From NCBI GenBank assembly GCA_025526915.1, contig JAHLKH010000173.1:1-60155 (forward strand): DNA of 60,155 nt, given 5' to 3'. This stretch comes from Entophlyctis helioformis (lineage: Eukaryota; Chytridiomycota; Chytridiomycetes; Chytridiales; Chytriomycetaceae). Both the position numbers and the translations under genes were made by a program. A model generated the notes under the pieces. That model was not told the DNA's origin. It ran no database searches and saw only the letters and a list, made by a program, of their open reading frames with translations. Below are positions 1 to 60,155 of the stretch, piece by piece (position 1 is the stretch's first letter; each line of letters starts with the position of its first letter).

Positions 1-2003
1 GGGATCGGGATCGGGGTCAGGAGCCGGATCAGGGTCGGGAGCTGGACCAGGTGCTGGTGTATCATTATAGGTGCATGTAGGCAACCCGCTGCGGCCTTTA
101 TTCTTGGCGAGTTGGTCAGGGCCAGACCCCATTACAGATCCAAGTCCCTCGTCAGGATCCTGGACGGACACACGCTCGTCAGCACCCACTTCCCTGGAAC
201 CTCTGTACAATAGATGCGCTTATCCGATCTCTTACCTCGTCATCGTAGTCGTCGTGCTCGTCAGGCTGGTAGTGGATCAGGCCGCCCGCCATGGCAGCAG
301 ACGTCGAGGAGGAGACGGATGTCGTGGATCGTGAGCCAAACCGCTTGGGTCCGGGCATGATGACTGCGAGGGTGCCCTGGTCGTCTGTGGCATGGCCGTC
401 CTTTTGTGCGGCCATGTACGGCAGCACCACCTGCGACCGCTGCTCACGTTGCTGGTCCGTCAGACTCAGATTGAACGGCAGATTGAATAGTCCGGCTGGT
501 GGATGAGGCGAGTGAAGAGTCAGCCAAGCCGAGCCACGAATGCGACAGGAGCAGGGCATCCCACTTGCAGTTGACGAGTCTGATTTGGTGCGTGCGGGCA
601 ACGGCTGCTGTGCGGCGGCGGGAGATGCACGTGCAGACGACGACAGGGCAGCGGCAGCAGCGGCAGAGACTGCGGCAGCACCTGCGTTGATGACAGCCGC
701 AGCAATCTTGGCGTGGTCAATGAGCTCAATGTGCACGTGCTGCTGAGGTGGGCGAGACGCAGTGAATCTGTATCCAAAGGACTGCGCAGGGGATGGTGAG
801 ACGCGGGCGACGTAAAGCACGCGCTCAGCACGGTGGAGTGGCAGACTGACCTCTCGGACGACCTTGCCCGACCGCTTCTTGAGGATCAGGGTTACATTGC
901 CGCGAATGGCACTCTGGGCCATGCTGGCGCTCTTGGATGCTGTTGCTGCCAGCCCACTGCGATGGCTGGCGGATGTGCTGCTGCGGCCCGTGACGGAGTG
1001 ATCGCCAACATCGGACGGCGAGAGTGAGATGTACGCGTTTGCGAGCTGAACCAGCGTCGCTTGGAGAAAGGGCGATGCTTGCGGACGAGCATGCGGCTTG
1101 AGGATGGGAGTGTCGTTGTTGTACTGGATGATGATGCGTGTCGTTTCTGGCCATGGCACCCTGTCGTGTCAGCAGCAAGGTCTGTGGCATGTGCTGGGTT
1201 GGATGGAAGCAGCAAACCTCGAGCACTTGAGCTTGCGATCAACCGACGCAACGTGGCGGCAATGTGCTGGACAGAATGCTCAAGCAGGAGCGAGTCGACG
1301 GCGTCCAGGACAATCGTGGCGCGCTCGTTGGGATCTGGCCGGAGCCCAGAGTGTCAGATGCATCGAGCGTGCTTGCAGGCTTGAAGAGCATTGGCAGATC
1401 TTACAAGAGGCAAGAATGGCATCGAGGGCCTTTGGAAGATCGTCGAGAGTCGACTGCGAGACAAGGGGATCCTTTTGGTGCTGGCCGAGAGACGGATGCG
1501 GCCGACTGGACAGGCGGCTTCCAAGCAGCGACGGACGAACGTCGATGATGTGCGTCCTGCAAGTGTGGCGCCATTGCACGGCACAGGGCAAGCGAGGTGA
1601 GCGACGGTGCGGCAGGCATCGGCGGCCGGGGCGTGGCATGCGAGCGGCTCACTTTGAGGCAGCGGGGGCCAGAGAGGCGGCCGTGCGAGGATGTGACTGG
1701 AAGCAGACGAGGACCAGGACGGCGCTGCAGGCGGATGCGCAATGGCGGCCGAGTCAGCGCCATGCACGAGCGGCCATCGACCGGCCATCGACCGGCCGGC
1801 AGATATACGCAGCCATGGGCAGCCAAACAGACAGGCAACCACAGGCAGGCAGAGACGCACGGCGTGGAGGGGGCGGGCGGGGCCAGCAGCCGGCGCACCC
1901 ACGGCAGCGACGGCAGCAGCAGCGACGCCTCGATGGCAATGGCGGCGGCCGGTTCTCTGCCGGCCAGCAGGCGCTCGAGCGAGGAAGCGACCAGCGGCGC
2001 CAT
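1..2003 (-). CDS. ELP5: Elongator complex protein 5 (3' end cut by window edge)
   Basis: Subunit of the Elp4-Elp5-Elp6 subcomplex of Elongator, which is needed for wobble-uridine modification of tRNA. Exons in transcript order are 2003-1861, 1556-1405, 1334-1218, 1146-565, 495-236 and 159 to beyond base 1; every junction is GT-AG and in frame. The N-terminal part (LERLLAGREPAAAIAIEA, then RATIVLDAVDSLLLEH) follows the RecA-like core. The family signature is at the C-terminus: GLFNLPFNLSLTDQQREQ, then VVLPYMAAQK and a tail HYQPDEHDDYDDE continuing DPDE after the last intron. An alanine-rich insertion (around 0.6 kb) makes it longer than the usual 300 or so residues. After DPDE the frame stays open for about 50 more residues and ends in Asp-Pro repeats at the edge, which is unusual. 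The first exon was chosen for its good start and phase fit; it leaves only 50 bp to the divergent OST5 start. Confidence 0.85.
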
Positions 2004-2053
2004 TCACGTTGCGGTTTGTCGGCGGTTGGCCAGATCCTCTGCGTGTGTTGCAA

Positions 2054-2572
2054 ATGGTGCGTGGCCGTTGGTGGTGGTGGTGCTCTGGCTGGTGGTGCTG
2101 TCTGCGTCTATGTCTGCGTCTATGCGTGTGCCTGTGTTGTGCTGACGGCCGCTGTCCTTGCCCAGCTCGACTTGAACTCGGCCCAGTTTGTGGCGTACGC
2201 ACCGCCCGTGTCGCCTGCCGCCTTTGCCGTGCTCGCAGCGGCCCTGCTGGCGACGGCGTTTGCCTTTGCGTCGCTGTTCCTCATGTGGGTGCCTCTGCGT
2301 GCTCCACGCTGGACTGGCTGGACCGGCTTGACTGACTGGACTGGCTTGACTGACCGGACCGACTGGACCGACTGGACTGACTGGGTGCCAATGGCCACCA
2401 CCACAATCACCACCGGATCGCTACTCGGCTGCCCTGCGTCTGCAGCAAGCAGGTCAGCACCAACAAGTACACGCGCAGCCTGTCGCAGGAGCTTGTGTAT
2501 GCGGCGATTGCGTCTGTGCTGTTTGGCTTTGGCGCCGTGTTTACGTTTCTGTCGTGCGGCATCTACGTATGA
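2054..2572 (+). CDS. OST5: Oligosaccharyltransferase small subunit (OST5/TMEM258)
   Basis: Small two-helix membrane subunit of the ER oligosaccharyltransferase that transfers N-glycans to nascent proteins. Main exon 2166-2288 encodes FVAYAPPVSPAAF and a first hydrophobic helix ending SLFLMW; exon 2453-2572 encodes VSTNKYTRSLSQEL, a second helix and a terminal GIYV before TGA. This matches TMEM258 (about 79 residues); the model gives 81. The first coding exon appears to be the ATG alone at 2054-2056, followed directly by GTGCGT (intron 2057-2165); that exon is inferred from phase and length and is the least certain part. The second intron (2289-2452) contains a degenerate minisatellite. The gene is divergent from ELP5. 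Confidence 0.85.
2311..2384. repeat. Minisatellite in the second OST5 intron
   Basis: Tandem degenerate copies of units such as GACTGGACTG and GACCGGCTTG fill the middle of the intron. They contain neither splice site and are not translated in the model. Confidence 0.7.
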
Positions 2573-2620
2573 AGGCGCGGCCGCTGTGCAGTCTGTGCAG
2601 TCTGGGCAGTCTGGTCATCT

Positions 2621-2636
2621 GCAGCAGCAGCAGCAG

Positions 2637-2676
<40 letters not shown>
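2621..2676. repeat. (CAG)n microsatellite in the OST5 3' UTR
   Basis: Nearly pure CAG triplets with one interruption lie between the OST5 stop (2572) and its likely polyadenylation signal (2689). They are probably transcribed as 3' UTR. Confidence 0.85.
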
Positions 2677-2677
<1 letters not shown>

Positions 2678-2688
2678 TGTGGACGTGG

Positions 2689-2694
2689 AATAAA
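2689..2694 (+). terminator. Polyadenylation signal for OST5
   Basis: AATAAA 117 bases after the OST5 stop codon, followed by a GT-rich stretch at about 2715-2735. This is the expected arrangement for 3' end formation. Confidence 0.6.
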
Positions 2695-3315
2695 GAGGAA
2701 CGGAGCAGCGCAGTCCGAGTCTGTTTGTTGTGAACTTATAGCCACCATTGGAGCGGGACGAGGCAAGGCGAGGCAAACCAGCCAGAGCGGCCAGCCAGAT
2801 CGCGAGCGACCAGCCAACGGACGGGCCAGAAGGGGCGATGGAGCGTGGATGACGTCAGAGCGCGGATTGCACAATGGGCACAGCGTCGACGTCAGCGAGG
2901 CGAGGCGAGGCGGGTGGGCACACGGCACACGGCACACGGCACACGCTGCACAGACACAGACACGCGGCACTCTGCCCCAAGCCCAGAAACCCTCTGGCAC
3001 AGCCGACGCCTTACATTCGACGCCTTCCACTCGACGCCTTACACACTCGACCCGCTCGACGCCAACAAATCTCGCTGCAATTTGCGCACGATCGTTGCCG
3101 TGTTCCCGCGCATCCCGTCCCCACCCGCCTGTGCATAGTCGCCGTCGTCTCTCTCTCGCCCTCTCTCTCTGTGTGTGCGTGTGCGTGTGTAGGTCTGCCA
3201 GCACAACACACAACAGACCAGACCAGAACAGAACAGACCAGCAGCGCAGAATAGCAAAGCAACCCGCAAGGCGCATCCCATCCCAAGCAACAGCCCCCAA
3301 ACAAGCAGCAACGCC

Positions 3316-6300
3316 ATGGGCGACCACCAGCCAAACGTGCATCAGCCAAAGGCAAAGAACCAGCAGCCGCAGGGCGAGGTGCGTGCGTGCGTGCGTGCGT
3401 GCGTGTGCTGCCTGCTGCCTGCTGTCTGCTGTTTGTATGCGTGTGTGTGTGCGTGTGTGTGCGTATGTGTGTGCTGCCCTGTGCTGCCCAGTGCTGCCTG
3501 CCAGCCAAAGCATCCCGCATCCCACATCCACATCTGCGTCTCCATCTGCATCTGCGTCTGCGTCTGCATCCACTGACTGACACCTGCCGTTCGGTCGTGC
3601 TGTTCTGCCTTGTGCTGTTCCCTTGGCGCCGATGCGTCTGTGCATCTGCCCGCCTGCCTGCGTTTGTCTGCGTTTGTCTGCGTCTGTCTGCGTCTGTCTG
3701 CCTGTCTGCCTGTCTGCCCGCCGCCCGCCTGCCTGCACTCGGCGTGGCTTCTCGTCCGTCCGCTGCCTTGTCCGTCCGCTGCATTCGCCAACAAACGGAT
3801 CGCTCCGTCCGTCCGTCCGTCCGTCTGTCCGTCTGCCTGCCTGCCTGTGATCGACACACACCACCACCACAACAACCACCTGCATGTAGTTGGCAGCGCT
3901 GCTGCAGAGCCGCGGCGCGTGGGATCCCGAAGACTTTGCGCTGCCCGCCAAGGACATCAGCCGCTCGTCCAGCGCTCCTCCCACGCAGCTCATGATGCCG
4001 CAGGACTTTGTCAAGGTACTCGCTGTGCTCCTGCAAACGATCGCTGCCCCCTCCATCCCCGCCTGCCTGCCTGCCCATTGCCTGCCTGCCTGCTGCGTCG
4101 TCCAATGTGCGGCCACTGTGCGGCCACTGCCACGCGGTCTCGGCCTCTGATGCTTTCCTTGCGATCACCTGGCATCCCCTGGCATCCCCTGGCATCCGCT
4201 GGCTTCCTCTTCGATCCCTCCTCAATCACAACTCCCCTCCCCTCCCCTCCCACATCCCGGCCCGCTCCGACTGACATGCCCATTCGCCACTCGCAACCTC
4301 CTCGCCATGCCCTGCAGCAAAACTCCCACTACCAGAACGGCGGCTATGGCAACCAGGAGGATCTGGATCCCAGACTCGACCCGGACTACGCCGCCTACTA
4401 CCTGCAGAACGCCCGCCACGATCCCCGCCTCCCGCCTCCCTTCTACCCCAACAACGGCAACGGTGGTGGCCACAGTGGCAGCGGCAACGGCAGCAACAAC
4501 GGCGGCCACTCTTGGCAGGTGTGGGGCCCTCCCCCTCCTGGCGGCAAGCCCCGCTCCAAGCACGACTCGCCCATGACGCCCCAGCCGCGTCCATCGGATC
4601 ACTTTGGCTTCCACCAGCAAGAGGCATGTCGACTCGGATGAGGCTTTGTGCTGCTGTGTGTGATCGCAGCCCGACTGACTCGTTTGGCCGTCCCTCTCAT
4701 CCATAGGATCCCAGCGCTGGCTACTTTTCTCAGCGTCCGTCGTCGTCTTCCCGCATGGGCCCGGCCGTGTCGCCGTGGGCCAAGAACGACATGCCGTCGC
4801 CGATCGGCATGCGTCCCAGTGGTCCGGGCGATGCAGTCAACTCGCCCCGACGACACAACAACTTTGGCATCCAGCGCGAAGACTTTCCGCGCACGCCGTC
4901 GCCTGGCTTTGTGTCGCGTCGCGGCACCGATGGCCCGCCCAACAGCATGCACGATGTGCTGCGCGACCATGGCCATGGCAGCCCAGAGGACGAGCAGCGC
5001 ATGGCTGCTGTCATTAATGCTGCCCTCGAGGGTGGCCGCGACGACGGCATCCACAACCCTGTTCCACGTGCCTCTTCGACTCCGCCTGGCCGTATGCACT
5101 TTGGCAACCCGCGTGGTGGCAACGACATTCCGCATGACGTCTTGTATGCGATGAAGGGCATGAACATTGACGTGAGTGCTCGTCGGTCTGTTGGGTTTGT
5201 GCCGCCTATCTTGCTGTCCCCTTTTCTCACGCTGACAGTCCATGTGCAGGAAGAGTCCCGCGGCTATGGCCATGCCCACAATGGCGGCGGCGGCGGCGGC
5301 CCCAGCGACCCCAGCGGAAAGCCATCCAAGATCTCGACCCTGCGCATGGAAAAGTCATTCGAGGGACCTCGCAGTGCCACAGCGTTCCTTGGAGGCCAGG
5401 GCTATTTTGGCTACGGAGCTCCGACTCAGCGAGGTACGCGTCTGGCAGTCCTGTAGCCAAGGCTGCATCCCGCACTGACCATGGATGCAACCCACAGAGC
5501 TCAACATGCTGGCGGCGCTCGAGTTGCAGCAGCGCGCGTCGCGTGGCGGCATGTTTGATGCCGAGACCATCTTCCCACCGGACCGTCCCGCCAGTGCACA
5601 GGGCCGTTTCACCAACACCAACGGCCGTATCGGCGGTGCCCCGCCTGGCTTTGCCGAAGGCGGCTATGGAAACAGCGGGGGTTTCAACGACTACCGCCAG
5701 GGCGGTGTTGGTGGCGGTGGTGGTGGCGACAGCTACATGAACCCCGCCATGGCGCAGGCACTCGCCACGCTGTCGGCAGCCGGTAACCTGACGCCGCAGC
5801 AGGTGCAGCAGATCCAGATCCAAATGGCTCTCAATGCGGCTCGCAGCCCCGGTGGAGCCAGCCCTGCCACGCCTATTGGCGGCATGGCCCCACGCGACAA
5901 CAAGTCCAAGGTACGTTGCTTGTTGGCATGGATCGCTGGTAAGCGGGATCTGCGGTACTCACACTCGGCCTCTTGCTTTCCGTTGTTCCCTCCACCGGCT
6001 CCTCTCGAGCAGCTGCGTCGCGACTTCAACTCGCCCACCAACGGGTCATTCCCCGCCCCTGCGAGCGGATCCCGTCGCGAGGGCCGCGGCGACCTGCAGA
6101 GCCCCAGTGGCGCCATCAACCCGGACCTCAACATTGTGCGCTCGGCCCTGCTGGAAGAGTTCCGCAACAACAAGAACAAGAAATACGAGCTGCGCGACAT
6201 TGTGGGCAGCATCGTCGAGTTCTCTGGCGACCAGCACGGCTCGCGCTTTATCCAGCAGAAGCTTGAGACCGCCACAAGCGAGGAGAAGCAGCTCGTCTTT

Positions 6301-7179
6301 GATGAGATTCTGCCCAACGCCCTGCAGCTCATGACGGACGTGTTTGGCAACTACGTCATCCAAAAGTTTTTCGAGCACGGCAACCAGGCCCAGAAGCAGA
6401 TTCTCGCCAAGCAGATGGACGGCCATGTGCTCTCGCTCTCTCTGCAAATGTACGGCTGCCGCGTCGTGCAAAAGGCGTTTGAGCAGGTGCTCGTTGACCA
6501 GCAGGCGCAGCTCATCAAGGAGCTCGAGGGCCATGTGCTCAAGTGTGTCAAGGACCAGAACGGCAACCACGTCATCCAAAAGGCGATTGAGCGCATCCCT
6601 GCGGAGCACATTCGGTTCATTATCGAGGCGTTCCACGGCCAGGTGTACGCGCTCGCGACGCACCCGTACGGCTGCCGCGTCATCCAGCGCATCTTTGAGC
6701 ACTGCGCCGAGGAGGACTCGCTCCCACTTCTTGAGGAGCTTCACCGCTACGCCATCAGTCTCATCCAGGACCAGTACGGCAACTACGTCATCCAGCACAT
6801 TCTCGAGCGCGGCCGGCAGTCGGACAAGGAGTTTGTCATTTCCAAGGTCAAGGGCCAGGTGCTGACCATGTCCAAGCACAAGTTTGCGTCCAACGTGGTC
6901 GAAAAGTGCGTGGCGTTTGGCAGCATCACGGACCGCCAAGAGTTTATCGACGAGGTCGCGACGACCAAGTCGGACGGCACGACGCCGCTCTTTACGATGA
7001 TGAAGGACCAGTTTGCCAACTATGTCGTGCAAAAGATGCTCGACGTGGCCGACGAGCCGCAAAAGATTATGCTCGTCACCAAGATCAAGCCGCAGCTGCC
7101 GTCGCTCAAAAAGTTTACCTATGGCAAGCACCTCATCTCCAAGGTCGAGAAGCTGATTGTCGTGTACAACATTGACTAG
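3316..7179 (+). CDS. Pumilio-family (PUF) RNA-binding protein
   Basis: Cytoplasmic post-transcriptional repressor of the PUM/Puf3 type that binds UGUA-containing 3' UTRs. Seven exons: 3316-3378, 3890-4015, 4318-4623, 4707-5171, 5250-5433, 5498-5910 and 6013-7179, giving 907 residues. The third intron (4624-4706) uses a GC donor (GAG|GCATGT); no in-phase GT exists. The N-terminal half is low complexity (Gly, Asn, Pro, Gln), as in PUM proteins. The C-terminal half holds eight PUF repeats with cores [69 protein letters not shown] and ANYVVQKML. The RNA-reading triplets are SRQ, NYQ, CRQ, NHQ, CRQ, NYQ, SNE and NYQ, the same as in human PUM1/2, so the predicted site is UGUANAUA. It is convergent with SOG2. 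Confidence 0.95.
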
Positions 7180-7658
7180 ACCCGCACGATTGCGTTTCGG
7201 CAACCTGCCACACCCCCCGCCCGCTCCGCCCCGCCACGGACGGACCTGTTTTACTCTTGTATTGTGTCGTGGTTTCTCCCCTCGCTCTGGGCGGGGAGGT
7301 GCAGCCCACGCCCCCGCCCCCGTCTCTTCTTTCCTGTCAACACGTGTTCACCACCGTCGCCACCACTCCACCACACCTCTGATCTTCGCCGTCTGGTTTC
7401 TCCTATCGTATCCAAGTCTCTCTTTTGCTCCTTCGCGTGTCGTGTTTGCCGGACAGTCTGTCCAGCGAGCCCAATGTCCCTCGTCCACTCGTCCCACCTT
7501 CCTTGTATTGTCTGCGTTGCTGCCACCACCATCCCACTCCCACTCTCACTCACTCTCACCCACTCACTCCACCTCTGCTCTCTGATTCGGTTTTCCTCGC
7601 ACTCTCTTTGTGGCACTTGCAACTGCTGTATCTGTTTCACCACATAAACGGCTCAATG
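7180..7658 (+). other. Pumilio 3' region
   Basis: Pyrimidine-rich, non-coding DNA between the convergent Pumilio and SOG2 stops. It contains CACTCTCACTC-type repeats (about 7540-7580). No canonical AATAAA is present on the plus strand; ATAAA at 7645-7649 is the nearest match. No gene was found here. Confidence 0.5.
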
Positions 7659-7664
7659 TTTATT
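7659..7664 (-). terminator. Polyadenylation signal overlapping the SOG2 stop codon
   Basis: On the minus strand CAATAAAC contains both the TAA stop (7662-7660) and the hexamer AATAAA. The overlap implies a very short 3' UTR or use of a downstream variant signal. Confidence 0.45.
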
Positions 7665-10580
7665 GATACACCTGGCGGCTGTCTGACGGTGCATCTGTTG
7701 CCCTTGCGGCTCCGACCCCGACTCCGGCCCCAACTCTGATTCTGCCGCGCTGGGCTGCCATGCTGGTCGCCCGTGCCGCGTGGAGGACCTGTGCGGCGGC
7801 CGGCATCACATGACCGAGCAGGGCCATGCCTGCCGGCGTCTGCGTGGCCGCACGGATCGCCAGACACAGGCCCGCGACGCTCTTGACGAGATCGTGGCGG
7901 TCGTGGCCGTATCCGTGTGCGATCCCGTGTGCGATCCCGTTTCCGTTACTCGCGTCGTCTTGTGTTGCAGCAGTGACGGCAACCTGCACGCGCCGCGTCC
8001 AGTCGAGCAGCACGGGCACGTGCGGGGCATCGGGTGCTTGCCGGCACGCGTCGCGTATCGCTGTCACGAGCCCGGCGATGGCGTCCGTCGGCCCAGTCGC
8101 GCTGGCGCTGACAGTCGCACCGACAGTCGCACCGACACGGACACTCGAACGGACACTTGTCTGCTGGTGATGGAGCAGGGGTGGCACGGCCTGCAGATCG
8201 CCCTTGGCACTGCTACTGCTACTGCTACTGCCGACACCGGGATGCGACGAGGACCGCCGGTGTGCGTGTCCGTGCAGGTTTTGGGTTTGGTTCTGGCTCT
8301 GGCTCTGGCTCTGGCTCTGGGAGAGTATCCCGCTCATGCCCAGTCCCGCCACACGGTCCTGCCGCGCGTCTGCCAGTGCTGCTGCCCGATACGATGCCGA
8401 TCGTTGCCGCACATGCCCGCCGCCACTCACACTCGCACCCGCACTCACACTCGTGGGCCTATCGCTGCTCTCGCCATACTGCAACGGATACGGCTGATGA
8501 TGCTGGTGATGCTGGTGATGCTGCTGCGACGACGATGGCGATGGCAGGGGCGATGGTGACGGTGATGGCGACCATGACGGCTGGTTGCCACTGCCGGACA
8601 CATGGCCATGTCCATGGGCGTGCGAGGAAAGCGGGGGTGGACCACTGCCACTGCTGCCACTGCTGGCGACGCTGCCGCCAACAAGCATCTGGTGCACGAG
8701 ACCGACAGCCACCGAGACACACGTATTGGCCTTGTGCCAGTCACAGACCAGCCCGAGGACGAATCGCGGGTCCGGCGCCATGCCGTTACTGCCACTCACA
8801 CCACGGTCGCAGACTACCGGAACGACCGTGTTGGCGACGGTGAGCATGACCAGGTGCACGCGCTTGACCAGCCGCCGCGTCGCGTGCTTGATGGTCTCGA
8901 TGGCCGCAGCGTCCAGCGCTGACGGCGGCGACGATGACGGCAATGACGACGGCAATGACGCAGATGGTTGCGGTTGCGGGGCAGGCAGCGTGTCGGCCGA
9001 GCTCGTGACGGACGCAGAGGTCTGTCCGGTTGATAGGGACGGCCGCCTGTAAAACAGGTCGTTTGCGGTGGCGGCAGTGTCCGGAGGGGCAGACAAGGCT
9101 GACGCTGCCGGTATCGCGGTGGCCGAGGTGGTCCCTGCGCTCGAGGGGGTCGAAGTGGTCGAAGTGGTCGAAGGCAGAGCGTCGGACGGTAGGAATCGGC
9201 GGTGCATGTTGCGGTCGAGATCGGCCATGAGGGCCAGGAGGGCCGACGCCTCCCTGTTGAGGGCACGCAGCTCGCGGTCCATGGCGACGGACGAGAACGG
9301 GACAGGGCTGGCCGGAGCCGATGCGGCGGGGACGGAGGCGACTAGGGCAGACTGGTGGATGGCGCGCGAGAGCAGCGTGCGCGACACGGCGTACAACTCG
9401 GCGGCCGCGAGCAGGAATGTTTTACAGATGTTCAGCGTGTGCAGTGCACTGGCTGCAGCGTCCCTTGGCACCGCCGAGAGGGCGTGCAGTGTGGGCGGCG
9501 CGGTTGAGAAATAGGCGGTGATGAGGGCGTGGCAGTCGTCGAGGAGCACTGGCTGGATGGACGGTGATGAGGGCAGCGACGACGCGGGCGTGGACGCGGC
9601 CGAGGCGGATGCAGACGAAGAGGAAGGTGAATGCGACGTGAGTTTCTTTGACAGGACGGCTTGGTTGAGCAGCTGGATGGGCGGATCTGGGACGGGGCAA
9701 GCAAGCTAGTGGGTCAGGACGCTGCAGGGAAGGACATGCAGGCAGGGTAATAGACAGGGTAAAGACAGGGCGGCCGCACCTTCGCGGTCCAGAAAGGCCT
9801 TGAGGTCGATCAGCCAGGCCTTTTCCATGTCCTCGCTCTCGCACTGCAGCATGCGCGCAGGTGGCCACACGAAGGGATTGTGGTCTGTCGGAGGAAGCGA
9901 GAGAGAGATAGGTGTGTGTGTGTGTATGTGAGAAGGGCGGATTGACTCGACTGGCACGATGGCACGATGGCACGATGGCAGGGATTACCGAGCTTGAGCA
10001 CCTGCAGGCGGGCCATGGCGGCAATGTACTTTGGCAGGAACTGGATGCGGTTCTTTGAGATGCTGAGGACACGCAGGGCCATGAGGTTGCCGAGCGAGTT
10101 TGGGAAGCGCTCGATCTTGTTTCTGCTCAGATCCAGGACCTCGAGGCGGGGCAGGTCTCTGAGCGGCATCGGAAACTCGCGCAGGGCATTTGAGCGCAGG
10201 TTCAAGTAGCGCAGGGCGGCCAGCCGGGACAGCTGCGGGGGCAGCGAGGGCAGCAGGTTGTTGTTGAGGCCGAGGCTGTCGGGGATAGAGAGGGTGTGTG
10301 TGAGAGAGTGCACCAGTAGTAGAGTAGAGACCAAGAGAGTAGAGTATAGTATAGACACCAAGAGTAGAGACCGAGAGAGTATAGAAGACTCCCAGACGCA
10401 CCGCTCTACGTCGGCCAGCAGGCCAATCTCGGGCGGCAGGAGCGACAGCCGGCGGCCGGACAGGTTGACGTTGATGGAGCGGCGGGCGGCCTCGTCGGCG
10501 AGCAGGCGGGCGAGGTCAGCGAGGGCGAGGGCGAGAGCGTGTGGTTGTGGCTGTGGATGTGCTGGAGAGTGAGAGGCCAT
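7660..10580 (-). CDS. SOG2: SOG2-type leucine-rich repeat protein of the RAM network
   Basis: In yeasts Sog2 acts with Hym1 and the kinases Kic1 and Cbk1 in the RAM pathway, which controls polarised growth and daughter-cell separation. Exons in order are 10580-10402, 10275-9989, 9884-9780 and 9686-7660; phases 2, 1 and 1 match, giving 865 residues. The N-terminal third is a run of LRRs (LNLRSNALREFP, LDLSRNKIERFP, LSISKNRIQFLP), then NPFVWPP and the SOG2-domain start DMEKAWLIDLKAFLDRE. The C-terminal region is helical (DDCHALITAYF onward) with long Ser/Pro/His-rich inserts and a Ser-Gln alternating tract near 8300. It shares a 327-bp divergent promoter with severin. SOG2 and the two Cla4-type kinases in this window belong to fungal polarity networks, although no physical link is implied. 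Confidence 0.85.
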
Positions 10581-10907
10581 CTGGGCAGCCAGAGAGAGTG
10601 TCGATGGAGAGAGTGGCAGAGCGAGTGGACACGACAGACAGGACAGCCAGACTGAGTGACCGAGTGGCAGGCGGCAAACACGCTGCTCGCTTTGGATCAA
10701 GTCGCGCGCGCGATCAGGCCGTGCCCTTGCACTGAACCACTTGCACTCTCGGTCGCTCTCTCCCTCGAACCACTTGCACTCTCCCTTGAACTCCCCTGAA
10801 CTCTCCCTCGAACCACTCACTCGCTCTCTCCCTCGAACCACTCACTCTCCCTTGAACTCTCACGCACAGCCACCGCCCCCTGACTTGACTCGCCCGCCCC
10901 GCCAGCC
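10581..10907. promoter_or_regulatory. Divergent promoter of SOG2 and severin
   Basis: A 327-bp spacer between two start codons. It carries degenerate repeats of CCCTCGAACCACT and CTTGAACTC at about 10735-10865, forming a tandem array of roughly 20-bp units. No exon was found. Confidence 0.5.
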
Positions 10908-12506
10908 ATGCCCAACAAGAAGCTTGGTACGCCCACCGGCGTGTGGCTGTCTGTGGCTGTCTATGCCTGACTGGCTGGCTGACTGTCTGACTGGCTGGCT
11001 GACTGCTGGCTGACTGGCTGACTGGCTGACTGGCTGGCTGTCGATGTGTGTGGCTCTCTCTATCTCTCTGCCACACACACCCACTCCCACACACACGCAC
11101 ACTCGGCCACTCCCACCGACACTCCAGACATTGCCGACTCCAACATCGCCGGCCTCGGCACAGAGGTCGAGAAGCAGGTGCGCCTCAACGCCGCAAAGAC
11201 AGAGGCCGCCTGGGCCGGCATCGGCACCGCCCCCGGCACCCGCGTCTGGCGCATCGAGGCCTTCCACGTCGTCGCCTGGCCCGAGCAGGACTTTGGCCGC
11301 TTCTACTCGGGCGACTCGTACATTGTGCTGCACGTGCGTTGGTCTTGCTGTCTGCCTGTCTGCCTGTCTGCCTGTCTGCCTGTCTCTCTGTCTTGTGGCC
11401 TCTTGGTGTCCCTCTCTCTCTCTCTTGCCGTCCCTCCCTCGGTCCCTCTGACGCGCACTGACACCGCCATCCCTCCCCTGCCACTGCCATCGCAGACTTA
11501 CAAAAAGCCCGACGACGACGCCCTCTACCACAACGTGCACTTTTGGCTGGGCCTCGAGACCTCGCAGGACGAGGCGGGCACCGCCGCCTACAAGACCGTC
11601 GAGCTCGACGACTGTGAGTAGCCTCTCTCTGTCTCTCGTCTCTGTCTGTCGCCACCACAATCTCACCCTCTGTGCTAGTCCTCCATGGCTCCCCCATCCA
11701 GTACCGCGAGGTTCAGGGCTTCGAGTCGCCCCGCTTCCTCTCCTACTTCAAAGAGTTCCAGGTCCTCGAGGGCGGCGTCGCGTCTGGCTTCCGCCACGTC
11801 AAGCCCGAAGAGTACAAGACCCGTCTGCTCCAGGTCAAGGGTGCCAAAAACACCCTCGTCGTGCGCGAGGTCCCGCTCTCGTTCAAGAGCATGAACTCGG
11901 GCGACGTCTTTATCGCCGACGCCGGCCTCAAGATCTACCAGTGGAACGGCGCAAAGGCAAACGGCCAGGAGAAGCACCGCGCCATGGAGTTTTCCCGTGC
12001 CCTCGCCAGCGAGCGCAAGCTTGCCAAGGTCGAGGTCTACGGTACGCCTGGCCTGCCCTTGCTGCAATCCCATCCCATCCCATATCATTTCACTGACTCG
12101 ACATTCAGACGAGGGCGACCGTGACGCTACTCCCTTCTGGGAGGCCATTGGCGGCATCGGCCCCGTGGGCACCGCCGACGACGGCGGCCGCGACTCGCAG
12201 GTCTCGAGAGCCGATCGCAAGCTGCTCCGCGTCACAGAGGCCGCCGACGGCACCTTCTCCACAACCGTCGTTGCCACCGGCACCATCCGTCGCGCCTTGC
12301 TCGAGTCCTCGGATGCCTACATCTTTGACGCCGTCAACCGCGTCTACGCCTGGATCGGCGCAAAGGCCTCAAAGGGCGAAAAGGCAAAGGGCCTGCAGAT
12401 GGCCGTCGACTACCTCGTCAAGTCCGGCCGTCCCGTGACCCTGCCCGTCAGCCGCATCATCGAGGGCGGCGAGAGCGAGACGTTTGTGTCGCTGCTCGAC
12501 AAATGA
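10908..12506 (+). CDS. Severin/fragmin-type gelsolin-domain actin-severing protein
   Basis: Calcium-dependent F-actin severing and capping protein of the cytosol. Exons 10908-10926, 11128-11333, 11496-11613, 11679-12041 and 12109-12506 give 367 residues, close to Dictyostelium severin (362) and much shorter than six-domain gelsolin. Three gelsolin repeats are visible. Domain 1 has VWRIEAFHVVAWPEQDFGRF, YSGDSYIVLH and HFWLGLETSQDEAGTAAYK; domain 2 has LLQVKGAK, SGDVFIADAG and YQWNG; domain 3 has LLRVTEAADG, DAYIFDAVNRVYAWIG and SGRPVTLPVSRIIEGGE. Intron 1 holds a CTGGCTGA tandem repeat and intron 2 a CTGTCTGC repeat. The gene is convergent with the membrane-protein gene at 12755. Confidence 0.93.
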
Positions 12507-12754
12507 GCGGCCATCTCATCTCTCGGTCGGTCGGTCTGCCTACCTGCCCATCTGCTCATCAACTTGCCATTCAATATACACAAGTGTGCCATGGAATGGT
12601 GGCTGTTCATTGACAGAGGATCAAGGATCGAGGACCGAGGATGCATAAGATGGGATGGGATTGGATGGAATGGAATGGGCACTCTCCAACGCGGCAGATG
12701 GCCGCTTCGGGGAAGCCGTGGCATGAGTGGCGCGAGTGGCGCAAGCGAGACCAC

Positions 12755-14136
12755 TCAGACCTGGGCCGTGATGGACGACTTGTCGTCAATGGACGCCACA
12801 TCGTCGCTCGTCTGGGACGCGGCATCGCGATCGTTGCTGCGGCGGTCGCTGTCACTGCTGCTGTCACTGTCACTGTCACCGTCGCTGTGGGCAAGCACAG
12901 GGCCAGCCGCCGCAGACGCCGCAACAGCACTCGCAGCCGTGGCGGTACCTGCACCTGCACCTGCACCGACCGACCGGCTCGCGACACCTGCCTCGGCATC
13001 CTTCGCCTTGGCCATCTGCGCATTGCGCTTGGCCCGCGCCGACAGGAACGCCACGCCGACAATCGCCACGACGGCAGCTGCAATGACCAGCATTGCAATC
13101 ACACCGGCGCTCAGACCGCTTGAAGACGACGACGACGACGACGAGGAAGAGGGGTTGGCCGATCCGGTGGCACTGCCGTTGGCGTCCTTGCTCGGCGTTC
13201 CCGACGGCGAGGCGTTCTTGGCCGGCTCGCCAGCAGCGAAAAACGACGTGTTGGCCACTGCAACAGCGGCCTCGAGCAGCATGTCGCGGAAACCAGGGCC
13301 GCCGGCCTCGCTCTTGCACACACTGCCTGCATCCGACGACGATGCCGTTGTCGACGACGATGCCGGCTTGCGAGGCGGCATGTCCATCTCAATCTCGCCG
13401 TAGCACTCGGTGGTGCACGTGGACGAGGCGCAGAGCGTCAGGTTCATCTTGCCTTGCTGCGGGTTGAGCAGCGTCTTGACGTAACGGTCGGCCGAGTACT
13501 GCGTGCACTCTTCAAAGATGGGCGTGACTGGTTCGCCATGGGCATCTCGTCAGCGTCCATACACATGAATGCATGGCTGAATGCATGGCTGAATGCATAG
13601 GGTGGTGCACATTGAGCGGGGGAGAACGTACTGGATGCCGACACGAGGCTACCGGCGCACTTGGACTGCGATGCCGTGAATGCCGTCACGGCATAGGCCG
13701 ACACAGCGCGGCCGCCAAACCGCACGGTGCGGTTCAGCACGCCGGCCACGTCGCCGACGCTCAGAGCAGCCGCCTCGGACACGACGGTAAACATGCGATC
13801 GCAGCGGGTGGGCACCAGGTCGCTGTTGAACAGGTTGGTGCCGTCGTCGGCCCGCACGCACAGGTTCGCCGCGCACGACGGCGTGCCGCGGCACATGTAC
13901 GACAGCGCCTGCGCCTTGCTGCCCGACAGCTCGTAGTAGCCTGACAGCGTCGGCGAGTAGGTGATGCACTGGCGAGGCTCGCCCGGCAGCGTGGCCGGCA
14001 CGAGCTCGTCGGCGTAGTAGAACGAGGCCGACGACGGGCCGCACGGCTCGTATTCGGTCGTAAGGATCCAGTCGGCCGTGGCAGACGACGCCAGGGCGAG
14101 CACGAGAGCGGCAGCGGCAGCAGCGGCAGCGGTCAT
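12755..14136 (-). CDS. Unrecognised type I membrane glycoprotein
   Basis: No family is recognised. Exons 14136-13632 and 13527-12755 (phase 1) encode 425 residues. The start [20 protein letters not shown] is an Ala/Leu signal peptide, and cleavage is expected near TADW. The ectodomain has about a dozen cysteines (for example CGPSSASFYY, CRGTPSC, CTTECYGEIE), suggesting disulphide-bonded modules, and several N-x-S/T sites. A Ser-rich stalk precedes one hydrophobic helix (AGVIAMLVIAAAVVAIVGVA) and the basic stop SARAKRNAQ. The cytoplasmic tail is acidic and Ser/Asp-rich. The architecture fits a fungal cell-surface sensor or adhesin, but this is inference. The single intron contains a perfect GAATGCATGGCT repeat. 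Confidence 0.75.
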
Positions 14137-14308
14137 CTTGGCGAGTTGGCGTAGTTGAAGCGAACAAATTTCTTTGAATTTCTGCGGCTCACTTGGCGGC
14201 ACCCAAAAGTTGGCGAAAATTTAATTTGCGCTGGTTTGACGCGGCCGGCAATTTCCATTTTGGGCAAAATGCGAGCGGTGGCGTCCGTCTGACCGCCGTT
14301 TCGTGCTC

Positions 14309-16736
14309 TCAGACGCCAAGGTCCTTGGCCACCATGCCGGCACAGATCGGGTGGTAGAACGAGCGGTGCTCCGTAAACGTCTTGACAGCAAGCTCGCGGC
14401 CGTTCTTGCACTTGGCCAGCGCGCGGTACAGGGGACGCACAAACTTCATGCGGCCGACCGACGTGATAAACGCCGTCACGGCCGGGAAGATGGGCTCGTA
14501 CTCGGCGTTGAGGCAGAGCCACTGCCAGCGGCACTTGATCTCGGCGTTCTGGATCTCGGCCAGGTGGTACGTCTTGTCCATGGCCTGGAGCGTGTGGTGC
14601 GCAAACACGGGCTTGTCGAGCAGCTTCTCAAAGAACATGACCTTTTGGTTCGAGTTGAACCCGTCAAACACGTCCTTGCCAAAGTCTGGGTTGGGGTCGC
14701 TGCGGGCCGCATCCCAGCTGTTTTCCGCCATGTGTGCATGCGTGAATGCGTGCGTGAATGCATGTGTGCACGTGTCGCGGTTAGTCACTGCCCAACGCAC
14801 AGAGGTCAGAGGCATGGCCGGACAGCACGGCAAGCGACACACCGGTTGGCGAGGCTCTCGCAGGCCACTGCCAGCGACGTGTCAAAGTGGTTGTCGACAA
14901 TCGGCATGCCGGCCTTGAAGAACCACGACTCCCAGTCCACCGACTCGAGCAGCGGGATCTTGGAGCCGCCCTCGGCCGTGCGGAAGTACTCGAACAGGAA
15001 GTTCTTAAAGTCTGCCGACGTGATGGACGTGTGCGAGAACTTTTCCACGTGCGCCTTGACGTACGGCTCGAACACCGCCGGGCCGCCGACGAGCTTCTCC
15101 AGGTAAAAGAGGAGGTTATAGCCCTTTTCGTACGGCACAGACGAGAACACGTCGTCGGGGTCGTTGCCATGGATGCGCGGGCAAAGGCAGCTGTACTCGG
15201 GGTGCTTGATCTCGTCAAAGTGGTCGACCGACTCCTTGAGCGCCTTGAAGCCAATGATGGAGCTAAAGTGGCGCGAGGGCTCGCCGTGGAGACGGCTCAC
15301 AATCTTGCGCTCAATGAACACGGTGAAGCCCTCGTTGAGCCAAAAGTGCTCCTGTTGTGGTCGGCATCGCAGAAGGTGTGAGTGGCGTGGCGTGGCGTGG
15401 CGTCCAAGTGCATAACAAGCCGCTGCCGATCCAACTCACCCAGCTGACAGGCGTCACCAGGTTGCCCATCCAGCTGTGGGCAATCTCGTGGGCGACGACA
15501 TCCACCAGCGAGCGATCGCCAGCAAGAAGCGTAGGCGTGACATACGTCAGGCACGGGTTCTCCATGCCGCCGTACGGGAACGACGCAGGCAGAAGCAGCA
15601 GATCGTAGATGCCCCACGTGTACGGCGTGAGCAGCTCCTCGCCCGTCTTGATAAACGTCTCGGTGTCGACAAACTCCCAGGCAGCAGCCTCGACCACCTC
15701 GGGCTCGGACCACACGGTCGTGCGCGGGCCGACGCGCTTGCCGACAATGTTGCCGGCCGCCACGGCAATGAGGTACGAGGGAATGGCCGTCTTTTGCTCA
15801 AACTTGTACGTCTTGAGGCCGTTGAACGCCTCCGTCTCGCCCGTGGGCACGGCGCTCATCAGAGCACGCAGGTGCGAGGGCGACGTCACAGACGCCGTGT
15901 ACGTGTGCTTGACACCAGGCGTGTCCTGCATTGCCGGAAAGAGTTGGTGGTCAGCATCCGTTCACGCCGGATCAGATCCTAGCCACCAGACTCGTTGCTC
16001 ACCTGGCACGGCAGAAGGCTACGTGCATGGATGGCCTGCGAGCGACGATCGCATCAAGACGGACGACAGGACGGCAGAGTCAGTCGGGAGGCACTGCGCC
16101 AGCCACATGACAAAAGCAGCGACGCCGTCCATCACCTGACACTGCGAGAACAGGTACGGGAACTGCTTGCCAACCGTCTGGCTGGGCTCGAGCCACTGGA
16201 GCGCAGTGCACTTGTCGGTGGTCTCGAAGCCAATGCGGACCACGAGCTCTTCGCCGTGGGCGAGCTTGGCAGGCAGCTGGATGATGACCGCCGAGCCGTA
16301 GATGTCGTGGCGGTCGGCCAGCTCAAACTGCGATCCGATCCGGTCCGGTCCAGTCCGGTCCGGTCAGGTCCGGTTGGCGCAATGCAGAACGCAGGGGCAG
16401 AGCAGCACGCAGACAGCGGGTCAGTGGCAGCGGCAGGTTGATGCATGGGATCGACGGGCAGGCGGGCAGGCAGGCAGGACATCCGGCGCATGGACGCACC
16501 TTGAGAGCAGCGCCGGTGGCAGCAACGGTCGCCGACGGCACCTTGACAAACGACGAGTCAAGAACGAGACGGTCGGCGCCGGCAGCGGCAACACAGCGGA
16601 TGGTGTGGTCGACCGTGCCGCGCAGCAGCTTGCCGGCAAAGTCGACGGTCATGTCAATGTGCGAGTGGCGCACAACGACCTCGTGCGAGTTGGCAAACGA
16701 CGTCGGGTCGGTCGGGCAGAGCGGAGCGGTTGTCAT
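14309..16736 (-). CDS. LTA4H: Leukotriene A4 hydrolase-type M1 zinc aminopeptidase
   Basis: Bifunctional-family zinc metalloenzyme of the cytosol; the fungal relatives act mainly as aminopeptidases with epoxide hydrolase capability. Exons 16736-16500, 16327-16136, 16035-16003 (33 nt), 15925-15440, 15351-14843 and 14717-14309 give 621 residues, against 611 in human. Seen directly: the exopeptidase motif YGGMENP; the zinc site VAHEIAHSW with the third ligand in [10 protein letters not shown]; the proton-donor tyrosine in SSVPYEKG; and the substrate-carboxylate basic pair in GRMKFVRPL. The C-terminal helical domain is complete. The residue equivalent to human Tyr378 is Phe ([12 protein letters not shown]). 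The gene is divergent from RFX across 192 bp. Confidence 0.95.
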
Positions 16737-16851
16737 GATCGTTGTGAGGGAACTCAAAGCTGAATTCAATCGCGCGCTTGCCATTGATATCAACACACGA
16801 CACAGTCGAGCAGCGACGAACATTGTATCGCCTTGATCGATAGGCATCACA

Positions 16852-16882
<31 letters not shown>

Positions 16883-16928
16883 AGAGGGCAGCTCACGCAC
16901 CTCGCACACACTCGGCCACACACTCGCA
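16737..16928. promoter_or_regulatory. Divergent promoter of LTA4H and RFX
   Basis: A 192-bp spacer between opposing start codons with a (CCAG)n tract at about 16854-16880. It would contain both promoters. Confidence 0.55.
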
Positions 16929-19900
16929 ATGTCGCTGTCTCGGCGTGGCAGCTTTGCAGGCGATCCGCGCGCCATGCTGCGTGCCATGATCAGCGCGGCC
17001 GGCTTGCAAGACATTGCCATGGAGGACCAGCCACCATCCATGACAGCAGCAACTGCCCATACTCACAGCAGCCAGGCAGCTCCCGCCAGCACACCGGCAC
17101 TTGCCGTCACATCCGCTGGCAATGCCTTGCTTGACCGTGACACAGCAGTAGCCACCCTCGGTGATGATGCCCGGCTTTCGGCGTTCGGCAAGGCTGGCAT
17201 CGCGTCGTCTCCCCACACTCCGCCTGCTGCTCCAAGCCAGACGCGTCACGGCTCAGTCCCAGGCAGTTCCGCGACTCGAGCCATCTCAATCCCAGACGCG
17301 CCGTCAAGCACCGACTTGGCCCGCCACTCGCACTGTCGGTCGGGCGGCAACGCAGGCAGCCATGGAGTGTCTGCCAAGGAGTGCATGGATGCGCTGGCCA
17401 TGACCAGTCCATCTGCAGCCATTCCACTCTCTGCTGCCGCTGCAGCCACAGCCAGCACTCGCCAGCAGACGGCCGGCCATCCACACCAGCCGCATCGCCA
17501 GACACCAGACCACTGCCACCACCCCATTGATCAGTTCTCGGCACCACCGGCAGCTGAAGACCACGCGGCGGCAGGCGAGCGGCTCGTCAGCAAACGCCGT
17601 CGCAGCATCCCATCTGTCCGGTCTCCGTGCCACCAGTCGCAGTCCCCATCCAAGCCTTTGACAGATCCATCCGACACTCGTCATGCTGCGCGCGAGCCGC
17701 TGCAGTGTGGCACCGACAGCGGCTTCCAGACCGTGTCTGTGCGTGCCAGCCACAAGAAACGCACCAAGATGGCCAAACTCAAGGATGCAGTCGAGCCATT
17801 GTCTGCATGGTGCGTGCCCATGTGTGTCCATGTGTGTGTCCATGTGTGTTCATGGCAAGCAGAGTGATCTGACTCTGCGTCTTGTGGCGCTTGGTGTGCC
17901 AGGCTCGCCCAGCACTTTTGTGTCGACCCATCATGCCATCTGCGTCGAGAGCAGATGTACGATCTCTGTGAGTCCATCCGGCTGTCATGCCGCTGTGCGT
18001 GTGTGTGTTGCGTGCTGCGTGGCGTCTGTCGGTCGACCAGAGGAATGGACTGACGCGCTGGCATGCAACTCGTGTGTGTCGTGCAGACTTTGAGCAGTGG
18101 GAACAGGCAGGCATGCTGCAGGTCACGCCAGCCACGTTTGGCAAGATCCTGCGCATGGTGTTTCCGTGTGTGCGCACTCGCCGTCTGGGATGCCGTCGAG
18201 CGTCAAAGTACCACTATGTGGGCATCAATGTCAAGGAAACCTCTGAATACGCACAGACCGCCGAGCTGCGCGCAAGGTGAGTGTGCGAGCGTGTGCCAGC
18301 AGATGGATGCTCCTCTGTTCTTGCGTCTGACATGCGTGCTCTCGTCACGACAGCATTCCACAGAAGCGGCTGTCTGAGCCGTACTACCGTCGCCGCAAAG
18401 CCATCAAGCCATTTGGCGATGGCGATGGCGATGGCGATGTCCGCGGCTTGATGCTGCATCGCCAAGAGCCAGGCGATCACTTTGACGACGAGGGCGACGA
18501 GGAAGTCGATGAAGAAGACGAGTTTGACGACGGCGATGAAGAGCATGACGATGACGACGCAGACCCAGCACACCAGGCACACCAGGCACACCAGGCAGAC
18601 GATATCTCGCATCGCTTGGTTGCAACGGCCCACACGCGTCGCAAGGACAGTGCCAAGGACGACGCCGGACATCAGAAGCTGGACGACATGGATGCGGCAG
18701 CTGCTGGCCAATGTGGGCATGGTGAGCAGCATGCTCGCTCTCTGGGTCTCTGCAGTGTGGCTTCGACGTTTGCATCGACAGCAGGCGGCTGCATCGGCAC
18801 ACACCATGAGCAGGCTTGCTCTATCGGCAAAGTCCAGCATCACAAGTCGCCATTGCAGGTCAGCAGCGCGTGTGCAGCCGACACGGACGTGTGCATGGAC
18901 AGCCACAGCCATAGCAACATCAACAGCCAGATGCAGCCATCGGCACCACATCAGACGGTGCAGGATCTTGCATCTTCCGCAGCCTTGGGCATCGGACATG
19001 CAGCTGCTGATGATCATGACGCCAACGATCGCAGCAGCAGCAGCATCGACGCTGATCTTGACACTGCGAGTGATGGCAAGGATGGCCCGAGAGCAGCCGC
19101 CAGCACCGTGTTCAGACTCTCAGATGCGGATATCCAGCATGGATGCATGGAGTGCACAGCGGCAATCGACAACATGAGCGCCTTGCTCGTGTCTGCATCC
19201 ACATCAGCAGCCATCAGCAGTCATGTCGCAGACGCTCTGGTCAAGTGCCGCAGTGTGCAATCAATGTTCATGACACTCCAGCGCAACGCAGGCGTGCCAG
19301 ACGAGGACATGGAGCCAGCGTTGACCATTGACATTGACGTGCTGCTGTTGTCTGTGAGTGGGATGTCACTGGATGCATGCTGTGTGGCGCATGCTGTTGC
19401 CAAACACATGCTGTGTGGCACATGATGCTGGCCGCTGACCAAACACGCTTCGGCTGTGGCTGCGATGGCACGCGAATGTGCAGCGCGTCTTGACTGCCTT
19501 GCAAAACAAGACCGCCACGCCTGATGCCCTGACAAGAGAGATCATCAATGAGCTCCGCTGTCTGCCTGGCATGCTCGGCCGATACGGGTTCTCCATTGCA
19601 TTCAGCAAGGAGTCCATGACTCCCTCGTACTTTGGCCACAGTGAGTGGGCCATTCCGCGGATGGTTGCCGTTGTTGATCCAGCCACCGGATGCTGACGCG
19701 ACCAACCGGCAGTCCAAGACACGTTCGCCAAGTGCTTTGACCGCCTGCTTGACTTTCTGGCTGCTGGCATCGACTTTGAAGCCATTGTCGGGTCACCCAA
19801 GAGCATGGCGAGCCTGTGCCGTGCGCTTGACAAGAGCGACTTGGCATGGATCCGACCGCAGTTCATTGGCACGTTTGGAGTCGATGCAGACAAGGCTGTT

Positions 19901-20506
19901 CCTGAAAACTGCAAGTGGCTGAGTTGAGATGCGGACAAGGTCGGATGCGGTGGCTGACTCGACCTCGCACAGTTGTCGACAGACTGCGAGTGCAGATGAG
20001 CACGGCACGCTCGATCGGCGACTGGCTTGGATGGATGCAGAGCAGCAGCGGCAGTCCCATTGGAATGGCAAGGCATCATGGCATTGGCGGACGTGCTGCA
20101 ATGTAGAGACTGACTTTCTGGTTGATTGACACGCACGCCATGCACATGATAGATGGACAGCGCGTCGTTTGAATGCGTCAACTGGGCATGGAGATGGTAC
20201 ATTACACAGATCTGCAATCAGCTGCAGACCACTGAACCGCAACTGTCAGGTGAGCATGAGTATTCATCTCCGCCATGTGCGCCAGGCGACCACAGCAAGC
20301 CGTCGCTGCCAACTGATCATTGCAACACAGACATGGTGCACACATTCACGAAGTGGCTCGGACTGTGCGCAGAGCTAATCCTGGCCACCAAGCAGAAGGA
20401 AGACACGCTGCACAGGATCGAGCAAGACGCCGAAGTCAGAAGCACGCTCGAGCAGATGCATCCGCTGTTGTACAGCGGTTTGACTGTTCTCTATGTTGCG
20501 ATGTGA
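16929..20506 (+). CDS. RFX-family winged-helix transcription factor
   Basis: Nuclear DNA-binding factor; animal RFX proteins drive ciliary genes and yeast Crt1 represses DNA-damage genes. Nine exons: 16929-17809, 17903-17967, 18087-18276, 18354-19353, 19484-19640, 19713-19914, 19983-20102, 20161-20249 and 20331-20506, giving 959 residues with all phases consistent. The DNA-binding domain spans exons 1-3: [20 protein letters not shown], then [34 protein letters not shown] and [12 protein letters not shown]. The N-terminal 290 residues are Ser/Ala/His-rich and contain KRRRS. Exon 4 carries a strongly acidic tract ([20 protein letters not shown]). Exons 5-9 contain the helical C-terminal region ([28 protein letters not shown] at the end). 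The last exons are short, and their acceptors were chosen by phase. Confidence 0.88.
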
Positions 20507-21200
20507 CATTTGCAACCATGTGTGCATGATGCATCGATCCTTGTCTGATCGAGTCAAGAGTGGGATGACTGTAGACGAGCTGCTCGGTTGCTATCCCCTT
20601 GTGTCACAATACAAGCTGTAAATCATTGGCTGCATTGGATTGATCACCACAAGAGATGCTGCAGCAACTATGCCACCGCTCAGCGATAGGCGGCGTGGCC
20701 ATATCGTGACTATCATGGAACAATCGCGTCATGGCAATATGATCGTCTCGTGGCTATCGCATGTGTGCTGGCTGGCTGGCCGGCTGGCTCGCATCCGCTT
20801 TCAAACTGTGCGATATCGGTGATATCGACGCGCATTGGACAGAGTTCAGGACGAGCATGCTCTCAAGAGTGCATAGTGAATGTGCTGTATTCATTCACAT
20901 TGCATTCACGATCCACGCGGCATTCCTCGACATTCGTTCTGACGTGCATTTCAACCCAATGCATTTGCGTTTCCAGGTTGCTCAAGACGGCGCTGGGATC
21001 CGCTGCCATCCAGCCCGATGGCAGCCCGATGACAGCCCGATGGCAGCCTGATGGCAGCCTGATCTGGCCAGGCAGTCCAATGGCATCGCCATCTTCAAGG
21101 AATCCCGCATTCACCACCAGGCGGCCATTCTCAAACCAAACACGTCGGCAAGTGCCATCACGCTCAACCCTCCAATCTGACCTTGGCATTCCAACTGAAA
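20507..21200. other. Intergenic region between RFX and the next gene
   Basis: No convincing exon. It holds the RFX 3' UTR, including TGTAAATC near 20617, a near-match to a Pumilio site, and the upstream region of the 21201 gene with an 11-bp tandem repeat. Confidence 0.45.
21011..21064. repeat. 11-bp tandem repeat, about five copies
   Basis: Units of CAGCCCGATGG, with C/T and G/A variants, lie head to tail about 140 bp upstream of the inferred start at 21201. Confidence 0.75.
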
Positions 21201-22144
21201 ATGCTCTTCAAGGTGAGGAGGACGTGACGGGAATGGGCGGCGCGAGTTTTGGCAGTCGTGGTTGCTGTTGTTTCTGGTGCTGCTGGTGGCTGAGTGGCCA
21301 GGGCCGTGTCTTGCAATGCCTTGCCTTGCCTTGCTTCTGCTTTGGCTGGTCTTGCCCATGCAGCCGTGATGGTGGTGCTGGCGCTGGCGTGCGTCTGGGC
21401 GGCACTCTGCGAGCGCTCTAGCCCTCCGCGCTTGGTGGCCCCATCATGCGCAAAGGCTGGCCAGGCGATAGCCAGAAAGCTAGATGGAGCGAGCGCCAGT
21501 GCTGCAATGGGGTCTTGAAGCATGGCCCGACACTGGCACTCGCTCTCTGAGCACTCGCCGTACTGACCATGCTTGTCCTGCTTCCCTTGCTCGCTAGTCG
21601 TCCATGTCGCTCTCTTCCCGCACGCTCTACTCTCGCCCAGACTCGGCCCAGACGTTTGTCCCGCACGCCTCCTTCTTGGTACGTCTTGGCTGGTGCGGAG
21701 TCTGCTTGCTGTTGCCGTTGCTGTTGCTGTTGTTTCGTGGATCGACGCTGGTGCTGGTGCTGCAGTGCTGGCGAGGCGGCTGGTCATGGGGCTGCGCCAT
21801 CCAAACGCATCCGATGCATATGCTTGACCCGTCAATGCTGCTGCGCATTGCTGACACTGCTGGCTTGCGGCTTGTCTGCTGCCTCTGCAATGCGTTGCTG
21901 CTTGCCTTGCCCGTCTCGCGTGGCTGCATCTGCCGCCTGTCCATGTCAAGCAGCCTCTTGCTCCGATCAACGCCTGTGACACGCGCGAACGCGTCTTCCG
22001 CACCTGCCAGCGTCTGCCGTCGGTGGCCCAGCTGCTCATGCAGGCGTCCGCCCGCGCAGAGCTGGCCGCTTCCGCCTATCCGCTCAACAACGGTAAGTGC
22101 CATGCCTGGATCTTGCCCGCCTTGCCTTGCTCTCCTCGCGCCAT

Positions 22145-22240
<96 letters not shown>

Positions 22241-23489
22241 TGTGGCGTGTGTTGCCCTTGACGCGACGCGGTGCGGTGCGAGGCTTGGTTGGCACGCCGC
22301 GTCCGTCACTGTGCGGCATGCTTGCCTGCCTGCCTGCCACTCCCCGCTGCTTTCGCTCGCTCTTGTGGTCTCTGGCTGTTGCGCTGCCCCTTGCTGCTCG
22401 GCTTGGATTGGCGTGGCTGGCTTGACTTGGTGGTCCTTTGGCTGCCGTTGTTGTCTCCGAGCCGAGCCGAGCCGAGCCGATCCAGCAAGCCTGTCCAAGC
22501 CAATGTGAGCCAGCGAGTGGATCGGTTGATGCGGCGGTGCCAGCAACGACAGCAGCGGCAGGCGGCTGTGATGGACAGCACGCCCCCACATACGACCGCC
22601 GGCATCGCTGGCACACCACCTGGCTGGCCAGACACTCACCTCTGCAACGCATCGCAATCCTTCAATGACACAGCAGCTGTTTCCAACCGCCTCGGATGCA
22701 ACGCCGTTGACGCTTTCGAGCACGGCCGATGCGACGGCATGACCCCGCCGACCACCAAGCACAATGCATGCCTCTCAGAGAGCATCGCACACCAGGTGGG
22801 TTGCTTGCCCCTTGCGCTGATTGCCTTGTCTGTGAGCTGCAGCGCTGACCGGCCGGCTGCTTGCTGCGGCTGTCTTTGGTGCTGTGCTCAGCCTGCTTCT
22901 TCCAAGCCCGCCAAGTCAATCGCCATCGTCGGCCGCAACGACAACGGCTACGGCGAGGGCCGCAGCATGGTCAAGAGCCGCTGCCATGACGGTGAGTGCC
23001 GTCTGCCTTGTGCATGCTGCCTGCCGCTGTGTTTGTTTGCTGGTCTGTCTGCCTGTCTGTCCGAGCGTCTGCCTGCCTGCCTGTGGGATTGTGGCTGTTT
23101 TGGTGTGCTTGGGAGGAGATTTCGAATGGCGCGATGCGGCTGTTTGTGAGCTGACCCACACACGGCTTGCTCTCGCTTGCCTTGATCCACAGCCATGCAG
23201 TCGGCTCGTCCGGCCGCCAAGCGCCGTCGTGAGGACAACGACGACAACGACAACGATGATAGCGGACGCCGGCCGCTCAAGGCAGCGCGGCTGATGTCGA
23301 TCGAATACGCCATGAATCGCCTTGAGGAAGATCCGCAAGATGAGGTCATGGACATCATAATGACGAGAAGATGTGAGTCTATGGTTGCCTGGTTGGTTGG
23401 CTGGTTGATTGGGCCGTTTGCTGACCACACACAATCACATTTCAATGAACCACACTGCAGATGCTCCTGCCCGCAAGATCCGCCGGTGA
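21201..23489 (+). CDS. Hypothetical basic, probably nuclear protein
   Basis: Not recognised. Seven exons fit in phase: 21201-21212, 21598-21678, 21954-22092, 22500-22795, 22892-22991, 23193-23372 and 23461-23489, giving 278 residues. The first exon is only MLFK before a strong AAG|GTGAGG donor, and the last encodes a short basic tail ending KIRR. Seen in the protein: a Leu/Ala helix (VAQLLMQASARAELAASAYP), an Arg/Gln segment (RLMRRCQQRQQRQ), a central Cys/Asn/Thr-rich stretch, the bipartite basic/acidic run AAKRRREDNDDNDNDDSG, and a final helix RLMSIEYAMNRLEEDPQDEV. The basic clusters suggest a nuclear location (inference). Exon 3 has tandem acceptors (21950/21953). Exon 4 follows a long intron with a CTGC repeat. 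A different first exon is possible. Confidence 0.55.
22147..22240. repeat. (CTGC)n tetranucleotide microsatellite
   Basis: About 23 perfect CTGC units inside the intron between exons 3 and 4 of the 21201-23489 gene. Confidence 0.95.
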
Positions 23490-23526
23490 TCTGTTATCAG
23501 TCACCGTGCGCGCGAGGCCTCTCTCC

Positions 23527-23552
23527 CACACACACACACACACACACACACA

Positions 23553-23597
<45 letters not shown>

Positions 23598-23598
23598 T
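23527..23598. repeat. Compound (CA)n-(CT)n-(CA)n microsatellite
   Basis: Three uninterrupted dinucleotide blocks directly downstream of the stop at 23489. Such tracts often vary in length between individuals. Confidence 0.95.
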
Positions 23599-23716
23599 CA
23601 ACCTTGTTTAACCCGCCGCTCAGTTTTGTTTTACACTCATACCAGCGATCATCATTGAATGAATCCATTCTGTTTTGGACAATGCCGAGGATGCACACTT
23701 GATACGAACAGCAAGC

Positions 23717-24402
23717 ATGAAGGCTGTTCAAGCGCTGGTCGAGCGGGTGCTTGCACGCATCGAGTCGCGTCCAGACGAAGCAATCAGCCGCGGGCAATGT
23801 GCGTCTGTGGCGCCAGCCCACGCCTGCAATGCAGCCTCAAATGAACGGCAACAGAAACACAAACAACCCGTCGTGCCAGTCTCGGCTGCACCGTGCGATC
23901 GCTGCGCTCTTGCTATGCTCATCTTGATGCTGTCAAGCACGAGGCAGGCAGCACGGCGTCGTTTTCGGCAGTTCTTCAACCCGTCTTGGCAATGTCGGTT
24001 GATTGGCGTGCCAGCAGCAATGCTGGAACCGCAGAGACCGCATATGCCGCATACGCCGCAGGCACAGATGCGGCAGGGCTTGCACCTTGCGGCCTTGTTT
24101 CTCCAAACAGCATGTCGCAACTTGCAGCCGCCATTGCTCGCAGCACGCTGGATATCGCCGCGCTCCACTTTCCAGGCCAAGATCCAGGTTTGGTGGATGG
24201 CAGGACGATGGACTTGCTGATAGGTGTGGCATTGGAGACTAGCGGATGGTCTGCAGTTCCCATTGGCATGGACACGATCAGAGCTCATGTGCGGCTCCTG
24301 CTGGACGACTCTGCAGCAACTCTGCCGCTCGTAAACGTCCCGGCCATATCTTCAGTCATTGTGCAGGTTCCATGTTCGAACGACACAGCAGGTAGTGATT
24401 GA
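23717..24402 (+). CDS. Hypothetical protein (tentative two-exon model)
   Basis: Not recognised and weakly supported. An amphipathic helix MKAVQALVERVLARIESRP starts at 23717 and ends at a GTGCGT donor (exon 23717-23798). The downstream open frame, joined at 23948 by phase, encodes about 150 residues ending at TGA 24400-24402, with helices such as SQLAAAIARSTLDIAALHF and a hydrophobic end VPAISSVIVQVP. The exact acceptor is uncertain because two frames are open across 23890-24220. The model gives 178 residues. The frame is open upstream only from 23661, so an earlier exon is possible. Confidence 0.35.
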
Positions 24403-24702
24403 ACTCGAGACGACACGATCTACTTTTCTTACATGACGTCAATTGTTTGAAATTCGTAAGACAGTGCCACTGTTCGATTATCACCTTGCCACCAAACGCC
24501 AACACTCGCTGTCGGTCGGCCAGCCGTCACGGACATTGGATACCTGGCAGCAGACTCCCGGATATTAATACCAGCGTGAATAGAAATAGGGCCGCCTGCT
24601 CCCCGTGCTCACCAGGCCCGACCATTGGCATCCGTAGGCATACCAGCCGGCTTAACGACCAGCTAAACAGCCGCAACTCCAGTCACGCAACTACGCCACG
24701 AC
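24403..24702. other. Upstream region of the cyclase-like gene
   Basis: 300 bp without a convincing exon. It is relatively AT-rich around 24420-24480 (CTTACATGACGTCA includes a CRE-like TGACGTCA at about 24434-24441), which is compatible with a promoter. Confidence 0.4.
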
Positions 24703-27700
24703 ATGTCGCATCAAAACGAAGGCGCTTACCTGCCAAAGTTTGTGTCCAAGCAGGTCCGATCGTTTTGCAAGCGCAAGCAATCGTCCCATGGCTCGCCGTT
24801 TTCCCCGCAACGCTTTGGCAGCGGTGCGGGCGGTGCGGGCGGAGGTGCTGTGACTCGGCGCAACTCGTACCGCATGGCACAAACCTTGGGCAGTATGGCG
24901 TCTCTGTCCAAAACGCGACCACAGCAATCGGCATCGATTCGCGAGAGTTTGGCGGATGGCTATACCAGCATGCTTGGGTCCACGGAGAGCGTCGCCGAAT
25001 CGCTGTCGTCGGACCTGGGCGATCTTGAGGAGCCGCCAGAGATCGAAGAGACCGCAGGCGCCTGTGCGGTGATTGAGATCGTTGGGTACAGTGCGCTCAT
25101 TGAAAGTCTCGGCAGACGCGGCAATGTACCCTCTCACGTTGTTGCACGGTCTCTCGAGAGCTACTTTAACAAGGTAATCGCCAGTATGCAGTTGTCATGG
25201 ATCTATTCTGTCTACATTCTGACCCGATCTGTATCGTGCGGCTCTCGATCCTCTCAGATTATCGACATCATCGAAGAATGCCGCGGAGACATTGTAAAGT
25301 AAGCGCCTCACTTGCAGTTGCTTCGTGGCCGGTGCAGCCAACTTGTCCCTTTTGTTGACTGATTGGCATGTCCAGATTTGTTGGGGATACCATCGTGGTG
25401 GTGTGGCGCTGCAACAACGACTACGAGCCGCCCACGTCGCAGAGCGTGTCTCGCATCATTCTCGATGAATGCAAGCGCGAGATGGACTTTCACGACGAAG
25501 AGGCCGAGGAAGACGACTACTTTGTCGGCGACTCGCACGAGATGCTCAAAAAGCACTCGGTGGTTTCTGACTGCGTCATGACGGCCATTGTCTGCTGCAT
25601 GCTGTGCAACAACTTTCTGAGCCAGTCCGAGATCTGGGCACTGGAAGACATCTCGGCCGAGTTCCAGGGTCTCAAGTTCCATGCGCGCAGCGTGATTGGA
25701 TGCGGATCGATTCTGGACGCTCACGTTGGTGTGCGCGGAATCCGAATGGACAGCATTTTGATGGGCGGCGCATACAATGCCACGCAAGAATGCCTGCTGG
25801 ACAAGATCCAAAAGGACGAGATTGGCGTTGGCGGCGGTGCGTTCATGATGGTCATTGATCGGCTGAGGCACGCAGGCGTGGCGGCCAAGATCCGCGGCAA
25901 GTCGTTTGTTCTTGAGCAGCCTGGCGCTGGACTGTCCGAATTGCAAGGCCTGGCGCGGGTCTGGACGGAGCGGATAGTGTACGCCGATGTGCAGACAGAC
26001 TACGCGGCCATGGGCACGCTGCTCGAGAGCTACCTGTCAGACGGCGCAGCGTTCTACTTGCGGACACTTCGCAAGCAGCGAAGAGGGCTGATGCTGTTTG
26101 GTGGTGCGTGGACAGCCACTGCCGTTGTCGCCATTCGACTCAAGCCGGAGGTCAAGATCATCGGGAACATTCGGGGCATGAACAGCAGCACGAATGTCGG
26201 GATGGGAGGTGTAGATAATGGCGCAAGCAGAAACAGCACAGGCGGTGCGAGCACAAGCGGGGCATCGAATGTCGACACCAGTGCAAGCCAGGCGCAAATC
26301 GACAGTGTTGACGATGCTCTGGACGTGTCCAAGGAGACGCAGCGTGTTCTTGCCGTGGTGCTCAAGTGCTGCCGCAAGTACAGCATGATCATGCACCGGG
26401 TGGTATCAAATCCCGATGGCACATTCAACGTCCTCTGTGCTTTAGGTGGCATCTGGTCTGGAGGAGAAAGGGTGAGCAGATAGTGGCACATACGCCTTGC
26501 CCTTACTGTGACGCGATCGCATTGCTCATGTTTGGCTTTTACAGGAAAGAGAGGTCGTTGCAGTCAAGATGGCTTTGGCGACACGAGACGCGCTTGCGCG
26601 ATCCCAGCTCAAGACAGAGGTGCACAGCTACTTTGCCATCGCCACAGGGCTTGCCTACGAGGGCCTTCTTGTAAACCGCCACCGGTGCGAGTTTCGGGTC
26701 GTTGGTGACTTTATCAATGCCGCGGAAGAATTGGTGGGCCATTGCCAATGTTGCAGCTTACAGCAGTCGGGTGAAAAGCATGGCAACTAACCAGTCGGCG
26801 CTCGACAGACGCGTCGCATGACAACCAACAAGGCCATTCTCGTGGACAAGAACATGTACAGCACGTGCAAGACGACACATATCTCGGGCTACTTTTATCC
26901 TCTGACAGACACACAGCAGCTCATGAACATGTTCAACGGCGAGTTGCCGCAAGGCCACTTTGACCAGGTTTTTGAAGTTGCACCTCGATCTGCAACCTTT
27001 TCCACATCCAAGACATTCGGTCGGATGCAAGAGGCAACCACCACAGCCTCGCCAAAGGACTCGGTTGCGTTCCGCGACGAGACGGACAAGATCAACCGCG
27101 TGTGCACTGCTGCTGCGTATGCCAAGAACCACATGACTATCCTCATTGAAGGGACCCAAGGTACGCTGGGCTGAATGTATACCTGTGCTGCACTTTGTTT
27201 GGCTGTCACTTGACAATCACATGTTGGCTATAATACTGCACGACAGGGTCGGGCAAAACAAGTCTGTTGAATCGCGCCAGGATATCACTCGAAAAGACTG
27301 GATTCGCGCTGTGCATGGCAGAGGCACGGGAGCACGAGTCTTATCGGCAGCCCTTGTACCCTTACACGCTCATTGTTCCGCAACTGCTCGACCTTATCGA
27401 TCTGGTCGCTGAGCCGCGAAACAGCACAGGAGTCTCGACCGTCCCCGTCATGAGCACGAATGATGCTAGCCCCGCCGGCATCTACAAGGCAAATCGACCA
27501 ATGAGTGCGGCTCAGGTGCAGGTGCCGATCATCAAGAGCACCAACTGGGACAGCTCCGAGAATCTAGGCAGCGGGAACATCAAAAACACCAGCAGCAAGA
27601 CCGATCTGAATAGCTCAGGGAATAGCAGTTTTGGACCGTTCCGCATGAAGCATCAGGCACACCACGCCTCGGGTACGTCGGCGTTTAGCCGCAACAACGG

Positions 27701-30700
27701 ACTTCCCAAGCTCGCCATCAACCCACATGTCAAGGATCTAAGCGCCAGCTCAGCAGCGCCGCTCACGCCGGCCATGTCGAATGCATCCATTCTCCTGCAC
27801 AAGTCCAAGATCAACTTTGGCAAGTTCATCCACAAGGCCAAGAAGGGACGCGTGGCTCCCAGCACCGACGGCTCTGGATCGGACGGCGACAAGAACTACC
27901 TGGGTCAGGCCGGCGACGCGTCCGACGGCAGCAAGACGAGCGGCATTGGCGGCAGCAACCTCACAGGCCGACGCATCAATCTGATGCAGTTCCTTAGTCT
28001 TAACCAAACCCAAAACTCGAGCCAGGGTCGCGGCGGTATCGGCCAAAGCCAGCAGGCGCAGTCGTTTTCCCAACAGCAATCACAGCCGCAGCAACAGCAG
28101 CAACAACAGCAGTACTCTTATCAAAAGCTTGTGGACACGCTTCGAAACTGCCTTTCCAAGGCCGGAGAAGATCCAGATGCCACACTTCCCCTGCTGAATG
28201 CAGTCATGCTCCCAGAGATCCCTGATACGAACGAGACCAAGAATCTGGCGCCGGACGGACGGACGTTTCTGCTTGCCAACCTGGTTGTGCGGATTGTCAA
28301 GCGGATAACAGAGTCGCATCGACTGGCCATTATCATTGACGATTCCCAGTGGATGGTGCGTGGATGTCCATTGCCATTCAATGCACGCTCGTCTTGACTC
28401 GGAGGAGTAGCTGACTGTCATTCCTGCTACGAAATGGTGGCGATTGCATGTTGTTCATACAGGACTCGGTATGTACGCATGCGTGAGCTGTGGCTGGTTG
28501 ATCCCGATCAACTCAACAAGATTGCGACTGACAACACGAACAGGCGAGCTGGCAGATCACGATGCAGATCATCAGACGATGTGAACGGGTGAGCCCATAT
28601 GCCTGCATATTCAGATCGCCATGTATGCAAAGCCAGCTGGCACATGGTGCACCATGCTCACGCCTAGTCCTTGTGGTGACAGGCGCTTGTGGTCCTGGCT
28701 TCGACTACAACATCAGACTATCGGTCGACGCTGCTGTCGCATGTCAAAGAGATGGGACAGACCGAGTTTATCGAGCTGCGCGGATGGAGCACATCCGACA
28801 CGGACCGGTTCATGCAGAGCGTGTTCAGTGACCGTGCCAAGCGAATCAGCAAGGACGTGGTCGACTCTGTCAAGTCGCAGTGCGAGGGTGGGGATGACTA
28901 TGATGCCGAGTGCTGCTGCTGAGCATAGCGAGCCAGCTAGTCATAGGCTGATGCTGACCAACGCTACCTGATGGGAACGCAGGTGTGCCGGCATTCATCG
29001 ACAGCATGTCGCGGTTTCTGGTCGACTACAGCTTCTTATCGTGCGATACGGGCGAGCTAATCTGCAACATTGACACAACAGACTTTGAGCTTCGCCTGCC
29101 CAGCACATTTTCCAGTCTGGTGCTGTGGCAGTACGACCATATCCGATCCAAAGAGTTCCAGCGGTTTCTTCGATGCGCCGCCATGATCGGCCGCAACTTT
29201 TCTCTCGAGGAAGTCGGCGCCATTTGGAACGAGGCCAACGCGGTCGGCGATGCACCTCTGGCTGGGCAGTCGGATGGGTTTTCGCGGCAGGCATCGATCC
29301 AGCGGCTGGCTGCACTCATCAAGATCTACGACATGTTTGACATGATCGAGCAGCGTACCTTTGACGACCAGTACATGGATCCCAACTATCCCTTCCGGAC
29401 GTGGTACTGCTTCCGGCATAGCGCAGTGCGGGAGGCCATCTACAAGGAGCGACTGTCCGACTCTGAGAGACGAGCACGGCATCTTAAGCTTGTGCGGTTC
29501 TATGAGCGGCAGCTCACAGACGAGACCGAGACAATCTACATCCCACTCATCTGTGATCACCACCGCGGCGCCGAGCTGACGGACCGGACATCGATTCTCA
29601 AACGCATCCAGTACATGGTGATGCTGGGCACGTACTTGTGTTCGGTCCCGGAAGCGTTCATGGAAACACGCGAGATCTTCAACAGCATTGTCAACATTGT
29701 GGTCGAGTACAATCTTGCCGACGACCTCGGCCCATCCATCATCAGCGAAGTGCATCTCAGACTCGGCGCAGCATACAGCCACGGCTTGTCTGACCAGATC
29801 AGCCGACTGCAAGGCCTGCGGCACCTGCTCATTGCCATCAGTCTTGTGGACTTTTCATGGCCAAGGACGGACACGGACTGGTGGACAATGGTGTGGTGGC
29901 AGGGGTTCATGCTCGGTTGGAACAACATCTTCCGGATCCCCATCAAGCACCAGCGAAGCAAAGTCACCGACAAGCTCTTGTCTGCCTTTGGGCAAGAGAC
30001 ATTCACGATCAACAAGTATCTCGACCGGCTCGAGCGTCTCGAGCCCATGCTGGACATGATGTCGCGGCACCTGTTTGAGACGGACGCGCGTCTTCGAGAC
30101 CAGATTGCGTGCGACCTGCTGTGTCTGAATGTGGCGTTCAAGCTGGGCCGCCATGTGTCCAAGGCAAGGATTCGGCTGCTGACGAGCCTGGCGCTCAAGT
30201 TTTGGTTTGCGGGGCATCTGCGGCTGGCGCTGCTTGTTGCCGAGCGCAGCAAGATGGAGCACAGCCAGCTGTCTGAAGACGAGGTGGATCCGGTCACGTT
30301 TGCATCGAGCACGTCGTTCTTGACGGCCTGTGGAAAGTGGAGCGACGCGCGGAGATGGGCGATCAGAGGGATGGAAGTGTGCCAGCGTGTTGGTAAGTCA
30401 GACTGGCGTGACGATCATGCAGCATGGATAGTACGGCAAGTGGGCTCATTGGCATGCCTTGCAGGTGATCTGAATGGCTGGTTGATATGCAGCCATCAAC
30501 GGTGCTTCATGCTCATCTACGATGGACGGTTCAAGGATGCCCTTGAGCTTGAGAAACAGCGCGGACACGAGTCGCGCATGAACGGCGCGAGTTTTGGCGC
30601 TCTGTGGTCTGATGCAGGTGCGAATCTGCCTCTGACTGCCGCAAGCACAGACGCAAACCAACAGGACGCGCAGGCATTCAGACTGACGCATTGCACATTG

Positions 30701-31742
30701 CGATGGCTTGGCTGCCACAGTTGTTGCGCAGATCCTGCTCCTTCAAGGCGACACGCTGGCAGCGATGCGGTCTCGGATCGACATGGACCGACACTACAAG
30801 CTGGTGCCTCCACAGCTGCGTGCACAGTTCCAGGGCATTTTTGCGCAGCTCGAGTTTGCTGAAGGCAACGTGGACAACTGTCTTGGCTGTGTCGAGCGTG
30901 TCATTGAGCTCATCCCCAAGATCCACTACTCCAACAACCAAGTGTTTTACGGCGTTCTCCTGGGAGTGCTGGCCATGTACTCGATGATTGAGCGCAACAG
31001 TCTCGCGCTGATCCGGCCACGACGGCCCGCGCGGTCTCTGACAAGTCGATCGACACAGCGAACACAGCGGGTGTCGATATCGCCCAGCGTGTCGGGGTCG
31101 GGGTCGACGGCGTCACCATTGGCAAATGGCCCGCCTCCAGCATCACGCGGTCGCCGAGCGAGTCTGGGCGTCCTAGATCTGCATGGTACATTGTCGCTGT
31201 CATCATCGCAGAACCAGGCCCATGGCGCTCCACCGTCGCCGCTACCCAACACGCCTTCATCGCCTCAGCAGCAAGCGTTTGGCAGCATAGCGCGCACCAC
31301 ATCGTCGTCCACTGCAACAGGATCGATTCTGTCGCCGTCGTCCTCGGAAACGTCGTCGCTCAACTTGGCGGGCATGCTGTCGACACCTTCCTTGTCGGTC
31401 GACCGCACGCGCATTCGGCGGCTGGGCATGACGCTGATCAGCGTGCTGCAGCCGTTCCAGGGCCATGCGCTGTGCGAGCCGATGCTGCTGCTCGTGCGCG
31501 GTCTTATTCGGGCCCTGGATGGATCGACCCTGCCCAACCTCATTGACGGACCCACTGCACTGCGCGACTGGGCACACAAGTTTGACAAGAACCCAGAGGG
31601 CGACATGCGGTTCATGGTGGGCGTGCTGGCGATGAAAAGCTGGCGCGTGAGCGGCGAGGCGGCCGAGTGGGAAGGCGAAAAGAAGCTGGCCGAGTCGATA
31701 TTCATGCAACTAGGCATCGAGGGCTGCCTCAAGATTCTGTAG
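24703..31742 (+). CDS. Soluble adenylyl cyclase (ADCY10)-like protein
   Basis: Large multidomain protein of the bicarbonate-regulated class III cyclase family. Twelve exons: 24703-25173, 25258-25298, 25376-26471, 26545-26733, 26809-27160, 27247-28355, 28463-28468, 28544-28588, 28683-28887, 28983-30392, 30465-30617 and 30721-31742, giving 2,032 residues (human 1,610). C1 domain: AVIEIVGYSALIESLGRR, GDIVKFVGDTIVVVW and GVRGIRMDSILMGGAYNA. C2 domain: RRGLMLFGGAWTATAVVAIR, IATGLAYEGLLVNRHRCEF and RVVGDFINAAEEL. Then a P-loop (EGTQGSGKTSLLNRA) with a Walker B-like IIIDDSQWMDS, and a long helical TPR-like region to the C-terminus. A Gly/Ser/Gln-rich insert of about 300 residues sits inside the NTPase. 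Exon 7 is only 6 nt (Asp-Ser). The usual first metal aspartate is Glu here. Confidence 0.88.
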
Positions 31743-31971
31743 TCAGACGTGGAATTAAACCATTGTTCACCCTAGCTGGATCCATTCAGTCGCTGCAAGA
31801 GCACGTTGCGAGGAATAGAGACTGGGCCTGCACATTGGATCTTTATGGCATGGATATGGGATTGGTCGCATGAACAGGGGGCTGCCGCCAGGGTGACGTG
31901 ATTGCTGCTGCTGCAGCAGCTGCTGTTGTTGTTGGTGTCGCAGTTGTGAGTGGCCGAACGCGTCCTCTGTT

Positions 31972-34900
31972 TTACTTCTTGGTGCGCTTGAGCAGCGATG
32001 TCAGCGACGACGGTGGCGCGGCAAGGCTCAAGAAGGGGTGCTGTGGACAGATCAGATGAACGCAGTGTGCAATGAGTACACATTATGGATAGAAGCTGCA
32101 CGCTTGCACATGGCAGGCATACCTCGAGAAGATCGTCTGTCGTGGCGCGCTTGTTCACATCCACTTCCAGACACTTGCCCAGGAAGTTCTTCAAGATGGG
32201 GTTGAGCTTCTCGGGCGACTTGAGTGTTGGCGTGCCGTTGGTGGCAATGAGGTACAGCGCCTTGAGCGGCTCCTCTTCCAGGTAAGGGGGCTCGCCCTCG
32301 ATCATCTCAATGGCCATGATGCCCAGACTCCACACATCGACCTTGGCGCCGTATTCCTTCTGCTTGACAACCTCGGGCGCCATCCAGTAAGGCGTGCCGA
32401 CCATTGTGGCGCGCTTCGAGCGTTCTGTCGACAGCTTGGCACAGAAGCCAAAGTCGGCTGGATGGGCAATCCGCCACGTCAGCAGGCTGGACGAATATTG
32501 GCATCGCTGAGGGGTGGGTCTGGGCAACAACATGAGACGTACTGATTTTGACGTTTCCTTGGCTGTCCAGGAGAACATTGTCGGACTTGATGTCACGGTG
32601 GATGATGCTGCGCGAGTGGAGGTGTTGCAAGCCCTTAACCGTCTGCATGGGAATAGCGTGTTGGTGACAGTGTGCATGGCAAGCCTCCATGACCAAGGGC
32701 AAGAATGGCAAGAGAGAGCATACCTCGTTGCAGACTGCTGCAATCTGGGGCTCCGTCATGCTGTTGTTGTCGATCACATCCGTGAGGGTACCGCCCTCCA
32801 TGAGCTCCATGATCACCCAGAGGTCGCCGCGCACGAGGAAACTGTCGAGGTAGTTGACAATGTTGGGATGCTGACTGTCTCTCATGACGATAATTTCGTT
32901 CACAATCAGCTCCTTGCGCGGCTGGTGGGCAAGATCCATCTGCTTGATGGCGACCTTTTGGTTGCTGGCGTTGTTGCGGGCAATGTACACGGATCCAGAG
33001 GCACTGTACACAGCATGTCGAGCAGGAAAAAAGTAAGCGCACATGGTCATGGGCGATTTCGCAGACAATGTTCAGATGGCCATACCCCTGGCCAATCTTC
33101 TTGACCTTTGCGTAGAGCGTTGTTGGGTCTCCCTTGGACACAATGCTGCCTGAGATTGGGAACAGCGAGGGTTAGACAAACAAACACACAAAACAGCCGA
33201 TGATGCAGACGTACGAAGCTTGTCCATGATCTGGCTCTCGGACATGGTGGAGAGGCGCGGGTCCTTTGGTGCCTTCTTGCGCGGAGCCATGGCAGCAGGA
33301 GCCTCAGCGGCTTGGATGGGAGGCGATGTCGCGCCAGCTGCCGCCGCTGCAACTGCGGATGCCGACATGGGCGGGGGCTTGGGAGCAGATGCCTGTGGCA
33401 TAGCGTTGACGACGGGTGGTGGAGGAGGCATACGGTCCGAGCGCGGGTCGTTGCGGGGATCATTGCGGGGATCATTGCGGGGATCATTGCGAGGGTCGTT
33501 ACGCGGGTCGTTACGGGGATCGTTACGGGGATCGTAACGAGGATCCTGACGAGGGTCGGTGCGCTGGTCATAGCGATCAAACCGCTCTCCGCCCTGTCAT
33601 GTACCCAAGTGTGAGCGAGTGTACACAGTCAAAATGTGCACGATAGCAGACGCGGTACATTTTGCCTGTCGTCGAGCGTGTGAGGCGGCCGAGGGACGAT
33701 TGCAGGACGGACGGGAGGCGCAGGCGAGGCAGGCAAGGCCTTGCCAATAGACTACGCGCAGTCGAAAAGGGCATGTTAGACACGAGCCGGCAGGCGAGCC
33801 AGCCAAGGAAAAGGGCCAGACATGCACGCCAAGCAAAGCGTACATCCATGTTCATGTCCATCATGGACGAGGAGCGGTGCGGCGGACGGCCGCCAGGCAG
33901 CTGGGGCGAGTCTGGTGCAAACGCGTTCATGGGAGACGGCTCGGAGTCGGATCGCGTGAGGCCAGCTGTTTGCATTGCCTCGGCACGCATGGGGGCGATG
34001 TTTTCCGTGTAGAACTCGAGCACATCCAGCACAGCCTGCGGGTTCTTTGTCATTTCCTCCTTGGTGATGGCAGATGATTCAAGCAGCGTCTTCCAGTCTC
34101 TGGGCAGGCCCTACAGTGCGGTGCACACACGTCCGAGCCCGCGGTCAGCGGCATGCTCTGGCTGATTGGCTGGGCAAGACACGACGGCTGCAGGCGAGAT
34201 CTTACAGTGAACACGCCCGAGTTGGGGTCGAAGCCAACGTGCACATTGTGGCTAAAGTTTGTGGGCGTTGAGATGCCCAGAGGCGATCGCTGAAAGAGCA
34301 CAGCAGCAAAGGTCAGTCGGTCGATTCAGGGATGCTCAGCACGCAGCAGAAAAGCAGACAGTTGGCGAGGCAGACATGCAGACGAACAGACTGGACGCAC
34401 CTGGTAGACCTCGTCGATCCACGAATAGAGCTCCTCGTCGCTCTTGCAGGAAATGTAGTAGGTCTTGTCGCGAGTGACCAGCTCGATGCAGTACGGCTTC
34501 AAGTCTGTTCGCTCGACCTTTTCGACTTCTTTGAGGAAGACGAGCGCCAGAGCCTGGTACGTTTGCTGGTGTTGTGCAGTTGTTGTGGTGGTGGTTGTTG
34601 TTGTGGTTGTTGTTGTGGTGGCGGATCGGGCATGCAGCAAGCGGGCACACAATCGGTGGCGTCAGGGTTGGCAACGGACCAGGCCGATGGGCGGTTGTGG
34701 TGCATCAGAGGCGGGCAGACGGACGGGCAGATGGACAGGTGGACAGGTGGACAGGCGGACAGGTGGGCAGTCAGCATGTGCCGTGCGCCAGCCCATCGGC
34801 CAGGCATCCGTGCCCGCCACGCCAGGCTACCAGCCCATGTGCGTGTGGTGTGCAGCGCCGCGTGCAGCCGTCGTCGACAGACACACACATGCAGCAAGAG

Positions 34901-35118
34901 GCACACACAGACACACAACGACGCACGCACGCACGCACGCACAGACAGGCACAGGCACGCATGGACAGACGGCATAGACACATAGGCAGACGCACCTCGT
35001 TTCTGTGAAAGGTCAGCGTCTGCTCGCGCAGCACCAGCCAGCGCTTTGACCAGATAAAGGAGCGCAGGCCGTCTTCCTTGACGGAGACGTAGCCGCGCTT
35101 GACGACCAGCGACGACAT
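31972..35118 (-). CDS. Cla4-type p21-activated kinase, copy 1 (PH-CRIB-kinase)
   Basis: Ste20/PAK serine-threonine kinase activated by Cdc42/Rac. Ten exons: 35118-34996, 34565-34401, 34289-34206, 34110-33844, 33593-33215, 33149-33086, 33003-32724, 32642-32543, 32457-32123 and 32040-31972, giving 621 residues. Domains: an N-terminal PH domain ([20 protein letters not shown]); CRIB/PBD ([32 protein letters not shown]); a disordered linker with eight or so Asn/Asp-Pro-Arg repeats and Pro-rich sites; and a kinase domain with [39 protein letters not shown] and GVP-type end HPFLSLAAP. All catalytic residues are present. It is divergent from NSA2 and convergent with the cyclase-like gene. The paralogue lies at 42594-45937. 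Confidence 0.95.
34570..34620. repeat. GTTGTG-type simple repeat in a PAK copy 1 intron
   Basis: Alternating GTT/GTG triplets occupy the intron just beyond the acceptor of exon 2. On the transcribed strand this is a CAA/CAC tract and could act in splicing. Confidence 0.6.
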
Positions 35119-35512
35119 GTGCGTGTGTGCGTGTCCTGTGTGTGTGTCCTGTGTGTGTGTCCTGTATGTGTGCACAGCGTGCCAAGGTGCACCGCGAGTG
35201 TGCGTGTCAGCCGTGCCGCTGCTCCTCGGTCTGCAGGCCCCCGCCCCAGAGCGTCACGGGCGTCACGGGCGTCACGGGCGTCACGGGCGGCCCACACGAC
35301 CCACAAACGCCACACGCCCTCGCCAGCCGCTCGCTCACCTGCCGCTGGCGCCGCTCAGCACTTGGGCAATTGGGATTTTTGGTTGTTTGCAATTTGCGAT
35401 TTCCACTGTCGATATTTGAAGTGTGTGTCACGTGACAAGCACATAAAACCCCCCAAAATTTGCTTTCTGGTTGTCGCCACAATCGCCCAATTGTCCACCC
35501 CAACCGCTCAAC
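35119..35512. promoter_or_regulatory. Divergent promoter of PAK copy 1 and NSA2
   Basis: 394 bp between opposing starts. It contains the perfect palindrome GTCACGTGAC (35427-35436), an E-box of the Cbf1/USF type, and AAAATTT at about 35455-35461, 50 bp before the NSA2 ATG. AAAATTT resembles the RRPE element of yeast ribosome-biogenesis promoters. The decamer GCAATTTGCG is at 35389-35398, and GTGTGTCCT repeats are at about 35125-35165. Functions are inferred. Confidence 0.5.
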
Positions 35513-36818
35513 ATGCCCCAGGGAGACTACATCGAAGAAGCCATCAAGAAGCACGGCCGCCGCCTCGACCATGAGGAGCGCAGGTACGCTGCTGCCGCCT
35601 GCGCTTGGCTCGCCTGGACCGCTTGGCACTGCGCCCCTGCCTGGCCACGGTGCATTCTTGGCCCGCTGACTAACTGACTCTCACCATGCAGCCGCAAGAA
35701 GGAGGCCCGTATGGCGCACAAGATGTCTGCGACGGCCCAGAAGCTGCACGGCTTCAAGGCAAAGCTGTACAACAAGAAGCGCCACTCGGAGAAGATTCAG
35801 ATGAAGAAGACGTACGTCTGCCTCTGCCATGTCTGTCGGCCATCGCAGCCCTGGCCGTCCTGCTCACGTCTTCGACGCCTTGGCTTTTTTTTCCAATTGC
35901 GGCGGATGAAACGCATCGCTTTGGCTTTTCGAACATGGATGCGACGGCTGGCTGGATGCGATGCAATGACCGGCTGCGGTGTGGTGGACATCGACGGTTG
36001 CAATGCCCAGCATCAAGATGCACGAGGAGCGCAACAACAAGCACAAGGCAAACGACAAGCCTGTGCAAGAGGGTGCCGTGCCCACTTACCTGCTTGACCG
36101 TGAGAACCAGACCAGAGCAAAGGTCCTGTCCAACATGATCAAGCAGAAGCGCAAGGAGAAGGCCGGCAAGTGGAACGTGCCGCTGCCCAAGGTCAAGGGC
36201 ATGGACGAGGCAGAGGTGTTCAAGGTTGTCAACTCGGGCAAGAGAAAGAGTGGGTGCCGGCCTTGCCTGTTGCTGCTGTGCACTGCCGTGCACTGCATCG
36301 CGACCTGCGTCTTTGCAATGTATCAGTGCGCGTCTCTGACATGCATGCACCCCCAATCCATCCTGCCCTAGACAAGTCGTGGAAGCGCATCGTCACAAAG
36401 GCAACGTTTGTCGGCGAGGGCTTCACCCGCAAGCCCCCCAAGTACGAGCGCTTCATCCGCCCCATGGCCCTCAGATACAAGAAGGCGCACGTTACCCACC
36501 CCGAGCTCGGTGCCACATTCTGCCTGCCCATTCTCGGTGTCAAGAAGAACCCCTCGTCGCCCACCTACACCCAGCTCGGTGTCATGACCAAGGGTACCAT
36601 TATCGAAGTCAACGTGTCAGAGCTTGGCATGGTCACACAGTCCGGCAAGGTCGTGTGGGGCAAGTACGCCCAGATCACAAACAACCCCGAGAACGATGGC
36701 GTAAGTTGGCCGCTCTGTCCGCTCTGTCCACGCTGGCTTCACCACCGACTCGAGCTGACTCTGTTGCCCGTGTGTCTCCTTGCTGCTCCAGTGCATCAAC
36801 GCTGTTCTTCTTGTCTGA
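35513..36818 (+). CDS. NSA2: Ribosome biogenesis protein NSA2
   Basis: Essential nucleolar factor of pre-60S particles required for 27S pre-rRNA processing. Exons 35513-35583, 35692-35811, 36011-36249, 36372-36700 and 36792-36818 give exactly 261 residues, the family length. Signatures seen: [63 protein letters not shown] and the eS8-like C-terminal domain ([40 protein letters not shown]) ending CINAVLLV. The last coding exon is 27 nt. The gene is convergent with the LRR gene, with 135 bp between stops. Confidence 0.97.
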
Positions 36819-36953
36819 GTTTCTGGAATCTCCTCGTACTTCTTCTTGTTTAATACAACGTCTTTGCTCTACCTAGTCTTATTGGTTGCCAGGTGTCTCC
36901 CAGCGAACTGGATTGAGAAATGAATGTTGTTAGAGTCCATCAGCCAGCATCCA

Positions 36954-39100
36954 TCAGCGAGGCATCTGGGTTCTGCGTGCTCTGGCGGGCATCGGCTGCA
37001 GGCCGCCATCTTTGCCGTCGTCGTTGAAGGCAGTGCTGCTACTGCTGCTACCGGCAAGGGCAAAGTCGTATTCAGACTGCGGAAGGGTCGATGGTGCCGA
37101 AGATGGCGTGGGCGACGGAGGACGCGTAGGCTCCATGACACCAGCAGGCATCTTGGTGGATCGGCGGATCGCAGGTTTGGGCTCGGCTTGACCTTGATCG
37201 GCAACATCTGCAGTTGGCACCGCTGCGGCAGGGCTGGTTGGCTCGGCGCTGATTGGTGCCTCGTACTGCTCGACCAAGGTGGGCGGCACAACGCCACTTG
37301 CAGCCACTGACGGATCAATCTCGACTAGGCCAGTGTGTGCAACGCCAGGCGCAGACTCGGGGACAGTTGCCAAGGCAGGGATCGGATCAACAGCATCCTC
37401 GAGATACTCCACGAGGCTGGACACTGGTCCGGCGCGGGCTGCTGCCAACGGGTCGTGCTCAACGACATTGGATACTGGTCCTACACGGATTGCTGCCAAT
37501 GGGTCGTGCTCAACAAGGTTGGAGGAGGCGGTAACGTGCGCAGACATGTACGTGGATGGAGGCGACTGGCTGATCGATGCAGCATCTTCGATGACCACCT
37601 CGTCGACAATGACTGCAACCTCCTGCTGGCTGCTTGCAATGGCAGGAATCTCGTGTTCTTGTTCGGCGATCGGCGTCGCAGGAGGAGTGGCTTCAACGGC
37701 AACTTCCGCAGGCTTGGTCTTGGGTTTCTTGGGCTCCTTGGGCTCCTTGGTGGGTTTGGGGAGCTTTGGCAATGTTGGGCGAGAAAACGGCTTGAGCGGG
37801 CTCTGCTTGTGCTTTTGGTATGCAAAGTAGAAGACGACGCCCAAAATGACAGCAGCAGCAGCAGCTACAGCGCCAATGATGGCTGACAGAGGCACCCCGT
37901 TGGAGCCTGAAGTGCATGAAGAGCATCGTAAGTAAACGGCCACGTGTGAAGACGCGCGGTTCGACTTACAGACAGAGGGCAACTGGCACTTGGACTTGAG
38001 GTTGTCGTTGGGAGCGCAAACAGACGTGAACTGGCCGTTGCAAGCCCTGATGTTGGGAAACCCGTCAGGCAGTGCGCCACTCAGATCGGGGTTGTTGTCA
38101 AACTGGCTGGATGCAGCAAAGCATGGCGGCGTGTGAGCGAGGTGGCGTCAAGAGTGCCAGGAAGCCAATGCCGCGACTTACAACTCGAGCGAGCTCAGCT
38201 TGCCAAACGAACCAGGGATGGATCCGGACAGCGAGTTACGGCCAATCTGCCTAGAAATGGCACAGGCAGAGTCAGAATGGCAAAGCGTCCATGAGCCACG
38301 CCTGCAGTGGCTTACAGGCGTGTCAAGTTGGTCAACGAGCCAATGGACGACGGGATCGATCCCGAAATTCTGTTTGCAGACAGTCGGATCTCCTGGAGCT
38401 TGCCGAGGCTGCCAATCCACTCTGGGATTGGCCCAGAGATGGCGTTGAAGCCCAGATCCCTGCCAGCGCCACAAGTGTCAGCATTTTGCAAGTGAACGCT
38501 CACGCCTGCGAGGAACATACAAGACTTCCAGGTTTGACAGCGAGCTGAACTCTTGCGGGATTGGGCCAGTCATGTTGTTGATATCAAGCTTGCTGCTCGC
38601 CCGCCCAGATCCAGCCGTCCATGGCCCCCAGTGGCAGCACAACCGTGGCAATGCACGCTCAAGTGTCAGCCGACCAACAACGAAAAGGAGGCGCAATGAG
38701 CGGATGTGGCTGAACGGCCGATGGGCTGGACCTACAGGATGCGCAGCTCGGACAGCTGGCTCAGGATGGACGGGACCGGGCCGTTGATGAAGCTGTTTGT
38801 GAGAGCGCTGCAGAGGTGCATGTTGCGTAAGACGGACGCAGGACGGACAGGCTGCATAGAGGGACGGCGATGGAGAGCCAGGTGCACCATGCCTTGAACG
38901 TGGCAGTTGGCAGCCGCAGCGAGCAGATTGCTGCTGCAGAGATGGAGACGGAGACGGAGACGGAGACGGAAGCAAGGAGCAGTCGGGGCTTACACTCGGG
39001 TGACTCTGCCGTTGATGCACGACAGACGCAGGTCGTTGCAGCAGTCTGTGGCGGCAAAGAAGGCCGGGAAGGCCTGGGCGGCGACTGAGCAATCCGCCAT
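36954..39100 (-). CDS. Leucine-rich repeat single-pass membrane protein
   Basis: Plant-RLK-like LRR surface protein without a kinase domain. Exons: 39100-38994, 38807-38736, 38592-38521, 38459-38316, 38250-38182, 38106-37970 and 37906-36954, giving 517 residues. N-cap: AFPAFFAATDCCNDLRLSC. LRRs: SFINGPVPSILSQLSELRIL, NMTGPIPQEFSSLSNLEVL, NAISGPIPEWIGSLGKLQEI, NRISGSIPSSIGSLTNLTRL and NSLSGSIPGSFGKLSSLE. A Cys-rich C-cap (CNGQFTSVCAPNDNLKSKC) follows, then one TM helix (SAIIGAVAAAAAVILGVVFY) and a 290-residue Pro/Lys-rich cytoplasmic tail with repeated VEHDPLAA units. Five consecutive introns are phase 2 and fall at LRR boundaries. The chosen ATG lacks a signal peptide, so the true first exon may lie further upstream, in 39101-39240. 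Confidence 0.82.
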
Positions 39101-39179
39101 TTTTGGGGTTTGTCGCCAAGGTCGCAAAGGTGACGAGCCCAAGATACGCTGTGGTGCCGTGTCTGGGCTGCGAGCTAAC

Positions 39180-39236
39180 AACAACGACGACGACAACTGT
39201 CACCACAACCACCACAACCACCACCACCACAGCCAG
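39180..39236. repeat. ACN-rich simple repeat in the LRR/CLPTM1 promoter
   Basis: AAC/GAC/ACC triplets fill most of the 140-bp spacer between the LRR and CLPTM1 start codons. Read on the minus strand they would encode a poly-valine run after an ATG at 39230; whether that is a signal peptide is unresolved. Confidence 0.6.
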
Positions 39237-39240
39237 ACAG

Positions 39241-42200
39241 ATGAACGCCCCGCCACCAGCACCGGCGCAGGCCGTAGCTGGCCAGCCGCCTGCTCAGCAG
39301 CAGCAGCAGCAGCAGGGCATGTTTTCGGGCTTCTTTGGCACGGCCATGCGCATGCTGTTCATATACTACCTGGTCTCCTACATCAGCTCGCCCAAGCAGT
39401 CGGGCACGCCGCCTGCCGCCCCCTCGCCTCTCGACCCGTCTGCCGCCCCTGCTGTTGGTGCCGACGGCCAAGTGTCCGACGTTCAGAATCACCAGAATCT
39501 GGCGCAGGACTCGCTGCTGCTCGACCCTGCGGGCAACTACATCGACAACAGCTTCAAGATCCATATGGCCAGGGAGAGAAAGGTTGCTGCGTTCAAGGCC
39601 AAGTGGAAGCTGGGCCGCAAGATGGTGAGCCGTCTGCGTCCAGCCGCCTCGCTTGCCCTGCGTCTGCCTCGGACGCCAAGCCAGCCGTCCTGCGGCCGAA
39701 TTCAGCCACAGGATCTGCGTGGTTCTGCACCGAGCCATCGCTGACTAACGGCCATGCTATCGTGCAGGATCTCCATGTCTATGTCTCCGACAATGATCGC
39801 CCGTCCTCGTCCGACAGCCTCCTGTGGCAGGAGAAGCTGATCAGCTTTGGTGACTGGAACGATGTCCGCGAGCGCGAACTCGACATTCCTTGCACGCCCG
39901 TGAGTTCCTCTGGCAGTGTGCAGGCGCTGGAGCGATCGGGCCTTGGACTGACACCACGCCCACGTTCGCTGTGCAGGCCCTTCAAAACAACGGATCTCTG
40001 TTTGCGCACATCTTCCTCGCACCCTCCGGATCCACGACAAACATCAACTCTCCCGCATTCAACCTCGACGACACCCTGTACATCCGCAAACCGCTCACTC
40101 GCTTTCTTCCCAAGAAGAAGGTCGTCAAGCGAAAGAAGCTTGTTTCCAGCGACGCGTCCAAGAACCCAGACCATGCTGACGATGACGACGACGAAGACGA
40201 CGAAGATGAGGTGGCTGCTGCGAATGCGGCCGCAACCGATAACAGCCAGCAGCTCGGTCTGGGATCGCTTCTTCCATTGCGCAAGCCGCGTCCCATCATC
40301 TCGTACTGGTGGCCCAATGTCACCCTTAACATCATCGCGTCCGACAATGATGTGCCCGTTGCCAGCCCGGCCATCCTGTTCAAGCGTATGTCATGCTCGC
40401 CAGCTCCGCTTTGCACTGGTGAACATGGGAGCATGATTGGTGGGCTCTTTGACTGACTGGCTCTTGGATAACTGCACTGGCACCATCTGCCCCTCCAGAC
40501 ATCAGGCTGTCGGACGATGGACTCCATTTCCTGCCCATCTTCTATGCCAATGACTTCTGGATGCTTTCTGACCAGCTTATGCCAATCAACGAAACCGTAA
40601 AGTCAGTAGTGCCATTGGAGCGCACTCAAGCCAAGCTCGTCGCATAAAAGTGCTAACGCACGTCTCCCGTCTCCTGCACAGGTCGCTCCATCTGAGCCTC
40701 AAGTTTGCACCCCTTGAGTTTTGGCGCTTCCAGCTATACACTCAGTTTGACGAATCGCTTCGTATGCAGCAGACCATGATGGGAGCCGACGAACGCGACA
40801 CCGACCAGCTTAAAGTGTGCACCTCCTTCTTGTCTGTGTATGCCTCTGTGCCTGTTGATCTACATTGCATTGTCTCACACCAAAGTACCCTGCATATGTG
40901 TCTTTACAGCGCATCTTCCTCGAAACCAATCCGATCCTGCTTACCATTACAGTGTTGGTCTCGGTGCTGCACAGCGCCTTTGACTTTCTTGCGTTCAAGA
41001 ATGGTACCTCTCTCTGCTCGACTGGCGATCTTGGTCGTACAGCTCTAGAGTGCATGCTAATACTACGTTGCCAGACATTGACTTTTGGAAGAACCGCAAG
41101 AACAACGAGGGCATCTCATTCCGCGCCATTATCCTCAATGTCGTCTTCCAGCTCATTATCTTCCTGTATCTCATGGACAATGACACGTCTTGGATGATTC
41201 TGATCTCCAATGGCATCGGTCTGCTCATCGAGATCTGGAAGATCAACAAGACTGTCATTGTCAAGGTGGGGTTGCGTTCAGGCTGCTGCCTCCTTGCGGC
41301 GCACGCAAGGGATCCCCGCTTCTCTTTTGTTTGCTGACAGCATGCACGTCTGCGAAACAGCGAAAGGCGCAGTTTCCCTTTTTTGAGTTCAAGGATCGCG
41401 TCAAGCCCACCAAGCTCGTCACCAAGACGCGCAAGTATGACGAGGTAAGCTTATCAAATGGGTGTTCACTTGGGACAGTTTTATAGTGCTCATTTTAACG
41501 CCGCGCACGCTCTCTTTCTCTCTCCAGCTCGCCTTCCGCTATCTCTCGTACGCGCTGTTCCCTCTGCTTTCAGGCTACACAGTCTATTCACTCGTGTATG
41601 AAGAGCACAAGAGCTGGTACTCGTTCATTGTCAGCACCCTGGTTGGCTTCGTGTACACGTTTGGTAATTGCGTCTTGTGTTATGCGATCCGCCGCCGCCA
41701 GCCTTTACACAACATGCTGATACGTGCCGTCTGTTGCTGTCGGCCAGGCTTCATCAGCATGACGCCGCAGCTGTTTATCAACTACAAGCTCAAGTCCGTT
41801 GCACACATGCCATGGAAGACGTTCATGTACAAGGCTCTCAACACGTTCATTGGTAAGGGGGGTTGGTCTGCATGGACCCGCGGCTTGTCTGTCCAGTACC
41901 TGACTCGCCTTTGTTGGTGCACGTGCAGATGACCTGTTTGCGTTCGTCATCAAGATGCCATGGCTTCACCGCATTGCCTGTCTCCGTGACGATATCATCT
42001 TTGTCATTTACCTGTACCAGCGCTGGGTCTACCCAGAGGACAAGCGCCGTCGTAACGAGTTTGTGCGTGTCTCTCTCAAAGCTTGCTTGGCAGGAATGGC
42101 TTTACATCCAACTGACGTTCTTTCCGCGTGTACACAGGGCCAAGTCGGAGAGGCAACCAACGATGACAATGACGACGACGATGAGGACTCGGACGGAAAT

Positions 42201-42434
42201 GGCAGTGGCGACGATGGCGGCAACGACGCCGATGGCCAGACCAAGACTACCAAGGTGATTGAAGACAAGAAAGATGGTGTTATTCCAAGCGTCACGGCCA
42301 CTGCTGCCGGCAAGGCCAAGGCCAAGGCTGCTGCATTGACGACCACGACGACCACGACGACCACGTCCACCACGTCCACCACGTCCACCTCTGCTCCAAG
42401 AGCCAAGAAGGATGGCTCAAAGAAGCGTGAATGA
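39241..42434 (+). CDS. CLPTM1: CLPTM1 family multipass membrane protein
   Basis: Cleft lip and palate transmembrane protein 1 homologue, an ER/Golgi multipass protein; animal members control receptor assembly and lipid scrambling. Twelve exons: 39241-39624, 39768-39899, 39977-40385, 40499-40601, 40682-40814, 40910-41003, 41075-41265, 41361-41444, 41528-41663, 41748-41852, 41929-42062 and 42138-42434, giving 733 residues. Seen: an N-terminal helix (FFGTAMRMLFIYYLVSYI), the luminal domain (LDPAGNYIDNSFKIH, RKPRPIISYWWPNVTLNI, SDDGLHFLPIFYANDFW), then the TM core with FLETNPILLTITVLVSVLHS, DFWKNRKNNEGISFRAIILN and PQLFINYKLKSVAHMPWKTF. The C-terminus is acidic, then Thr/Lys-rich (SAPRAKKDGSKKRE). 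Confidence 0.95.
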
Positions 42435-42593
42435 GGAACCTTCAATAGACACGGTCAAGTTCATTAACGCACGTCCAGCTGTCTGTCAGTCCGCCAGAGC
42501 CGTCTTTCTTGTCCCTCCTCTGCTTTTCGAGTGCGCAATACAAAATAGCGAACTGGCTCTGCCTATCCTTGGATATCAGCCACGTGCTCCCTC

Positions 42594-45500
42594 CTATTGC
42601 TGCGACTTTTCTCGGCGGACACTCTCAATGAGTGGAATGAGCGAACTCAATGGCGCCGCGATCAAAAAGAATGGATGCTGTGGCACCGCAGATATGCAGC
42701 CATGTCAGCCAGCCAATCATATCATGATGCAGCTCGTGCTGGAAGTGTGTTTGACTTGCCTGCAGCAGTTCTGTGCTCGACGCCCGCTTGTTGACGTCCA
42801 CCTCCAGAGCACGCTTCAAAAAGTCACGAATGGTCGCGCTGAGCTTCTCGGGTTTCTTGAGCTTTGGCGTGCCGATCGTGGCAATCAGATACAGCGCCTT
42901 GAGCGGCTCTTCATCAATGTACGGCGGCTGGCCCTCGATCATTTCGATCGCCATGATGCCCAGACTCCAAATGTCCACCTTGGTGCCGTACTCCTTTTGC
43001 GAAACGACCTCGGGTGCCATCCAGAAGGGCGTGCCAACCATCGTGGCGCGTCTTGAGCGGTCATTGGCCAGTTTGGCCGAATAGCCAAAGTCGGCTGTTG
43101 CGAGTTGAGTGGGAAGCGTGAGCGGCGCGTTCCAGCAGCACAGGCCACAAGAGATGGCAAGGACGCACAGATCTTGACATGACCTTTCAGGTCAAGCAGA
43201 ATGTTGTCAGATTTGATGTCTCGGTGGATAATGTTGAGCGTGTGCAAATGATGCAGTCCGCGCAGTGTCTGTCGTCCAGGTTCAGCATCCATCCATCCAT
43301 CCATCCATTCATCCGTCCATCTATCCATCCGTCCACAGTCATGCCAGCAACAGCCAACGCGCTTCACCTCAAGGCAGATGCTTGCAATCTGCGGCTCGGT
43401 AAACTTGTGCCGATCAATAACGTCCGTCAGCATGCCGCCCTCCATACACTCCATCAGCACCCACAGACTGTCGCGAACAAGGTAGCTGTCGATAAAGTTG
43501 ACAATGTTGGGGTGGTGGCTCTCGCGCATCACGAGAATCTCGTTGACAATGAGATCCTTGCGCGGTTGGCGAGGCAAGTCCATTTGCTTGATGGCCGCCA
43601 TCCCGCCAGTCACGTTGTTCTTGGCAAGGAACACAGACCCAGATGCGCTGCGTTGCCAGCATGGTTCGTGTCAGCCACGATCGTGCCGATCGCCCACCAA
43701 TGGGCTGGCCAGTTTGCAACCCACCCTTGGCCAATATTCTTGATCTTGGTGTACAGCTTGACTGGATCGTCTTTGGACACAAGTGACCCTGTATCGATTT
43801 GCATGGCAGCCATTGCCCATCAGTCACCTAGCAACCATTCGCATCTGCGTCCCTTGACGGTATTGGCACGGTTGCACTCACGCAGCATGTCCATCAACTG
43901 CGCATCATTGAGTCCAGACAGCCGGCGCTGCGCAAGATCTTTTTTAGGCGTGCTGCTGCCGTCCTTGAGATTCTCTTTACTGCCCGTGTCTTTCTTGAGA
44001 TTGTCTTTGCTGCCATTGGCGCTTGGCGCTGCATCCTTGAGGTTCTCGCGGCTAGACTCTTTAGCGTGCTTGGCGCTGGACGCTTCCTTGCTATGCTTGG
44101 GTTTGTCCACCACTGGCTGCGTTTGTGTTGATGCTGGAGGTGCTGGCGGCTGGACTGGTGCTGCAGGGGCGAGTGACGGGGATGCTGCTGGGAGCGTGCC
44201 AGAAGTGGCAGACAAAGCGCCACTGTCACCTGTTTGGCACGGTGCGCGTCATTGCCATGCAAGCCAATGGTCAAACGTTAGTGGCGCACTCGCTGCAGCC
44301 TTTCCTGTTTGCCTAATTCCGTCTGACCTGGATCGATGGTGTGTGGTGGCCGCGGAACAATGACCGGCCGAGGCGGCGGGGGAGGCACAACATGGCCGGG
44401 CTTCTTCTGCTGGTGCATCAATCAGCCGTGGTCGCATTAAAGCGCAAAGATCGTCATTAGATGGCTTACAATCGTTGACGCTGAACCTGACGCGTTGAGG
44501 TTGGGGCTTTGTCCTCCGGCTGCGACAGCCTGTGCACCAGGCTTGGGTCCATTCGTTTGCAGCAGTTGTGCGCTTGGTAGTGCAGACGCAGACCCTGATC
44601 CGGCCAGCGTGACTGTTGCAATAGATGACGACGATCCAAACGGGTCACTGGCGTCCTTCTTGTCTTGGATCAACGCGCCATAATCGGTTTGGTCGCTGGT
44701 GGTGGGCATCTTTGAAGGACTGGCGTCTTGTGCTGCTGCGGCTGCAGCTGGTGGACGCCCCGATGCTGGCGACGATGGCGCTGCTTGTGCAAGATACGAC
44801 GCCATATCCAGTGGCGCAGCCTTATCTATCCCAGTTGGCTGTTTCTGGTGATGCTGTTGGACTGGTGTTCCGGCTGCTGACTTTGAGCCGTCTTTGTCGA
44901 CCGCGAGACTTTGCGTGTAGAATCCCAGCACGTCAATGACAACTTGTGGATTCTCGGCCATTTCTTCCTTGGATATGTTTGAATGCTCAAGAAGCTGCAT
45001 CCATTCCTTTGGCAAGCCCTAGAAATTGGCAAGCGACTCTTGTAAGAAGCCATGGCCGGCATTGTTCGGGCCGGCCAGCCATGACAACAAGCGCGAGATC
45101 CAGTGTCTGCTTACCTGGAAGGCGCCCGTGTTTGGATCAAAGCCAACGTGCACATGGTGCGCAAAGTTGGTTGGGGTTGATATGCCCACTTGTGGAGAAC
45201 GCTGATGCAAATGCAGTTGCATCAATTCCGAGCATCGGCAGTGGCGCGGGCAGGAGTAGCATGAGTGACAAGAGCAATGACAACCAGGGCCTGCCAAGAG
45301 TCGCATACCGAATAGATCTCCTCCATCCAGGAATACAGCTCCGAGTCACTCTCGCATGAGACATAGTACGTCCTGTCTTTGGTGACGATTTCAAAGCAGA
45401 TGGATTTGAGATCCGAGCGCTGGACAGACTCGACTTCCTTGAGCAGAATGATGTGGAGTGCCTGGTATGTGTTCTGGCACCACCGAGGACACAAGAGTCG

Positions 45501-45937
45501 GTGTTAGCCATACGTCTCTGCGTTCCAAGCCGGCGTGCATCTGTGGCTGCGTATGGCTCCAGCATGCCGCCAAAGCCCGCAGACCCGAGTGCCAAGAGCA
45601 GTGTGGTGGCGCGTTTTGTTTGCGTCTCGGATCCAGGTGGCGTGGACATGCATGCCGCGCCGTGCATTGCTGCTCCTTTGGCAAACTGCACGAGAGCGCA
45701 CAGGTGCAGATCGAGCGGCACACGAAGAGCCGCAGTGCAGCCGCAGGCACGCACATGCGTGTGCGTGTGCGTGTGTGTGTGTATATGTACCTCGTTTCTA
45801 TGTACAGTGAGCATCTGGTCGCGCAGCTGGAGCCATCGTTTCGACCAAATAAACGAGCGAAGGCCGCCTTCTTTGACCATGACATGGCCGCGCTTTACGA
45901 CTGTTGCAGCTGACGGCTGCGGTACAAGAGACGCCAT
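42594..45937 (-). CDS. Cla4-type p21-activated kinase, copy 2 (PH-CRIB-kinase)
   Basis: Second PAK of the same architecture. Eleven exons: 45937-45791, 45473-45309, 45201-45115, 45018-44470, 44409-44328, 44229-43882, 43788-43725, 43647-43368, 43268-43169, 43094-42760 and 42677-42594, giving 746 residues. [46 protein letters not shown] and [13 protein letters not shown]; kinase: [28 protein letters not shown] and [12 protein letters not shown]. The linker is unrelated to copy 1 (Ala/Ser/Pro-rich, plus a Lys-rich stretch with repeated KDNLKK/KENLKD). The last intron (42678-42759) uses a GC donor (CAG|GCAAGT); splicing it restores [13 protein letters not shown], matching the end of copy 1. Exon 5 has a CAGCAG tandem acceptor. 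Confidence 0.93.
43285..43336. repeat. ATCC tetranucleotide repeat in a PAK copy 2 intron
   Basis: Imperfect ATCC/GTCC units inside the intron upstream of the exon encoding the HRDIKSDN loop. Confidence 0.8.
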
Positions 45938-46080
45938 GCTGGCTCCTGTGTGGCTGCTTCTAGCCATTGCGGGCATGCGGCATCGGCCATTGTAAGTGGT
46001 GCGTATGTGTCTGCAGCTGTGCCAACAACACAAACATTTCAAATGGCCGGGCAAATTTCGCCACTTCACATTCGATCACA

Positions 46081-49000
46081 ATGCTCGAGAGGGATGTGGT
46101 ACTGCTGTCGCTGCTGGCACAGGACGACGACGGGCTGCAGAACAAGCAGACGCTGGGAGAGCGGCGTGTGGTCAGACACGCCAGCAGCGATGCTTTTCGA
46201 GACAAGGTGCGCACGGTGCTCTCGGAGGGCGGCCCAGAGTCTCGCGCATGGCTCGCTCGGCTGGTCGCCAGAGCGTATGTGGTCAAACCGCTGGATTCGG
46301 CTGCCGTCGCGGTCGAGCAGCAACAGCAACAGCAGCCAGGCAGCGCCTTGCCAAGTGCCGACTCGGCCCTTGAACTTGGCGAGGATCACGGCTCTGCCGA
46401 AGCGCTCGGCTTGGATGGTGCATATGCGCTCCAGCGGTCGTCTGTGTCTGGCTCGCTTACAGATGCTGGGCAATCGGCCGTTCGCGCGCAGACGGCATCG
46501 GCCATGACAGGCACCGACCATGATCTCATTGTCCGGCTGTCAGACTCCCAAGACATGTATCTCCAGGCAGCCGGCCGGGTAGGCGCAGCCATGCTGGTGC
46601 CCCCGAGGATGAGCAAACACACTCATTCAACTTTGTGCAATCTGCTCAACATGGCAATGTCCGTCGCAGCTGTTTGTGGCTCTCAACATGACCATGCACG
46701 AGCTTGAACAGACCATCTCAGCCGAGGCGATCCCCTATCTGCTCCTTTCCATCCATAGGTATGCTGCCTGTCTGCTCAGTGGGCACGCAGCGTCGCATCA
46801 GCCTGCGGGCCTTGGTATTGATTGGCAAACTGCCTTGCTCATGCAGCGACACGGGATCCTATCTGCAGCATCCTGTGCTGCTCTATTGTCGATCCGTGCT
46901 GCGCAAGTCGTTTGAAGACTGCTGGATACCTCCCACAGAGGAAGATCGTGCCAGCCAGTGCTGCAGGCAGATTGAAGCTGCACTTGATCGAGCCGTGCAG
47001 GAGGAGCCTTCGGATCAAGCCAAACACCAGACAGCCATATGCGAAATGATCTACGAGCTTGTGCTGTACTACATCATTGTCGACCGGCCGGACCAGTCGA
47101 CGGCATATCTGGCGCTGCTTCGTCAAATGCTGCTCACATTTGGAATCATGCCCGAGTCGGCGTCTTGGCTGTAAGAGGACTCATGCCCACCAACCGCGCG
47201 GCAAATGCTAATCCAACGCGGTGTCGCGCATGGATATCCACAGGGATGTGTGTCGCCTTGAGAGGATCGAGCAGCTTTGCGACGAGCATTCCAAGTTGGC
47301 CGTCGCAACACCAGCAGAGCCGACCAATCTGACCAATTTGCTGGCCCAAGCAGACAAACTCCAAGAGCGAGACTTGCCGGATGTCCTCAATCTGCTGATT
47401 GATGCGGCATTCAGTCGCACCTTGCCGATCCATGCGATGCGTGTCTTCTCAACGACTCTTGCCGCCAAAAGCAGCATCGACTTGGCCATGCTCTCCTGGA
47501 TGTGCAATGCCGTCTCGATAGCGTTTACGCCAGGCAAGCCCTGATTGCCAGGCGAATGATGAACGCCTACCAGAGTCTTACACCCTCATGTGTCTGTGAC
47601 AGGGAGCCGCCCACAAGACGAGCTTGTTCCTCACTTTATGGAGCACATTCGAGCACATCCGCCGGGCGAGCGTCTCAACAAGCTGCTCTTGATTGTTCCG
47701 CAGATGGTGGAGAGCCTGCCAGCATTCAAAGCATCAGCTGTGGACAAGCAAGCATGGCGCATACGAGTCAACGATCTTTATCTGTGGCTGTATATCCAAC
47801 TCGACAGCCAAGCATACCGATCGTGTTTTCACGAGTCTCGTGCGTTGGCCTGATTCTCTTCACATGTGGCCACATTGACCAACACCAGCGTACCGTGTCT
47901 CTTGCCTGATAGTTTTCTTCAAGCCTCTGCTCGACAAGCATTCTTTGCTCTGCATCTCCAGCAGTGTACGCTAAACCGCAAATGACATGCGTGGCATGAA
48001 TACCCAGCATGCCAGGACTGACTATCAGCGTCCCGTGACCAAACGCAGGATCTCAAGCCGCCGGCCAAGACAGCGCCAACGCCTCTCGACGCACATGCGC
48101 CGCTCCCAGCTGAAGCTCAACTTCTTGATGCTATTGAGCGAATTGACCCGCAGTCGCAGGCAGATAGCCTTGCAACACTGGCCGAGGAGGTTGTGAAGCT
48201 TGTCGGAGACATGGCAAGTGCTCCAGTTTGGACTATTTTGCTTTGTCCTGCAGCTGGCACTAAACTGGCGTGGCTTGTCTTGTTATCATTCGCAGCCTAT
48301 GCCTGAGATGGCTACCGTGGTAAGCCAATGCCTCCTTTACAACAGCATCGATGAACAAATGTCTGGCAACCACCCCTGCACATCACTGACGCGACACAAT
48401 GGACATGCAGACACGCATGCTGGTGGCTTTGCTGCGAAAGTCGTGCAATACTACCGTTATTAGCTATGCGCAGCATCTGTACTCGGCAGTCAAGAGTCGA
48501 AGCGGCCTGTCCAGTATGTATGGCGTTGCTAGCACAGAGCTCAATAATCCGCTGTGCTTGAGCTAACCGGTGATTGCAGGCCAATACTTGAATGCACACG
48601 ACGTCACGCGTAGCACAATCATGCTGATTATGATTCTTCAGGACTTTGCGCATCACGACATGGTTCACGATCCAGCCGTCAGATCATACGCAGAGCTGGA
48701 TCGCCTCTCTGACAGGTCTATTGAGGACACGTTCAAGTTTGGGCTGACCATGCCCACCTGGATACTGTCTGCCGAATCAGGCGGCTGCGGCGATTCAACG
48801 GCAAGTGTCTATCTATGTAGAAGAGCACAGCACTGCACTGAGGTTGACCTGTGCCGACCAACACCAATGCGTACAGGTAGTTTGCAATGCAATGGTGGAC
48901 GTGGCTGTTTCGCTGGGCCGCCCCGACTTTTTCATGCTGCTTGTTGGATGCATCAGTGGTGCCATCGCTTCATGCCAGCCAGAAGGGAAACGGGTGCGTT

Positions 49001-50351
49001 GGGCTCTTATCGCAAGCTCTCCAAAGTGGAAAACTCACGTTGCCTGGTTTGCAAGTTTTCGGCAGACGCACTGGGGCTGTTTGGCGTATGCTTTGCATCG
49101 ACGCTCTATGAATGGAAGTCAGAAAGGTATGTCAGTGTCATTGAACAGCCGCGGATGCAAGGCGGTGCTTTGTCGACCACTGTGGACTGACCTCAACACA
49201 CACACACACACACAGCCAGCAACGTGTTGCCAAAGTGATTGCGAAGCTGGTGGCAAAGGACAGCCAAGCCAATTCTCTTTCCTTGCAGCCTGTTCAAGTG
49301 GCGCAACTGCTGGACTTTTTGCAGAATCTATGCACCGCGTGGGCAAGGATGCCTGCAAACCTTGTGCCACCATTGCCACACTGGGTCTTGGCCGAGATTG
49401 CGTTTTTCAATGGACCGGCACACTCGGCGTTGAGGCAAGCCATGCGCGATTGAGGATGTATTGGCATGTGCACACAACTGACTCGATTGACTGCTGGAAT
49501 TGTGCTTTCTTTGAGCAGTAAGCGCCACTACTTGAATGGCATGATGGCTGCCTCGTCTGATCTGGCACATGTGGACGGACTTGACCTGTTCTGGTCGTCG
49601 TCGATGCTATTGCACTTGATTGAATGCAGTCTTTGTCTCAAAGGCAAGTCGTGGTGCTTAGAGGTCTGCCAAGCCATCCATAAGACGGCAACGGATGAGC
49701 GATGCTGGCATGCGCAAGAGACTGACATGGCGCGCTTTTTGCAGAGTATCTCCATGCGGCCTTTTTCATGCAAATGATGACGCCCCAGATCGACTATGCG
49801 ATGGCATACCGCGCTCTCCGAAACGTGCCATGGGAGCAAGAGATTGCGCGGATTGGCAGTCATGACCAAGTGACCTCGGCATCCACATCCGCGAATCCCA
49901 TGGCCGCAGTGCAAAATCTGATGCAGGCTATTCCGTTAGCTTGCTTTTGGGATATCCATCTGATCGAGTTTGTGGTCTGTACGTGGTGGCATCCCTGTCA
50001 GCCCGTTGGTCAGCTGTCCAGGTGTGTTGGGCAGCGGCAGGCACAACTGACACACTGCCCATACACAATTGAACAGACTTTTTGAAGAGCCATGGCCGCG
50101 CTGACGTTGCCCAACAGCTGGTGGTGCGTTGGCTTGCCACGATCGGCATCTCATTTAGTGGCGTTACACTGACCTTTTGCACCTGTGAGGGACACTAGAT
50201 GCAGTTTGTTCGACGACACGAGATGGCAGCAGCAGCGCCGCAATCGTTGCCAGGCAAAGCAAGCCGGAACGCCTTCATCCAAGCTGTGCAGCAGAAGCAT
50301 CTCAAGCGCATCGTCATGGAGCTTGGCACAAGCACCCCCACCAGCACCTGA
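46081..50351 (+). CDS. INTS8: Integrator complex subunit 8
   Basis: INTS8 bridges Integrator to PP2A; the complex cleaves snRNA and paused transcripts at RNA polymerase II. Seventeen exons: 46081-46578, 46670-46758, 46847-47170, 47244-47533, 47603-47839, 47889-47965, 48049-48213, 48296-48319, 48411-48513, 48580-48800, 48877-48993, 49056-49126, 49216-49434, 49519-49643, 49745-49978, 50077-50123 and 50199-50351, giving 997 residues (human 995). It is helical (TPR-like) throughout. Best matches are C-terminal: AQLLDFLQNLCTAWARMPAN, PHWVLAEIAFFNG, ALSKRHYLNGMMAASSDLAH, IDYAMAYRAL, ACFWDIHLIEFVVYFLKSHG, VAQQLVMQFVRRHEM and SRNAFIQAVQQKHL. A poly-Gln stretch lies in exon 1. Five introns start with GC (after 47533, 48213, 48800, 49434 and 49643). 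Exons 5-8 and 11-12 carry the most boundary uncertainty. Confidence 0.82.
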
Positions 50352-50463
50352 CGAATCTCGAGGCGGTCAGTGTGTTTGGGAGTGCACGCTTCACCAAATC
50401 CTTCATTCTGCAGTGTTGCGTTATCAGAATGAATGCTCCAATCTGCCGTAACGATGTTGGTGT

Positions 50464-52346
50464 TCAAGGGTCCGTGTCCATGGCAGCACCCTCAGCAGGG
50501 GCATTTGTCGCCGCCGTGTCCGGAGCGCTCGTTGAAGCAGCCGGAGGAGCTTCCGTGTCCGCGAGCATGTCCAAGTACCTGGAAAGTGCCCAACGACAAT
50601 CGCGTTAGAAATGGACGAGGCCACAAAAACGGTGAGAATGGACAGCCTGCTCGCCTCTGGAGACCCTCGCTTTCGACAAGGTAGAACTTGGTGTCCTTGC
50701 CAACCACGCCGACAGAGCAGTTGTTGATATTGAGCTCCTTGTCCTGCTGGAGCGTGTCTCGAAGCGATCTGAGACCATGAAGGATAATCTCGTCCAACGA
50801 TGCTGCGCAACGCAACGCAACACAACGCAACGCAACGCAACACGAGATACATTATTGACTGTGGTAAGACTGCAGATCGCCACCGGCAGGGATGCACACA
50901 CAGCGACTCAAAGATCAATGGTTGGCGGTGCCTACCTTTGGCGAACGTCGAAAAGTGGTTTTCCAGGTACGTCTTGGCAGACTGCGAACGGGCTCCAATG
51001 GCCATGGCAACGTAGTCAAAGTAGTTGCCCGACGGCGAACACTCGTACAGGTGTGGGCCGGTCTCCTGTCGAAGATAGTTTGGTCAGGAGAGCAATCAGC
51101 AGCAGAACGCCAAAGGGCAAGCAAATGGCATGCAACAGGCCTCACGTCGAAGCCAACCACGAGGAGGCCGACACCGTAAGGACGCTTGCCGTAGCGCTGC
51201 GTGTTGATTTGGGCCTCTAGACAAGCGTGCATCCGCAAAGCAAGGTGCTCGTCAGACACGGAATATGCAGTGACAGGGATGTCCAAGTCATCCGCATGAG
51301 AAACGCCTTTGACATACTGTCACCGACTGAAGCGACAATGCGCGAGAGAGGAAGAGGTCTGTCGTAGATCATGCGCGACTTCATCGCCTCCGTTCTCATA
51401 AAATTGCTGGATGCCATGCAGGCAGCGGTGCGCAAGAGTCAGCGAAGCGCAACGTGGGAACAGAGCAGGCTCGAGGTCGAGCGACGAACGGACAGCAGCA
51501 CCGCGCGACGAACCTTAAAACACGCGCATCAGAGGTAAGGCCGGCAAACGCAATGCCCATGTGGTCATCGATCTTGAGGATCTTCTTCTGGTACGAAGCA
51601 AGCTCACCAGGCGATCTCTGCCATTGTGAGCATTGCCACGGCAAGTAGAGCATGCACGGCATGAGCAATGCGGTGGGTTGTTGGGAGTCGTCGGGCGGCA
51701 CAGCCCAACCCTGGCAACATGGTTGCGTATGGTTCACAAACCTTGAGGGCGAAGACAACGGCATGGGTGTCGGAGCGGATGCCAACAGCAGCGGAGCCTT
51801 GCTTGACGGCCTCTAGGGCATACTCGACTTGGTGGATGCGACCCTAGATAATCATATGGCGCAGTGGTACGGCGTCATGCCATGTATGTCAGTCAGTTGC
51901 TCAGTGCAAATAGCGACAGCACGGTCTGCAAGCCGAGACTGTGGCATGCGGGCGACTGACTGCCAGAGGCGAGACAGGCAGATGCAGCCAAGGTGTTGGT
52001 GGCAACACAGCGAGCATAGCATTCTCGACGAGCCCTCGTTGAGAGGCTCCATGCGGCAGTGCCCGCTGGCAGACAGACAGGCGGCCGAGGCGACCAGGGC
52101 ACACTTGGCCAGACGAGACGAACCTGCGGCGACCAGATGGTGATATCGCTGTCGTATCTGGGTGGGCAGCCGTCGGGGGCGCCGGGGAGTGCGGGGTGCG
52201 AGGAGTGCCACGGTTCATGGCACGGCGCATGGTTGCGGGCAGCAGCCGTGCAGCGACGCAGGCAGCGAGCACACGAGCGTCAGCGTCTGTCCAGACACAC
52301 GCCAACAATGCACCCTGGCCCGTCCAACGCACTGAGATCTGAACAT
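50464..52346 (-). CDS. PSMA1: 20S proteasome alpha subunit 6 (alpha1/PSMA1)
   Basis: Structural alpha-ring subunit of the 20S core (yeast Pre5). Nine exons: 52346-52333, 52157-52124, 51843-51742, 51617-51514, 51406-51318, 51216-51146, 51065-50936, 50802-50631 and 50578-50464, giving 276 residues (human 263). Seen: the short first exon MFRSQ joined to [11 protein letters not shown], then the proteasome alpha signature [98 protein letters not shown] and [14 protein letters not shown]. The C-terminus is acidic and Ala/Thr-rich. The last intron donor (GTTTTTGTG) is weak and was chosen for phase and its CTAAC branch site. The gene is convergent with INTS8 (112 bp). Confidence 0.93.
50812..50846. 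repeat. (GCAAC)n pentanucleotide repeat in a PSMA1 intron
   Basis: Six or seven GCAAC/ACAAC units immediately next to the exon 8 acceptor; on the transcribed strand this forms a GTTGC tract running into the 3' splice site. Confidence 0.8.
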
Positions 52347-52427
52347 TGTACGCGAGTCGTCGACAACGCAGCAAGGATTTCATTGTCCACGAGATGGCCG
52401 CGAGATGGCTGCGAGATGGCCGCGAGG

Positions 52428-53881
52428 TCATCGTGGCACGGACTTACGGATGAGCAGCCGCACGTTGTTGAGCAGCGCATCGACCAGATCCAAGTACACG
52501 TTGGGCTCTTGGCGATCGTCGCGCTCCATCTCTGCAATGAGGAGCTCTGGCCGTGTCACTTCGACCTCGACCTCGTGAAGCATCTCGTCTCCAGATCCGA
52601 AACTCGACCCGTATCCTTGGTCGGCCGCCCGCACTTGTGTCAAATCAACCTGGAAAGGCGACATGGTGTAGGACAGGCGGTCTTTGCCGCGGACAAACTC
52701 GGGCTGGTAGATACTTTCAATGTCAGACACTGGACAAGCAAATGTTTGGCACATGCGCCATTAGCAAGTTGCGATCGGAGCTTGTGCAATACCAGCCATG
52801 GCGCTCTGCTTGATCAGCAAGCTGTGCAGACGCGCTTACAGTGACGCTCAAGGTTGACCGACACGCGGTAGTCGAGAGCAGATGTCGGCAGGAACACTTC
52901 GAGATTGGCCACTCCCATCTTTGAAATGATGCACTTGACCTGGCCAGGCAAGCAAGCCTGTGGTCAGCGCAGGCCATCCCCAGCACAAGCCGTAATAATG
53001 CGCATGGCATGCACATTTATGCACATCCGGCATCTCAGCGCTGCAAAGCCGCGCCAAACAACCAACCTGTTGCGTTCCCTTGGTGACGGTCTTGCGTACT
53101 TTGCCAATGCCGCGGATGGTGTAAAACAGGTCTTCTTCGCGAAGGTGGACGTATCGGATTCCAGATCCGGGGCGAACGGTTGCGGCATTCAGCTTCTGGT
53201 TCAGTGTTGCATGTTGGTTGCGCGACATGTTGCTGCTAAAGGAAAAGTATGAGCCGCTGCTATCAATGACGGTCTCGGACAGGATCGGCAAGGAGATCCG
53301 TCGCCGCGATTGCTTGTCCAGGACCATTCCCAGCTTAACCTCGATCTGTCGGCCAACCATCAGTCTGACAGCTGCGTCACAAAGGCCGGCCAGTCGGCGC
53401 ATCTGCCGCATTCCCATATGCATGGTTGAACCCACGGGCGTGTGCTCACCTCGATCTGCTGGGCGGTGAAGCGAGGCTCTCGTGACTGCGACGATACTTT
53501 GGCCTGCTGTGCGCTGCGAATGGCGCTCTTGAGAAACTGGCCGACCTGCATGGTCACATCCGAGTGTGGCCGCACGCCAAACAGAGACGGCGGAATACGT
53601 CGTTGCTGCTCCATAGCGCCTGCCGCAGATGCACCGGATGCTGTTGATGCCGATGGGGTTGCATGTCCGTTGTGCTGCACCGTCGGTGCTTGTTGTGCAG
53701 ATGCACTCAAAGGACTAGGTGCCAAGTCGCCATTGGCGGCGGCAGATGAAGCAGACGGCGCAGCGGATGAGGCTGCCGTATGTGCAGTTGTGCTGTCCGG
53801 CGCCGTTGCTACAGCCTGGCCAGTCTGGGTATCATTGTCCACGTCGTCGTCGTCGTCGTCGTCGGCACGCTGACGCTTCAT
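52428..53881 (-). CDS. CET1: mRNA-capping RNA 5'-triphosphatase, Cet1 type
   Basis: Metal-dependent tunnel-fold RNA triphosphatase that removes the gamma phosphate of nascent mRNA before guanylylation. Exons 53881-53450, 53345-53067, 52939-52840 and 52729-52428 give 370 residues. The N-terminus is an acidic/Ala/Ser-rich leader (KRQRADDDDDDDVDND), then the catalytic domain: the beta-strand glutamate motif IEVKLGMVLDKQSRRRISLP, TVRPGSGIRYVHLREEDLFY, KMGVANLEVFLPTSALDYRV, LSYTMSPFQVDLTQV, and the second glutamate strand LHEVEVEVTRPELL followed by ALLNNVRLLIR. Metazoan capping enzymes use an unrelated cysteine phosphatase, so this supports fungal identity. The stop is only 81 bp before the PSMA1 start on the same strand. 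Confidence 0.88.
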
Positions 53882-53972
53882 GCCAGATTCGCTTTGTGGA
53901 TCAAACACTCACGAGGAAAGCCAACCGTTCATTGAGCCAGAAGTCGGCCAGTAGCGGGTTGCTGGAAGCCGA

Positions 53973-54424
53973 CTAGTGAGTAGCAGGGCTGGTGGCAGCA
54001 CCGGGAACAGCCGGCGATCCAAGGCCAAGCATGTGCTTGAGGCTTTGGCTCAGGTCGTGCAGTCCAGAGTCGTCGTGGGGAACAGCAGACAAGAGAGGCG
54101 GGTCGCGTTCAAAGTGCTGCGTCTGGCCGTAGCTGCCAAGCGCGTGTTGAAGGTGGTGTGCGTGCGGCTGCTGCTGCTGCTGCTGGCTTAGAGCCGACAG
54201 GTAGGCTTGAACATGCGGAGGAGGGCCGTTGTAGGGAACATGTGCTGGATGCCCAAAGCCGGGCTGCGGCATGCTTCCAGGGAAAGGCATGACGCCGTGA
54301 GCCTGGGGAAATGGCGGCATTTGGCGCTGCTGGAAGAACAACGGGTGCGCGCCGTGGGGATGCATACCCGGCAGCTGCTGCATATGCATCTGGGGAGAAT
54401 GATGCGGCATGTGCTGTTGGAATG

Positions 54425-54515
<91 letters not shown>

Positions 54516-55625
54516 GTAATGAGGCGGCTGCTGACGGGACTGCGATTGCGACTGCGATTGCGACTGCGATTGCTGCTGCTGCGCGTGCACCGGATGGTCT
54601 GGCACGGTCCCGGCCGGAGGAGCAGCAGCAGCAGCGGTCAGCATGGCGAGAAGATTGCGCGACTTGATGCGAAGGTTTGCGTCCTGATCGTCGCCAGTGT
54701 CGTCCATGCCGAACATGCCGTGCTGGCCATCGTAATGATCTGGCGGCTTGTGGGTGCCCCACTCCGAGTTGCCGTTGCCTGCCCATGGCGAAGGCGCAGC
54801 GACCGACTTTGGCGTTGGAGACGCATGAAACGCTTGCATGTGCAGCTGGCCAGGCGTGTGCTGGTGCAAGTACGGCTGATTCTGGCTCTGGGGGTTCATG
54901 TGCAGGTGATGCGAATGCGAGGGACTCTGCAGATCTGCCACCAGCAACGATGGCTCCTTGTCGACCGAGCGGGAGAAGACTGGAATGGGCAGCGCAGACG
55001 GTGCGGGCGAGTTCTGGAACGTGGCGCCAGCATAGCGGTCAGACGAGAGCACTGACGACTGCGACGACGACACAGAGGTCGGTGCTGCAGCATTGTCGTT
55101 GCTGGGCTTGCTGGATCCCGGAGACGGGCGAGGCTGCTGGCTGCTGTTCTTTTGTGCAGAGCGAGGCGCAGATCCAGACGCTGTCGAGACAGCAGCGGAT
55201 GCGGCAGTTGGGCCACTGGCCACAGTGATGGGATTGGCTGCAGCGCCAGCGGCTCCACTGCCATTTGCAGGATTGTTGCCGTTGCGGCCACCCTTGTCGT
55301 TGCCACGTTGCCGTTGCTTTGGCTGTTGCTGCTGCTGCTGCTGTCCTTGCTTGTCCTGCTTCGGCTGCTGCTGCTTGTCTTGCTTGTCTTGCCTGGCCTG
55401 CTTGTCCTGTTTGGGTTGTTGCTGCTGTTGCGGTTGAGTGTCCAGCGACTTGGCGGACTCGGGCCGAGGCGGCTCTTGCTCAGAAAGCTGCGACTTCTTG
55501 CTGCTCTTGGGCGTTCGGTTGGGTTTGGCTGCTGGCGAGCGACCGCCGCTGCCGTTGCTCTGGCCGTTGCTCTGGCCGTTGCCTTTGTTGGCGTTGCCGC
55601 TGCTTGTCGATACAACTGCCGACAT
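53973..55625 (-). CDS. PNRC/Edc1-like mRNA decapping-associated protein
   Basis: A single uninterrupted frame of 550 residues, mostly disordered (Gln, Ser, Pro, Asn, Lys). The recognisable element is a proline-rich PNRC motif, YAGATFQNSPAPSALPIPVF, followed by a short ENLL-type helix segment (RIKSRNLLAMLTAAA). Proteins with this motif (PNRC2, yeast Edc1/Edc2) bind Dcp1 and activate decapping in P-bodies. The N-terminus is Lys/Gln-rich with SGGRSPAAKPNRTPKSSKKS. A poly-Gln tract of about 30 residues is encoded at about 54424-54523, mixing CAA and CAG. The stop lies 92 bp before the CET1 start on the same strand. Confidence 0.7.
54424..54523. repeat. Poly-glutamine trinucleotide repeat
   Basis: CTG/TTG triplets on the plus strand, read as CAG/CAA (Gln) in the PNRC-motif protein. 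The CAA interruptions are regular, and a second Ser-Gln repeat follows at about 54535-54575. Confidence 0.9.
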
Positions 55626-55745
55626 GATATCCTACCACATCCATTCGCATCAGCGTCGTGCATGCGTGCAGTGCAGGGTGGCACTCACGAGAGAATTGTT
55701 TAACAAAGTTATCCTTGCTGAGGGGTGGGCAATAGGGCGAGGGAA

Positions 55746-55763
55746 TGCCGGCAGTTGCCGGCA
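55746..55763. other. GC-rich palindrome (TGCCGGCA repeated)
   Basis: TGCCGGCA, two bases, TGCCGGCA. Each half is itself a palindrome, so the site can be read as a direct repeat or as a hairpin with a 2-4 nt loop. Confidence 0.7.
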
Positions 55764-55806
55764 AAATGCCCGACATCCAAACAATTACCAAGAATCATTG
55801 AATTAA

Positions 55807-55828
55807 ATTCGACCCAGAGGCGTCGAAT
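55807..55828. other. Hairpin downstream of the Fanzor gene
   Basis: A perfect 7-bp stem, ATTCGAC paired with GTCGAAT, with an 8-nt loop, about 130 bp past the Fanzor stop on the minus strand. It is a candidate RNA structure only. Confidence 0.5.
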
Positions 55829-55960
55829 GTAAGGCAAGCATAACACACGATTGAAGGTTCGAGTCAGCAACGAGCATGCGACGACAGGCGGGCGAGGCAT
55901 ACCAGCGAGATGCTTACCTTCGTAAAGTGACCCTATTGGTCGATCGGGAGGTGCCCCGAT

Positions 55961-58900
55961 TCATATTGTGCTGGAAGTCACAGCACGTGGAGTTGCATGT
56001 GCCTTGCTGGCTCGTGACCCGCGGACAGACCGTGTCCGTGGTGGAGGCGGCAGGACGATGGGCGGATCGGGTGGTCTTGGAGGCCGCTGGTTGACAGGCA
56101 GCTCAGGTACTGGAAGCTGCTGGACGACAGGCTGACTGGCCTTTGTGTGCGTCAAGTAGAGCGGCCGCTCTCCATCGAGCAAATGCCCCAGTGCGACCAT
56201 TCCGATGTTGGTGGCTCCAAGCACGTCTCGGTGGTAGACGGCCTTGCATGCTGTGCACTCGTAGCGTCGCAGGTTGGTGCGGTTCTTGTATGGGATGCGC
56301 TGCTTGCACTGCGGGCACATCTGGCTGGTCAGGTTCTCGTTGCAGCGGTAGATCTGTGTGTGTGTGTGCATGATCGTGTGGTCAGTTGGTGCACAGATGG
56401 ATGGATGGATGGATGGATGCAGCGTGGCATCAGACGCACATAGGCATATCCAGACGACCGCAGATGCCTGATGAGAAACTTCTCAAACACTGCATGCCGG
56501 CCACCCTCGCCAGTAAAGTCGATGCCAATGCCCAGACAACGGGAATGTCTTCTCTGCCGACTTTTTTGGATCGAAGGGCAGGCCTTGAGACGCAGGAGAT
56601 GCGCGCTTGCCAGTGGTCGATCCTGCCAGCTTCATGATGCCTTCAAGAGCATGTCCGCGAATAGACATGCTGTTGCTGCGCATGGAAAAACGCTCGGCCT
56701 TGACCTTCTGTGGAATGCCATGCCATGCCACTCAATGCAATCAGCAGGCGATCAAGCAGCTTGGCGATCATGCCGATATGCATTCAGAAGCAGAGAAAAC
56801 ATACCTTTGCATTCAGGAATGTCGAGCAGTACGCCAAGCAGCGAAGATCCCAAAACACTCGCTCACCTGCTGAGACGCCTGGATCGGCATGCTTTGCCAT
56901 CTTGAAGGCAATCGCCTCATGGATGTCGGCTGCCTTGGCATATCGGCCATTGAACCTGGCACAAGAGACAGGCGCTGTGAGTTGATCTACCCAAGAGTGC
57001 ACAGAGTCATTGCATACATACCATCGCAGAAGTTCGCGCTCAGCTTGAAATAAGCCAGAGGAGAGCACATAGTTGGACTCGTGCGTGTATGTGCCGGTCT
57101 GGACATTGACCAGCATGCTGGACGCGCCAAACAGGTACCGCTGGCCCCAGTCTAGACTGACAACGCGAACAGTCTGGTAGCCCTTGTCGGCGAGCAGCTT
57201 GTTGGCATCAGCAACATCAGGTAGTCGCTGGGATGCATTGAAGTTGCGCTTGGCCTGTCATGCCATGGCATGAGTGAGGGATGTGCAATGCATGTGCACC
57301 AATGCGCGAGGTTAGCATGCAAGTGACATACAAGGTTTGGCACTTTTGGCTTGGCAGCTGTGGATGGCATGTCAGTTGGTGTGGACAGCAAGTACGCGTC
57401 TGGATTGGCACAGCAACTCACATTCGCCGTTGAGGTAATCAGGGACACAATCAGCCTCATTGGCAAGACTGGGAAGCTCGCATGAAGACGCCATGTCGGG
57501 ACCTGCGAAGCAAGGCGGCGGTTAGAATTGATGTGTGCACCAAAGCATCCAAGCACGGCACATACTGCAAGGCGACTCTGGACGGTCTGTGCGATAATCG
57601 CGAACCAACTGGCCGACGCTGTATCCGTTCGAGATGACGCTACTCATCCGTGTCCGTTTGGTTGGTCTCGCTGGGGGTAGAGCATCAACCGCAGCCTGGA
57701 TGAAGTCCTTGCGCTCCTTGCCACGCAGACGCTGCTTCTTGGCCGCTCGCGTCGCCTTGGCTTTGGCCACTTTCTTGGCCTTGGTGTTGGCTGCCTCCAT
57801 TTCCGCTTCGGCTTCTGCCGGCGTTTGATACCGGCCTTTCTTGGGGCGGAGGCCGGGAAGCAGGACGTCCATGACGCAATTCTCGCGACTCGAGCTGAAT
57901 GCCTTCTTGATCTCGCTGTCGGTTGACTTGAGTGTCAACTTTTTCGAGCCAGGCTCTTTGAGAAAGGTGGATTGTTAGTATCAAATCATAAAAAGATGGC
58001 ACAAACAGGCAGTGCAACTTACTGATCGCAGCAAGTAGCTCCTTTCGCAGTGCTTGCAAAGCAGGATCCTGCCCCTTGCTGTCGCGCTCCTTCTTTGTCC
58101 CCATCACAGACCAAAAGAGTGTCCTCTCTGTGATGAGAACGAAAGGGTCGCAGCTTGCCGGCTGCGGGCAAAGCTTGATGCTCTGTCTCCCAGCGAGATC
58201 GCGCAGCGCATGGAACTTGCCGGGATGCGACAGCGACTCACTGAGCACAATCGCAGCAAGCTCGTCTAGCTCTGGAGGTAGCACGACAACGGCCTTGCCC
58301 TCTGTGGCTGAGGAAGAGCTGGATGCTGCGGCCTTCTTACTGCGTGGCTTCTTTGGTGCGTCCTTGCCCTCCGTGGCTGGCGATGGGCTCGGTGCCGCGC
58401 TCTCGGTGGTGGCAGCCTTCCCGACACATGGCTTCTTGGCATCCTTGGCAGCGGCGGCCTTAGCAACGCGTGGCTTCTTGGCGGCTTTGGCAGCAGCACC
58501 GTTGGCAGCCGTGGCGTCCTTGGCAGTGGTGTCCTTGCCGACGCGTACCTTCTTGGCTACGCCGCCCTTGTCGGTGATTGAAGTGCTGGACGCGGTCCGC
58601 TTGTGGGTTGGCGCGGGGTCCTTGCCGACGCGTACCTTCTTGGCTACGCCGCCCTTGTCGGTGATTGAAGTGCTGGACGCGGTCCGCTTGTGGGTTGGCA
58701 CGGCGTCCTCAGTGGCAGCCTTCCCAACGCGTGGCTTCTTGGTGGCTATGGCAGCAGCAAGCCTGGCGTCCCTGGTGGCTTTGGCAGCTGCATCCCTGAC
58801 GGCTTTGGCAGCTGCACGCTCGGCGTCCCTGGCGGCTTTGGCAGCTGCACGCTCGGCGTCCTTGGCAGCTTTGGCAGCTGCGCGCTTGGCGTCCCTGACG

Positions 58901-60155
58901 GCTTTGGCAGCTGCGCGCTTGGCGTCCCTGGCGGCGTTGGCAGCTACACGCTTGGGATCCTTGGCGTCTGCGGCGTCCTTGGCAGCTTTGGCAGCAGCGC
59001 GCTTGGCGGCGTTGGCAGCAGCACGCTTGGCGGTCTCAGCGTCCCTGGCTTTCTTGATCAGGTACGTAGTCCACGCCGTCGCTTGCTTGGGAGTTGAACC
59101 GCGCACAAGCTTGAAGCACGCTGCAAACACCAGGTCGGACTGGCTTCCAATGTAGTGCTGCGCCAGCATGGCACACACACTCTTGGCGAGGTTGCTGAAG
59201 ATATCATTCGCAGCTTCCGCGCAGAGGCTGCCGTCAAGCCTGTCTGGTAGAGCCGGCTCCTGCGCGACGGCTGGCGGCATTTTGGGCTGTGGTATGCCTT
59301 TCTTGATCGCATTGGCGTGCACCATGCCTCGCGTCCATGACCGGTGCATCATCAGCTGCATGGCCGTGACGAGCCACGCGTTGATCGTGCTCATATTGAG
59401 ACCCGGCTGGGCCATCTGCTTGCCACTGAAAATGTACGACAGGTGGCGCAGCATACAGGCCATGGACGTCTCGCCTCCAGAAGCGCTGCTGATGATTTCC
59501 ATGAGCAGCTGGTTCGCTGTTGGCACCGCCGGTGCTGCTCCTGGCTGCTCAGACTCGTCGGCGTCCTCGGCGTCCTCAGACTCGTCGGCGTCCTCAGACT
59601 CGTCGGCGTCCTCGATGTCCTCAATGTCCTCATACTCGTCGGCGTCCTCGCTGTCCTTTGACTTCTTGACCCTCTCGTGCAGACATATCTCGAGTCTCAT
59701 GCCCGTGGCGAGTGGCACCGGATCGCCAAAGCGAGGATTGCTGCTCTCTGGGTTGTACAAACTTGAGCCATACATGATCCACGCGTCGATGCCCTTTCTG
59801 AGCGTAAATCGGCCGGACAGGAAATCCTCCCTTGACACGCCACCGGGGCAGTTGGTGCCGTCTGAGTTGCTGGGATCGTCGAGGGCTCGGATATCATCGT
59901 TGCTCAAGAAGCAGAACCCGGTCTGCTTTTCTTGGAACCACTGGTAAACGTGGTATTTTGGCGGGAGGGGCGTGTCTTGAACGATCTCGAGGAGCTCTTC
60001 AAGGACGGCACCAATGACGATAAGGCCGGCCTGCCGAGTACCGACGGTGAAACGAGTACACACGGGTAAACTTGTCCTCGACGATCAGATCCCGCGTCCA
60101 TGTCTCTGGCGTCTTCCTGCCATGAAGGCCATGGAATCTGACGCGCAATGGATCA
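55961..60155 (-). CDS. Fanzor RNA-guided nuclease (eukaryotic TnpB homologue), 5' end beyond window
   Basis: Programmable RuvC nuclease of the TnpB/Fanzor family. Exons in order: beyond 60155 to 60062, 59994-58023, 57955-57566, 57502-57422, 57357-57332 (26 nt), 57254-57022, 56955-56805, 56707-56627, 56553-56440 and 56353-55961; about 1,177 residues are visible. RuvC-I: VVSLDWGQRYLFGAS. RuvC-II region: CLGIGIDFTGEGGRHAVFEK. Zinc ribbon: NENLTSQMCPQC and YECTACKAVYHRD, running into RuvC-III (HRDVLGATNIG). Upstream, SSVISNGYSVGQLVRDY matches the pre-RuvC part of Fanzors. The second exon carries an acidic Glu/Asp run and a Lys/Ala-rich insertion with a duplicated 29-residue unit. The Pro-rich C-terminal tail is basic at its end. 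The intron 56554-56626 must be GC-AG (CTG|GCAGGA); otherwise the frame is broken there. The 67-nt first visible intron is inferred. Confidence 0.82.
58531..58699. repeat. Two 82-bp identical direct repeats inside the Fanzor coding sequence
   Basis: 58531-58612 and 58618-58699 are identical with an 87-bp period. Translated, they give two copies of a basic unit containing THKRTASSTSITDKGG and VAKKVRVGKD. The perfect identity implies recent duplication or gene conversion. Confidence 0.9.
58741..59045. repeat. Lys/Ala-rich tandem repeats in the Fanzor N-terminal region
   Basis: Units of about 30 bp encode AKRAAAKAAKDA and RDAERAAAK variants, a histone-H1-like or alpha-helical array. The neighbouring blocks at 58420-58530 are similar (KKPRVAKAAAAKD). 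Confidence 0.85.

Follow-up and report, generated by a model that had tools for sequence, protein, structure and literature searches.

A divergent Fanzor-type gene of the chytrid Entophlyctis helioformis lies in a high-copy DNA transposon that very likely also encodes a FEN1/Exo1-like 5' nuclease

We analysed a 60,155-nt stretch of the E. helioformis genome (assembly GCA_025526915.1, contig JAHLKH010000173.1, positions 1 to 60,155; hereafter the window) and found that the Fanzor-type gene at its right-hand end very likely belongs to a degraded copy of a DNA transposon that is present in high copy number and carries two genes, the Fanzor and a 5' nuclease. That the element is a transposon with a Fanzor-type gene is close to certain. 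The second gene, which was unexpected, lies about 6 kb upstream of the Fanzor gene on the same strand and resembles FEN1/Exo1 5' nucleases. Because the contig itself stops at 60155, only the 3'-most 4.4 kb of an element of roughly 9.9 kb fall within the window; the 5' part, which takes up about 5.4 kb when copies are complete, is cut off.

A sequence-only reading of this region had reported VVSLDWG, DFTGEGG, CPQC...CTAC and HRDVLGATNIG, in this order, in an apparently intact gene of about ten exons and over 1,170 residues. The motifs were indeed encoded in this order on the minus strand between 55961 and 60155 (DFTGEGG as part of GIDFTGEGG), and eight exons (A-H) with GT-AG borders join them (Table 1). 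The exon number and length had to be revised, as eight exons fit and the contig end cuts off what lies further upstream in the element. The gene also proved not to be intact: the spliced window copy has a break within exon G (about 56,52x-56,55x) and runs into a stop ahead of the zinc ribbon; exon A, too, is read in two frames. In the sister copies L010 and L018, exon B through the stop was open with identical borders. Sequencing error may lie behind single frame breaks. No copy probed was open at every exon probe, so that we saw no intact full-length gene.

Table 1. Features of the transposon copy at the right-hand end of the window
Feature	Position	Strand	Basis or state
3' part of Fanzor transposon copy	55720..60155	-	94-97% homology with about ten near-full copies stops here; sharp common end CCCCTC
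Exon A region: long N-terminal extension including a repetitive Ala/Lys/Arg-rich stretch	58023..60155	-	frame broken near 60,050; start beyond window
Exon B	57566..57955	-	splice model; open
Exon C	57422..57502	-	splice model; open
Exon D, 26 bases	57332..57357	-	splice model; identical borders in L010, L018, L028; open
Exon E: VVSLDWG, RuvC-I aspartate	57022..57254	-	open
Exon F	56805..56955	-	open
Exon G: GIDFTGEGG	56440..56707	-	reading frame broken in window copy
Exon H: E of NENLTSQ, C4 zinc ribbon, HRDVLGATNIG, stop	55961..56353	-	PF07282 E = 2e-10 and splice model; open
3' noncoding end of element, candidate guide-RNA source	55720..55960	-	present in sister copies
Terminal CCCCTC (GAGGGG on + strand)	55720..55725	-	matches GAGGGG, 5' end of complete copies
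Presumed target-site duplication, 3' side only, AGCAAGGAT	55711..55719	-	placed by analogy with sister copies

The last exon of the window copy scored 41.1 bits with Pfam PF07282 (cut-off 26.3), and the description as an intron-rich gene of Fanzor/TnpB type, here in a chytrid, was upheld. The founding Fanzor/TnpB motif, given in the available text of PMC3627910 as D-X(125,275)-[TS][TS]-XX-C4-X(5,50)-RD, was found in the sister copy L010 (191 residues from D to TS, 5 from C4 to RD); the window copy encodes all of its parts, yet not in one frame. In Fanzors and pro-Fanzors, the glutamate is rearranged and precedes the zinc ribbon by six residues (PMC10711439, available text). The RuvC-II glutamate of the E. 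helioformis protein is probably the E of NENLTSQMC rather than that of DFTGEGG, which suits this rearranged position. The pattern E-x6-C-x2-C-x12-18-C-x2-C-x4-8-D, taken from the available text of PMC10711439, occurred in one frame in 40 of 43 copies, and in 41 when pieces were joined over frame breaks; these 43 were the copies fetched, a non-random subset of at least 150. One copy (L045) has this glutamate changed from E to K. The distance from the RuvC-I aspartate to the glutamate was 184-188 residues, and DWG stood at RuvC-I in 38 of the 40 copies that showed exon E. DPG at this site is described as near exclusive in Fanzors (PMC10711439, available text), whereas the first catalytic motif here is DWG. 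Because of DWG in place of DPG, we refer to the product as a divergent Fanzor-type protein and place it in neither Fanzor1 nor Fanzor2. Structure and protein databases were also searched. A profile search of the PDB, in which solved Fanzor structures exist, returned nothing below E 0.1 for the Fanzor exons and no chain named Fanzor up to E 10; of the five weak rows, four were RNA-guided nucleases, whose matches lay in the zinc ribbon. The zinc ribbon also gave weak matches to NCBIfam TnpB and PADLOC Cas12 models. When the catalytic half was searched against proteins, the three that came up were all from E. helioformis. The catalytic signature of a divergent, intron-rich Fanzor is kept in most copies read.

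At the level of the genome (29.57 Mb), a search with PF07282 (TNB zinc ribbon) detected at least 150 copies, counted as 150 scored matches among 205 candidates, every scored match being over the cut-off. When the window DNA was compared with the genome, the 40 scored of 314 candidates included about ten near-full copies, at 94-97%, as well as many partial copies. Three copies were followed to their 5' end; two of these (C15 and C121) span 9.8-9.9 kb and the third (C144), with an internal loss, about 8.7 kb. Complete copies have the ends GAGGGG and CCCCTC. The last element base in the window is 55720, at the 3' end common to the near-full copies. Among 15 end pairs, judged by eye and without a chance control, 8 showed a direct repeat of at least 9 identical bases: a 9-10-bp repeat abutted both ends in six (C264, which has a different last element base, and C178, C177, C121, C144 and C38), and 9-13 identical bases were offset by 1-2 nt in C3 and C82. 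Two further pairs (C13 and C15) had an end-flank match of only 7/9, four (C1, C98, C89 and C2) had no flank duplication, and in one (C103) the 3' end was not located. A search for the 5' partner of the window copy's presumed duplication gave 0 matches. The 28 readable 3' flanks, each of at least 30 nt, represent 27 distinct insertion sites. Common ends, target duplications and 27 distinct sites among 28 flanks argue for transposition.

The 9-bp target duplication is a MuDR/MULE trait, but no PF10551 or PF00872 match was found anywhere in the genome; because a MULE transposase match is missing, the element is not assigned to MuDR/MULE, and we dropped this candidate membership. A hAT search (PF05699) gave no transposase match and its control stayed silent too, so that this search carries no weight. 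A KDZ search gave 4 matches on 3 contigs of the genome. None of the transposase profiles tried (PF10551, PF00872, PF05699 and KDZ) gave an identified transposase of the element.

The gene had earlier been put forward as a candidate for a functional or domesticated single nuclease among housekeeping genes. The neighbours are in fact ordinary genes, for example one for a PUF-repeat protein, but the Fanzor came in as an insertion, which lies about 95 bp upstream of a polyglutamine-rich reading frame, counted to its first ATG. A Fanzor that serves the host at this locus, by domestication or otherwise, would fit these flanking genes and the open state of exons B-F and H in the window copy. Against it, the gene is one of at least 150 copies and is 94-97% identical to about ten near-full sisters, it shares the transposon's terminal sequence, and its frame is broken in two exons (A and G); copy number, transposon ends and broken frame led us to reject domestication as highly improbable. 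Still less credible is a gene family built by segmental duplication or assembly redundancy rather than by transposition, for which speaks the identical 120-bp flank of C300 and C40, the sole such pair among the 28 flanks, and against which speak the 27 distinct sites, the sharp common ends and the target duplications in 8 of 15 pairs.

The transposon reading extends to the second gene. At least 88 partner-gene loci, collapsed from 150 of 243 rows, were compared with all 150 zinc-ribbon rows. In 45 of the 88, a zinc-ribbon match on the same strand followed within 12 kb downstream, and in 39 of the 88 this downstream Fanzor match was 5.5-7 kb away. The reverse order, with the zinc-ribbon match upstream on the same strand, occurred in 0 of 88 loci, and an opposite-strand match in four. 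The product of the partner gene is very likely a 5' nuclease of the FEN1/XPG-superfamily type. In an alignment of nine subfamily sequences, drawn from 8 of 13 assembled loci and P0005, EAD and DSD were invariant, as was a later D, and the acidic motifs D, D, E-x-D, D-x-D and D followed in order wherever the region was present. Pfam XPG_I_2 matched 8 of the 9 sequences (best E 0.0011), with listed scores of 13.9-16 bits, under the cut-off of 24.2; no Pfam cut-off was reached among the matches listed. A predicted model of the partner protein had a mean pLDDT of 45 (37 in an earlier model from two sequences). Ranks 1-25 of a Foldseek search with the model were all nucleases of FEN/Exo1/XPG/Xrn type, with no E below 0.001, and the same held for all 50 matches listed by VIA-align, with Z under 8. 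A profile search of the PDB with the partner gene gave nothing credible (no match below E 0.1), and NCBIfam yielded one row, recR, at E 0.02. Relatives outside E. helioformis were absent among the matches listed from the protein database, in a search that needs shared exact words and that distant relatives may escape, and none were found in viral contigs.

To assess selection, we compared the copies that were open in exons E-H; all four exons were seen in 40 of 43 copies and open in 15. The median dN/dS was 0.34 when the window family was compared with other subfamilies (0.27-0.40, 54 pairs), 0.32 within the window family (15 pairs) and 0.52 among the other subfamilies (36 pairs, 0.24-0.85). 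This dN/dS argument is weakened because introns are as similar as exons or more so between subfamilies (median identity 0.89-0.95 with 5-15% gaps in introns against 0.82-0.92 in exons). In each of the exons tested, four of the Fanzor and three of the partner gene, differences were commonest at codon position 3. These results show that both linked genes are under codon-level constraint. By eye, identical and diverged blocks alternate in one copy pair, which looks like gene conversion.

The 3' end of the element is a candidate source of guide RNA. Characterised Fanzors act as DNA endonucleases guided by an RNA that the 3' end of their element supplies (PMC10432273 and PMC10711439, available text), and by analogy we think it rather probable that a guide RNA would be made from the 3' end here as well. 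To look for covariation, 36 ends were recovered from 45 copies (9 were missed by the search pattern), and L025 and L043 were dropped as rearranged; the remaining 34 ends showed none (z = -1.1). The median identity of the 3' end between subfamilies was 0.85, which is not above that of introns, and an Rfam scan of the window gave 0 matches at gathering scores.

How the two genes may act together can be outlined as follows. The element would be moved by a transposase, as its short inverted ends and 9-bp duplications suggest, and its transcribed 3' end, running into the flank, might give the guide RNA as in characterised Fanzors. The Fanzor would then cut the empty site, the FEN/Exo1-like nuclease may resect the 5' ends at the break, and repair could copy the element back, with the sister or homologue as template. 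Exo1 is known to resect DNA breaks; such a role for the partner nuclease is a tentative proposal. Equally tentative is the wider idea of a self-contained cut-and-resect transposon, in which a Fanzor and the element's own FEN/Exo1-like nuclease form a unit conserved across diverged subfamilies and steer repair towards re-copying. The partner might instead be the transposase of the element, an integrase-like recombinase or a processor of transposition intermediates, and not a resector of Fanzor breaks. It is as widespread as the Fanzor, and PF10551, PF00872 and PF05699 found no other transposase. However, the control of the PF05699 (hAT) search was silent, about 2.2 kb of unassigned sequence at the 5' end, together with an unassigned stretch between the genes, could house a transposase, and we know of no FEN-superfamily nuclease that acts as one; we regard this alternative as unlikely. 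Somewhat less likely again is a 5'-3' RNA-processing nuclease (Xrn/Rat1-like) that would mature or protect the guide RNA.

Many-copied Fanzor elements are known from other genomes. SPu-1, the Fanzor1 element of SpuFz1 in Spizellomyces punctatus, is described in the available text of PMC3627910 and PMC10432273 with 42 loci whose genes are full or partial, plus 134 ghost loci. Like the E. helioformis element, it is a chytrid DNA transposon with inverted ends, target duplications, a TnpB-like gene and many copies. As far as its available description goes, SPu-1 differs in its size of about 2.1 kb, its single uninterrupted frame of 633 residues and its TA duplications, whereas the E. helioformis element is about 9.9 kb long and rich in introns, and has 9-bp duplications, a further nuclease gene and DWG. 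Other fungal Fanzor elements are reported with 9-bp duplications (PMC3627910, available text) and resemble ours in this; they have no transposase of their own, and none was identified for ours. Their inverted ends are like those of known MuDR elements, while the E. helioformis genome is without a MULE transposase match, and the available part of their description mentions no nuclease partner. CMe-1A of Cyanidioschyzon merolae likewise has about 150 Fanzor copies in one genome, but is about 3 kb long and without inverted ends, its duplications being given as not determined in the available text of PMC3627910; hundreds of Fanzor copies are mentioned in that of PMC10711439. Judged by this last source, the E. 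helioformis protein shares D-phi-G at RuvC-I with typical TnpB and the glutamate six residues ahead of the zinc ribbon with Fanzors and pro-Fanzors; its combination of DWG and shifted glutamate departs from the Fanzor DPG. The partner gene is like FEN1/Exo1/XPG 5' nucleases in the order of its acidic motifs and its predicted core fold, but is transposon-borne at many loci (at least 88), scores below the curated Pfam cut-off and has relatives in E. helioformis only among the matches listed. In the literature searched, we found no report of a Fanzor paired with a FEN-like nuclease or of E. helioformis Fanzors. About 150 Fanzor copies in a single genome and 9-bp duplications in fungal Fanzor elements were already known (PMC3627910, available text).

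The findings place a divergent DWG lineage in a chytrid, with at least 150 copies in one genome, and the 27 different flanks among 28 read and the number of copies offer many candidate natural guides. Why Fanzors ride many unrelated eukaryotic transposons is an open question, for which the pairing with a 5' nuclease offers a testable reason, namely control of how the cut is repaired. If this is true, we would be dealing with a homing-type element of a eukaryote, equipped with a repair-pathway switch of its own.

The zinc ribbon is absent from the deposited gene models of P0001-P0003, the public Entophlyctis helioformis proteins matched by the catalytic half of the Fanzor; the models end upstream of it, and the Fanzor signature is therefore masked by annotation.

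The copy of the element at G000:C89:55240-57605, in which the element 5' and 3' ends are separated by only ~2.4 kb and the catalytic exons are retained, is an internally deleted derivative. The Fanzor copies L021 (contig C300) and L022 (contig C40) have an identical 120-bp 3' flank, and this common flank is either a segment duplication or a haplotype retained in the assembly. Additionally, ~264 extra bases were found in exon B of copy L027 and ~186 in exon C of copy L028; both stretches look like small nested insertions.

In the element on contig G000:C15, a long CA/CACG-rich simple repeat lies ~2.0-2.2 kb from the element 5' end, directly upstream of the start of the putative FEN1/Exo1-like 5' nuclease gene, and its length differs between the C15 and C121 copies. 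Four KDZ transposase matches were also detected in the genome (on G000:C334, C271 and C396), three of them with in-frame stops.

Two other coding features of the window are listed below. The first ATG of the polyglutamine-rich frame is ~95 bp from the element end, and the promoter of this frame may be affected by the element insertion.

Other coding features in the window
Feature	Position	Strand	E-value
Polyglutamine-rich reading frame, 552 aa	53973-55631	minus	
Pumilio (PUF) repeat protein, eight repeats	5479-7176	plus	1.1e-85
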